Assembly: GCA_036511855.1 (NCBI GenBank)
Contig: DATCBN010000065.1
Location: 1-47,268, forward strand
Reading direction: 5' to 3'
DNA from: Candidatus Eremiobacteraceae bacterium
GTDB lineage: Bacteria > Vulcanimicrobiota > Vulcanimicrobiia > Eremiobacterales > Eremiobacteraceae
DNA length: 47,268 nt
Below, in pieces: positions 1 to 47,268 of this stretch. Under the pieces are notes generated by a model. The model saw only the letters and a list, made by a program, of their open reading frames with translations, was not told the DNA's origin and ran no database searches. The position numbers and the translations under genes were made by a program. Numbering within the stretch: position 1 is the first letter of the stretch; each line of letters opens with the position of its first letter.

Positions 1-813
1 TTCGCGAAAGCCGCCGACGATGCCCAGTTCGTGCGCCCGGCGGCGTTGCACGGCGCCCTCGGGATCGACCGCTATCGGCTCGTGTCCGGCGCTCGCAGCG
101 ATCGCGGCGATGTCGCCGGTCGAGAGATCCATATCGAACGCGGCGGCGCAGAAATGGTCCTCGCGATCGTCGAGACCGCGCGCCCGCTCTTCCCGGAGGT
201 CGAAGTTGTCGTACCAGACGCCTACCGCGGCGCACGATCCGCGATCGGCTGCCACGATGAACGGCGTCGCGCCGTCGAACGCGGTGATGCGCACACCGCG
301 CGCGATCATCTCCGCGTGCATCGGCATCGATCCGGAGCGCGTGGCACCATGGAAATCGCGATAGTCCACGATTGCCTTCACGTGCAAATGCACCGGCCCG
401 TCGGTTTCGGTGACGGTGTACGTGATATAGGTGGTATTGGCACCCTGCTCCATGAGGATGCGCTTTTCAAGGCGCGCACCGTTCAAGGCAAATGTCCACA
501 CGGGAACCGTGCCGTCAAGTCGAAAGCGATCGATGTTGGCATAGCCTGCCGGGTCGATCGCGCCGCCGCCCCATCGGATCGTGCTCAGCCGGTAATCGCG
601 ATCTCCGACGGTCGCGATTTCATCGAGGGTCGCGACCAAGAGCGTGCGTCCGGCGGGCGGACGCAGGGCCGCGAAAAGCAGGCCGTGATAACGGCGTGTG
701 AGCGAGCCGGCGATCGTACCGGACGCAAAGCCGCCGAGCCCGTTCGTCACCAACCATTCGCAGCGCTCAGCGTCTTCTAGTCCGACGAACCGTTCGCGGC
801 CGAAATCGACCAT
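1..813 (-). CDS. Glycogen debranching enzyme N-terminal domain protein, partial (3' end beyond window)
   Basis: The minus strand reads open from an ATG at 813 to the left edge (271 codons, no stop), so the catalytic C-terminal part lies outside the window. The N-terminus contains EWLVTNGLGGFASGTIAG, then RRYHGLLFAA, then a long beta-rich stretch. This is the pattern of the N-terminal domain of archaeal/bacterial-type amylo-alpha-1,6-glucosidases. By family, the full protein would hydrolyse alpha-1,6 branch points of glycogen in the cytoplasm through a C-terminal (alpha/alpha)6 barrel. No signal peptide is visible. The upstream region (814-1029) also serves the divergent multicopper oxidase gene. 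The family call is firm; substrate specificity cannot be judged without the C-terminal domain. Confidence 0.85.
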   Translation of the reverse strand, partial: MVDFGRERFVGLEDAERCEWLVTNGLGGFASGTIAGSLTRRYHGLLFAALRPPAGRTLLVATLDEIATVGDRDYRLSTIRWGGGAIDPAGYANIDRFRLDGTVPVWTFALNGARLEKRILMEQGANTTYITYTVTETDGPVHLHVKAIVDYRDFHGATRSGSMPMHAEMIARGVRITAFDGATPFIVAADRGSCAAVGVWYDNFDLREERARGLDDREDHFCAAAFDMDLSTGDIAAIAASAGHEPIAVDPEGAVQRRRAHELGIVGGFRE

Positions 814-1029
814 AAACGAAGCTTCACCCGGGAGACGTGACGCACCCGCTCTATAACCATTCGTGCGAATCAACTATATGACTTAGGGTTTCGGAACGTA
901 CGACGATTTCGACAAGACCAACGACCGCGCATGCGTAGGCTATTGGTCTCCACTTGATGACGCGCGGCAGGAGCGTTTGGCGAGCCGCGAAAACCGCAAA
1001 AAGATTGCACGTCTGCGCCATCTGCATAG

Positions 1030-3003
1030 ATGCGCGCGCCAAGGAGTACACTCGTGATCGGTCTCATCGCACTCGTGACTTCTGCCAGCCTCGTTTCTGC
1101 CGCTCCCGATCTCGCGCAGTTCTCCGATCCGCAATCACTCTGCGGTCCGCCCGTGCACGGGCGTGCGGTCGTCGATCCGCCCGAGCTGTTCAGCCAAAAC
1201 GGCGTTCTCAACGTCACCCTCACGTTGATCGGCGCGCGGGATCCGGTGTTCGATCAGGTGCTGTGCTGGGTCTACACCTTCCCGGGGAAAAACGGTCCGA
1301 AGCTGCTCACCACGCCGCCGACGCTGCACGTGAAGCAAGGCGATCGCCTGGAAGTCACGCTCGTCAACGATTTGCTCGCGCCCGCTCCCGACCAAAACAA
1401 TCGGGCCGAGCTCAGCATCGATCGCCGCATCGGCGAATCCGGCATGGGCGCCATGGCGATGCCCCAAGACGATTCGCTGCCGTGCGGACAGCAGGTGGTC
1501 GATCCGGTCCACACCCCGGATCCGACCACCGGCCGGATCTACGGCAACTTCCGGCCGCCGTACAACGAGACGAATCTGCACTTTCACGGTCTGAACACCT
1601 CTCCGAAACAACCGGGCGACAACACCACCATGGTGTTGTTGTGCCCGCGTCAGAATTCCGCGCAATTGCCGGAATCGTACAACTACATCGTCGATATTCC
1701 GCGCAATGAGCCGCCGGGTTTGTATTGGTATCATCCGCACGCCCACGGCGAGAGCGAGCATCAGCTCCTGGAGCAATTGACGGGAGCGATCGTCGTCGAC
1801 ACGATCGCGCCGTCCGTGCCCGATAACTACACGAATCGCGTCATCGTCGTGCGCGATCTTGGTGACGGCACCACGAGCCAGCCGCACGAGATGGCGCTGC
1901 GGAAATTGCGCTCGCGTCTCCCCACGCTCGCCGCCATACGCGCCGACATCGCGCAAAACGGTTTACCGCAGCCGGCATGGTACCGGGGATCCAACGGCTA
2001 CCCGTACGGTCCGCCGGATCAATGTCCGTCCGATCTCATTGACACTCCGCGATTCAACTCCAAACAACTCCTTGTGAATGGGGTCCTGCTGCCGGCGCGG
2101 CCCAACCAGTTCGGGCGGTTGCCCTATACGAGCATCGCATCCGGCGAGACGCAATATTGGCGCTTGGCCAACACGTCGGCCGACACCATCCTCAACCTCG
2201 AATTGTTGGTCAACAACGTGAGGGTCCCCATTCAAGTCACGACACGCGACGGCGTGCCGCTCATCACGCAGAATGGTCACCCCACGTGGCAGCCCGTCCC
2301 CACCGATCACGTTTATTTGGATCCGGCGGCGCGCGTCGAATTCTTCCTGACGGGGACCAATCCGGGAGATCAGATAGTTCTGCGAACGCTCACGATCGAC
2401 ACGGGCTGCGGCGGAGACTCCGATTTCGAGCGGGATCTGCTGGTGGATCACGTGGTATCCGGACCGGTGACGCATCATATGTTGGCGGCGCCGCACGCCA
2501 TCGACCCGGTGCCGGTCCGCTTTACCGATCTGGGTTCGAAGCCGCCGGTGCGCAAGCGCATATTCGTGCTGACCGAATACCAACGCGACGATTCGCCGGA
2601 GCCGGATTTCTACATCACCGAACTCACCAACCCGAAGGCCGTCGAGCATCCATACGCGATGAATGGACCGCCGGACGTGGTGGTCAAGGACGGAACGGTC
2701 GAAGATTGGACCATTCTCAACTACACCGAAGAAGTGCACGCGTTCCACATCCATCAGATACACTTCTTGGTCTTGAAGGGCGGCGGACCCCAAGGCGGCG
2801 AGGGTCAGTTGTTGGATACGGTCAATGTCCCCTACGGTGTTTTCCAGCCGGGCGGCAAGAACGGCGATCAAATGAATCCCGGCGCTGTCATGCTGCGCAT
2901 GGATTTTCGCGATAAGAACATCGTCGGCGAGTTCGTATATCATTGCCACATCCTCGAGCACGAGGACAACGGCATGATGGCGAAGATCCGCGTGACGCCG
3001 TAG
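1030..3003 (+). CDS. Secreted multicopper oxidase (laccase/bilirubin-oxidase-like)
   Basis: The 657-residue product has all four copper-binding motifs of multicopper oxidases: HFH at 184-186, WYHPHAH at 233-239, HAFHIH at 570-575, and HCHILEHEDNGMM at 638-650, which gives the type 1 Cys639, His644 and a candidate axial Met649. Three cupredoxin domains are expected; the family oxidises phenols, metals or bilirubin-like substrates with four-electron reduction of O2. A signal peptide ending near LVSAAPD points to export. The start is uncertain. ATG 1030 gives an Arg-containing n-region but has no ribosome site. GTG 1054 is in frame and sits 7 nt after AAGGAG (1041-1046), but would leave a 16-residue, uncharged signal. 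The MOSC gene follows 31 nt later. The substrate is not predictable from sequence. Confidence 0.93.
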   Translation: MRAPRSTLVIGLIALVTSASLVSAAPDLAQFSDPQSLCGPPVHGRAVVDPPELFSQNGVLNVTLTLIGARDPVFDQVLCWVYTFPGKNGPKLLTTPPTLHVKQGDRLEVTLVNDLLAPAPDQNNRAELSIDRRIGESGMGAMAMPQDDSLPCGQQVVDPVHTPDPTTGRIYGNFRPPYNETNLHFHGLNTSPKQPGDNTTMVLLCPRQNSAQLPESYNYIVDIPRNEPPGLYWYHPHAHGESEHQLLEQLTGAIVVDTIAPSVPDNYTNRVIVVRDLGDGTTSQPHEMALRKLRSRLPTLAAIRADIAQNGLPQPAWYRGSNGYPYGPPDQCPSDLIDTPRFNSKQLLVNGVLLPARPNQFGRLPYTSIASGETQYWRLANTSADTILNLELLVNNVRVPIQVTTRDGVPLITQNGHPTWQPVPTDHVYLDPAARVEFFLTGTNPGDQIVLRTLTIDTGCGGDSDFERDLLVDHVVSGPVTHHMLAAPHAIDPVPVRFTDLGSKPPVRKRIFVLTEYQRDDSPEPDFYITELTNPKAVEHPYAMNGPPDVVVKDGTVEDWTILNYTEEVHAFHIHQIHFLVLKGGGPQGGEGQLLDTVNVPYGVFQPGGKNGDQMNPGAVMLRMDFRDKNIVGEFVYHCHILEHEDNGMMAKIRVTP

Positions 3004-3034
3004 GACGCGCACGCTCTAGAATCGGGGCCGGTCC

Positions 3035-3679
3035 ATGACGCCCTTCATCGAATCGGTGAACGTGGGCCTTCCGCGGAACGTGCCGTGGCTTGGCGAAGCG
3101 GTCGCAACGGGAATCTTCAAGACCGAGGTGCACCGGCCCGTGCGCGTATCGTTTCTGAACCTCGATGGCGACCGTCAAGCCGACCTCACCGTGCACGGCG
3201 GCCCTCACAAGGCGGTGTACGGATATCCGTCCGAGCACTACGAGTATTGGCGCGCTCAACTTCGGGTTGACGAATTGCCGTGGGGCGCGTTCGGCGAGAA
3301 CTTGGACACCGCCGGACTTCTTGAAGACGACGTGTATGTCGGGGATCGCTATGTGGTCGGCAGCGCGACGTTCGAAGTGACGCAGCCTCGCGTTCCGTGC
3401 TTCAAGCTCGGCATCAAGTTCGGGGACCAGGGAATGCTGAAGCGGTTCCTTCAGAGCCGGCGCACCGGTTTTTACTTCAAAGTAATCGGCGAGGGCGAGG
3501 TCGTCGCCGGCGACAAAATCGAACGTACCGCGCGCGGCTCGATCAGCATAGCCGACGTGCTGCGCGCCGCGTACGATCGGCCCGGCGATCCCGCTCTTAT
3601 CACCCTCGCCTCACAGGCGCACGCATTGCCCGAGAATTGGCGCGCGGAGTTCCGCGACCGCCTCGCCCGCGCCGACTAG
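3035..3679 (+). CDS. MOSC domain-containing protein (YiiM-like)
   Basis: The 214-residue protein has MOSC-domain hallmarks: LTVHGGPHKAVYGYPSEHY near residue 50, GAFGENLDTAGL near 85, and QPRVPCFKLG near 120, whose Cys is the conserved sulfur- or cofactor-handling residue of the family. MOSC proteins handle sulfur for molybdenum-cofactor enzymes or, like YiiM, reduce N-hydroxylated compounds; which applies here is unknown. No signal peptide is visible, so it is probably cytoplasmic. It follows the multicopper oxidase on the same strand after 31 nt and could be co-transcribed. Its TAG stop overlaps the dacB stop on the other strand by 4 bp, so the two genes converge with no room for a separate terminator. 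Confidence 0.88.
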   Translation: MTPFIESVNVGLPRNVPWLGEAVATGIFKTEVHRPVRVSFLNLDGDRQADLTVHGGPHKAVYGYPSEHYEYWRAQLRVDELPWGAFGENLDTAGLLEDDVYVGDRYVVGSATFEVTQPRVPCFKLGIKFGDQGMLKRFLQSRRTGFYFKVIGEGEVVAGDKIERTARGSISIADVLRAAYDRPGDPALITLASQAHALPENWRAEFRDRLARAD

Positions 3680-5298
3680 AGGTACTGATAGCCGAGAGCG
3701 GCCACCTCGCCGCAAGCCTGGCCGGCGATGTTCGCGACGTCGGCGTTGGTCGGTACGCTGAGGTCGTTGAAGTAGACGGCAAAGGCGATGTGTCTGCCCA
3801 AGCGCGACGTGAAGTAGCCCGCCAACCCTTTTGCCCGCACCATGATCCGCGAATTCAAGTAATCGTCGTCTTGCCACGTGCCGGTCTTGGCTGCGACGCG
3901 CCCCGCAGCGGGCGTCGACCGCGCGATGTCCGCAAGCGTACCGTCGCGCCCGAGGACCGGCAAGCCCGCGTGAAAGGCCCAGAATTCAGGCTGCTTTCTT
4001 TCGAATGCGAGGAAGCGCACCATGAAGTCCGGTGAGAAGTACGCGTCGCCGCCCTCGCCGTCCGACTGCGCGGCGCCGCCGAGGTCCAGCTGGCCCTGTG
4101 CGAGCCATGCCCGTTCGACGCCGAAGCCGGCCCGGTCGGAATCCGTGTGCGCGCCGGCGGCCACCGCGCCGACGATGTACGGCATCGTGGCCGCGTGCAG
4201 ATTCTGACTGACCTTGAGCGTTACTCTGACGTCTTGCGCGAGCGGCAGCGAGACGTGGTCGGCGACGAGGTCCGCGTCTGCGAAACGATCTGAGGCGGAA
4301 TAAACGGCGAACGAGTTACCGCCCGAGATATTGTCCGCACCGTCCAGCACGGTCACGCCGCGAGCGCGCAGCGCGTCGGTCAGAGCGAAGCGTAGATATT
4401 GGTCGGGTTCTTGCACCGCGTACGGGTCCCAGGATTCTTTGGTGCCCGCGGGCACGGAGCCGGTGATGGTCAGCGTGTGCGTCGAATTCGGATTCGTGAC
4501 ATCGGCGTCTGTGTCGATCGTGTTCTTCGACTGCGGTGGCCCGGTGACGGCCTTGTTCACGACCGTGAGATACGACGTCGAGGGCGAGGCGACGATGACG
4601 GCAGGCGTTCCCGGCGCCGGACCTGGCGTTATCGATAGATCGACGATATTGTCGTTGAGGCAAACCGGCGAGATCGTCATGCCGGTGCCGTTCTCGGTAT
4701 CGCCCTGCTTGAAAAGGCCCATCTGCACGATCACGTCGCCGGTCACGCTCTTGATGCCGTGCGCGACGATCTGCCCGGCGAGGTCGTCGACGGCGGCAAG
4801 CGGGTCGCCGTGAACCGGCACGCCGCCGTAACTGTGGTCCTCGTCCACAAAAGCATACGTGCCGTTGCTTTGCGCCCGGCCGGAGAGATCGGGATCGCCG
4901 GATGGCACGACGACGAGCTGACCCGCAAGCGTGCCGTCGGCCGCGATGGCGCCGGTGCGATAGATCCGCGTGTGAAACCGGTAATCCGAACCGAGCACGT
5001 GCAGCACGGTTCCCTCGGTCACGAGCTTGGTCGTCGACGCCGCGACGAACAGCTTATCTGCATTGCGCGAGAAGATCGGCCGGTTCGCATCGAGATCGAA
5101 GAACTCGACGCCGAAACTCGCGTGCGCGAACGCCGGCCTGGCCTCGAGCGCTGCGATCCGCGCCGCAAAAAACATTTCGCCGCGCGCCGCCGCGGGCACC
5201 GCGGGTGCGGGGACCGGTCCGCGCGGCGCAGCCGCCGAAGGCTGGTATCCGAAGACGACGGCGAAGACAAATACGATGCCAAAGGCAATTTTGTACAT
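3676..5298 (-). CDS. dacB: D-alanyl-D-alanine carboxypeptidase/endopeptidase, PBP4 (S13) family
   Basis: The protein has the three penicillin-binding motifs of family S13: STTK at residues 88-91 (nucleophile Ser88), SQN at 364-366 and KTG at 471-473. A hydrophobic N-terminus, MYKIAFGIVFVFAVVFGYQP, acts as an export signal. The product would trim or cleave peptidoglycan peptide cross-links in the periplasm. At 540 residues it is the usual size for PBP4, with the expected large insert between the first and second motifs. The open frame continues upstream, but that part runs towards and into the flavin reductase coding region. ATG 5298 is chosen; GTG 5316 would give a better-charged n-region (MKNRATMYK) and is a real alternative. 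It is the last gene of a minus-strand run GH63, reductase, dacB. Confidence 0.92.
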   Translation of the reverse strand: MYKIAFGIVFVFAVVFGYQPSAAAPRGPVPAPAVPAAARGEMFFAARIAALEARPAFAHASFGVEFFDLDANRPIFSRNADKLFVAASTTKLVTEGTVLHVLGSDYRFHTRIYRTGAIAADGTLAGQLVVVPSGDPDLSGRAQSNGTYAFVDEDHSYGGVPVHGDPLAAVDDLAGQIVAHGIKSVTGDVIVQMGLFKQGDTENGTGMTISPVCLNDNIVDLSITPGPAPGTPAVIVASPSTSYLTVVNKAVTGPPQSKNTIDTDADVTNPNSTHTLTITGSVPAGTKESWDPYAVQEPDQYLRFALTDALRARGVTVLDGADNISGGNSFAVYSASDRFADADLVADHVSLPLAQDVRVTLKVSQNLHAATMPYIVGAVAAGAHTDSDRAGFGVERAWLAQGQLDLGGAAQSDGEGGDAYFSPDFMVRFLAFERKQPEFWAFHAGLPVLGRDGTLADIARSTPAAGRVAAKTGTWQDDDYLNSRIMVRAKGLAGYFTSRLGRHIAFAVYFNDLSVPTNADVANIAGQACGEVAALGYQYL

Positions 5299-5360
5299 GG
5301 TGGCGCGGTTCTTCACGCCGTGCTCATATTCCCCATCTGGAATGAGGATGCGCGCGACGA

Positions 5361-6707
5361 TTAGTTGAGCAGCCGGGCCAAGCTCGGCAGCGCTTCGCCA
5401 TACGTCGGATGGATGTGCACCGAGCGGTCGAGGACGCGCCACGTCGAGCCGGCTTGCATGTGCGCCACGATGACGTGGATGAGCTCGCCGGCTTCGTAGC
5501 CGACGAACGTTGCGCCTAGTATCTTCTCGGAGTCGTCGTCGACGACCAGCCGGTAAAATCCGAGATCGTGACCCCACTCGATCGCTCGTGCGATCGACGA
5601 CATCGGCATCGTCACGGCGCGCGCGCGCAACCCGTGCTTTTTCGCTTCATCCAAGGTCATGCCGGCGCGGGCCACTTGGGGTTCGGTGAACGTCGAGTAG
5701 GCGAGCACGCGATCGTTGCGCGTGCGCGTCTCTCCGCGCACGATCGCCTTGAGCCGCCGGTAATCTTCCCACGAGACGTGTGTGAACGCGGGCTGTCCGG
5801 CGACATCCGCGATGGCGAAAACGCCTTCTGCCGACGTCCGGAAAGTCTCGTCGATCGTGACGTTGCCCCGGGCGTCGAGCGCAACGCCGCCCGCTGCGCA
5901 TTGCAGCTCGGCCGTATTCGGCTTGCGCCCCACGGCCACGAGCATCGAATCCCCTTCGAGGATGTCGCCATTGTCGAGCCTGACAGCGAACGTGCCGTCT
6001 CGATGAGCCACGCTTGCGGCGCGGCGCCCGAGGTGAAAGGTCAGCCCATCCTGCGTTATGCCTTTTTGCAGCGCATCGGACGCGTCGGGTTCCTCTCGCG
6101 ATAGCACGCGCGGATTGCCGTCCACGATGTGCACGCTCGCCCCGCAGCGCGCCATCCCTTGCCCAAGCTCAAGGCCTATATAGCCGCCGCCCAATACCAA
6201 GAGTCGCCGCGGCATCTCGGTGAGTTCGAAAAAATTCGCGTTGGTGAGAAACGGCGTGCCGGCAAGGCCCGGTATCGGGGGCACGAGCGCGCTCGTGCCG
6301 GTGTTGATGACGACGAGCGGCGCGGTGACCGTGACAGCGCCGCCCATAAGTGTGCGCACACCGACGAACGATGCGTGGGCGCGGACGACTCGCACGCCGG
6401 CATCCTCCAATTTCTTTTCGACGCCCGCGCAGAATTCGTCGCGGATCCGGCGCACGCGCGTCATGACCGCGCCAAAATCCACCGTGACGACGGCATTGAC
6501 GCCGAGTTTCGCAGCGAGGCGCGCACGGCCGGCGCCATGTGCTGCGGCCAAGAACGCCTTGGACGGCGTGCAGCCGTAGTTGATGCACGAGCCGCCGAGA
6601 CGGTCGCGCTCGAACAGCACGACGCGCTTGCCTTCCTTCGCCCAATCGATCGCGAGCGGAACGCCGCCTTGTCCGCTCCCGACGACGATCGCGTCGACGT
6701 GCTCCAC
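5361..6707 (-). CDS. FAD-dependent disulfide oxidoreductase (mercuric reductase/lipoamide dehydrogenase-like)
   Basis: The 448-residue protein is a class I pyridine nucleotide-disulfide oxidoreductase. It has an N-terminal FAD motif GSGQGGVPLA (11-20), a redox pair Cys41 and Cys46 in GGSCINYGCTPSK, a second nucleotide motif GGGYIGLELGQG near 175, and a C-terminal HPTYGEAL carrying the His-Glu pair of the dimer partner's active site. Databases often label such proteins mercuric reductase. However, there is no N-terminal metal-binding domain and no C-terminal Cys pair, and no other mer gene is nearby, so mercury reduction is not supported. The GTG start at 6707 lies about 10 nt after AGGAG. The GH63 gene ends 26 nt upstream, suggesting one transcript. 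Substrate unknown. Confidence 0.88.
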   Translation of the reverse strand: MEHVDAIVVGSGQGGVPLAIDWAKEGKRVVLFERDRLGGSCINYGCTPSKAFLAAAHGAGRARLAAKLGVNAVVTVDFGAVMTRVRRIRDEFCAGVEKKLEDAGVRVVRAHASFVGVRTLMGGAVTVTAPLVVINTGTSALVPPIPGLAGTPFLTNANFFELTEMPRRLLVLGGGYIGLELGQGMARCGASVHIVDGNPRVLSREEPDASDALQKGITQDGLTFHLGRRAASVAHRDGTFAVRLDNGDILEGDSMLVAVGRKPNTAELQCAAGGVALDARGNVTIDETFRTSAEGVFAIADVAGQPAFTHVSWEDYRRLKAIVRGETRTRNDRVLAYSTFTEPQVARAGMTLDEAKKHGLRARAVTMPMSSIARAIEWGHDLGFYRLVVDDDSEKILGATFVGYEAGELIHVIVAHMQAGSTWRVLDRSVHIHPTYGEALPSLARLLN

Positions 6708-6733
6708 GTGCTTCTATCTCCTATTCCGTGCGT

Positions 6734-9346
6734 TCACGAATCCCGGTCCGGCGCCTTATCTCGATATTCGGCGGCTTGCTGCAGCAGCTTGGCGACGATG
6801 GCCGTCCATCCGGTCTGCTGACATGCGCCGAGCCCTCTGCCGTTGTCACCGTCGAAGTATTCGAAGAATAGCGTCTTCCCAGGCCAGCCCGGCACCGGTT
6901 GGTCGCATAATGTCACGAGCCGTCGCGATAGTTCGGCGGCGACCCGCCATAGATTCATTTCGTTGCCGGAACCCGTCGGACACTCGATCGTGAATCCTTC
7001 GCCATAGTAATAGTCGAATTTCTGCAACGCTTCGATCAAGAGGTAGTTCACCGGAAACCATACCGGCCCGCGCCAGTTCGAATTGCCGCCGAACACACCC
7101 GTTCTTGACTCGGCAGGCTCGTATTCGACGCGGTGCTCCATGTCGTCGACGTTCAACACGAACGGCTGGTGCAAGTGCTGTTTCGAAAGTGACCGCAATC
7201 CGCCCGGGCTCAAGAACTCCGTTTCGTCCAGCATGCGCTCGAGCACGCGACGCAACCGGTCTTTGCCGCAGATCGCGAGGAGCCGGCGTGCGTTGACGCC
7301 CTCGGTCTCCATGCATGCGACGTTCTCGCGTAGATCGGGGCGATGGCGGATGAACCATTCCAGTTTGCGCGTGAAGTCCGGAAGTGCGGCGAGTATCTCC
7401 GGTTCCAATATCTGAACGGCGAACAACGGTATCAAGCCGACGATCGACCGCACCGCCAGCCGTTCGAAACGCGCGGCCGGCACATGCAAGACGTCGTAGT
7501 AGAATCCGTCTTCTTCATCCCACAAGCCGACGTCGCTTTCGCTCACGTGGTTCATGGCGTCGGCGATCCGCAAGAAATGCTCGAAGAATTTTGTGGCGAT
7601 GTCTTCGTAGGCGCGATTGTCCGGCGCAAGCTCGAGTGCGATCGCAAGCATGTTGAGGGCGTACATCGCCATCCAGCTCGTGCCGTCGGCTTGATCGATG
7701 TGCCCGCCGGTCGGAAGCTCGGCCGAGCGGTCGAAGACGCCGATGTTGTCCAACCCGAGAAAGCCGCCCTGAAAGACGTCGTTGTCGTCCGCGTCTTTCC
7801 GGTTGAGCCACCACGTGAAGTTCATCAAAAGTTTTTGAAACACGCGCTCCAGGAACAGCCGGTCGCCGGCGCCGCGCATCTTGCGCTCGATCTGATAGAC
7901 CCGAAGCGCGGCCCAGGCGTGCACCGGAGGATTGGCGTCGCCGAATGCCCATTCATACGCCGGCAACTGACCATTCGGATGCATGTACCACTCTCGGGTA
8001 AGCAGCACCAGTTGCCGTTTCGCGAAGTCGGGGTCGATCATGGCAAGCGGCACGACGTGGAACGCGAGATCCCAAGACGCGAACCACGGATACTCCCATT
8101 TGTCCGGCATCGCCAGAATGTCGTCCGTATGGACGTGCAGCCATTCGTGATTTCTGCCGCTTCTGCGCTCCGGCGGCGGCGGCGGCGCGCCAGGGTCGCC
8201 GTCCAGCCATTCCTTGACTATGTAGCGGTAGTATTGTTTTGACCAGAGCAGACCCGCAAACGCGCGCCGTTGCAGCAATCGTCGCGACGGCGAAGCTTCG
8301 AAGGGGTTTATCCGCGCGTAGAATTCATCGGTCTCGCGAAGCCGCGATGCGAATGTCTCTTCAAAACCGTCGCCGAACGGCGCGGACGCGTCGGCCTGAT
8401 CCGTGAGCCGCAGACGGACCGTCTGTTCCTCACCAGGCGCAAGATCCAACACGTAGTGCGCCGCGCATTTGGTCCCGGTCAGCTGCGGGTTCACCGCTTG
8501 GGCGCAGCCGTCCACGAGATAGGCGTGAAACGCATCTTTGACGTATGGCGACGCGTTTTGCGCGTTCCACAGACGTTCGGCGTTGGACTCGTTTTCGGTG
8601 AAAAGCAGCTCGCGCGGCTTCTCACAATGCAGATAGTACCGGCCCAGCGTGGGATGCGTGGTCTCCACTACTCCCGGTTCCACTTGACCGAGCAGCGGTT
8701 TTTCCGAACCCGGCTTCCACGACCACGTATTGCGAAACCACAGCGTCGGCAAAAGCTGTACGCTCGCGCGATCCGGCCCGCGATTCTTGACGCTTATGCG
8801 GACGAGGATGTCCTCGGGGCGGGCCTTCGCATAGCGTACGGTGACGTCGAAGAATCGATCGCCGGCGAAGACCCCGGTATCGTCGAGCTCGTATTCTCCA
8901 TCCGCCTTGCCGCGCCGTGCATTCTCCCGGACGAGGTCATCGTACGGAAACGCGCGCTGCGGATAGACGTAGAGATACTCCATGTATGCGTGCGATGGCG
9001 TGTTGTCGAGGTGGAAATAGCGTTCCTTGACGTCTTCTCCGTGATTGCCTTGCGGGCCGGATAGGCCGAACAGCCGTTCCTTGAGGATCGGATCGGCGCC
9101 GTTCCACATGGAAACGGCAAAGCAGAGCCGTTGATGGTTGTCGGATATGCCCGCGATGCCGTCCTCGCCCCAGCGGTAGGCGCGCGATCGCGCATGATCG
9201 TGCGGGAGATATTCCCAGGCGGCACCGTCGGCGCTGTAGTCTTCGCGCACCGTGCCCCATTGACGTTCGCTGACATACGGGCCCCAGCGGTACCAATGTG
9301 CACGCCGCCCGCGCGCTTCGATGAGCCGGGTCTCTTCTGCGGTCAT
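6734..9346 (-). CDS. GH63-family glucosidase (MGH1-like glycoside hydrolase)
   Basis: The 870-residue protein matches bacterial GH63-type glucosidases. It has an N-terminal beta-sandwich region beginning [18 protein letters not shown], then an (alpha/alpha)6 barrel with [14 protein letters not shown] near residue 418, whose Asp is the likely catalytic acid by family analogy. [16 protein letters not shown] follows near 753. The family hydrolyses terminal alpha-glucosyl or alpha-mannosyl bonds, including glucosylglycerate or mannosylglycerate in some members; the substrate here is open. No signal peptide is seen, so it is cytoplasmic. ATG 9346 follows AAGGGA at a suitable distance. It heads the minus-strand run with the flavin reductase and dacB. 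A debranching-type enzyme at the left edge is a second carbohydrate gene, but it is not contiguous. Confidence 0.9.
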
Positions 9347-9508
9347 CGGTTTCCCTTCGCGGCCACCACCGCCGCGTCTTATCGGCGCTGGATTGTTCTC
9401 CTGTCGGCGGAACGTCGATGCATCCGCCCGAATGAAGACTCAATCGTCAAACGGTGAGCGAAGTTTCCACATAATATGCCGTCGCTGCCGCCCGCAAGGA
9501 GCAACAAC

Positions 9509-9958
9509 ATGCCGCAGCTCGGCTCTACTCTTCCATCGTTCGACGGCGTGCCGTTGTGGCGTAACGGACCTGCGCCGGCGGTCGCGGATCTTGAGGGCAA
9601 GCCCGTGCTCGTCCACTTCTTCTCCAGCGGCTGTCCTTTGTGCCGGGAGGGGATGCCGGTCATCCGCCGGCTGCACGCCGCATTTGTCCAGCGCGGCCTT
9701 GTGGTCGTCGGAGCGTATCAGCCGAGGCAGGATGCCAAAGCCACACCGGGCGATGCCGAGCGCGAATGCGATCTCCACGTGGGGCCGACGCATCCGTGCG
9801 CATTGGACGACGACGGCGTCCTCGCCAAGCGGTTCGAAAACGATTGGCCGCCGGGCTACTACGTCTACGACCGCAGCCATCGTCTTCGGCACTACCAGAT
9901 GGGCAATTGGAATCTCGACGAGCTCACCGCACTCATCGAAGGTTGCATGGGCGTCTAA
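9509..9958 (+). CDS. Thioredoxin-fold (TlpA/AhpC-TSA-like) protein
   Basis: The 149-residue protein carries a thioredoxin-like active site SGCPLCREGMP with Cys42 and Cys45, preceded by KPVLVHFFSS. A typical TlpA/redoxin core follows, with KRFENDWPPGYYVYD in the region of the cis-Pro strand. It probably acts as a disulfide reductant or redox carrier; no signal peptide is visible, so it should be cytoplasmic. The start is set by AAGGAG at 9496-9501, 7 nt before ATG 9509; an in-frame ATG at 9476 lacks such a site. It is divergent from the GH63 gene and convergent with the MFS transporter, so it appears monocistronic. Confidence 0.85.
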   Translation: MPQLGSTLPSFDGVPLWRNGPAPAVADLEGKPVLVHFFSSGCPLCREGMPVIRRLHAAFVQRGLVVVGAYQPRQDAKATPGDAERECDLHVGPTHPCALDDDGVLAKRFENDWPPGYYVYDRSHRLRHYQMGNWNLDELTALIEGCMGV

Positions 9959-9971
9959 TGCGGTCGCACGC

Positions 9972-11189
9972 TTACCGGTGCTCGTCGCGCAGCGCGCGCG
10001 CGAGCACGACGTAGAACGCGATGAGCAAAAAGCCGATGCCGGACACGATGATGGCAAGACGCGGCCCGTAGAGCTGCGCGAGGTATCCGCCGATGATCGC
10101 ACCCGGAACCATGCCGATCAACACCACGAGACGCACCGCGCCGAAAACGGCTCCGACCATTTCACCGGGCACGATGCGGATGCGCCAGCCGACGATCTGT
10201 GTGACCTGGAAAGAGCCGGCCACGCTCGACAGTCCGAAGAAGATCATGACCGTCAGTACGTTGTGGGCCAACAGCACCGGCAAGTAGAGAACCGCGTCCA
10301 AGACGTACGCCACGCTGAGCGTTTTGCCGAAATGCCACTGTGGCCCGAAGCGTCCGGCGATGAGCGCGCCGATCACGGACCCAACAGCGACGCCGCCGAA
10401 CGTGATGCCGACCAGAGCGTCGCCTGCGCCGAAAACCGTCTTCAGGTATGGGATCGTGATCGCAAATCCCATCATGCCGAAGAAATTCAAGCCAAGGCTG
10501 GTCAGGGTGATGATCGTCATCGCGTTGTCGGCGGCCAAGAACCGGAAGCCGTTGCGGATGTCGCGCACGATGATCTCCGCCCTCGGCCATGCGATGGGAG
10601 CCTCGGGGCCGAGCGTCGGCACTGCGAACAACGATATCTGCGAAACGAGATACGTGCAGGCGTTGACGACCAGCGCCGGCAGCGCTCCGGCGGCGGCGAA
10701 TATCGCTCCGCCGATGGGCGGCGTGATGAAGTTCGATGTCTGCTCGGCCGCGACGAGCGCGGCCACGGCACGCGACGAACGCGATTTGCCCACAAGGAAC
10801 GGGATGCTCGACATCTGCCCGCCCATGAACACCGCGGCGGCCGCGGACAGCACGACGATGCCCGAATAGAGGACCGGCAACGTCAATGCTCCGCGCACGT
10901 ACTCGATCGAGAATAACGCCATGATCGCGAAGCGGGTGAAGTCGCACCCGATCATCAGCCGTCGGCGATCGGTCCGGTCGGCAAGCGATCCTCCCACCAA
11001 ACCCACAAGCGCAAAGGGTAGAATTTCAAGCGCGTACGTGATGCCGGTGGAAAGCGCCGAGCCGGTCAAATGGAAGACGAGGAGTGGAATGGCAAGCGTC
11101 CGCAGTCCGTCGCCGAGATAGCTGAAGCACTGGCCGCCGAAGTAGTACGCGAATCCGCGTTCGGCAAATATGGAACGATCGGTGGACAT
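9972..11189 (-). CDS. Major facilitator superfamily transporter (drug/siderophore-exporter type)
   Basis: The 405-residue protein is almost entirely hydrophobic, with about 12 predicted membrane spans. It begins FAYYFGGQCFSYLGDGLRTLAIPLLVFHLTG and has the MFS motif A-like loop GSLADRTDRRRLM between helices 2 and 3. This resembles the MFS_3/EntS-like subfamily of proton-driven exporters. The substrate cannot be read from the sequence. The APC permease ends 15 nt upstream on the same strand, so the two transporters probably form an operon. The start is ATG 11189; no strong ribosome site precedes it, which may mean translation is coupled to the permease. Confidence 0.88.
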   Translation of the reverse strand: MSTDRSIFAERGFAYYFGGQCFSYLGDGLRTLAIPLLVFHLTGSALSTGITYALEILPFALVGLVGGSLADRTDRRRLMIGCDFTRFAIMALFSIEYVRGALTLPVLYSGIVVLSAAAAVFMGGQMSSIPFLVGKSRSSRAVAALVAAEQTSNFITPPIGGAIFAAAGALPALVVNACTYLVSQISLFAVPTLGPEAPIAWPRAEIIVRDIRNGFRFLAADNAMTIITLTSLGLNFFGMMGFAITIPYLKTVFGAGDALVGITFGGVAVGSVIGALIAGRFGPQWHFGKTLSVAYVLDAVLYLPVLLAHNVLTVMIFFGLSSVAGSFQVTQIVGWRIRIVPGEMVGAVFGAVRLVVLIGMVPGAIIGGYLAQLYGPRLAIIVSGIGFLLIAFYVVLARALRDEHR

Positions 11190-11204
11190 CCGGATCGGCG
11201 GGCC

Positions 11205-12752
11205 TTACGGTTTCTTGAGTGCGGCGCGATACTCGTCGAGCATTTCGAGTTCACCGGCGTGGGAGAGCGTTTCTTCGTGATGGCGCACCCAATCGCGGGG
11301 CACGCTTCCGAAAACGGGCCGGCCGTGATGCCGCCGGAAGATCGCGTAGCCGATGATCCCCGACACCACCCATAGCGGCCCGGCGATTCTGCCGACCGGA
11401 TGCGTGATGATGATGAAGATCAAAATCGCAGTGATGCCGAGCAGCCCTATGATGGATGCGATGGAGACCGAACCTTTTCGGCCTCGAATCGTGACGGCGA
11501 AATTCAGGGGCATCCGGAAAGGACGCGGCGCGGCCGTATCGGTGAAGCGCAGCGTGATCAGAGCGATGAAGACAAGCGTGTACGAAAGCGCCGCGCCGAA
11601 CGCATACAGATCGGCGAGGAAGTTCAATGCCTGATCGCCTTGGCGATACGCGGCGATGAGCTCGACGAGCGCGACCGACGAGAAGACGAGAATAGAGACG
11701 ACGGGCGTCTTCGTCTTCGCGTTGGTCACCTTGAATGCCGCGGGGAGCAGCCCGGTCATGCCCATCGCATACGCTATGCGCGAAGCGCCGAAAACACCGG
11801 AGTTGCTGGAGATCATCACGAGGAACGCGCCGAGAAACGGCAAGTACAATTTGAACAGAAACCCGACGTATGGAATGAAGCTGACGAGCACGGCGACAGC
11901 CTTGTCATTGTTCGCCGGGGTGCCGAGAAATTGATAGAGCGGAATTGCCGCGCCGCCGGACGGGACGTCGGGCATTCCGAGCACGAGATTCGAGTAGCCG
12001 ACTGCGAAGATGAGGATCGTGAGGATCAGCGCCATCGACGTCCGCGGCAGGACCGTGGACGGACGGTACGTCTCTTCAGCCGCCTGCGAGATGCTTTCCA
12101 GGCCCACGAACGAGATGATGGCAAGCGAGATCCCGAGCAAGAGATTGTCCGTGCTCGGCCAGTGCAGGCGCATGGTCCGTTCGAGCAGCGCCGGCTGCCA
12201 GGCGAGCACGAATCCGGCGACGAGGATCAGAGTTTCGTTGACGACGTCCACCGCCGCGACGATCTCGTTGATGCGCGAAGAATGGCGCACCCCGACGACG
12301 TTGATGATGGTGAGGAACGCCGTGACGCCAAGCACTGCGATGAATTTCAGAAGTGCGTGTTCGCTTAGCCACGGGACGGCAACGCTGAGATATCCGATCG
12401 TGAACCACGCGAAGAGGCTGATGTCTATGGTGAAGTCGAGCAGCACCGCCCAGCCCGCGACGAACCCCATGAAATCGCCGAGCGCGCGCGTGACGAAGAA
12501 CTGGCCCCCGCCCGCCACCGGATACGCGGCGGCCAATTCGGTATAGGCGAGGCCGATGCAGACATAGACGATGCCGGCGAAGGCAAACGCGATGTTGGCC
12601 GCACCCATGGCGGCGCCAACGACAAGGCCGAGCGCCACGTATATGTCGGCGCCGACATCGGCGTAACCCCACGAGTACGATCCCCATGTAGAGACCGCAC
12701 GTCGCAGACTCTCTTCCGGCTGGGCGATCGTCGTGGGCCCCTGCGCGCTCAA
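11205..12752 (-). CDS. APC superfamily amino-acid/polyamine permease
   Basis: The 515-residue membrane protein has the first-helix signature of amino acid-polyamine-organocation permeases (YADVGADIYVALGLVVG) and about 12 to 14 hydrophobic segments. A short cytoplasmic tail (SVPRDWVRHHEETLSHAGELEML) closes it. It would import amino acids or related amines by ion symport or exchange. The start codon is TTG at 12752, well supported by a full GGAGGT (plus-strand positions 12762-12767) 9 nt upstream, with no in-frame ATG nearby. The leader also holds a perfect 8-bp hairpin at 12795-12816. It is the first gene of a pair with the MFS transporter and diverges from the pseudopilin gene. Confidence 0.9.
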   Translation of the reverse strand: MSAQGPTTIAQPEESLRRAVSTWGSYSWGYADVGADIYVALGLVVGAAMGAANIAFAFAGIVYVCIGLAYTELAAAYPVAGGGQFFVTRALGDFMGFVAGWAVLLDFTIDISLFAWFTIGYLSVAVPWLSEHALLKFIAVLGVTAFLTIINVVGVRHSSRINEIVAAVDVVNETLILVAGFVLAWQPALLERTMRLHWPSTDNLLLGISLAIISFVGLESISQAAEETYRPSTVLPRTSMALILTILIFAVGYSNLVLGMPDVPSGGAAIPLYQFLGTPANNDKAVAVLVSFIPYVGFLFKLYLPFLGAFLVMISSNSGVFGASRIAYAMGMTGLLPAAFKVTNAKTKTPVVSILVFSSVALVELIAAYRQGDQALNFLADLYAFGAALSYTLVFIALITLRFTDTAAPRPFRMPLNFAVTIRGRKGSVSIASIIGLLGITAILIFIIITHPVGRIAGPLWVVSGIIGYAIFRRHHGRPVFGSVPRDWVRHHEETLSHAGELEMLDEYRAALKKP

Positions 12753-12794
12753 TGCGCTGATACCTCCAGGCCTTGGCAGTTCCAGGCTCGTCCC

Positions 12795-12816
12795 GGCGAA
12801 GCTCGCTCGCTTCGCC
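12795..12816 (-). promoter_or_regulatory. Leader hairpin upstream of APC permease
   Basis: Arms GGCGAAGC (12795-12802) and GCTTCGCC (12809-12816) are perfectly complementary with a 6-nt loop. They lie 43 nt before the TTG start of the permease. The hairpin could shape the mRNA leader or be a protein-binding palindrome. No U-run follows in either direction, so it is not a convincing terminator. Confidence 0.35.
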
Positions 12817-12930
12817 GCCCGCCGCCGTACATGCCTCGCGCTCGAACATAAATTCGGCCTCTGGCGTCTGTCCCGTTTTACAGAACAATGTGAAATCGAG
12901 TGCTGCGTGTAACAAAGCGGGTATGACAGG

Positions 12931-12966
12931 GGTCACATCACTCGAGCCGCAGCAATGCGGTCACAT
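12931..12966 (+). promoter_or_regulatory. Direct repeat GGTCACAT ahead of the pseudopilin gene
   Basis: GGTCACAT occurs at 12931-12938 and again at 12959-12966, 28 nt apart (close to an integral number of helical turns), ending 31 nt before the pilin ATG. The arrangement could be a tandem activator or repressor site. No clear -35/-10 pair is identified, so the function is inferred only from position. Confidence 0.3.
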
Positions 12967-12997
12967 TGCGCATTGTAGCAGCGCAGGACGTGAAGCC

Positions 12998-13513
12998 ATG
13001 AAACAGCGCGACAGCCTCAAGTGCGATCGAGCGTTTTCTTTGCCGGAGTTGCTGATCGTCGTTGCGATCATCGCGATTCTTGCGGCGATATTCATGGCGA
13101 ATCTCATGCACGCGCGAGCCCAAGCCGGCTCGGCCGCATGCGAAGCCAACGAGCGCGCAATAGCCACGGCACTCGAAGAATTCGCCACCGACAACAATGG
13201 AACGTATCCGACCAGTTCCGGGCAGATCACGCTGCAGACGTTCGGTGGTCCGGGCAATCCGTATGTCGACCCGTCAAATCTTGTCGATCCGGTCGACGGC
13301 ATGGCATATACCTACACTCCGGGCGCAGGCACGTGCACCAATAGTTCGGCTTCGTTCGAGATACACGACCTCGGCGGGCACGACGGCGTCACGTTGCAGA
13401 ATCTGCCGCAACTCGCCCAGACCTCCGACTCGGTCGCGTATTGTGCCGGCGTCGGCATCGTCGCCGACGATAGCCAATTGTTCGCGCAAAAAGGGTACCA
13501 AAAGGGACACTAG
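12998..13513 (+). CDS. Type IV pilin-like / type II secretion pseudopilin (GspG-like)
   Basis: The 171-residue protein starts with a short basic leader MKQRDSLKCDRA, followed by FSLPELLIVVAIIAILAAIF. This is the class III prepilin signal: cleavage before Phe, Glu at +5, then a hydrophobic helix. The residue before the cleavage site is Ala, not the usual Gly. The globular part has the EEFATDNNGTYPTS pattern of GspG-like pseudopilins and a Cys pair. It would be processed by a prepilin peptidase and assembled in the inner membrane. No pilus or secretion machinery gene is nearby, so it is an orphan subunit. ATG 12998 was chosen because it places the leader correctly; the open frame continues upstream without a signal. 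The TAP-type peptidase begins 23 nt downstream. Confidence 0.85.
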   Translation: MKQRDSLKCDRAFSLPELLIVVAIIAILAAIFMANLMHARAQAGSAACEANERAIATALEEFATDNNGTYPTSSGQITLQTFGGPGNPYVDPSNLVDPVDGMAYTYTPGAGTCTNSSASFEIHDLGGHDGVTLQNLPQLAQTSDSVAYCAGVGIVADDSQLFAQKGYQKGH

Positions 13514-13536
13514 CCCCTTTGCGGCTTCCCGATCGC

Positions 13537-14982
13537 ATGTACGCACCGCTCATCATCGCAACTGCTGCCACACTCTTCTTCACGCTGTTCGGCGTTGCGC
13601 CCGCAGCGGCGGCTCCGACGTTTTTTCGTCACACGTGCGCGGATATATTGAATGCTCCGACCGATGCCCGCTGCGGCATCGTCGTCGTTCCCGAATCTCG
13701 CGCGCAAAGCGAGGGAAAGACGATCGGCCTGAACGTGCTGGTCCTGCCGGCGGTGCCCGGACCGAAGCAGACCGACGCGATCTTCGAGATAGCCGGCGGC
13801 CCCGGCCAGCCGACCGCTGACAGCAATGGCCTGGATTTCGCATCGATCGCCGGCGCCGCTCACAACACGCGCGACATCGTGCTCGTCGACCAGCGGGGCA
13901 CCGGCGGATCGCGGCCGCTGCAGTGCGAGATCTATCCGGGCAGCGGCCCGACGCGGTTCTTCGCGCCCGAATGGCCCACCGATATCCTCGAGCGATGCGG
14001 TCTACGATTGGGGTCGATCGCAGATCTTTCGCAGTATTCGACCGACAATGCCGCCGACGATCTCGACGACGTGCGTTTGGCACTCGGCTACGACAAAGTC
14101 GATCTTGTCGGCGGCTCGTACGGAACCACCGTGGCCCTCGACTATCTCCGTCGTCATCCGGCTCACGTCCGAGCTGCCGTGCTCGATGGCGTCGCGGATG
14201 TGAACTCGAAAGGTCCGCTGCCTTTTGCGAAGGCAAGCCAGCGCGCGATCGACGCCCTGTTCTCCGACTGCGCTGCAGACGCGGCTTGTCACAACGCCGT
14301 GCCGAATATCCGCTCCGAGTTCGCGGCCGTGCTCGCAAAACTCGCCAAAGGTCCGGTGAACGCGAGCGTGACCGATCCACTGACCAACCAAAAATCGGCC
14401 GTGCAGATCGACCTGCCGATGTGGGTCTCGACGGTGCGCTACGGTCTGTACGACACGTCGGGCGCCAGCGATCTCTTGAAGATGATCCATGCGGCCGCAG
14501 GCGGCGATTTCAATCCGTCTGCGGATGCGACCGCGCGGGTGCGAGGGGGCTTGGATGGGCTCTACGAGGGCATGTCGATGTCGGTCGCGTGCCCGGAAGA
14601 TATCGCGAACATCGATCCCGCATCGATTCCGGCGGCCACGAACGACACGTTCTTCGGCGACTTCCGGGTCCGGGCGCAGATGGCAGCGTGCGACGTCTGG
14701 CCGCGGAGAATTGTCGATCCGGCCTTTTTCGCGCCGGTTCGTTCCAATGCGCCGGTCCTGATGCTCACCGGCGCGCTCGATCCGGCCACGCCGCCGGACG
14801 AAGCCGCTCGCGTGCAGCGCTATCTTCCGCACGCGGTCAACGTCGTTTTCCCGCACGTCGCGCACGCGGCGAACACCGCGTGCGGCAAGAAGCTCGTGAG
14901 CGCGTTCATCATCGCGGGCGACGCTCGCGGCCTCGATGCCACCTGCGCGGCTCAGGAGCTTCGGCCGCCGTTCGTTCTCTGA
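13537..14982 (+). CDS. Secreted alpha/beta-hydrolase peptidase, TAP-like (S33-type)
   Basis: The 481-residue product has a signal peptide (MYAPLIIATAATLFFTLFGVAPAAAA) and an alpha/beta-hydrolase core with oxyanion region IAGGPGQ near 86 and VLVDQRGTGGS near 115. The nucleophile elbow is GGSYG with Ser194. The C-terminal TAP-like segment LTGALDPATPP supplies the Asp and HVAHAANTACG the His. The family releases N-terminal di- or tripeptides, or prolyl residues, from peptides outside the cytoplasm. The start is not settled: ATG 13537 gives a signal lacking positive charge, whereas TTG 13519 would add MRLPDR and lies 11 nt after AAAGGGA. It follows the pseudopilin gene by 23 nt and is probably co-transcribed with it. 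Confidence 0.88.
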   Translation: MYAPLIIATAATLFFTLFGVAPAAAAPTFFRHTCADILNAPTDARCGIVVVPESRAQSEGKTIGLNVLVLPAVPGPKQTDAIFEIAGGPGQPTADSNGLDFASIAGAAHNTRDIVLVDQRGTGGSRPLQCEIYPGSGPTRFFAPEWPTDILERCGLRLGSIADLSQYSTDNAADDLDDVRLALGYDKVDLVGGSYGTTVALDYLRRHPAHVRAAVLDGVADVNSKGPLPFAKASQRAIDALFSDCAADAACHNAVPNIRSEFAAVLAKLAKGPVNASVTDPLTNQKSAVQIDLPMWVSTVRYGLYDTSGASDLLKMIHAAAGGDFNPSADATARVRGGLDGLYEGMSMSVACPEDIANIDPASIPAATNDTFFGDFRVRAQMAACDVWPRRIVDPAFFAPVRSNAPVLMLTGALDPATPPDEAARVQRYLPHAVNVVFPHVAHAANTACGKKLVSAFIIAGDARGLDATCAAQELRPPFVL

Positions 14983-14985
14983 TTC

Positions 14986-15288
14986 CTACGGTTCGATAGA
15001 ATACAGCCACCAACGGTGCTTGCGCGCCGTCTTGTTCGTGGGATTGCGTTCGAAGTACACGGTCATGTGCTTGCCGCAGGTCGTGACGATTTCGTAGATA
15101 TGCTTTCGCACGTAGACGTCTCCGCGATCGGTGCCGGTCGAACGCCGTGTGGCTTCGACCGAGGCGACCTCGTAGCGCGTTCCTCGCCACGTGAACGAGC
15201 GCGGCAATCCGGGTTCGCCTCGTGACATGGCGCCGACATCGGCGCTGCCGGGCTCGGGTTCGATGGGTTCGGAGACGAATCGGGCCAT
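14986..15288 (-). CDS. Small DUF6504-like protein
   Basis: This 100-residue soluble protein begins MARFVSEPIEPEPG, has RSFTWRGTRYEVASVEATRR in the middle and KHIYEIVTTCGKHMTVYFERNP near the end, and closes with WWLYSIEP. That layout resembles the DUF6504 family of short proteins of unknown function; the assignment is from memory of the family pattern and is moderate. It converges with the TAP peptidase gene (3 nt between stops) and lies 6 nt downstream of the large Asp-box protein gene on the same strand, so it is likely the last gene of that transcript. Confidence 0.65.
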   Translation of the reverse strand: MARFVSEPIEPEPGSADVGAMSRGEPGLPRSFTWRGTRYEVASVEATRRSTGTDRGDVYVRKHIYEIVTTCGKHMTVYFERNPTNKTARKHRWWLYSIEP

Positions 15289-15294
15289 GACGGG

Positions 15295-18200
15295 CTAGCG
15301 GTTCACCACGGTGCGAGCCTCAGCGCGCCAGGTTTCGTATGCGGCGTGAGCGGCGTCCATCTGCACGGTAAGGCGATCTTTTAGATCGTAGGCCGGCTTG
15401 AGCGGCGGGCCGGCTCCGAGCGGTCCGAACAGATCGTAGAGACGTTCGCGCAAACCGGGTGCGAAGATGAAGATGTCCTCGTCGTTTTGCGGATCGGACG
15501 ACAACTCCGATTCCAAGCGCGCGCCGGCGTCGAGAACCGCACGCGCTCGCGCGAGATCGCTTGCACCCGCCGCGCCGCGCTTCATCATCGACGGCAACAT
15601 GCGCTTGATGCGGGCATGCATCCCGTCGATGTCGTTGAGCCAGCGGTCGATGCGATCGACTTGCGCGAAAAGAAAAGAGGCATACTCGTATTGTTTTTGA
15701 TAGTCGTCTTGCGTCCACGGCGCGCGCGGGTCCGCCTTGACGTCCAGCGGCGCCGTGAGCGCGCGCGACCCGAGAGTCAGTCGCACGGTGTACGCGCCAG
15801 GCACGACGCCGGCGCCGGAGTCGAAGCCCTGATACGGTTTGGGCGCCCACAGCCATTTTGCCGGCCCGTTCTCGCCGAAGTCCCACACCACGCGGACGAG
15901 ACCGGCGTCGTTTGCTATCCACGGCTTCTTCTTCCCGTCGACATCGTGCGTTCCGGCGATCCGTCGAACGACGCGGCCGTTCGCATCCAGGATCTCCAGC
16001 ACGGGGCCGCCGCGAGGCGCGGGTCTAGCCTGGTAGAATGTGATGACCGCGCCGTTCGCCGGATTGTCGCCCGCGTATTCGGCATATGCGTAATCTTCGT
16101 GCTCGAAATAGAAGTACTCGTACGCCGTCTGCGGCGCGAAAAGATATGCGCCGGCCGACGTCGCGGCGGTCCACTGCTGAAGCGGGCGCAGATCATCGAG
16201 GATCCATAGCGCGCGGCCATGGGTGGCGACGATAAGGTCGTCGGATTGCGGCTGCACGCGCAGATCGCGCACGGACGACGACGGCAGATTGAGCTGCAGC
16301 GAGCGCCACCGCAAACCGCCGTCGAACGACACCCACAGCGAGCGCTCCATCCCGGCATAGAGCAACTCCGGATTCACCGGATCGGGCCGTATCGTCTTCA
16401 TCCATTGATCGTGCGGCAAGCCGTTCGAAAGCGATTGCCACGACGCGCCGAAGTCCGAGGTCTTGTAGAGGTACGGCGCTTCGTCGCCGATCAAGTGCCG
16501 GTCGATCGTGACGAACGCGGTGGCGGCGCTGAATGGTGACGGCGCCACGGTGGTGACGTAGCCCCACGGGAGCGTGCCCCGAGGTGTGACATTCTTCCAG
16601 TGCATCCCACCGTCGCGCGTCATCTGAACCAATCCGTCGTCGGTGCCCGCCCATATCTCGCCTGCTGCGACCGGAGACCCGTCGATCGAGATGACGGTAT
16701 CGGCGTATTCCGCGCCCGTCACGTCTTGCGTGATCTCGCCGCCGGGGATCTGTTGGTGAGACTTCACGTTGCGTGTGAGGTCGGGACTGATCACCTGCCA
16801 TGTCCGGGCGCGATCCTGCGTTTGAAAGATGACGTTTCCGCCGAACCAGGCGGTGTGCGGATCCCAAGGCGCGAACGCGATGGGCGAAAACCAATTGAAG
16901 CGGTATTGCTTCTTGTCGAGATCGAAGGCGTAGACGTCGCCTTCGAACGGCGATGCATCGTACGCCTCCTCCGTCCGTTTGTTGAAGATGCTGAGCACGC
17001 CGTTTTGCAGATCGCTCCAGACATAGTTCGAGTCCGATGGGTCGGGAACCGACCACATGCCGTCGCCCCCGAGCACATCGGTCCACTTGCCGTTCAAGAT
17101 CCCGTCGGGGTCCAAGCTGTTCGAGGGTCCGCACAACGACCCGTTATCCTGATACCCGGCGCAGACGCCGTACGGTGTCTGATCGTCGGCGGCGACGTGA
17201 TAGGCTTGGCCGATCGCCAGGTTTCTCGGAAATGACCAATTCCGGCCGCCGTCGAGCGTGAGGATATAGCCGCCGTCGTCGCCGATCATCACACGCTTGC
17301 CGTCGTTGGGTGCGATCCAGACGGCGTGATTGTCGGGGTGCAATCCGCTGGAACCGGTGATCTTCTTGAATGTCTTTCCGCCGTCGCTGCTCGTCGAGAT
17401 CGCTTCGGAAATCGACCACACCTTATCGCGGTTCGCCGGATCGACCGCGATGTGACTGAAATAGAATGGCCGCTGATCGATCAGCGTGCTCGAGTTCACG
17501 AGTCGCCAATGCGCGCCGCCGTCGTCCGAGCGCCACAGATAGCCGTGCGCGGTCTGCACGAGCGCGTACACGCGGTTTGCGTCACTCGGCGCGATGGCAA
17601 GACCGATGCGCCCGAGCCGCATGCCGGTCGGAAAACCGGCCCCTTGGATCTTCGACCATGTCCGCCCGCCGTCGTTCGACCTGTACAGGCCGTCGTGCGG
17701 ACCGCCGCTCGTGAACGTCCACGGCAGGCGGCGGAATTGCCAGATGCCCGCGTAGACCACATCGGGAGCGTGGGGGTCCATCGCCATGTCGGAGACTCCG
17801 CTTTGTGGTCCGACGTAGAGCGTCTTGGTCCACGTCTTGCCTCCGTCGTACGTGGCATACACGCCGCGATCAGCCGAGTCTTTGAATGGATCGCCGAGCG
17901 CGCCGACGATGACGTGATCTGGATTGCGTGGGTCGATCAAGATGCTCGCGATATATTTTGTCTTCGCAAGGCCGGCGTTCTTCCAATTCTTGCCGCCGTC
18001 GTGCGTCACATAGACACCGTCGCCGGCCATCACGTCGTTGCGCGGATTCGCCTCGCCGCTGCCGACCCATACGACTTTTGCATTCTTCGGCGAGATCGCG
18101 ATCGCTCCGACCGACTGCACGCGCTGTTTATCCCAGAGCGGTGACCATGTGACACCGCCGTTTTCGGTTTTCCAAACACCGCCGCCGGCTGCGCCAAGAT

Positions 18201-18423
18201 AGTACGTCTTCGGATCGTCGCCGACACCCGCGACCGCGCTGACGCGGCCGCCGGCCGCCGCGGGCCCTATCGAACGAAACGAAAGGTTTGCGAATGGGTC
18301 GGACGCTGTGTGGTGGGATGACGGCGCCGGTTTTGGATGGGCTCCTGCTGCGGCGCCCGCGCCGAACGCGAGCGCGAGATAGGCCGTTAAGATAGATGCG
18401 GCGGCAGCGGCGGACGGACGCAC
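15295..18423 (-). CDS. Large exported Asp-box (BNR/VPS10-sortilin-type) beta-propeller protein, copy 1
   Basis: The 1042-residue protein carries many Asp-box turns of the form S/T-x-D-x-G-x-x-W, for example THDGGKNWKN, TYDGGKTWTK, SNDGGRTWSK, SDDGGAHWRL, TRDGGMHWKN and SFDGGLRWRS. This indicates one or two seven- to ten-bladed propellers of the sortilin/VPS10 type. The C-terminal 300 residues are a beta-domain plus a helical tail. Such proteins are annotated as glycosyl hydrolases, but no catalytic set is evident. The start is GTG 18423, 7 nt after a perfect GGAGGT (plus-strand 18431-18436); this makes MRPSAAAAASILTAYLALAFG the signal peptide. It is clearly paralogous to the gene at 24881. 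Substrate or partner unknown. Confidence 0.88.
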   Translation of the reverse strand: MRPSAAAAASILTAYLALAFGAGAAAGAHPKPAPSSHHTASDPFANLSFRSIGPAAAGGRVSAVAGVGDDPKTYYLGAAGGGVWKTENGGVTWSPLWDKQRVQSVGAIAISPKNAKVVWVGSGEANPRNDVMAGDGVYVTHDGGKNWKNAGLAKTKYIASILIDPRNPDHVIVGALGDPFKDSADRGVYATYDGGKTWTKTLYVGPQSGVSDMAMDPHAPDVVYAGIWQFRRLPWTFTSGGPHDGLYRSNDGGRTWSKIQGAGFPTGMRLGRIGLAIAPSDANRVYALVQTAHGYLWRSDDGGAHWRLVNSSTLIDQRPFYFSHIAVDPANRDKVWSISEAISTSSDGGKTFKKITGSSGLHPDNHAVWIAPNDGKRVMIGDDGGYILTLDGGRNWSFPRNLAIGQAYHVAADDQTPYGVCAGYQDNGSLCGPSNSLDPDGILNGKWTDVLGGDGMWSVPDPSDSNYVWSDLQNGVLSIFNKRTEEAYDASPFEGDVYAFDLDKKQYRFNWFSPIAFAPWDPHTAWFGGNVIFQTQDRARTWQVISPDLTRNVKSHQQIPGGEITQDVTGAEYADTVISIDGSPVAAGEIWAGTDDGLVQMTRDGGMHWKNVTPRGTLPWGYVTTVAPSPFSAATAFVTIDRHLIGDEAPYLYKTSDFGASWQSLSNGLPHDQWMKTIRPDPVNPELLYAGMERSLWVSFDGGLRWRSLQLNLPSSSVRDLRVQPQSDDLIVATHGRALWILDDLRPLQQWTAATSAGAYLFAPQTAYEYFYFEHEDYAYAEYAGDNPANGAVITFYQARPAPRGGPVLEILDANGRVVRRIAGTHDVDGKKKPWIANDAGLVRVVWDFGENGPAKWLWAPKPYQGFDSGAGVVPGAYTVRLTLGSRALTAPLDVKADPRAPWTQDDYQKQYEYASFLFAQVDRIDRWLNDIDGMHARIKRMLPSMMKRGAAGASDLARARAVLDAGARLESELSSDPQNDEDIFIFAPGLRERLYDLFGPLGAGPPLKPAYDLKDRLTVQMDAAHAAYETWRAEARTVVNR

Positions 18424-18572
18424 GTCGTTGACCTCCATTCGCAATGTGCGCAGATGCGGCCGTGTTATATGACACGGACGGCGCGGACCTGCTCTTGGCC
18501 GCCGCACAGGCCTTGTTTAGCGCGACTCGAAGAACGACGGACCAACTAAGATCGCCCGAGCGAGCCGCCGAT

Positions 18573-19607
18573 ATGGATGTCGAAACAGTCGTTCTCTCGC
18601 CCGGAGCTATTCCCGGCTCGCTTCCCGTGCGAAAGCCGCGCTTCAATAGCGTCGCGGCCGGAATCGCGTGGGCGTTGGCGGCGGGATTCACCTCTGAAGC
18701 GGTGTTCTCGTGGCTGCGGTCGCGCGCGATGCCGGTTCCTGGCCGCCTCGTCGACATCGGCGGACGGCGTCTCCACCTTAGGATAGCAGGCGACGGTCCG
18801 GGGCCCACTGTCGTGTTCGAGGCGGGTTTCGGCGGGTCGTCGGTGCTCTGGTCGCTCGTGCAGCGCGACGTTTCGAAATTCGCGCGCACGTGTTCGTACG
18901 ATCGCGCCGGCTACGGCTTCAGCGATTTCGGTCCGTTTCCGCGATCGGGTGCCCAGCTCGCCGCCGAACTCCATCTCGCTCTCGCAAAAGCGGGGCTGCC
19001 GCCGCCGTACCTCCTCGTGGCGCATTCGTACGGTGGTCTTATCTCCCGTCTGTTCGCATGGCGCCATCCGCGCGACGTCGCCGGCATCGTGCTCGTCGAC
19101 GCCTTGCACGGGGCCATCTTCCACGAAGCGCATCTGGTCATGCGGCGCATGGTCACGGCGTTCGGGTTCACCCTCGGCGGTCTGGTATTGCTCGGCGCGA
19201 TCGGCGTCCTGCGGTTGGTGGCGCGCACGCAAGGTCCAGAGATCATCTTGGGCCTTCATAAGCTGCCGCCGCAGGTGAGGCGGGAACTCGCCGATTCACT
19301 GCCGCGCGACGTGATCGCCGCGCTGCTGGAGATCATATGGTGGGATGCGACGTTGGATCAGGCGGAAATAGCAACGCTGCCGCCCGAACTGCCGATCGTA
19401 GCCCTCGCGCACGACTTGACCGAGACCTTTGCCGCAGCCGGGCGCGAGGCGACGCGCTACGAGCGCCTTTGGCAGAGCATTCAGTCGGACGCGTTGCGAT
19501 TGAGCCGGCGTGCGACTCTGTTGCACGCGCGGGCGAGCGGGCATCACATCGCGCTGGACAATCCCGAGGATGTCGTGAACGCCGTGCGCTTTCTGATGCC
19601 GCGCTGA
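18573..19607 (+). CDS. Alpha/beta hydrolase, probably membrane-anchored
   Basis: The 344-residue protein has an N-terminal hydrophobic segment (residues 25-48, FNSVAAGIAWALAAGF) that may anchor it in the membrane. The hydrolase core follows, with FEAGFGGSS near 82, YDRAGYGFSDFGP near 109, the nucleophile elbow HSYGG with Ser152, and a C-terminal GHHIALDNPEDVV that supplies the catalytic His. An esterase or haloperoxidase-like role is possible, but the substrate is unknown. ATG 18573 is taken as start; an in-frame upstream start at 18444 would overlap the divergent propeller promoter. No strong ribosome site is seen. Confidence 0.82.
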   Translation: MDVETVVLSPGAIPGSLPVRKPRFNSVAAGIAWALAAGFTSEAVFSWLRSRAMPVPGRLVDIGGRRLHLRIAGDGPGPTVVFEAGFGGSSVLWSLVQRDVSKFARTCSYDRAGYGFSDFGPFPRSGAQLAAELHLALAKAGLPPPYLLVAHSYGGLISRLFAWRHPRDVAGIVLVDALHGAIFHEAHLVMRRMVTAFGFTLGGLVLLGAIGVLRLVARTQGPEIILGLHKLPPQVRRELADSLPRDVIAALLEIIWWDATLDQAEIATLPPELPIVALAHDLTETFAAAGREATRYERLWQSIQSDALRLSRRATLLHARASGHHIALDNPEDVVNAVRFLMPR

Positions 19608-19728
19608 TCTCGAAAGCGCCGTGCATCTGAAGCACGCGCGCCGGAACAATTAATTTTTAGGAATTGCTAGGCCCGGGGGTGGCCAAGGTTCAAGTCTACT
19701 GCACTTCAGGACGGTCGGAGGACAAGCG

Positions 19729-20256
19729 ATGAATCGATTTGCGACAGTTCTGCTTTTCGCAATCGCAGCGTTTTCGATCGCGGCATCCGCGCCCGATGCG
19801 GCGCGCGCCGAACCCCGTTTGTATCCGACGCTTGCCCCGTTCCAGTTCATGGTCGGATCGTGGCAATGCAAGTCGTGGACGGCGGCGAGCGGCCGCGCCG
19901 CACCGCGTCTCGACGCGATTACGGCACGATATTCGGTCGAAGGCGGCGGTGCCGCACTTGGTCAGCACGTGATCGGGCCGGACTACCGGACTTTCGAACT
20001 GTTCGGTTATCAGCCGTCGTCCAAACGGATCGTGACATCGGCGTACGCCGACGACGGTACGCAGGTGCTTGCGTCATCTCCCGGATGGGCGGGCAATGCG
20101 ATCACGCTATCGGGCAAGCTTCAACGCGGCTCCCTCGACGCGGACCTGCGGGATATTATGGTCAGATTCACCGACCGCCGCTTCACCGATACGACGGAGA
20201 TCCGCGAACGCGGGCGCTGGAAGACCGTCGCGAACAGCGACTGCAACAAGCGCTAG
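19729..20256 (+). CDS. Exported DUF1579-like protein
   Basis: The 175-residue product has a signal peptide (MNRFATVLLFAIAAFSIAASAPDAARA) and then FQFMVGSWQCKSW, the opening typical of DUF1579/lipocalin-like small proteins, followed by alternating beta strands. Such folds bind small hydrophobic ligands, but nothing more specific can be said. ATG 19729 is 6 nt after GGAGGA (19717-19722), which fixes the start. It stands alone, with an AT-rich stretch 19645-19665 (AATTAATTTTTAGGAATT) upstream that may hold its promoter, and a large palindromic repeat (20273-20347) directly downstream. Confidence 0.75.
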   Translation: MNRFATVLLFAIAAFSIAASAPDAARAEPRLYPTLAPFQFMVGSWQCKSWTAASGRAAPRLDAITARYSVEGGGAALGQHVIGPDYRTFELFGYQPSSKRIVTSAYADDGTQVLASSPGWAGNAITLSGKLQRGSLDADLRDIMVRFTDRRFTDTTEIRERGRWKTVANSDCNKR

Positions 20257-20272
20257 CGACCATCCCGTTTTT

Positions 20273-20347
20273 TGTAGGAGGGCAAGCATCGCTTGCCCAG
20301 ATGGGTGAGCGTTGCTCACCCTAGTACGCGATGCTTGCCCTCCTACA
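20273..20347. repeat. Palindromic interspersed repeat, copy A (full, nested)
   Basis: The outer arms TGTAGGAGGGCAAGCATCGC (20273-20292) and its exact reverse complement (20328-20347) form a perfect 20-bp stem. Inside lie two further hairpins: GGGCAAGC/GCTTGCCC (20280-20298) and GGGTGAGC/GCTCACCC (20303-20321). The element sits between the convergent DUF1579-like and TonB receptor genes and could end transcription from both sides. It is the most regular of five related copies in the window. Confidence 0.9.
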
Positions 20348-20357
20348 TCAGTCGGTT

Positions 20358-23153
20358 CTACCTCGTCTTGACTTGGTACGCGAACTCGATCGTGCGGAAC
20401 GGAAGATTGAAGCGCTCGGTCGCGGCCGAGCCGAAGAACGGCGTGTAGTCGCCGTTGCTCGCGCTTGCGAAACGGTTGAGCGCCAACGGGTAGCCTAATC
20501 CAACTTCGTTGCGGTAGTCGGCGTGGCTCTGGAAGACGTTGTTGATGTTCATGCTGATCAGGCGGTCAGCGCCGGCGGGCATCGACAAGTCGAAGTCGGA
20601 GTAGCCGTAGGCGGGCAAGTTGTTCGCATTGTTTTCGGAGAGATGGTAGGTCGATAGGCGCGCCTCAACGCCTCTTCCAAATGCGTAGTCGAACGCGTAC
20701 GAATATTTGTGCAGCGGCACATTCGGGAGCTGCGATCCGGGAATGAACGACACGCTGCCGCCGTGGGCAGGATCGATGAGCGCCGGCTCTTGGGATTGAA
20801 GGACGGCCGACTGCGTGTCGTACGAGTAGTCCAACGACATGCCGCCGATCAGATGCTGCTTACCGGTCAGTTCGATTCCCCGCGCAAACGTGTGGCCGAT
20901 GTTGAGGTTGCCGCCCAACCCGAGAAGTGCAAGCGCTTCTTGCGGCGAGACGCCCGGACACAACGACGAGATGGCGTTGGCATAAGGCGTCGGATCGAAC
21001 CCTAGTACCGGCACTTCGGATAGCGGCACCGTCACGCCATAGATCTGATTGAATAAGTTCGTGTTGTACAGACTCAGCTGGGCGATGGAATCCCCGCCGA
21101 ACCGGCGCCCGTAGCTCAACTCCATATCCGAAGCGCGCTCGGGCCGCAGCGCCGCCGACGGAACGTTGCCGATCTGATTGAGCGACGTGCACGACACGCC
21201 GCCGCCGGTGAAGGCGCCAAGGGAGCTCGGCGAAGTCGGCTGATCGAGATCTTGCGGCGTGGGCTGCGTTGAGGTCTCACCGCCCGCCAATCGCCAGACA
21301 TCATTCGTGTTCGACCACACGAATGCGATGCGCGGGTCGAAGTACGACGTGTTGGTGATCGTCGAGTGCTTGAACCAGGCATTCAGGTACGTGGTCAGCT
21401 TCGCATCGGGCTTGTGATAGGCGTCGCGCAAGAAGAACGCGGTGTCGTGCGTGACGGGCGCCGTTATGGTCGCGCTCACCGGGGCGCCGCGGTATTCCCG
21501 GTACAGCGACGAGGTGTTCTCGTAGAAGAACCCCACCCCGATATCGTTTGCGGTTCCGCTGAAATCGTCCGCGATGCTCGCGCCCGTGTTGGTGTCCTGG
21601 TCGACGTGCCACGACGGGTCGGGGGTCGTGCACGGATAGATCGGATTTCCGCTGTCATCGGTGCCGCACTGGTCCGGCCTGCCAAACGTGCGGTCGTAGT
21701 TGTGGATGTAGAAGTTGGAAAACGTGTCGACCGTGAGCGTGCCGCGACCGAGCTTCGTATCCAAGCCCAGATGGTAGTCGTTGCTGTGGTACGCTTGCCA
21801 AGCCGGACCGGCGCCTTGATAGCCGAAATTGGCCTTCGCAAACGACTGCGGCGTTTGGCATTGCGAGCCGCCGTCGGGGTTTCCGCTGCGGTCTTTGCCC
21901 GGAGTGCCGCCGCCGTTGTTGAAGCCGACCGTGAACGTGTTCGGATTCGCTAGCGTGCACGGATCGGCACCCGAGCCGATCGCGGCCGCTAGATTCCCCT
22001 GGCCGGCGGCGAGCTCGACTTGATAAGGCAGATAGTCGTTGTCGCCGTTGCCCGTTTTGTCATCCCACTCGTTGCTCCCTAAGTAGGCCGCGGTGAGATG
22101 GGTGTTCGGATTCACGTCGTACACGAGCTTCATCAGTCCGCTCTTGTTCACGAAACTCGTGTCGTCTTGATAGACGCCGAGCGCGCGGGTCGACGGGTTG
22201 GTCGCATACTGATCGAACGATGCCGACGCCTGATAGAAGTTGTCGTGCTTGAACGGTCCGTCCAGACCTTGCGTGCCATAGGCGAGCGCATAGCCGAGCT
22301 TTCCGCCGCCGAACGTTCCGGTGCTCTGCACTGCTGAAGAGAGCTTGTCGAACGTGCCGAAGCTCTGGCTGAACGTGTTTTCCGGCGTCCGCGTCGGCGC
22401 GAGGGTCTCCATGTTGATCACCCCGCCGATCGCGTTCACGCCGTACAGATTGCTGCCGGAACCGTAGAAGACGTTGATCGCGCGCAGGCCGAACACCGGC
22501 GAGAGCTCGTAGTTGTAGTCGCCGCGCGGACCGATCGGATGGCCGTCGATCATCGTTAACGTCTCCAACGTGCCGATGCCGCGGATGTTGAGCGAGACGT
22601 CGTCGCCCGGCTGCGATGGATTGCCGCCCTGCAGGCCGGGAAGCTGCTGGAGGTAGTCGGATGCACGATAGTAGCCCTGCTGCTGAAGCGACTGCGCCGA
22701 CACCGTGCGCGAAATCGTCGCGGCCTTTTGTAAGGACTGCGACGCGCGCACGGTCGTGACGCCCAGCACCCGGGCGCCGCTGTTCCCGCCCTGCGTGCGG
22801 TTGATCGCGAGCGTCAGGCCGCTCAGATCGCTGCCGTCGACGATGAATATCTCCGACTCAGTCGTCTCAAAGCCGGTGCGCGACGCGATTATGGAATATT
22901 CACCGACGGCGAGCGACGCGAATTTGAAGTAGCCGTTGAGAGCGGTGACCGTCGACATCGACGTAGGTCCCGCAGTGACGAGCTTGACGTTCGCGAGCGG
23001 CAATCCCGACGTCGCATCGACGACGATTCCCGATACGCTATGCGCGGTCGCGGGTGTTGCGGTCGGAGCCGCGGGAGTGTCGGCCGCCGCGGCTGCACTT
23101 CCGAATGCAGCGAGCAATATTGAACTGATAATAGCTGCGAAGTTGCTGGACAT
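20358..23153 (-). CDS. TonB-dependent outer-membrane receptor with N-terminal carboxypeptidase-regulatory-like domain
   Basis: The 931-residue protein begins with a signal peptide (MSSNFAAIISSILLAAFGSAAAA). A carboxypeptidase-regulatory-like beta-sandwich follows (about 38-115, VSGIVVDATSGLPLANVKL). Next comes a plug domain with LNIRGIGTLETLTMIDGHPIG and YGVNAIGGVINMET, and then a long beta-barrel ending in FRTIEFAYQVKTR. It would import a large or scarce ligand across the outer membrane using TonB energy; no metal or vitamin ligand is indicated. The start is ATG 23153, 7 nt after GGAGG (plus-strand 23161-23165). Its promoter contains a TTAAG-4-CTTAAC-8-TATGAT arrangement also found ahead of the YncE-like gene upstream. 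Confidence 0.93.
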   Translation of the reverse strand: MSSNFAAIISSILLAAFGSAAAAADTPAAPTATPATAHSVSGIVVDATSGLPLANVKLVTAGPTSMSTVTALNGYFKFASLAVGEYSIIASRTGFETTESEIFIVDGSDLSGLTLAINRTQGGNSGARVLGVTTVRASQSLQKAATISRTVSAQSLQQQGYYRASDYLQQLPGLQGGNPSQPGDDVSLNIRGIGTLETLTMIDGHPIGPRGDYNYELSPVFGLRAINVFYGSGSNLYGVNAIGGVINMETLAPTRTPENTFSQSFGTFDKLSSAVQSTGTFGGGKLGYALAYGTQGLDGPFKHDNFYQASASFDQYATNPSTRALGVYQDDTSFVNKSGLMKLVYDVNPNTHLTAAYLGSNEWDDKTGNGDNDYLPYQVELAAGQGNLAAAIGSGADPCTLANPNTFTVGFNNGGGTPGKDRSGNPDGGSQCQTPQSFAKANFGYQGAGPAWQAYHSNDYHLGLDTKLGRGTLTVDTFSNFYIHNYDRTFGRPDQCGTDDSGNPIYPCTTPDPSWHVDQDTNTGASIADDFSGTANDIGVGFFYENTSSLYREYRGAPVSATITAPVTHDTAFFLRDAYHKPDAKLTTYLNAWFKHSTITNTSYFDPRIAFVWSNTNDVWRLAGGETSTQPTPQDLDQPTSPSSLGAFTGGGVSCTSLNQIGNVPSAALRPERASDMELSYGRRFGGDSIAQLSLYNTNLFNQIYGVTVPLSEVPVLGFDPTPYANAISSLCPGVSPQEALALLGLGGNLNIGHTFARGIELTGKQHLIGGMSLDYSYDTQSAVLQSQEPALIDPAHGGSVSFIPGSQLPNVPLHKYSYAFDYAFGRGVEARLSTYHLSENNANNLPAYGYSDFDLSMPAGADRLISMNINNVFQSHADYRNEVGLGYPLALNRFASASNGDYTPFFGSAATERFNLPFRTIEFAYQVKTR

Positions 23154-23216
23154 GGCGAGGCCTCCATTCAAACTCCGAATGATTCTAGATTGAGTATGGA
23201 GGCGGTTGATTAAGGT

Positions 23217-23246
23217 ATCATAATCGTGCCGTTAAGATGGCTTAAG
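23217..23246 (-). promoter_or_regulatory. Candidate promoter and operator of TonB receptor gene
   Basis: Read on the minus strand, this is CTTAAG, 4 nt, CTTAAC, 8 nt, TATGAT. TATGAT (23217-23222) is a good -10. The two CTTAA units are 10 bp apart, one helical turn, and occupy the -35 zone, as expected for an activator such as a winged-helix response regulator. The same spacing is found ahead of the YncE-like gene at 24251-24283. No regulator is encoded nearby. Confidence 0.5.
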
Positions 23247-23275
23247 AACACGACGCCGCTCGAGCAGCCCTTTGC

Positions 23276-24184
23276 CTAGGGCGTGATCTTGAACCCCTGT
23301 ACGAAATCGCCGGCCGTTCCCGACCAGGCAGCCCAGACGTCACCGGTCTTGGTGTCGAACGCGAGGGTATGCACGTCCGGATCGATCTGACGCGTGCCGA
23401 CCAAACGCACGCCCGTCGAACCGCCGTCGTGAAAAACAGTGATAAAACCGCCGCCGGCACATCCGATGTTATGCCGGACGGCATCGACCATGCACTGATC
23501 CGTACGCCGCCCGAAAGTAAGGCTTGCGACGTGCGTTCCGTCGAGGTCGTAGACGGACAAGACGCCGTTCCTCCCCGCGACGTACACGTGGCCGCGCTCG
23601 CCATCGAGTCCGAGACCGTGATTGCTAACGATCTCGGGCGTCTTCACGGTTTGAACCACGCGCAGCGTCTCGGGATCGATCACGACGAACTCGGAGAGGT
23701 TCGCGATGTTCTGGTAGAGCTTGTGCGTGCGGGGATCCACCGCCATGTACTCGGGTTTGTGGCCGGGGAGCGCGACCGTGCCGGCGAGTTTCATCGTGCG
23801 CGAGTCGACCACGAAGATCCGCGTGCCGTCGTCTTCATCGGCGTATATATGATGGTACTTCGCGTCGTAGACGGTCGCATCCACGAGACCCGGAACCGCG
23901 ACCGATGAGACGACCGTCATCGCGACCGGGTCGATGTCGTTCACCGTCCGTTTTTCGCTGTCGCCCGTGTAGACGTGCCCATTCTCGGGGTTCACCGCGA
24001 CCCCGTGGAGCAGTCCGACATCTACCTGTCCGAGGACCGCGCCGGTGTCCGCGTTGACGACCGTGAGCGCACCGCTGCCCGTGTGCGCTGCGAAGATGCG
24101 GCGCCTGTCGGCGTCCGCGCCTAGATAGTCAAAGCCGCTCTCGATGATGATCTTTTGCGGTGGGAATGCCGGAACGATAGCCAC
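23276..24184 (-). CDS. YncE-like YVTN-type beta-propeller protein
   Basis: The 302-residue protein repeats units such as FVVDSRTMKLAGTVALPGHKP, FVVIDPETLRVVQTVKTPE and VVNADTGAVLGQVDVG, the pattern of a seven-bladed YncE/YVTN propeller. YncE-like proteins are often exported, but this copy has no evident signal peptide, so its location is open. GTG 24184 is the start, 5 nt after AAGGAGG (plus-strand 24190-24196). The TonB receptor gene follows on the same strand after 122 nt and has its own promoter with the same operator-like motif, suggesting shared control. A role in binding a ligand or protein partner for the receptor is inference. Confidence 0.82.
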   Translation of the reverse strand: MAIVPAFPPQKIIIESGFDYLGADADRRRIFAAHTGSGALTVVNADTGAVLGQVDVGLLHGVAVNPENGHVYTGDSEKRTVNDIDPVAMTVVSSVAVPGLVDATVYDAKYHHIYADEDDGTRIFVVDSRTMKLAGTVALPGHKPEYMAVDPRTHKLYQNIANLSEFVVIDPETLRVVQTVKTPEIVSNHGLGLDGERGHVYVAGRNGVLSVYDLDGTHVASLTFGRRTDQCMVDAVRHNIGCAGGGFITVFHDGGSTGVRLVGTRQIDPDVHTLAFDTKTGDVWAAWSGTAGDFVQGFKITP

Positions 24185-24250
24185 GATCGCCTCCTTATAG
24201 AACTCGAGTTCGCGCTCGACAGCGGCGTCAGAGTTCGCGAGACGAGTGCC

Positions 24251-24283
24251 GGCATACCCGCAAGGTTAAGAAGACTTAACCTT
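24251..24283 (-). promoter_or_regulatory. Candidate promoter and operator of YncE-like gene
   Basis: The arms AAGGTTAAG (24262-24270) and CTTAACCTT (24275-24283) form a perfect 9-bp inverted repeat with spacer AAGA. Read on the minus strand it gives GTTAAG, 4 nt, CTTAAC, 8 nt, TATGCC, matching the geometry at the TonB receptor promoter. It lies 78 nt before the GTG start. No U-run follows, so it is unlikely to be the terminator of the upstream GNAT gene. Confidence 0.5.
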
Positions 24284-24309
24284 GTCTCGCGGGCAGTGGA
24301 CGGGCGTTG

Positions 24310-24771
24310 TCAGAGCGGCAGTTCCATTTCATCGGATTGGGAGAATCCCATGGCCGCGTAGACGTGACGCCCCAACTTCGACGTTCGCAAGCGCACGATC
24401 ACGCAGCCGTGTTCGCGCGCCCAATCGATGCACCGCAACGTCAGCGCCGTCGCAAATCCTTTTCGCCGTTGCTGCGGTTCGACATAGACGTTGCTGACAT
24501 ACGCCGACGGCTGTCTGAATATCTCACTTCGATGATTCACGAGTTTGTACACCGAGGCCAAGCCGCAAAACGAGTCGCCTCGCTCGGCAACAAAAGTCGC
24601 CGAAGTACCGGCGGCCATGCGCGTTCGGTAGAACTCGACGAAACGGTCGTGCAGTTGACGGTCGACGGGAGCGTTCTCGTCGTCTTGCAGTTCGCGGGTC
24701 ATGCGCTCGCGCATATCGGCGGCGAGACCGAGTTCGGGCGGTGTGATGAGCCTGATCGCGATGTCCGTCAT
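24310..24771 (-). CDS. GNAT-family N-acetyltransferase
   Basis: This 153-residue protein has the GNAT fold. The acetyl-CoA binding motif A is VSNVYVEPQQRRKGFATAL, with the pyrophosphate-binding RRKGFA loop, and the C-terminus GRHVYAAMGFSQSDEMEL is typical of motif B. The acceptor substrate is not predictable. ATG 24771 (MTDIAIRL) is preferred over an in-frame GTG at 24789; neither has a strong ribosome site. It is cytoplasmic, lies upstream of the YncE-like gene on the same strand, and is divergent from the second large Asp-box protein. Confidence 0.85.
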   Translation of the reverse strand: MTDIAIRLITPPELGLAADMRERMTRELQDDENAPVDRQLHDRFVEFYRTRMAAGTSATFVAERGDSFCGLASVYKLVNHRSEIFRQPSAYVSNVYVEPQQRRKGFATALTLRCIDWAREHGCVIVRLRTSKLGRHVYAAMGFSQSDEMELPL

Positions 24772-24880
24772 GCGACCGATTTTCGCCACGCACGGCCTTC
24801 TCGCTTCCAGCCGGCTATTTTGATGGGCGAGCGACGATGCGTAAAGGGCTGCGGTGTACGCTCAAATAACTAAAAATAAC

Positions 24881-27800
24881 ATGATGACGAATATTGTTCG
24901 CGGCGCCGCGCTATTTGCGGGCGCGGTCTTGGCTTTTGTGACGGCGGTAGCCGCTTCCGGCGCGCCGGTCCCTGCAGGGGCAGCCGGTCCGGTGAACCCG
25001 GCTTTTCTCTCCGGCTTGCATTGGCGGCTCGTCGGTCCTTTCCGGGGCGGGCGCAGCGTGGCGGCGACCGGCGTGCCGGGCAATCCGACACTCTTCTATT
25101 TCGGCGCCGTCGCGGGCGGCGTCTGGAAGACGAACGATGCCGGCCGCACGTGGAAACCGATCTTCGACGGCCAGCCGATCGCGTCCATCGGCGCGATTTC
25201 AGTCGCGCCGTCAAATCCGAGCGTCATCTACGTCGGATCGGGCGAAGCCGATATGCGGTCCGACATCTCGTACGGCGACGGCGTGTACAGGTCGGTCGAC
25301 GCGGGCGCGACGTGGCAGCACGTCGGGCTGGCGGACACGCGACAGATCGGGCGGATCATCGTCGACCCGACAAATCCCGATATCGCATTTGTCGCCGCGC
25401 TCGGACATGGCTATGGGCCGAACGCGGAGCGTGGTGTGTTCCGGACCACCGACGGCGCCAAGACGTGGCAAAAGGTCTTGTACAAGGATGAGAACACCGG
25501 TGCGATCGATCTCGCTTTCGATCCGGCCGATCCGCACACGGTTTTCGCGGCTTTGTGGCAGACGCGCAGACCACCGTGGAGTGTCTATCCGCCGTCCAAC
25601 GGCCCGGGCACGGGTTTATACGTGTCGCACGATAGCGGCGCGACGTGGCTGCACATCACCGGACACGGCTTCCCATCCACGGGTCTCGGCCGGATCGGCA
25701 TCGCGATGACGCCGAGCGATCCAAATCGCGTCTACGCGATCGTCGACGCAAAAGCCGGCGGACTTTACCGCTCGGACGACGGTGGCGCGAACTGGAAACT
25801 GCAAGATCCCGACCAGCGGCTGTGGGGACGCGGCTGGTATTTCTGCAGCATCGTCGCGGATCCAAAGGACGCCGACACCGTGTACGTGTCCGACACGGCG
25901 TTTTACCGTTCTAGCGACGGCGGCACTCACTTCACGGCGATCAAGGGCTCCCCCGACGGTGACGATTTCCACCAACCTTGGATCGACCCCACCGAACCGG
26001 CGCGCATGGTCCTTGCGAGCGATCAAGGCACGAGCATCACGCTGAACGGCGGCGTCACGTGGAGTTCTTGGTTCAATCAGCCGACCGGCCAATTCTATCA
26101 CGTCGCAACCGACGACCGGTATCCGTTCGATCTCTTCGGAGCGCAGCAAGACAACGGCGCGGCGGTCGCCGCCACGCAATCCGATGCGCTCGGGCTCACA
26201 TCGTCGGACTGGAGCGCCATCGTCGCCGGCGGTGAGAGCGGCTCCATCGCGCCGGATATGGACGATCCGGACATCGTCTACGGCGATAACGTCACGAAGG
26301 AAAATCTCGCCAATCATCAGATCCAATCGCTCGATCCGACGATAACCTACAAGCAGCTCTTCCGGGATGAGTGGACGCTGCCGCTCATCTTCTCGAAGAC
26401 CGATCCCCGCGTGCTCTACTACGGCCGTCAAGTCGTGTTCCGCACGGCCGACGGCGGCGCGACGTGGCGCGCGATCAGCCCGGACCTGACGCGGCAAGAC
26501 CCCGGCGTGCCGGCCACGCTTGATGCGCCGACCGCCGCGGATAACTTGGGAACGGGACCTCGGCGCGGCGTCGTTTACACGATCGCGCCGTCGCCGATCA
26601 AAGGCGGCGAGATCTGGGCCGGAACAGACGATGGGAAGATATGGATAACGCAGGATGAAGGCGGACGGTGGCGCGACGTCACGCCGGCACAGCTCGGGCC
26701 GTGGAGCAAAGTCGGCATCATCGAAGCGTCCGCGTACGATTCCATGACCGCGTATGCGGCGGTGGACCGCCATCGTCTCGACGACGTGCGGCCCTACATT
26801 TACCGTACGCATGACGGGGGCAAGTCGTGGCGACTCGTTTCCACCGGAATTCCGGTGGGCGCGTTCGTCAACGCCGTGCGCGAGGATCCCGTGCGGCCGC
26901 GCTTGCTGTATGCCGGCACGGAGCTCGGCGTCTACGTATCGTTCGATGATGGCGCACGTTGGCAGCCGCTGCAGCTCGACTTGCCAGTGACTCCGGTTCG
27001 GGATTTGGCGATCCGGCGCGGGTCGCTGGCGATCGCCACCCACGGGCGCGGATTTTGGGTGCTCGACGACCTGTCGCCGCTTTATCAAGTGACATCGCGG
27101 ATGGCCGCCGACCAGACCCGACTGTTCGCACCGGAGATCGCCGTGCGCGTGCGGCCGCATGGCGATCCCGGCGAACGGCTGCCGCCCGAAGAGCCAGCCG
27201 GCCAGAACCGTCCGGTCGGCGCCTACATCGACTACTTCATAGGCCGTTCCGCCGCGAACAAGCCGGTCGTGCTCGACATCCGCGACGCCGCCGGCTCGCT
27301 CGTGCGGCGTTTTGCGAGCACCGATCGAGCACGGCCGATCGATGAAGACTCCCTGGACTTTCCATCGTTTTGGGCGGTGCCCGTTGCACCGCCGTCGGCC
27401 GCGCCCGGCATGCATCGTTATCTATGGAATTTCGCCTACGCCGCGCCGGATATTTTGGGCGAGCCCCCATTCGGTCCGGGAGGGCAAGACGGCGTGACCG
27501 CCGCGCCCGGGACGTACACGGTTAGCCTCTCGGCCGGAGAGCGCACGTACTCGCAACCGCTCACCGTCGAGGCGGACCCGCGCGTCAAGGTCTCTACGGC
27601 CGATCTGTTGGCCCAATTCCGCCTTGCGCGCTCGATCGAAGCGTTGCGCGTGCAGGTGGCGCTCTCCACCGCGCGAGCAAAGGCCGCGCGCGCTCGGTCC
27701 TCTGCGACGGACCGAACGCAAAAGCAATTCGATGCGATCATCGGTGGGCCGCCGGAAGGCAGCCCCGACAATTCGGTGGGAACGCCATCGCAGGATTATT

Positions 27801-27949
27801 CAAGCCTGTGGTACGTGGACGGCGCCTTACAGACGCTCTCCGGTCTTGTGGAAAGCGCGGACACGGCGCCGACCGCCGATGAAGTGAAAGCATTCACCAT
27901 GGACAAGGCGATCTATGATTCGGATGTGCGGCGCCTCACGGCCCTGTAG
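24881..27949 (+). CDS. Large exported Asp-box (BNR/VPS10-sortilin-type) beta-propeller protein, copy 2
   Basis: The 1022-residue paralogue of the gene at 15295 has the same order of blocks: FRGGRSVAATGVPGNPTLFYFGAVAGGVWKT is cognate to GGRVSAVAGVGDDPKTYYLGAAGGGVWKT of copy 1, split here only by a few changes. Asp boxes include SVDAGATWQH, TTDGAKTWQK, SDDGGANWKL, TADGGATWRA and THDGGKSWRL. The signal peptide is MMTNIVRGAALFAGAVLAFV. ATG 24881 follows an A-rich leader with no clear ribosome site; GTG 24854 is an alternative. The TAG stop (27947-27949) lies inside palindromic repeat copy B, so the present C-terminus may have been set by insertion of that element. Function unknown; hydrolase activity is not evident. 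Confidence 0.87.
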   Translation: MMTNIVRGAALFAGAVLAFVTAVAASGAPVPAGAAGPVNPAFLSGLHWRLVGPFRGGRSVAATGVPGNPTLFYFGAVAGGVWKTNDAGRTWKPIFDGQPIASIGAISVAPSNPSVIYVGSGEADMRSDISYGDGVYRSVDAGATWQHVGLADTRQIGRIIVDPTNPDIAFVAALGHGYGPNAERGVFRTTDGAKTWQKVLYKDENTGAIDLAFDPADPHTVFAALWQTRRPPWSVYPPSNGPGTGLYVSHDSGATWLHITGHGFPSTGLGRIGIAMTPSDPNRVYAIVDAKAGGLYRSDDGGANWKLQDPDQRLWGRGWYFCSIVADPKDADTVYVSDTAFYRSSDGGTHFTAIKGSPDGDDFHQPWIDPTEPARMVLASDQGTSITLNGGVTWSSWFNQPTGQFYHVATDDRYPFDLFGAQQDNGAAVAATQSDALGLTSSDWSAIVAGGESGSIAPDMDDPDIVYGDNVTKENLANHQIQSLDPTITYKQLFRDEWTLPLIFSKTDPRVLYYGRQVVFRTADGGATWRAISPDLTRQDPGVPATLDAPTAADNLGTGPRRGVVYTIAPSPIKGGEIWAGTDDGKIWITQDEGGRWRDVTPAQLGPWSKVGIIEASAYDSMTAYAAVDRHRLDDVRPYIYRTHDGGKSWRLVSTGIPVGAFVNAVREDPVRPRLLYAGTELGVYVSFDDGARWQPLQLDLPVTPVRDLAIRRGSLAIATHGRGFWVLDDLSPLYQVTSRMAADQTRLFAPEIAVRVRPHGDPGERLPPEEPAGQNRPVGAYIDYFIGRSAANKPVVLDIRDAAGSLVRRFASTDRARPIDEDSLDFPSFWAVPVAPPSAAPGMHRYLWNFAYAAPDILGEPPFGPGGQDGVTAAPGTYTVSLSAGERTYSQPLTVEADPRVKVSTADLLAQFRLARSIEALRVQVALSTARAKAARARSSATDRTQKQFDAIIGGPPEGSPDNSVGTPSQDYSSLWYVDGALQTLSGLVESADTAPTADEVKAFTMDKAIYDSDVRRLTAL

Positions 27950-28016
27950 GAGGGCAAGCATCGCTTGCCCAGATATGTAGGAGCCGACCTTTATGGTCGG
28001 CTCTGCTCACCCCTAC
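27945..28016. repeat. Palindromic interspersed repeat, copy B (mosaic)
   Basis: This copy starts TGTAGGAG with the GGGCAAGC/GCTTGCCC hairpin. It then restarts with TGTAGGAG and a different hairpin, GAGCCGACC (27981-27989) and GGTCGGCTC (27995-28003), and ends GCTCACCCCTAC. The first cap supplies the TAG stop codon of the propeller gene at 24881. It lies between convergent genes. Confidence 0.85.
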
Positions 28017-28032
28017 GATTCGAACGCGACGG

Positions 28033-29532
28033 TTAATCGTGCTCGATGACCGCTTTCGCCGACGACTTCTTCGACTTCGGCGGCAGCGGAGTCCAGTGAT
28101 GACGGAAGTGCTGGTTGTTGTACGCCACGTCGAAGTTAGACGTGAGCTGCTGTCCGAATTGCGGGATCGCGAGCCCGCCCGCGGGCACGTACATCGCCTC
28201 GTCAAATACTCCGCCGGTCGGCGCGTTCGCCACGGCGAACACGCTCCACGCCAGATCGTTGACGAACCCGGTGGTGATATAGTCACCAACCATGAGGCCG
28301 TTCTGGCTCTGCGGCAGCCAGTCCAGTTTCATGGGACCGGCCAACACGATCGCCGGATTCCAGCTCGATCCGCCGTTGTGCGATGAGACGAACCCGACGC
28401 CCAATTGGCACGTGAACTCGGTGCAATTCACGTTCGAGAAGAAATAGAAGTAGACGCCGATGTTGGCCGTCTGTCCGGATGTGCCGGGCTGAACGCCAAA
28501 TCCGGGGTCAAAGTGGTCGACGACGGAATCTTTCGCATCGATCGGCACCCGCTTGACCGGCGTCCACGTGAGGCCGTCCATCGACGTCGTATACACGATG
28601 TCGTTCGAGGTGCAATTGAAACCCCGAAACCGGCAGTCTTCCCAGGAGACGTAGATCTTGCCGTTTGCGTCCATGGATGCCGACGGAAGCGGGCTCGCGC
28701 GGACTCCGCCGGGATCGCCGCCCCAAAAGACTTCAGCCACGTTCACGAGGCCCGACCAAGAATGGCCGCCGTCGGTGGACCGATAGGCGCCGATCCCCTC
28801 GCCGCCTTCAATCGGAACGATGACCGTGCCGTTGGGTTGGACCAGCGGTTCGCCGCCCAGGCCCGCGTCTTGATTTTGGGTGGTGAGCGGACGCGACCAT
28901 GTGGCGCCCCCGTCCGACGATTTGCTCATCATGATGAGATCGCCGCCCGCGGGTTCATCCCATTCGTTGTAGCAGTGACCGTAAAACGGACTCGTCGGCG
29001 TGTTGTCGCACGTGACCCAGTTCTTGTCGGCCGACTGCGTGCGCGGTGCTATGCCGACGGGTCGAAGCCAGTGGATGCCGTCGGATGATCTGCTGATGAG
29101 CACGGCCGGCGACGATGGTAGATTGTTGGAGATCGGCAGCGAGCTCACCAGCCAGACGCCATGTCTGCGGTCGTATGCGACGGAAGGATCGCTCACCGCA
29201 TCGTATTTGTTGTTTGGATTCTGAGCCTTCGTGATGCCCGGCAAGAAACCGAATTTCCACGTCGCGCCCGCATCTTTCGATGTGGCCCAACCGATGTCGG
29301 CACCGCCGCCGTCCACGACACGGCCGGTTTGAAACGCGCTGACGATGATGTTGCCAAAGGTCGTCGTCTCTGGCTCCACTTCCGTCTTGTGCTGGCTTGA
29401 AGGATTGGTGAACGGGTCGGCGCTCACTTTTATGAGAGTGGGCGCCGCAAAAACCGGCGCCGCCGATGATGCCACGCTCGACGTGACGAGAACCGCAACA
29501 GCGGCCACGAAGATGGCTGATTTATGATGCAC
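28033..29532 (-). CDS. Exported sialidase-fold (BNR repeat) protein
   Basis: The 499-residue protein has a signal peptide (MHHKSAIFVAAVAVLVTSSVASSAAPVFA) and Asp boxes TSKDAGATWKF, SSDGIHWLRP, SSDGGATWSRP and STDGGHSWSGL, consistent with a six-bladed sialidase-like propeller. The sialidase Arg triad and catalytic Tyr/Glu cannot be assigned with confidence, so true sialidase activity is doubtful. The start is GTG 29532, 10 nt after AGGAGGAG (plus-strand 29543-29550). It is the third Asp-box protein within 14 kb and lies downstream of the S10 carboxypeptidase pair on the same strand, separated by 134 nt with a hairpin. Confidence 0.82.
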   Translation of the reverse strand: MHHKSAIFVAAVAVLVTSSVASSAAPVFAAPTLIKVSADPFTNPSSQHKTEVEPETTTFGNIIVSAFQTGRVVDGGGADIGWATSKDAGATWKFGFLPGITKAQNPNNKYDAVSDPSVAYDRRHGVWLVSSLPISNNLPSSPAVLISRSSDGIHWLRPVGIAPRTQSADKNWVTCDNTPTSPFYGHCYNEWDEPAGGDLIMMSKSSDGGATWSRPLTTQNQDAGLGGEPLVQPNGTVIVPIEGGEGIGAYRSTDGGHSWSGLVNVAEVFWGGDPGGVRASPLPSASMDANGKIYVSWEDCRFRGFNCTSNDIVYTTSMDGLTWTPVKRVPIDAKDSVVDHFDPGFGVQPGTSGQTANIGVYFYFFSNVNCTEFTCQLGVGFVSSHNGGSSWNPAIVLAGPMKLDWLPQSQNGLMVGDYITTGFVNDLAWSVFAVANAPTGGVFDEAMYVPAGGLAIPQFGQQLTSNFDVAYNNQHFRHHWTPLPPKSKKSSAKAVIEHD

Positions 29533-29606
29533 GCTAAAATCGCTCCTCCTATGAGTGGTTCTCGACGAGGTACGGTCGATGCAAGCAGGTTCCCTTCGCG
29601 CACGAC

Positions 29607-29636
29607 AACGCCCGCGACCTACGGCACGGGCGTTGG
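29607..29636 (-). terminator. Hairpin after the S10 carboxypeptidase pair
   Basis: Arms CAACGCCCG (29607-29615) and CGGGCGTTG (29628-29636) are perfectly complementary with a 12-nt loop. They lie 31 nt past the stop of the downstream carboxypeptidase. No U-tract follows on the minus strand, so it may be an mRNA-stabilising hairpin and not an intrinsic terminator. Confidence 0.35.
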
Positions 29637-29666
29637 GGCTAATGGCTGGGCGGTCTACTTCGCGGA

Positions 29667-31211
29667 TCAGGGCGAGAGCACGCTGTCGTACCAGCGCGCG
29701 AGATCGGACTTGAATTGTGCGAGTGCGGTGACGTTCATGTACACCATATGGCCCGATTCATAGAATCCGTAGGTGATGTGGTTGCGCAGCGACGGATCGA
29801 GCGCCATATGGTTGAGCGTATACACGGTCCCGAAGAACGGCGTGGCCATGTCGTAGTAGCCGTTTGCTGAAAATACGCGCAGGCGCGGATTTTGCGTCAT
29901 CGCGTCATGCAGATCTTGGACCACGTCGGGGATGGGTATCTGGTTGCCGTCGATGTTGTGCTTGAGGTCCCATTTCTGGTTGACGCCGACGTCCAGCGGG
30001 TCGTAGATGAGATCGGTCTGATATTTCAGCGAAGTGCGCACATAGTCGTTGAAAGCCGACACTTCGGCAGACGCCGAACCGGAGCTGCCGGGATCGTAGT
30101 CCGGGAAGCTGCCCACGGCCCTACCGTCGATCCCGAGGTAGCGGGCGTCAAGCCGGCCCGTGGTGCGGTATTGATCGCGCAGAAGCTCTTTTTCAAACTC
30201 GCCGGCTTCGACGCGCAGGTCGGCATGCCGGTAGAATTGTTCGCTGATGCCGGTGAATTCATAAAGCTTGTGGACGACGTCGTCGCGCTCGCTCTTCCCT
30301 AGGCTCGCGCCTTTGAGCAGCGCATCGGCATATTCGCCCAACGCGAAGTCCTCGACTTGCTGCACGAGCGCCGTGAGGCTGGCAGGTCTATGCGGCAATT
30401 TGTTGTGGTACCACGCGACGGCGGCCTCGGTCGGCAAGTACCCGATATAGGCCGCGTCGAGCCCGTCGCCGTCTATGAACTCGGTGCCGTAGTTCAACGC
30501 GGACGAGAGCAAAACCACGCCGTTCAAGTCCATGCCGCTTTGCTGCAGCATGTTCGACAGCACGGCCGAGCGTGTGGTGCCGTACGATTCTCCGAACAAG
30601 AATTTCGGCGAATTCCAGCGGCTGTTCTGCGTGATGTACCGTTGGACGAACTGCCTGAACGCGCGTCCGTCCTGATCCACGCCGTAGAATTGATCCGGCG
30701 TGGAGCCGCCCATGAGCCGGCTAAAACCGGTGCCGGGCGCGTCGACGAACACCATGTCGGTCTTGTCGAGCAGGCTGTATTCGTTGTCGACGAGACTGTA
30801 AGGCGCTGGGCCTGTGAACTGCGCGTTGGCGATGACGACGCGCTTTGGACCAAACGATGCCATGCGCAACCAGACAGTAGACGAACCCGGACCGCCGTTG
30901 TAGAAAAACGTGACCGGCCGCGTGCTCAAGTTCGAGATGCCGTCAGCGGTGTACGCGACGTAGAACATGCTGCAGGTCGGCCCGCCCTTGGCGTCGCGCA
31001 GCGTGATCGTGCCGGCGGTCGCCGTGTAGGGAATGGTCTTTCCGGCCAGCGTCAGCGAATCGTGGGTCGACGAGTCGCCGGTCTCTCCGCCTGCCGCGGG
31101 CGCAGCCGCCGGCTGCGGTGATGCAGGACCGGGAGGAGCGGCCGCGGCGAACGCGGGCGCCGCCGCGCCGAACAGCATGGTGAATGTGAGGACTGCAAGC
31201 AACGATTTCAT
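29667..31211 (-). CDS. Exported S10 serine carboxypeptidase, tandem copy 2
   Basis: The 514-residue protein has a signal peptide (MKSLLAVLTFTMLFGAAAPAFA) and a Pro/Ala-rich linker (25-45). The S10 fold follows: oxyanion motif FFYNGGPGSS (102-111), nucleophile elbow GESYG with Ser209, Asp454 in NGYYDMATP, and His488 in ESGHMVY. It would remove C-terminal amino acids from peptides outside the cytoplasm, preferably at acidic pH by family habit. ATG 31211 follows TTTGGAG by 5 nt; the longer open frame overlaps the upstream gene and is not used. The upstream paralogue ends 32 nt before, so the two form an operon. Confidence 0.92.
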   Translation of the reverse strand: MKSLLAVLTFTMLFGAAAPAFAAAAPPGPASPQPAAAPAAGGETGDSSTHDSLTLAGKTIPYTATAGTITLRDAKGGPTCSMFYVAYTADGISNLSTRPVTFFYNGGPGSSTVWLRMASFGPKRVVIANAQFTGPAPYSLVDNEYSLLDKTDMVFVDAPGTGFSRLMGGSTPDQFYGVDQDGRAFRQFVQRYITQNSRWNSPKFLFGESYGTTRSAVLSNMLQQSGMDLNGVVLLSSALNYGTEFIDGDGLDAAYIGYLPTEAAVAWYHNKLPHRPASLTALVQQVEDFALGEYADALLKGASLGKSERDDVVHKLYEFTGISEQFYRHADLRVEAGEFEKELLRDQYRTTGRLDARYLGIDGRAVGSFPDYDPGSSGSASAEVSAFNDYVRTSLKYQTDLIYDPLDVGVNQKWDLKHNIDGNQIPIPDVVQDLHDAMTQNPRLRVFSANGYYDMATPFFGTVYTLNHMALDPSLRNHITYGFYESGHMVYMNVTALAQFKSDLARWYDSVLSP

Positions 31212-31243
31212 CTGTGCTCCAAACGGGGTCGTTTCGCGGCGAA

Positions 31244-32773
31244 TCATGAGTGCAGGACCGAATCGTACCACTTGGAGAGGTCCGACTTGAACTGTGCGAG
31301 CGCCGCAGCATGCAGATACACCATATGCCCCGAGCCGTAGTACCTGAAGGAGATGTTGCCGCGCAACGTTGGATCGAGCGCCATGTGGTCGAGCACGTAT
31401 TCGGTCGCGAAGAACGGCGTGGCCATATCGTAGTACCCGTTCGCGGAAAACACGCGAAGCTGAGGATTTTGCGTCATGGCGTCATGCAGGTCTTGGACGA
31501 CGTCCGGCCACGGGATCTGGTTGCCGTCGATGTTGTGGGTTTGATCCCAATCCGGGCTGATTTCGCCATAGTTCGTCGCCTTGTAGAAAAGGTCGGTCTG
31601 ATACTTGAGATCGCCGCGCACGTAGCTATTGAACGCGGACACGTATGCCGATGCAAACGCGGTATCCGCAGGGTCGTAGTCGGGCGTATCTCCCGTGGCT
31701 TTGCCGTCGATGCCCAGGAAGCGGCCATCGAGACGGCCGGTTATGCGAAACTGATCGCGAAGGAGTTCTTTCTCGAATTCACCCGGCTCTACGCGCAGAT
31801 CCGCGTGGCGATAGAAGTCTTCGCTGATGCCGGTGTACGAGTGCAGTTTGCGGGCGATCGCACTTCGGTCGGCATCGCTCAGCGTGTTGCCCTTAAGCAG
31901 CGCGTGGGCGTAGTCGCCTAAGGCGAATTGCCGGACGTCGCGGAGAAACGCGGCTTCATCGGGCGGCCGGTTGGGAACTTTGTTGTGATACCACGCGATT
32001 GCGGCCTCCGTCGGCAGATAGCCTATGTATTCGGTGTCGAGCCCGTCGCCGCCGAAGTCGGTCGCATAGTTGAGAATCGTCGAGAGCAGGACGACGCCGT
32101 TGAAGTCCATGCCGTCTTGTTGAAGCAGATTGACGAGGACGGCGGAGCGAGTCGTGCCGTACGATTCGCCGAACAGAAATTTCGGCGAGTTCCAGCGCCC
32201 GTTCTTTGAGACGTAGGTTTCGACGAACTGCTTGAACGCACGGGCGTCTTGATCCACGCCGTAGAAGTCGGCGGGTTTGGAGAACCCGACGAGCCGGCTA
32301 AAGCCCGTGCCAGGCGCATCGACGAACACGAGGTCCGATTTATCCAACAAGCTATAGCTGTTATCGACGAGCCGGTAAGGAGCGGGCGCCGTGTGCTGTG
32401 CGTCCGCCGAGAGCACCCGTTTCGGAGCGAACGATCCCATTCTCAACCAGACGCTGGACGAGCCGGGGCCGCCGTTATAGAAAAATGTGACCGGCCGCCG
32501 GTTGAGGTCGACATTGCCGTCCTCGGTGAAGGCGGTATAGAACATGCTGCACGTGGGTTTGCTATGCGCGTCTTTGAGCACGATCGTTCCGGCCCGCGCT
32601 GAATATCGGATCTGCCTGCCGTCGATGCCGAGCGTCGCGTGCGTCACGGAATCCTTCGACGCGGGCACCGGCAGCGGCGAAGGTTTTTGCGACGGCGAAT
32701 CGTCGTCTGCGAATGCGGCGAGGCTCGAACCCAAAAACGCGCACAAAGCGAGAATACCGAGTGCTGCTTTCAC
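31244..32773 (-). CDS. Exported S10 serine carboxypeptidase, tandem copy 1
   Basis: The 509-residue protein is closely related to its downstream neighbour along the whole length. It has a signal peptide (MKAALGILALCAFLGSSLAAFA), FFYNGGPGSS (97-106), GESYG with Ser204, NGYYDMATP with Asp449, and GSGHMVY with His483. The start is GTG 32773, 5 nt after TTTTGGAG. The same leader precedes copy 2, so the duplication appears to have included the ribosome site. All catalytic residues are kept in both copies, which argues for two working enzymes with different preferences. Confidence 0.92.
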   Translation of the reverse strand: MKAALGILALCAFLGSSLAAFADDDSPSQKPSPLPVPASKDSVTHATLGIDGRQIRYSARAGTIVLKDAHSKPTCSMFYTAFTEDGNVDLNRRPVTFFYNGGPGSSSVWLRMGSFAPKRVLSADAQHTAPAPYRLVDNSYSLLDKSDLVFVDAPGTGFSRLVGFSKPADFYGVDQDARAFKQFVETYVSKNGRWNSPKFLFGESYGTTRSAVLVNLLQQDGMDFNGVVLLSTILNYATDFGGDGLDTEYIGYLPTEAAIAWYHNKVPNRPPDEAAFLRDVRQFALGDYAHALLKGNTLSDADRSAIARKLHSYTGISEDFYRHADLRVEPGEFEKELLRDQFRITGRLDGRFLGIDGKATGDTPDYDPADTAFASAYVSAFNSYVRGDLKYQTDLFYKATNYGEISPDWDQTHNIDGNQIPWPDVVQDLHDAMTQNPQLRVFSANGYYDMATPFFATEYVLDHMALDPTLRGNISFRYYGSGHMVYLHAAALAQFKSDLSKWYDSVLHS

Positions 32774-33041
32774 GATGACTCCAAAACGAGATGAAGCGGG
32801 CCGCGCTGGCGGTCATCGCGGCGTTCGCATCGTGGAATGAACGGACCTTCGCATCGCGCCGCGATCGCCGACACCGCTACTTGTTGTGCGTCATAGTGCT
32901 GAGGAAAATGGCGCGGGCCGGGTATCAGGCTTCTGCAAGCTCGGTACCGCTTCGCAGTGCGATGAATCGTTGGACCCAATTTCCGCGCAGCGTTAGGGGA
33001 TTCACTTCGCACATCCGAATCGAGATATCACGGAGGCCGCA

Positions 33042-33239
33042 GTGATTCAATTCATCGGTTTGATCGTCGAGATCGTCACCAGTCTATTGTCCGGCGCTCC
33101 GGCGCACGTCACCGGCGCGCCGGCCGGAGTCAGCGGCGGCGGCCCGGTCGGGCGGCCGCTCCCTCATCCGCAGCCCATTTCCGTACGGCCCGCGATCGTG
33201 CCCATCCCTTCTCGACAAGCGCACGACGAAGTCAATTAG
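33042..33239 (+). CDS. Small hypothetical protein with hydrophobic N-terminus
   Basis: A 65-codon frame begins at GTG 33042, 5 nt after GGAGG (33032-33036). The product starts with a hydrophobic stretch (MIQFIGLIVEIVTSLLSG) and continues Gly/Pro-rich (GVSGGGPVGRPLPHPQP). It could be a small membrane or exported peptide. It converges with the aldo/keto reductase gene, overlapping its end by 8 nt. The good ribosome site and GTG start, common in this genome, are the main support; no homologue is recognised. The 268 nt before it hold nothing else I can identify. Confidence 0.4.
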   Translation: MIQFIGLIVEIVTSLLSGAPAHVTGAPAGVSGGGPVGRPLPHPQPISVRPAIVPIPSRQAHDEVN

Positions 33240-34062
33240 TCGGAAGCGGACCCACGCGTACGCGGTTCGGATGCGCCGCGCTTATGGCAGCGACGTCGCT
33301 TGCGCTGAGGTCGAGCGTCAACGCGGCCGCGTTGGCCGCCACGTGCGACAGACGCGAAGCTTTTGGAATCGCGAAGACCGACGGATCACGCGTGAGGTAG
33401 CTCAGCGCGACGGCGTGCGGCGTCACGCCGCGCTGCCGCGCGATATCGGCTAAGACCGCGAACTTCTTGTCGTCTGGGTCAAGTGCGGGCTGGCCAAGCG
33501 GCGTGTAGGCCACGAGCGCGCAGCCGTACTCGCGCACCCAAGGTAATTCGTGATCCTCAACCGTGCGTTCGTCCAGATTATAGAGCACTTGGTCGCACGC
33601 GATTTTGTGCGTGGCCAGTCCTGCAGCAGCTTCGCGAAGATCCCACGGGTCGAGATTGCTGACGCCGAACGACCGGATCTTGCCTTCATCGACGAGCCGC
33701 TCGAAGGCGGACATCGTCTCCCCGATCGGCACGTCGCCCCGCCAGTGAAGGAGATAGCAGTCGAGATAGTCCGTGCCGAGCCTGCGCAGCGATCGCGCGC
33801 ACGCACCCGCAACACCCTTTGCGTGCGCGTTCTGCGGCAATACCTTTGAGACGATGAAGAGCGACTCACGCGCCACGCCGCGGATTGCTTTTCCTACCAG
33901 CTCTTCCGACTTGCCGGCGCCGTACATCTCAGCCGTGTCGATGTGCGTGAGTCCGAGTTCGATCCCGCGCCGAAGCGCATCCGGATCGGGGACGGGCCAA
34001 GATCCTTGACCGATTCGCGGAACGAGTGGGCCGGACGGGCCAAACGGTTTAGTTGCTTGCAA
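33232..34062 (-). CDS. Aldo/keto reductase
   Basis: This 276-residue TIM-barrel oxidoreductase has the AKR catalytic tetrad: Asp42 and Tyr47 in HIDTAEMYG, Lys73 in FIVSKVLP, and His106 in YLLHWRG. The C-terminal FAIPKASRLSHVAANAAAL is the NADPH-binding part. It reduces aldehydes or ketones, substrate unknown. The start is inferred as TTG 34062 (MQATKPFGPSGPLVPRIGQG), because the family opening falls exactly there and any earlier start would be antisense-like sequence inside the aminotransferase gene. It overlaps that gene by 14 nt, which implies coupled translation. Confidence 0.88.
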   Translation of the reverse strand: MQATKPFGPSGPLVPRIGQGSWPVPDPDALRRGIELGLTHIDTAEMYGAGKSEELVGKAIRGVARESLFIVSKVLPQNAHAKGVAGACARSLRRLGTDYLDCYLLHWRGDVPIGETMSAFERLVDEGKIRSFGVSNLDPWDLREAAAGLATHKIACDQVLYNLDERTVEDHELPWVREYGCALVAYTPLGQPALDPDDKKFAVLADIARQRGVTPHAVALSYLTRDPSVFAIPKASRLSHVAANAAALTLDLSASDVAAISAAHPNRVRVGPLPTN

Positions 34063-35185
34063 GCGCCGCCGCCCGGCCCGGCTTGAGATACTCCTCGAAG
34101 CGACTGACGGCGGCAGGCATGTCTCGACGGCCGAATCCCACGCGGAAGTGCGCGTCGCCGAATTCAAGCTCGGCGCTCGGCAACAAAAGCACGCCGCTTT
34201 CTCGGACCACGTCGTCGCAGAATTTCGCGGTGCCCGAAGCGCCCTGATATCGCACAAGACCCACTGTGCTCGCGCGCGGCCGCTGCCATCGGAACAGATC
34301 GCCGTGGCGTTCCAAGAACGCGTCGAGGAGACGAAGATTTGACACGACGAGCTCGAGGCTTCGTCCGTGCAGTTCGTGCCGGTTGCGAAGCGCGATGCCG
34401 GCGAGGAACTCGTCTGTGGCTCCGTTGCAAAGGCTCAGGTAGTCTTTGAGGCGCGCCATGCGCGTGAGCAGATCCCGCTCGCGCGATACGGCCCAGCCCA
34501 CGCGAACGCCGGGCAGACCGAACGTCTTCGAGAGGCCGCCCACCGAAATCGCGCGCTCGTACAGATCGACCGCGCCGGGCAGGCGTTCCGCCGGATATTG
34601 TTCGATGAACCGGAAGATCTCGTCGCTGAACAGCAAGATGCCTCGTTCGCGCAATAGCGCGACGACGGCGTCGAGCGTCGCCCGCGCCATGAGATATCCC
34701 GTGGGGTTATGGGGCGCGGTGATCATGACGGCCTTGGTGTTCGGGCGCAGCGCGCGTTTGAGATCGTCGACGTCGAGTTCCCATCCTCGCCGTTCGTCAC
34801 CGCACCATAACGTGACATCGCAGCCGATGCTCTTGGCCACTTCGTAATGCGACTGATAACACGGATGGTGGACGATCACGTGGTCGCCCGCCTCAAGCGC
34901 GCAGGTCATGAAGGCGAAGATCGCTTCCGAACTTCCGGCGTGCAGGAGCACATCGTCGGGCTGCACCCGGTCGAAGAGAGCGGCGACTCCGGCCCGGACC
35001 GAAGCGGCGCCGTTTGCCTCGACGTAGCCGAGCCGGAGCGCCGAACATTTCTCGCGTGCGTCGGCCTCCAGGCCGAGCAGTTCGGCGAGCGAGAGCGCTT
35101 CGCAGTCGGACGTGCAGAGCAGATACGGCGCGGCGAACTCGTAGCGCGCGAAATATCTTTCCAGCTTGAATGGTGCGAGCGTCAT
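34049..35185 (-). CDS. PLP-dependent aminotransferase, class I/II
   Basis: The 378-residue protein has the fold-type I pattern: APHNPTG with Asn160, FSDEIFR with Asp188, and the Schiff-base lysine Lys220 in GGLSKTFGLPGVRVGW. A C-terminal HFRVGFGR carries the substrate carboxylate Arg. It would transfer an amino group between an amino acid and a 2-oxo acid in the cytoplasm; the substrate is unresolved. It is the middle gene of a VOC protein, aminotransferase, aldo/keto reductase run, with 10 nt before it and an overlap after it, so the three are likely one operon. Confidence 0.92.
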   Translation of the reverse strand: MTLAPFKLERYFARYEFAAPYLLCTSDCEALSLAELLGLEADAREKCSALRLGYVEANGAASVRAGVAALFDRVQPDDVLLHAGSSEAIFAFMTCALEAGDHVIVHHPCYQSHYEVAKSIGCDVTLWCGDERRGWELDVDDLKRALRPNTKAVMITAPHNPTGYLMARATLDAVVALLRERGILLFSDEIFRFIEQYPAERLPGAVDLYERAISVGGLSKTFGLPGVRVGWAVSRERDLLTRMARLKDYLSLCNGATDEFLAGIALRNRHELHGRSLELVVSNLRLLDAFLERHGDLFRWQRPRASTVGLVRYQGASGTAKFCDDVVRESGVLLLPSAELEFGDAHFRVGFGRRDMPAAVSRFEEYLKPGRAAALASN

Positions 35186-35195
35186 GCGATCGGCT

Positions 35196-35645
35196 TCAAA
35201 AACCGTCCGCCGGCGTGTGCCGCGCGCAGAGTTCGAGATTCGTGCCGACGGCGTCTTCGAAGAACACGGCTGGATAGCTCGCCATGTCTTCGGAGAGCTC
35301 GATGCGCTTTGCGCCTAACTCGTGCAGGCGTTCGTGCATGCGATCGAGTTCGGTCCGCGACGCAACCCGAAAAGCGATGCGCGTCTTCGTCGGCCGCATG
35401 TCCGGATCTTCGATGATCCCGATGAAGAACGACGCCTTTCCGGGTTCGACTTCCTCGTAGTATTCCGCCACGTTGTATGGGCGTTCGTCGCTTGCCTCAA
35501 GCCACTCGCCGCCGGCATCGACGTGCGACCGGCGTTTGCGAGGCAGACCGATCTCCGGAAGAAACGCGTCGTAAAACGATTCGACCGCGGGAAGCGATTT
35601 CACCCGGACATCGATATGGTCGAATCCATGGAAGGAGTTGGGCAT
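35196..35645 (-). CDS. VOC-family (glyoxalase/dioxygenase-like) protein
   Basis: This 149-residue protein starts MPNSFHGFDHIDVRVKSL and has two beta-alpha-beta-beta-beta halves typical of the vicinal oxygen chelate fold. Candidate metal ligands are His in FDHIDV and Glu in GTNLELCARH. The reaction is unknown: glyoxalase, ring-cleavage or resistance functions are all possible in this family. ATG 35645 is preferred over an in-frame TTG at 35663. It is the first gene of the run with the aminotransferase and aldo/keto reductase. Confidence 0.82.
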   Translation of the reverse strand: MPNSFHGFDHIDVRVKSLPAVESFYDAFLPEIGLPRKRRSHVDAGGEWLEASDERPYNVAEYYEEVEPGKASFFIGIIEDPDMRPTKTRIAFRVASRTELDRMHERLHELGAKRIELSEDMASYPAVFFEDAVGTNLELCARHTPADGF

Positions 35646-35700
35646 GCCGAAGAATTGTCCCAAGCCGTTTGCCGCACCTTGGGCAGATTTCGGCGCGCAT

Positions 35701-36183
35701 TTAACTTGCGGCGCGGCGCCGCGAAATCTCCCGGCGAAGGCCCTCGTCTCCTCGCGCCATCGACCACTCGTGATTCCACGCGAGGAGTGGCCGAAGAAAC
35801 GGCGAGAGGACGCGAAGCCAGAACTTCTCCAATCTCACTTTCCACGAATATTCGACATCGACGCCGTTCGCGTGCGCGTTCAACCGCCAAACGCCGCGCC
35901 CGACCAAGTCGCCGGTGGAGTCGATCGTAGATCCGTCAGGATAGCGCTCCTCCACAACCGTGTAGCGGAACTTGAGGGTGTATGGAAGGCGCGCCTTGCA
36001 CGTGCAGTCTGCGACCCGGCCAAGTCCGTGCTCCGAACCCGGCTGTACGATTCTGACTGACCTGAAAAGCTCCGGCCACCACGTGGGCAAGGACGCCGTA
36101 TCTTCGAGGATGTCGGCGACCTCCGTGATCGACGAATCTTCGAAGCGCCACTTGCTCAGAAAGTCATATTCTTGGACGGCCAC
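35701..36183 (-). CDS. SRPBCC (START/polyketide-cyclase-like) protein
   Basis: The 160-residue protein opens MAVQEYDFLSKWRFEDSSITEVADILEDTASLPTWWPELF, which (shown here only as a continuous opening) is the helix-grip start of SRPBCC proteins; GRGVWRLNAHANGVDVEYSW is the following strand pair. These proteins bind hydrophobic ligands in a deep pocket; the ligand is unknown. The GTG start at 36183 fits the family boundary; the open frame continues further with Cys/Arg-rich sequence that does not look real. It diverges from the DUF1203 gene with 89 nt between. Confidence 0.75.
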   Translation of the reverse strand: MAVQEYDFLSKWRFEDSSITEVADILEDTASLPTWWPELFRSVRIVQPGSEHGLGRVADCTCKARLPYTLKFRYTVVEERYPDGSTIDSTGDLVGRGVWRLNAHANGVDVEYSWKVRLEKFWLRVLSPFLRPLLAWNHEWSMARGDEGLRREISRRRAAS

Positions 36184-36272
36184 CGCACGTCGTTTGAGGT
36201 GAGTTCGGCAAAGCCCTCGGCGTGCGCAAGAACCGGATAGCCGGCCGGATTGCGCTGCGCTACACTGCAGAC

Positions 36273-36752
36273 ATGAAATCACTGACCATCATCGCGATGC
36301 CCACGTCGCACGCGCAAAAAGTGCGCTCCCTGCTGCACGACGAATTCGGCAACGAGCTAGCGCCCGAGATCTCGGACGGCAGCGGTCCGTGCCGCCATTG
36401 CCTGCGCTATGCAAGCGCCGGCGACCCGCTCCTGCTCTTCTCGTATAGGCCGTTCGACAAGTCAGCGCCGTATCAAGAAATTGGACCTGTCTTCATCCAC
36501 GCGAACGGCTGCCCGCGCTTTCCGAGCGACGGCGGTTTCCCTGAAGATTTCAGCCGGCGGCCGTTGATTCTGCGGCCTTACGATGCGAGCGACAAGATCC
36601 ACGACTCGCAGGTATTCGCCGAGGCCGGGGGCGCAGAAAGCGCAGCGCTCGCGCTCCTCGCCGATCCGGCCGTTGCATACGTCCACGCGCGAAGCAGCAC
36701 GCGAGGCTGCTTTATGTTCCGCATCGAGCGGGCCGGGGCCGGCACTTCCTAG
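36273..36752 (+). CDS. DUF1203 family protein
   Basis: The 159-residue protein has CRHCLRYASAGDPLLLFSYRPF, then APYQEIGPVFIHANGC, then a C-terminal YVHARSSTRGCFMFRIER. These blocks match the DUF1203 family, which has no assigned activity. Several Cys and His residues (CRHC, near residue 40) could bind metal. ATG 36273 is chosen as the natural family start. The gene's end overlaps the DUF899 gene's end by 4 nt in convergent orientation. Confidence 0.8.
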   Translation: MKSLTIIAMPTSHAQKVRSLLHDEFGNELAPEISDGSGPCRHCLRYASAGDPLLLFSYRPFDKSAPYQEIGPVFIHANGCPRFPSDGGFPEDFSRRPLILRPYDASDKIHDSQVFAEAGGAESAALALLADPAVAYVHARSSTRGCFMFRIERAGAGTS

Positions 36753-37384
36753 CGATAGGAATAGCTCGGATACCACTCTTCTCGCCCGCTCGGCAACAGG
36801 TCGAGGAGGTTCCAAACCGGCGACAGCAGATCGAGGCCCCGGAAGTTCTTCTCATTCATCATCGCGAATTTTTGATAGAAGTGACGGATCACGCCCTTCT
36901 TGTCGCGAGTGAAGACGCTGATCGTGGGCGCTTGGTCACCGTCTGTGTCTTCGGCATTGAAATCTCGGTTGAACGTCGTGCCATAGCTCGAAAGCAGCCG
37001 GATGTTGTCCCAGCCTCGGCCTTTGCCCCATTTCTTGAATTTCGCAGCCGGCGCTTTGGCGACTAAAACGATCTTCGCGCGATCGCCGACGTGTTGCGCG
37101 ATGGCGTTGTACCCGTCGGCCCACATGTTGCACATCCGGCACGGTTTTTCGTCTTCGGGCGCATACATGAAGTGATACAGAATCAATTCGTTCTGGCCGC
37201 GCCCGAAGAGTTGTGAAATCTTCACCGATTTGGATCCATCGCGGAACACGTAATCTTTCACGATCGGGCCGGGCGGTAACGCGCGGCGCTTGGCAGCGAC
37301 CTTCTCGGCGTGATCCTTGAGCGCGATTTCATCTTTCAGCAGCGCCTGAACGCGTTTCGCGCGGTTGGACGGCTTGGCGGGCAT
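36749..37384 (-). CDS. DUF899 thioredoxin-like protein
   Basis: The 211-residue protein shows the DUF899 layout: DEIALKDHAEKVAAKRRALP near the start, then LILYHFMYAPEDEKPCRMCNMW with a CxxC pair (Cys82, Cys85), then GWDNIRLLSSYGTTFNRDF, and a C-terminus rich in aromatics (WYPSYSYR). The fold is thioredoxin-like; a redox function is inferred. ATG 37384 sits 5 nt after GGAGG. A perfect 9-bp palindrome lies 32-53 nt upstream of it and may be an operator. Confidence 0.85.
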   Translation of the reverse strand: MPAKPSNRAKRVQALLKDEIALKDHAEKVAAKRRALPPGPIVKDYVFRDGSKSVKISQLFGRGQNELILYHFMYAPEDEKPCRMCNMWADGYNAIAQHVGDRAKIVLVAKAPAAKFKKWGKGRGWDNIRLLSSYGTTFNRDFNAEDTDGDQAPTISVFTRDKKGVIRHFYQKFAMMNEKNFRGLDLLSPVWNLLDLLPSGREEWYPSYSYR

Positions 37385-37415
37385 GAGCACCTCCTCTATC
37401 TGACCTAGTGGGCGA

Positions 37416-37437
37416 CGGTTAACCTACTGGTTAACCG
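37416..37437. promoter_or_regulatory. TTAA-core palindrome upstream of DUF899 gene
   Basis: Arms CGGTTAACC (37416-37424) and GGTTAACCG (37429-37437) are separated by TACT. Each arm contains GGTTAACC, itself an 8-bp palindrome, so the site is both an inverted and a direct repeat with 13-bp pitch. It lies between the MaoC gene end and the DUF899 start and is a good candidate for a dimeric repressor site. Confidence 0.45.
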
Positions 37438-37482
37438 AATTCCTGCTGTGGCGAACCATCGACGCGCTGGAAGACGGGTCGA

Positions 37483-37935
37483 TCATCTCTTGTCGCGTAT
37501 GCGCACGCGTAGAATCGCGACTTCGGTTTGCACGGCCTCGTCGTCTTGGTCCAGCGTCGTGAGCGCGACGCGCATGGTGCCGGCGCGCCGGCCCGGCGCG
37601 GGCGGATCGAGCGCCTGTACTTCTCCCCGGACCCGCAGTGTCGTCCCGGGACGCACCGGCTTAAGCCACCTGAGATCGTCTACGCCGAGACCGAGGATTC
37701 CGGTCGCGCGCAAGACTCCGCTTTCGACGAAGAGACGCATGGTGACGGCGGTCGTGTGCCAACCGCTTGCGACCAAGCCCTTGAACGGGCTACTCATGGC
37801 CGCTTCCGCATCGAGATGCCAAGGCTGCGGATCGAAGACTCGCGCGAAGTCGACGATGTCGGCTTCGCTCACCAGAATGCTTGCGGTGTCAAACGTGTCG
37901 CCTACGGCAAAGTCTTCGAAATAGCGGTCCGTCAT
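37483..37935 (-). CDS. MaoC-like (R)-hydratase/dehydratase
   Basis: This 150-residue hot-dog-fold protein starts MTDRYFEDFAVGDTF and has the hydratase motif ARVFDPQPWHLD with catalytic Asp35 and His40, followed by GLVASGWHTTAVTMRL. It would add or remove water at the 2-3 double bond of acyl thioesters, as in fatty acid or polyhydroxyalkanoate pathways. No partner genes lie nearby. ATG 37935 fits the family start. The upstream 232 nt contain palindromic repeat copy C. Confidence 0.88.
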   Translation of the reverse strand: MTDRYFEDFAVGDTFDTASILVSEADIVDFARVFDPQPWHLDAEAAMSSPFKGLVASGWHTTAVTMRLFVESGVLRATGILGLGVDDLRWLKPVRPGTTLRVRGEVQALDPPAPGRRAGTMRVALTTLDQDDEAVQTEVAILRVRIRDKR

Positions 37936-38068
37936 ATGCGATCGTTCACCGCGCTGCGCGGACTTCTCCTCGAACGGCGCATCCTAAACCACCGCCGTCG
38001 ACACCGCCGGCATCCTGCGATCGCTCGGAGCGACGGTCGGGGCGCCTCACTTGTCTACACTCCACTAA

Positions 38069-38158
38069 TGTAGGAGGGCAAGCTCGTACTAGGGCAAGCA
38101 TCGCTTGCCCAGTTGGGTGAGCGCTGCTCACCCTAGTACGCGTTGCTCACCCTCCTAC
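38069..38158. repeat. Palindromic interspersed repeat, copy C (nested composite)
   Basis: The outer ends TGTAGGAGGG and CCCTCCTAC enclose a second stem (TCGTACTAGGG pairing with CCCTAGTACG), which encloses the hairpins GGGCAAGC/GCTTGCCC and GGGTGAGC/GCTCACCC. It looks like one element inserted into or rearranged within another. It lies downstream of the DUF5916-type gene and upstream of the MaoC gene. Confidence 0.85.
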
Positions 38159-38167
38159 GGACAGAAG

Positions 38168-40246
38168 CTACGTGCCCTTTTCCGCGCCGATATACGTGAC
38201 GAGCTTGAGCACGAAAGCCGGTCTCGTGCTCAATTGACTTGGATCACCGTAGACCGCGTACAGCTCGTAGTGGCCGAAGCGCTTGTAGTACGCGGCCGTG
38301 ACGTTTCGCGCGTCGACGAACGACGGGCTTGCGTCGATCGGCGGGGCGATGCCGATGATGCGGCGCGCTCCGATCGAAAACGATTCATCGGGATTGAACT
38401 GATAGGTATAGCTCGCGCGTTCCAGCCACTGCGTGTCGACGCCGCCGCCCGCGTCAGGCGTGAAGTGCGTCACGTCGCCCTCTAGACTCAGGACACCAAG
38501 TCTGTCGATGCGCGTGGCAGCCGATTGGAAGAGCGATGTCAACGATCCGGCCGCGAAGCGTCCTTTGAAGTACGCGATTGACGAAGGCGAATTCGTGTTC
38601 TCACCGTACGCAACGCTGCCGCCGTTCTGGTTGAAGTCGTAGCTGTTGCCGTCGTTGAGCACGAGGTACGAGTCTCCGACGAATGCGCTGTACGTGAACT
38701 GCGTCTTCGTCGTCACGGTGAGACTCGGACCCGTATCCGCTTGGTTGAGCCCGCCGAAAGGCGCGCCGTGATAGCGATCGACGTTGTAGGTGAATATGGT
38801 GGATTGGACGGGCGAATCGGGCCCTCCCCGCCACTCCTTCTCACCGAAGACCGCGTACCCGGCGACGCCGGGATGCTGGTTCAGACCGTCTGCGGGATCG
38901 TACTGCGACCCGATGTCGCGAACGGCCGCGAACACGCCGGTGCTCTCGACGTTGGACGAAGTGCCAACGCCGAATTCGCGCCAGAGACCTTGCCCCGGGT
39001 CGGTGACATTCGTGCCGCTGTCCATCCCATACGTGCCGTACCAGAAACCGTTCTTCCCATTGTTGCCGCGTATTTGAAAATTGTTCACATCGTCGACGAA
39101 TCCGGGTTCGTAGAGAGAGACCCGCTGATATTCTTCACCGATCGTGTGCGCGGCATTCGAATATCCGAGCACGCCGGCCACGTCTTGCCGGCCCGCGTTC
39201 ACGGCGTCCAACATCGAGAACCGCAAGAGGTCCTGACGTCCCTCCAGTGCATAGCCTCGAGACGGTGTTGGTATGCCGGGAGTGTACAAGGAGATGTTCA
39301 CGAAACAACTATTGCAATCGAAGCTGTTGAACTCGTTTCCGCCTTGGGTGAAAAATGGACGGACTTCTTGGAACTGGCGCGCGAACGCGGTGGGCGAAAT
39401 CGTCTGCTGGTCGAGTTCGACGTTGGAGAAATCCGGATGGAAGGTGGCGACAAGCGACGCGGTCGGAGTGACCGGCAACGCGAGATCCACGCCGGTCCGA
39501 GACGTCGACCCGCCCGCACTTGCCGCACCGGCCTGCCCAAGCGCGTAGACGGCGATGCGCGGTTTGGTGCGCGCAGCGCCCGTCACGCTCGCGGGACTGC
39601 GCACTTCTCCGGCAAAGCGCACATCGTCCGTCGCGTTTTGCGACGCGCCGTGCGCCCACTCGAACAGCTCGTTGGTCTCGTGCACGCGACGGTCGAATTG
39701 GACGAGCCAGGTTCCGGCCGATGCGCGCATCGCATTCAACGGAATGCGCATGGTGACGATGTAGCCGTCCGCCGTGCGTGTGGCGACCGACGTCCAGTGC
39801 GGGGCGAAGTTGTTGTTCTCGCCGGAGAATTCGTATCGCGTGCCCGCTGGATTTGAGATGAATCCGTATTCGAATCCGCCGGTGCCGGCGGGCCAGAAGT
39901 ATACACGCACGACGTCGTCGCCGGGCATGGGAACGTCGTTCGTCCGTTGCGTGGCTGTCAACGTTTCGGTCTGATGAGCGACAAAAGCCACGTACAAATC
40001 CGCGGCGCTTGCGAGCACGTATACTTCGGTAGGTTGGCTCGCGGCACGGTTATGATTGAAATCCCACGCAAGCGTCGCCTTCGCTGCATGTTGCCACGCC
40101 GGGTCGCCAAGCGTGCCGTCGACCTTTGGCAACGTCGTCACCACCGGAACGTCGGCCAATTTGAACGGCTCTGCCATCGCAGGAGCGCATGCAAGCGCCA
40201 TCCACACCGCGAGGATCGAAATGGCGAGCGCGCAGCGTGTACCCAC
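38168..40246 (-). CDS. CBM9-like/DUF5916 outer-membrane protein
   Basis: The 692-residue protein has a signal peptide (start GTG 40246: MGTRCALAISILAVWMALAC). A CBM9-like beta-sandwich follows (VDGTLGDPAWQHAAKATL at about 42, VYVLASAADLYVAFVAHQ), and then a DUF5916-type C-terminal region of many amphipathic strands ending YELYAVYGDP. The RPFFTQGGNEFNSFDC segment is characteristic of this family. The C-terminal part is probably a beta-barrel in the outer membrane, so the protein could be a surface binder or porin for sugars or peptides. Earlier in-frame starts would overlap the divergent M48 gene. Ligand unknown. Confidence 0.82.
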   Translation of the reverse strand: MGTRCALAISILAVWMALACAPAMAEPFKLADVPVVTTLPKVDGTLGDPAWQHAAKATLAWDFNHNRAASQPTEVYVLASAADLYVAFVAHQTETLTATQRTNDVPMPGDDVVRVYFWPAGTGGFEYGFISNPAGTRYEFSGENNNFAPHWTSVATRTADGYIVTMRIPLNAMRASAGTWLVQFDRRVHETNELFEWAHGASQNATDDVRFAGEVRSPASVTGAARTKPRIAVYALGQAGAASAGGSTSRTGVDLALPVTPTASLVATFHPDFSNVELDQQTISPTAFARQFQEVRPFFTQGGNEFNSFDCNSCFVNISLYTPGIPTPSRGYALEGRQDLLRFSMLDAVNAGRQDVAGVLGYSNAAHTIGEEYQRVSLYEPGFVDDVNNFQIRGNNGKNGFWYGTYGMDSGTNVTDPGQGLWREFGVGTSSNVESTGVFAAVRDIGSQYDPADGLNQHPGVAGYAVFGEKEWRGGPDSPVQSTIFTYNVDRYHGAPFGGLNQADTGPSLTVTTKTQFTYSAFVGDSYLVLNDGNSYDFNQNGGSVAYGENTNSPSSIAYFKGRFAAGSLTSLFQSAATRIDRLGVLSLEGDVTHFTPDAGGGVDTQWLERASYTYQFNPDESFSIGARRIIGIAPPIDASPSFVDARNVTAAYYKRFGHYELYAVYGDPSQLSTRPAFVLKLVTYIGAEKGT

Positions 40247-40361
40247 CGCTAGATGATAGCCGCCCGGCAAGCGCTTGTCAACTAATTGTATAAGTGAATA
40301 CGGCGGGTCAAACGGCGCCTCCCAGCCAAATCCAACGTTGATGCGGTACGATGGAACCAAC

Positions 40362-42287
40362 ATGAATAAGCCTTCGCGGCGCGCGCTTCGTATCTGCGCC
40401 CTGGCCACTGCGCTGTGGCTGCCGTTGGCTCAAACTCAAGCCCTCGCGATGTCGACGTCCAAAGAAGTCGCGCAAGGCAAGACCGAAAACGCGCAGATCG
40501 ACGCCGAGAGCGTGGTCATCAAGGATCCGTTCCTCACGTCCTGGGTGGCGAGCGTCACCAACAAACTCGTCCAGTACCGTATCCGCAAAGACATCAACTA
40601 TCAGTTCACGATCATCCAGGACGGAAGCATCAACGCGTTTGCGATCAAGGGCGGCTTTGTCCACGTCAATATGGGGCTGCTCAATTTTGTGACTGCGGAC
40701 GATCAGCTCGCGGCCACGCTCGGTCACGAGATGGGTCACGTCGAGTTGCATCACGTGACCAAAGGCGATAACACCAATGCGATCCTGGCGATCTTGGAGG
40801 GAATACTTTCGATCGTTTCCGGGCCGGCCGGCATTCTCGGCAGCATCGGCGGCGAACTCGCGTCCGACAAGTTTTCCCGCCTGGACGAACTACAGGCCGA
40901 TCATTACGGGTTGGGCATCATGGCGAAGGCGGGTTACGACCCGCATGCGGCAGTCGACGTCATGTATGGACTTGGATCGCAAGACCCCGGACCAGACGCG
41001 CGCGCCGACAAAGCGTTCTTGGATCACCCGGTGCCCAACGACCGCGTCGCGCATCTGCTCGGCTATCAGGAATTGGACCGGCCTTCGGCCAGCGCGCTGC
41101 TGGCTCGTGCCATCCATGACCAAATGGAAGGCCGGTACTCGTACGCGCGTGAGGTGCTCGTGCAAGTGGCTGCGGTCGACCCTAGCCCAGACCTGAACGA
41201 GCACAAGCAGGCGCTCAACTACGCCTTGCGCGACGGCGGCGCGCTGGCCGCGCCGGATAGCCGCGACTCTGCGCCCACCGTGCCCGCATCCGATCCAAAA
41301 CGGGTTGCGGCGGTAAGCGCATTGAAAGCCGCTCAAGCTTCAGCCGACGTCACGCTGACCGACATCAAAAAACAGTCAGCCTCCGGTCTGCAAGATCTGA
41401 ATTCGGTCGAGGATCAACTCCAACGCCTTTCGAGTGTGGCCGGAGATTTGGGCGGCGGCGGGTCATCAAATGCCGGGCCGCCGCCAATCGTCGCGACGCT
41501 GAACCGCGATCTCTCCGCCGTCGGCAATCTCACAAGCGACGTGCTCGGTACCGCGGCCGGACTGGTCGCCGGCAACAAGGACGCCTTGCACGATATGGCA
41601 GCGCCGTTTCAGGACCCGCAGCCGCTCACGCCGATGAACGCAAGTCTGCTCCCGTACTATCCGGTGATGACCGCGAACCTCGTCTCGTCCTCGGCCGCGC
41701 TGGCCGACTCCGTCGCCGTGAGCCGAGCGGCACTTGCACAACTGCAGAGCACGCTCATGAGTATGCAAGCAGCAACTCCGACAAATTCCGATTACGGGCC
41801 CGGTGGCGAGCCGGCTGCGTCGCCCGGGCCACACCATGCGCAGCGGATTCCCCCGATCATCCTGCAACTCGCGGCGGCCGCAGCGGCAGCGCACGCCTCG
41901 GCATCGCATGCATCCGACGAGATGTATGCGGCGCAGACCGCTCAGCTTTCATCGCAGCTTACGATGCTCGACCTGTTCTCTTCGCCCGAGCGATACGCCG
42001 CGTATCGCGCGGCGGTGGCGTACCGGCTCCCGGGGATCGAGTTGCCAGCCTATAGCGCAGCGGCGGCAAGCGGCGTGGCGCCGGGCGACCTCGGTTGCGC
42101 GGCATGGTACTCTTTTGAGACGCAGACGCCGATCAACTCGACGATCGATACATTGCGCTCGGCGGGCGCGAGCTGCGCCACCTTGGCGTTGGATCATCAT
42201 CTGCTCGCGGAATCCATGGAGATCGCCGAGGGGCTGCTCTACGAGAATTACATAGAGACGCCATTGACGAAGCCGGCAGGGACGTAA
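40362..42287 (+). CDS. M48-family metalloprotease with long uncharacterised C-terminus
   Basis: The 641-residue protein has a signal peptide (MNKPSRRALRICALATALWL...QALA). The M48 zinc site is HEMGH at 122-126 with third ligand Glu176 in DELQADHYG, as in BepA/YfgC and LoiP types that act on outer-membrane proteins in the periplasm. After the protease (to about residue 270) come some 370 residues with no domain I recognise: Ala/Ser-rich helical segments (PHHAQRIPPIILQLAAAAAA) and a C-terminus with Cys in GDLGCAAWYSF and AGASCATLAL. Zinc ligands are intact, so activity is likely. The tail may bind a substrate or the envelope. Confidence 0.88.
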   Translation: MNKPSRRALRICALATALWLPLAQTQALAMSTSKEVAQGKTENAQIDAESVVIKDPFLTSWVASVTNKLVQYRIRKDINYQFTIIQDGSINAFAIKGGFVHVNMGLLNFVTADDQLAATLGHEMGHVELHHVTKGDNTNAILAILEGILSIVSGPAGILGSIGGELASDKFSRLDELQADHYGLGIMAKAGYDPHAAVDVMYGLGSQDPGPDARADKAFLDHPVPNDRVAHLLGYQELDRPSASALLARAIHDQMEGRYSYAREVLVQVAAVDPSPDLNEHKQALNYALRDGGALAAPDSRDSAPTVPASDPKRVAAVSALKAAQASADVTLTDIKKQSASGLQDLNSVEDQLQRLSSVAGDLGGGGSSNAGPPPIVATLNRDLSAVGNLTSDVLGTAAGLVAGNKDALHDMAAPFQDPQPLTPMNASLLPYYPVMTANLVSSSAALADSVAVSRAALAQLQSTLMSMQAATPTNSDYGPGGEPAASPGPHHAQRIPPIILQLAAAAAAAHASASHASDEMYAAQTAQLSSQLTMLDLFSSPERYAAYRAAVAYRLPGIELPAYSAAAASGVAPGDLGCAAWYSFETQTPINSTIDTLRSAGASCATLALDHHLLAESMEIAEGLLYENYIETPLTKPAGT

Positions 42288-42301
42288 AACTTTCGCGGTC
42301 A

Positions 42302-42333
42302 TGTAGGAGGGCAAGCATCGCTTGCCCCGCTAC
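42302..42333. repeat. Palindromic interspersed repeat, copy D (short)
   Basis: TGTAGGAG plus the GGGCAAGC/GCTTGCCC hairpin (to 42327) is followed by CGCTAC. The short outer pairing GTAG/CTAC closes it. The right-hand CTA (42330-42332) is the reverse complement of the TAG stop codon of the dioxygenase gene, the second case in the window where an element edge supplies a stop. Confidence 0.8.
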
Positions 42334-43109
42334 GATAGCGTGAACGCCCGCATGGAGATCGACCCTGCGTCGAAACCTTCGACGATAAATCGCAGCGCAT
42401 CGTCGTTATGCCGGATCCCCGCGGCATACAGCAGCGGGTAGTAATGATCTTCGTCCGGAGCCGCGAGTATCGCATCCGGATTCATCTCATAGTCGATCAG
42501 CGCCCGGTCATCGCGTCGTTCCAAAGCCGCCTTCGCGAATTCGTCGAAACGCACGGCCCACGGGAACGGCGCGGTCGCACTGAAATCGATGTGCTCGAGA
42601 TTGTGCACGACGTTCCCGCACGCGATCACGAGCACTCCGCGCTCGCGCAGCGGTGCTAGACGGCCGCCGAGTTCGAAATGCCGCGCCGGCGGCTGTTCGG
42701 AATCGATGGCGATCTCGACGACGGGTATGTCGGCCTTGGGATAGAGATGAACGAGCACCGACCACGCGCCGTGATCGAAACCCCACGATGTGTCGAGGCG
42801 GACCGGCGTCGGAGCGAGCATTTCGGCGATCTCGGCCGCGAGCGCCGGATCTCCGGGCGCAGGATAGCGCACGTCGAACAGTGCTTTCGGAAATGCGCCG
42901 AAATCGTGGATGGTTTTCGGGTTCGGCTCGGCCGTGACTGCCGTCCCGGGCACGAACCAATGGGCTGAGATAACGGCGATCGCGCGGGGGCGCGGAAGCG
43001 CGGCGCCCAATGCCGCCCAGGCTCTGCTGAATTTCGTGTCGGTGATAGCGTTCATGGGGCTGCCGTGGCCGACATAGACCGCCGGCATGCGCGTATGGCT
43101 AGTGGTCAT
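42330..43109 (-). CDS. ygiD: LigB-type extradiol dioxygenase (4,5-DOPA dioxygenase, YgiD-like)
   Basis: The 259-residue protein has the class III extradiol dioxygenase features: VGHGSPMNAI with metal ligand His15, TIHDFGAFP, SWGFDHGAWSVL, CGNVVHNL, and PDEDHYYPLLYAAG near the end. YgiD-type enzymes cleave the ring of L-DOPA or other catechols in the cytoplasm using a single metal. ATG 43109 is 4 nt after AGGAAGGG. A neighbouring aromatic pathway is not seen, so the natural substrate is unclear. The TAG stop is shared with the edge of repeat copy D. Confidence 0.88.
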   Translation of the reverse strand: MTTSHTRMPAVYVGHGSPMNAITDTKFSRAWAALGAALPRPRAIAVISAHWFVPGTAVTAEPNPKTIHDFGAFPKALFDVRYPAPGDPALAAEIAEMLAPTPVRLDTSWGFDHGAWSVLVHLYPKADIPVVEIAIDSEQPPARHFELGGRLAPLRERGVLVIACGNVVHNLEHIDFSATAPFPWAVRFDEFAKAALERRDDRALIDYEMNPDAILAAPDEDHYYPLLYAAGIRHNDDALRFIVEGFDAGSISMRAFTLS

Positions 43110-43133
43110 GCATCCCTTCCTGTGGGGCCGACC

Positions 43134-43195
43134 TTGTAGGAGGGCCAGACCGATGATAAACATCGGTCCAACAATTAATGTCGGCGCCGCTCACC
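43134..43195. repeat. Palindromic interspersed repeat, copy E (divergent module)
   Basis: TTGTAGGAGGGCC is followed by a different hairpin, GACCGATG (43148-43155) and CATCGGTC (43161-43168), and then by GCCGCTCACC at the right. Cap and right-end are related to the other copies, while the stem is new. It lies in the divergent region between the dioxygenase and an unknown secreted protein. Confidence 0.65.
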
Positions 43196-43254
43196 TCTGT
43201 CACCTCTTGATTCTCCATCGTCATATAAGTATACAGCGCGCTGCGCCGGGCGCA

Positions 43255-44322
43255 ATGGCCGCAAAGGAATCTGACGGCCGGCAGCGGATTGGTGCACCGG
43301 GGGATTTGATCGTGTCAACATGTTTGGCATTGGTCGCCGCTGCCGTGCTTGCTACGGCTGCGCCGGCCCCGGCGGCGAGCCCTACTGCGGCGGTTTCCAC
43401 CGGCCCTCAAGCCGTGCAATACGTGCAAGTGCAATATCGCAACGTGCTCAAGACTGACGCAGGGCAGCCGGCCGTCAATCCCGTCAAGTCGCTCTTCCAT
43501 TCGTTTCTTTCTAGCGTTCTGCATAATGTGCTGTCCAGCTTGAACCCCATAGCCGGATTTATCGCCGATAAAATCACGAACAGCCTGCAGAAGAAATCGC
43601 TTCCCCCTCCGCCCGACTTGCATGCGAAACCGAACGTCGATATCGTCGCCGAGTTCGAAGCGACGACGACGATAGCGCCCGCTCGCACGCGAACGGACAT
43701 CGACAATATTTCAACGATCGTCCAGTGCGACAAGCAGCGGATCATCGTCGCCGACAACGATGCCAAGGTCTACACCACACAATCGTTCGACGATATGCTC
43801 AAGGACGCCGACGCAAGCGACGACGGCCCGGCCGTTGCCGACGACCCCAGCCAACAGACTATCGTCGCACAGCCGGACGATGGGACCGAGACGATCGCCG
43901 GGTTGTTATCCCGGCACGAACTCATCTCTGCGCCGGGGTCGATGTTCGGAACAGCGGTAACCGATCTTTGGTTCGCCGACGTGCCCATGCCGGATACATG
44001 CTCGACCGGGCCGCGGATGCCGGGAGTTGCAAATGCGCCGCAGGCGACGAGCAGCGCCGGAATCGTGCGCATTCCGTTGCGCAGCGTTCAATGGAGTGAG
44101 ATGGACCTCACGGCGCCGCCTACTTCTGCGCCGCCGAGTTCTGCGCCGCCGCCGGGCGCGCCGGCTTCGCAGGCACCGTATCGGGATACTGTGCTGGACA
44201 CTCCCGGCCTCGCGTGGGTCGAGACCACGTCGTTTACCCGGCTGCCGTATGACGCGTCATTCTTCGACGTGCCCGCCGGCTACGCGCTCGCAACGCCCGA
44301 ACCGAGCCCGCCGCCTAACTAG
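43255..44322 (+). CDS. Exported protein of unknown function with Pro-rich linker
   Basis: The 355-residue product has a signal-type N-terminus (STCLALVAAAVLATAAPAPAA). A middle beta-rich part follows (VDIVAEFEATTTIAPARTRTD, then RIIVADNDAKVYTT), with the flavour of proteins that record a tracked property of an outer-membrane ligand. Near the C-terminus is a Pro-rich linker (TAPPTSAPPSSAPPPGAP) before a short final block. I recognise no family. ATG 43255 is used. GTG 43312 has a better ribosome site (GGGGGA, 7 nt before) and would give the shorter signal MSTCLALVAAAVL. Its end overlaps the flavin oxidase gene end by 8 nt, convergent. Confidence 0.7.
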   Translation: MAAKESDGRQRIGAPGDLIVSTCLALVAAAVLATAAPAPAASPTAAVSTGPQAVQYVQVQYRNVLKTDAGQPAVNPVKSLFHSFLSSVLHNVLSSLNPIAGFIADKITNSLQKKSLPPPPDLHAKPNVDIVAEFEATTTIAPARTRTDIDNISTIVQCDKQRIIVADNDAKVYTTQSFDDMLKDADASDDGPAVADDPSQQTIVAQPDDGTETIAGLLSRHELISAPGSMFGTAVTDLWFADVPMPDTCSTGPRMPGVANAPQATSSAGIVRIPLRSVQWSEMDLTAPPTSAPPSSAPPPGAPASQAPYRDTVLDTPGLAWVETTSFTRLPYDASFFDVPAGYALATPEPSPPPN

Positions 44323-45451
44323 CGTGCGCGAATCGGGAGGGCGACAAGAACCCGATGTCGAGCCGCGATGCCCCGTCGAGCAAGAGCTCCGCCACGATCT
44401 CGCCGACGACGGGCGCGAACTTGAATCCGTGTCCGGAAAAACCTCCGGCGACCACGATGCCCTCATCGGCAGGATGACGGCCGATCGCGAAATGCTCGTC
44501 GGGCGTGAGTGCGTACATACATGCTTTTGCGCTTCGGAAGGTCTGGCTTGCTCCGGGCAGCCACTCTTCAAGGGCGGTTTGGATAGGGATTATATCAGCT
44601 TCCGAGATCCCGCGTTCCAATTCGTCCGGTTTGGTGTAGACGCCGCGCGAATGAAACGCCGCCTTGACGCCGTCGCCAAAATCCGGCATTCCATAGATCA
44701 CGTTTGGAAGGCCTTCACGGTCCAGCAGGAACGCGGGGCAACGATCCGCCGTGAATTGTGCGGTTCGAGGCGCGAACCATGCCTGCACGTTGCGCTGTAC
44801 TTTGAGCGGAATGCCGGTCTGCGCGGCGATGCTCTCGAACCACGGTCCGACCGATAACACGAGGTGCTCTGCCTCGACGAAGGAGCCGTCATCGAGCGCG
44901 ACTCGAAGCGTGCGAGGCCCGGTCCGATGCCAATCGGTCACGCGCACGCCGAATCGCATCTGCGCGCCGGCATCCGCCGCCGACTCGAGTAGAGCATGAA
45001 CCGCACGTTCCGGAAAGATGATGCCGCCTTCACGCTCGAAGATCCCCACTTCGTCCGTGCGCGGACGGGCGATCGGATAGCGGCGGATGATGTCGGCGGA
45101 GGTGAGATATTCGACAGGAAGATGATGCCGTTCCGCGCTTCTGCGCGATCCTGCGATGACGTTGGTGGACTCCTTGCCCGCGAGCAGCAACCCGGTTATC
45201 GTCATGAGATGTTTGCCGGTGCGCGCCTCGAGGTCGCGCCACAACTCGTAGGATCGAAGGACGAGCGGCACGTATGCGACGTGTTCGAAGTAGGCTTGCC
45301 GGATCAATCGCGTTTTTCCGTGCGAAGCCCCTTGATCGTGGACCGGCCAGAATCGTTCGAGCCCCAGCACGCGCATGCCGCGACGCGCGCAGTTCGAGAC
45401 GATGGAGCTGCCCATCACGCCGAGCCCGACCACGATCGCGTCGTAGCTCAC
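44315..45451 (-). CDS. Covalent-flavin amine oxidase (monomeric sarcosine oxidase / N-methyltryptophan oxidase family)
   Basis: The 378-residue protein has an N-terminal FAD motif VVGLGVMGSSIVSNCARRG, then HDQGASHGKTRLIRQAY, which is typical of MSOX/MTOX enzymes. Cys311 in KACMYALTPDEHF aligns with the Cys that binds FAD covalently in that family, and GGFSGHGFKFAPVVG closes the active site. It would oxidise a secondary or N-methyl amine with O2, giving imine and H2O2. GTG 45451 overlaps the phosphoribosyltransferase stop in a GTGA, so the two are translationally coupled. The substrate is open: sarcosine, N-methyl amino acids or a cyclic imino acid are all possible. Confidence 0.9.
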   Translation of the reverse strand: MSYDAIVVGLGVMGSSIVSNCARRGMRVLGLERFWPVHDQGASHGKTRLIRQAYFEHVAYVPLVLRSYELWRDLEARTGKHLMTITGLLLAGKESTNVIAGSRRSAERHHLPVEYLTSADIIRRYPIARPRTDEVGIFEREGGIIFPERAVHALLESAADAGAQMRFGVRVTDWHRTGPRTLRVALDDGSFVEAEHLVLSVGPWFESIAAQTGIPLKVQRNVQAWFAPRTAQFTADRCPAFLLDREGLPNVIYGMPDFGDGVKAAFHSRGVYTKPDELERGISEADIIPIQTALEEWLPGASQTFRSAKACMYALTPDEHFAIGRHPADEGIVVAGGFSGHGFKFAPVVGEIVAELLLDGASRLDIGFLSPSRFAHAS

Positions 45452-46146
45452 GAGCGCTGTCCGCCGTCGGCCGTTTCGCGAAAGCGCGAAGCTTGCATGA
45501 GAAGCGAGCGCACATCGTCGTCGCCGACTTGCGCGAACGAGTCGTACCAGTTTCCGACGCTGACGAACGATGCCGGGCAGTCGACGCACACGAAGTCGTC
45601 GACGAGCTCGCGAATGGAATCCGCCGCCTCGCGCGCCGCGACCGGCACTGCGACGACGACGCGCGCCGGGTTCTGATTGCGAACGCATGCGATAGCGGCG
45701 CGCATGCTCGCGCCCGTCGCAAGGCCGTCATCCGCGAGGACGACGATCGCGCCGACGACGTCGATCGCGTGACGATCCTCTCGAAGCGCGCGGATCCGGC
45801 CCGGCAGTTGCGCCCGCGCTTCGGCAAGCGCGGCGTCGATGACGTTTTGCGAAATGCCGAGCCGCTGGACCAGCTCGTCGTTGACGACGTGTGAGCCGTC
45901 CGCGGCGACGGCGCCGAGAGCGAGCTCCGGATGCCGCGCAAGCGCGAGCTTGAGGACGACGATGAAGTCCAGCGGTGCGTGCAAAGCTTTGGCGATCTCG
46001 AATGCGACCGGTACGCCACCGCGCGGCAACCCGAACACGACCACATCATCACGCGATGAATAGCGGCCGAGGAGCTGCGCGAGCGATCGCCCGGCTTGCG
46101 CCCGGTCTTGGAATCCGCTCCGTGGTTGGCCAGGACTTGCGTTCAT
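45448..46146 (-). CDS. Phosphoribosyltransferase (type I fold)
   Basis: The 232-residue protein has GLPRGGVPVAFEIAKAL near residue 38, LDFIVVLKLALARHPELALG, and the PRPP-binding loop VVLADDGLATGASM near 132. These are the features of the standalone phosphoribosyltransferases often placed near stress or envelope genes. ATG 46146 is the start; any longer frame would read antisense through tRNA-Arg and is rejected. The downstream amine oxidase overlaps it by 4 nt (GTGA). Confidence 0.88.
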   Translation of the reverse strand: MNASPGQPRSGFQDRAQAGRSLAQLLGRYSSRDDVVVFGLPRGGVPVAFEIAKALHAPLDFIVVLKLALARHPELALGAVAADGSHVVNDELVQRLGISQNVIDAALAEARAQLPGRIRALREDRHAIDVVGAIVVLADDGLATGASMRAAIACVRNQNPARVVVAVPVAAREAADSIRELVDDFVCVDCPASFVSVGNWYDSFAQVGDDDVRSLLMQASRFRETADGGQRS

Positions 46147-46200
46147 CGGGCCCTTTCGCGGTAGGCCGCCGGCCTCAAATTCGTGAACTGATTCACCAAC

Positions 46201-46277
46201 GCCCTCGTAGTTCAGCGGATTAGAACGTCGCGCTTCGAACGCGAAAGTCGGGGGTTCGATTCCCTCCGAGGGCACCA
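46201..46277 (+). tRNA. tRNA-Arg, anticodon TCG
   Basis: The cloverleaf is complete: acceptor GCCCTCG (46201-46207) and CGAGGGC (46267-46273), D arm GTTC...GAAC, anticodon arm TCGCG/CGCGA with loop CTTCGAA (anticodon TCG, reading CGA), T arm GGGGG/CCCTC with loop TTCGATT, discriminator A, and an encoded CCA (46275-46277). The last A is also the first base of the proline-dehydrogenase-like gene's ATG. It is divergent from the phosphoribosyltransferase gene. Confidence 0.97.
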
Positions 46278-47197
46278 TGACTGATCTCATGCGTTCGGCG
46301 TTGCTTGCGGCGGCGGGCAATCGCGGCCTGCAACGGTTCGTCACCAAGCACGGGCGGCGGTTCGGCGCAGGCCGGTTTGTCGCCGGCGAAACGCTCGACG
46401 AATTCATGACCGTGGTCCAGTCGTGCAACGTGCGCGGTTTTCGCGTCGCCGCTGGATTATTGGGCGAAGACGTGCGCAGCGTCGCCGGCGCACAATCGGT
46501 GGCGCAAGAGTACCGGATCATCTTGGATCGTTTCTCGCAAGCCCGCGCAAGCGCGAACGTCGCTTTGAAGCTCACCCATCTCGGATTGGATGTGGACAAC
46601 GAGCTCGCTTTTGCAAACGTAGCCTCGGTCGCCGCAAGAGCAGCACAGTTAGGCAATTTCGTGCGCATCGACATGGAGCAATCGAGCCACACCGGTGCGA
46701 CGATCGAGATCTACCGCAGGCTCAGAACGCTCGGCGTCGACAATGTCGGCACGGTGCTTCAAGCATATCTGTACCGTTCGGAAGCCGACTTGCGCGCGCT
46801 CTTGCCGTTGAAGCCGAATCTCAGGCTTGTGAAAGGAGCTTATTTGGAGCCTCCGGCCATCGCCTATCCGAAGAAGCGCGATGTCGACCGCAATTATAGC
46901 CGCCTCATCGAGCTGTCGTTGAAGGAAGGCGGCTACACCGCGATCGCCACGCACGATGAAGCGATCATCGAGCGCAGCCTCGACTTCATCCAAAGGAATT
47001 CGATCCTCGACGGGTCGTATGAATTTCAGATGCTCTACGGCGTCCGGCCGCGGCTGCAGCAGTCGATGATCGAGCGGAGATATCCGGTTCGCATCGCGGT
47101 TCCTTTCGGCTCCGAGTGGTATCCGTACCTGATGCGGCGGCTCGCCGAGCGTCCGGCTAATCTCTTCTTCTTCGTCTCGTCGGTCTGGCGCGGATGA
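46277..47197 (+). CDS. Proline dehydrogenase-family protein, probable hydroxyproline dehydrogenase
   Basis: The 306-residue protein matches monofunctional bacterial proline dehydrogenases in length (about 307 in Thermus) and motifs: LRLVKGAYLEPP, YEFQMLYGVRPRL, and a C-terminal block ending YLMRRLAERPANLFFF with the substrate-carboxylate arginines (287-288). At the position of the active-site Tyr (Thermus Tyr275, E. coli PutA Tyr540) the sequence reads VRIAVPFG, giving Ala274; human hydroxyproline dehydrogenase PRODH2 has Ser there. Loss of this Tyr is known to relax preference for proline over hydroxyproline. ATG 46277 shares its A with the tRNA CCA end, and GAGGG in the tRNA acceptor could serve as ribosome site. 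ATG 46289 would avoid the overlap. FAD enzyme, probably membrane-associated via electron transfer. Confidence 0.9.
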   Translation: MTDLMRSALLAAAGNRGLQRFVTKHGRRFGAGRFVAGETLDEFMTVVQSCNVRGFRVAAGLLGEDVRSVAGAQSVAQEYRIILDRFSQARASANVALKLTHLGLDVDNELAFANVASVAARAAQLGNFVRIDMEQSSHTGATIEIYRRLRTLGVDNVGTVLQAYLYRSEADLRALLPLKPNLRLVKGAYLEPPAIAYPKKRDVDRNYSRLIELSLKEGGYTAIATHDEAIIERSLDFIQRNSILDGSYEFQMLYGVRPRLQQSMIERRYPVRIAVPFGSEWYPYLMRRLAERPANLFFFVSSVWRG

Positions 47198-47268
47198 CCG
47201 GCCACCTGACGTCGGGCGTGGTCTGCGCCACGTTGACGCCGCTCGACGATAACGGCGAGCCATGCATA
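47194..47268 (+). CDS. Dihydrodipicolinate synthase/N-acetylneuraminate lyase family protein, partial (5' end)
   Basis: Only 25 codons lie in the window: MTGHLTSGVVCATLTPLDDN and GEPCI. GVVCATLTPLDDNGEP is the first beta strand and TP-loop of DHDPS/NAL-family aldolases and lyases. The ATG overlaps the TGA of the preceding gene (ATGA), so translation is coupled. The family includes dihydrodipicolinate synthase, 4-hydroxy-2-oxoglutarate aldolase and hydroxyproline-pathway deaminases. Context with a hydroxyproline-type dehydrogenase favours the last two. The call rests on a short match. Confidence 0.65.
   Translation, partial: MTGHLTSGVVCATLTPLDDNGEPCI

Follow-up and report, generated by a model that had tools for sequence, protein, structure and literature searches.

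Tandem TTAA repeats upstream of a TonB-dependent receptor gene and a YncE-like gene are very likely Pho boxes

What controls two neighbouring minus-strand genes whose upstream regions carry the same tandem TTAA element? The genes lie in a 47,268-nucleotide stretch of DNA from a Candidatus Eremiobacteraceae bacterium, which was analysed at its full length (the window). One encodes a TonB-dependent receptor with Plug and CarboxypepD_reg domains in Pfam (20358–23153, minus strand; ATG at 23153 behind GGAGG), and the other a 302-amino-acid beta-propeller protein with a GTG start (23276–24184, minus strand). The propeller has weak NHL, beta-propeller and YncE matches, and we call it only YncE-like because it reaches 46 bits against the YncE profile (NF052280), for which the cut-off is 400. 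The surroundings of the receptor gene also hold genes for two sortilin/VPS10-type proteins of more than 1,000 amino acids each and a BNR-repeat protein (15295–18507, minus strand; 24854–27949, plus strand; 28033–29532, minus strand), together with two S10-carboxypeptidase-like genes at 29667–32773 (minus strand).

The shared element reads TTAAGCCATCTTAACGGCACGATTATG at the receptor gene (23219–23245, minus strand) and TTAAGTCTTCTTAACCTTGCGGGTATG at the YncE-like gene (24253–24279, minus strand). A preliminary description of the sequence had drawn it as TTAAG, 4 nt, CTTAAC, 8 nt, TATG at both promoters, and this pattern is indeed present exactly twice in the window: allowing up to two mismatches, we found 2 matches, versus 0 in 100 window shuffles. 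Pattern searches of the 3.07-Mb genome located TTAAG-N4-CTTAAC at three places and TTAA-N6-TTAA-N9-TA only at the receptor and YncE-like sites; the pair is therefore not due to chance. The third copy of TTAAG-N4-CTTAAC (L004:1501–1515; G000:C80:2101) precedes an ORF for a sugar-binding-protein-like lipoprotein and has no matching −10 spacing. The description had also placed TTAAG 79 and 82 nt before the respective starts. Measured to ATG 23153 and GTG 24184, TTAAG ends around 88–91 nt upstream, and the earlier distances roughly fit TTAAC, which ends around 78–81 nt upstream.

A Pho box is an element through which genes are switched on once phosphate is exhausted, and the receptor promoter is built like that of a phosphate gene. 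The array reads TTAAGCCATC TTAACGGCACG ATTATGATACC TTAATCAACCGCCTC CATACT at the receptor gene and TTAACTTTCC TTAACCTTGCG ATAACTTCAAC TTGATGCCCCCACGG TATACT at pstS of the same genome, with identical 10/11/11/15 spacing. In the congeneric genomes G001 and G002, in which the receptor gene likewise comes after the YncE-like gene, the receptor promoters read CTTAAG-N4-ATTAAC-N8-TATG followed by GTTAATC; the receptor of G003, from another genus (34% identity), has ATTAAG-N4-CTTAAA-N8-TATG-N5-CTTAAG. At the TATG position, the genome's own pstS and phosphoesterase promoters have GATAAC, that is, a third repeat, and other promoters have a degenerate one (TTGAC, TTGAT or TCACA). Furthermore, throughout the alignment, which includes further matches from the family, a fixed hexamer stands 15 nt beyond the point at which the last TTAA begins. 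The receptor promoter therefore comprises four units at 10, 11 and 11 bp, followed by 15 nt to the −10 element. Repeat 1 (TTAAG, 23241–23245) is conserved in the receptor promoters of G001, G002 and G003; repeat 2 (TTAAC, 23231–23235) lies 10 bp from it and was placed by orthologue alignment and the array model; repeat 3 (ATTAT, 23220–23224), placed by the array model and by its alignment with GATAAC, is degenerate and holds most of TATG; and repeat 4 (TTAA, 23210–23213), which had been overlooked, occurs at the same distance in G001, G002, G003 and others (all minus strand).

TATG, which had been read as the −10 element, thus falls within the third repeat at the receptor gene, and the conserved hexamer lies about 24 nt further downstream. 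We take this hexamer, CATACT (23193–23198, minus strand; 15 nt after the start of repeat 4), as the putative −10 element, given its conserved TAnnCT/CATACT form in receptor and pstS promoters. It is CATACT in the window and the congeners, TATACT in G003, TATGCT in G009, and TAGACT and TACAGT in G010. No array stands immediately before the receptor homologues of G007 and G009 or before one homologue in G010, though this G010 gene comes after a receptor gene that has one.

Pho boxes are generally defined as 11-nt direct repeats that are bound head-to-tail (PMC4415409), and that of Escherichia coli sits 10 bp before a TAN3T −10 element (PMC1906773). With four units at a period of about 11 nt, where at least two are expected, and a TAN3T-type hexamer directly downstream that has C for T at position 1, the receptor array has this form. 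Its matrix score of 18.6, computed from 27 arrays that all come from another family of the class, is the best in the window; the next best site falls below 0, and 20 shufflings of the window gave no score above 10.4. With the window's genus left out of its training set, a unit model gave 19.3, compared with a maximum of 15.7 in 200 shuffles. Although repeat 3 is degenerate, we predict with high confidence that the receptor belongs to the Pho regulon.

The array is linked to phosphate genes across the class. In 117 class genomes, two units plus the −10 element gave 80 matches against 16 for the reversed pattern, and in 14 genomes of the family, three units plus the −10 element (also termed the four-repeat pattern) gave 33 against 0; these enrichment ratios rest on a reversed control that contains a different tetranucleotide (AATT). 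Phosphate genes (pstB, pstS, phosphoesterase or phnD-like) lie at 20 of 30 retrieved array loci, with pstB at 17 of the 30, compared with 1 of 19 neutral loci in the same genomes; the sole neutral positive is the locus with the PstS-like gene of contig C41, a gene that itself adjoins an array. The main pstS promoter has the array in almost every genome of the family, and in the window's own genome the same element precedes pstS, a PF04185 phosphoesterase gene (C15:6975) and a second TonB receptor gene (C41:6581). In several cases an array immediately follows pstB, the product of which ends in KRTEDYITGR(F/Y)G. The hits do not fall at random positions and the element is conserved in orthologous promoters, which bears out the earlier proposal that the regulon can be traced through motif searches and promoter comparison. 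The motif as first drawn fared differently: CTTAAC-N8-TATG showed no enrichment in 101 genomes and is ruled out as the regulon motif, and the suggested enrichment near peptidase genes is not supported.

Several array loci extend this picture. The second TonB receptor (L195; G000:C41:6581–6623) has a carboxypeptidase-regulatory-like N-terminus, and its array-bearing gene is divergent from that of a PstS-like binding protein, an arrangement retained in G002 (L187). In many genomes of another family (L145, L146, L149–L156, L158–L160), the array sits between pstB and the next gene, which encodes a secreted or outer-membrane-like protein, suggesting a second phosphate-controlled unit directly after the pst operon. 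An array in G013 (L139; G013:C43:7471–7513) precedes a gene for a phosphate/phosphite/phosphonate-binding protein (TIGR01098), and phosphonate or phosphite uptake is therefore probably also in the regulon.

The 28 window proteins scanned include no response regulator, and a regulator encoded within the window is rejected as the binding protein. On contig C4, the gene for a regulator of the OmpR/PhoB subfamily (C4:71695–72366) stands in a row with those for a PAS-domain histidine kinase, which matches the PnpS and PhoR models best, and for PhoU, PstS and PstC; this regulator thus adjoins the kinase, phoU and pst genes as a PhoB-type regulator would. Against the PhoB model (TIGR02154) it scores 225 bits, with a cut-off of 296.2, and because it stays below that value we place it by gene order rather than by family and do not file it as PhoB. 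Its top model scores are to YycF and RpaB, below all cut-offs. Its closest solved relative is RegX3, and SenX3–RegX3 is counted among phosphate systems (PMC4415409).

Regulators of this OmpR-type fold number around 20 per genome and TTAA direct repeats are common among them, which, together with the YycF and RpaB scores, leaves some room for another member of the family with a TTAA-type site (PmrA-like or CtrA-like) to bind, the likeness to phosphate promoters being incidental. The PmrA-like consensus is CTTAAG-N5-CTTAAG and the CtrA-like one TTAA-N7-TTAAC; as for a PmrA box, both window sites instead have an N4 spacer and the units continue at 11 bp. Moreover, pstS promoters in almost every genome of the family, and arrays downstream of pstB in another family, repeat the receptor promoter's spacing of four units and its distance to the −10 element, and we consider such a coincidence quite improbable. 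The favoured candidate is the response regulator encoded on contig C4. The preliminary description had envisaged one regulator on TTAA repeats spaced by roughly one turn of the helix, in an activator-like position covering the −35 zone, and had suggested a response regulator; these points are supported. Nothing was found in the direction of a DtxR/Fur-type protein, which it had also named, and a phosphate regulon is indicated instead.

At the YncE-like gene the array is shorter. Two units, TTAAG (24275–24279) and TTAAC (24265–24269), lie 10 bp apart, enough for the two-unit minimum, and a possible but uncertain −10 element, TATGCC (24251–24256; all minus strand), begins 13 rather than 15 nt after the start of repeat 2. 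The architecture is therefore not identical at both genes, as had been claimed, with four repeats at the receptor and two here. Under strict spacing the unit model gave 12.0, versus a shuffle 99% value of 12.3; with the 13-nt gap allowed it gave 16.9 (shuffle 99%, 12.5; maximum, 16.4). The receptor might then have a Pho box while the YncE-like site is a decayed or chance two-repeat look-alike, the genes not being co-regulated in this genome. The off-register spacing, the lack of a third or fourth repeat, the strict score and the absence of the array (unit model) from most more distant YncE homologues fit that reading, under which the TATG match at both sites would be coincidence. We nevertheless think it unlikely: the promoters of both congeneric orthologues are canonical, each having a pair of 11-bp units and, at a distance of 15 nt, TACGCT (scores, 25.0 and 24.5); 21 bases of the window site, counted from repeat 1, are nearly identical to the genome's own pstS promoter; and G029 likewise has an array at its YncE homologue, as do G004 and G011 in the region from which their YncE and receptor genes diverge. 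Given the unit-model scores, the receptor assignment is strong, whereas that of the YncE-like gene rests mainly on the congeners and on the bases nearly common with pstS. Because it has two repeats and off-register spacing, though both congeners are canonical, we regard its predicted membership of the Pho regulon as less certain.

The TTAAG-N4-CTTAA pairs could also be read as RNA hairpins, acting as terminators or mRNA stabilisers behind the upstream stop codons rather than as operators, given that both sites lie just behind stop codons and form more stable folds than shuffled sequences do (z = −3.5 and −3.1). However, no T-run terminator was found at either site and the pairing is lost in orthologues while the repeats persist; hairpin function is disfavoured on these grounds and seems very improbable. 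The fold at the YncE-like site (window 24235–24305) is a strong 9-bp hairpin, AAGGTTAAG-TCTT-CTTAACCTT (z = −3.5), behind the stop codon of a GNAT gene, and is not conserved in the congeners.

We therefore prefer, with a probability of roughly 0.87, the reading that both sites are Pho boxes, very likely of the cyanobacterial CTTAAC type, because of the pstS-like spacing, the cross-family model, the class-wide enrichment, the phosphate genes at array loci and the regulator–kinase–phoU–pstS–pstC cluster. In the mechanism that we infer, phosphate scarcity would lead the sensor kinase encoded beside phoU–pstS to phosphorylate the OmpR/PhoB-type response regulator. Regulator molecules would bind head-to-tail on the TTAA repeats spaced at 10–11 bp, covering the −35 region, and would recruit RNA polymerase to the −10 element 15 nt past the last repeat (CATACT at the receptor). 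The TonB-dependent receptor gene, and with less certainty that of the YncE-like propeller, would thereby be induced as members of the phosphate regulon. Because the repeated TTAA motif is very likely a Pho box, both genes probably serve phosphorus scavenging. More tentatively, and with some doubt, the pair might form a dedicated phosphorus-acquisition module of the class, induced by phosphate starvation and with the propeller as partner, that imports either a phosphorus compound or a cofactor, such as PQQ for solubilising mineral phosphate. The analysis provides a testable phosphate regulon for the class and a promoter model with which to scan its genomes (TTAA units at 10–11 bp, with the −10 element 15 nt further on), and the receptor and propeller, whose cargo has so far been unassigned, become candidates for phosphorus uptake. 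Among open-licence papers, we found none on this gene assignment or regulon model in the class.

In E. coli, yncD and yncE, which encode a TonB receptor and a YncE-type propeller, lie side by side as the two genes do here; the window protein, by contrast, falls far below the YncE cut-off, and we know of no Pho-box control of the E. coli pair. YncD takes up PQQ, according to work cited in PMC10875860. In Flavobacterium, phosphate depletion induces TonB-dependent transporters, including one encoded within the phoBR operon, that share the Plug and carboxypeptidase-like domains of the receptor; induction was measured there and is only predicted here, and no Pho box is described there (PMC8115612). 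The E. coli PhoB box likewise consists of 11-nt direct repeats directly upstream of the −10 element and needs no good −35 element (PMC1906773, PMC4415409), whereas its unit is CTGTCAT and ours is CTTAAN. The cyanobacterial SphR Pho box is made up of three or more 8-bp CTTAACCT units joined by 3-bp linkers, and our array resembles it in its TTAA-core units of this type, the 11-bp period, at least three units in tandem, and the position upstream of pstS and phosphatase genes (PMC1906773); it differs in having one 10-bp step, inter-unit sequence that is not CCT-rich throughout, a different class of bacteria and TonB receptors among its targets. Because the array has the known features of a Pho box apart from that step, and phosphate-induced TonB transporters are known, the mechanism itself is already known; the novelty appears to lie in assigning these genes to it and in the regulon model for the class.
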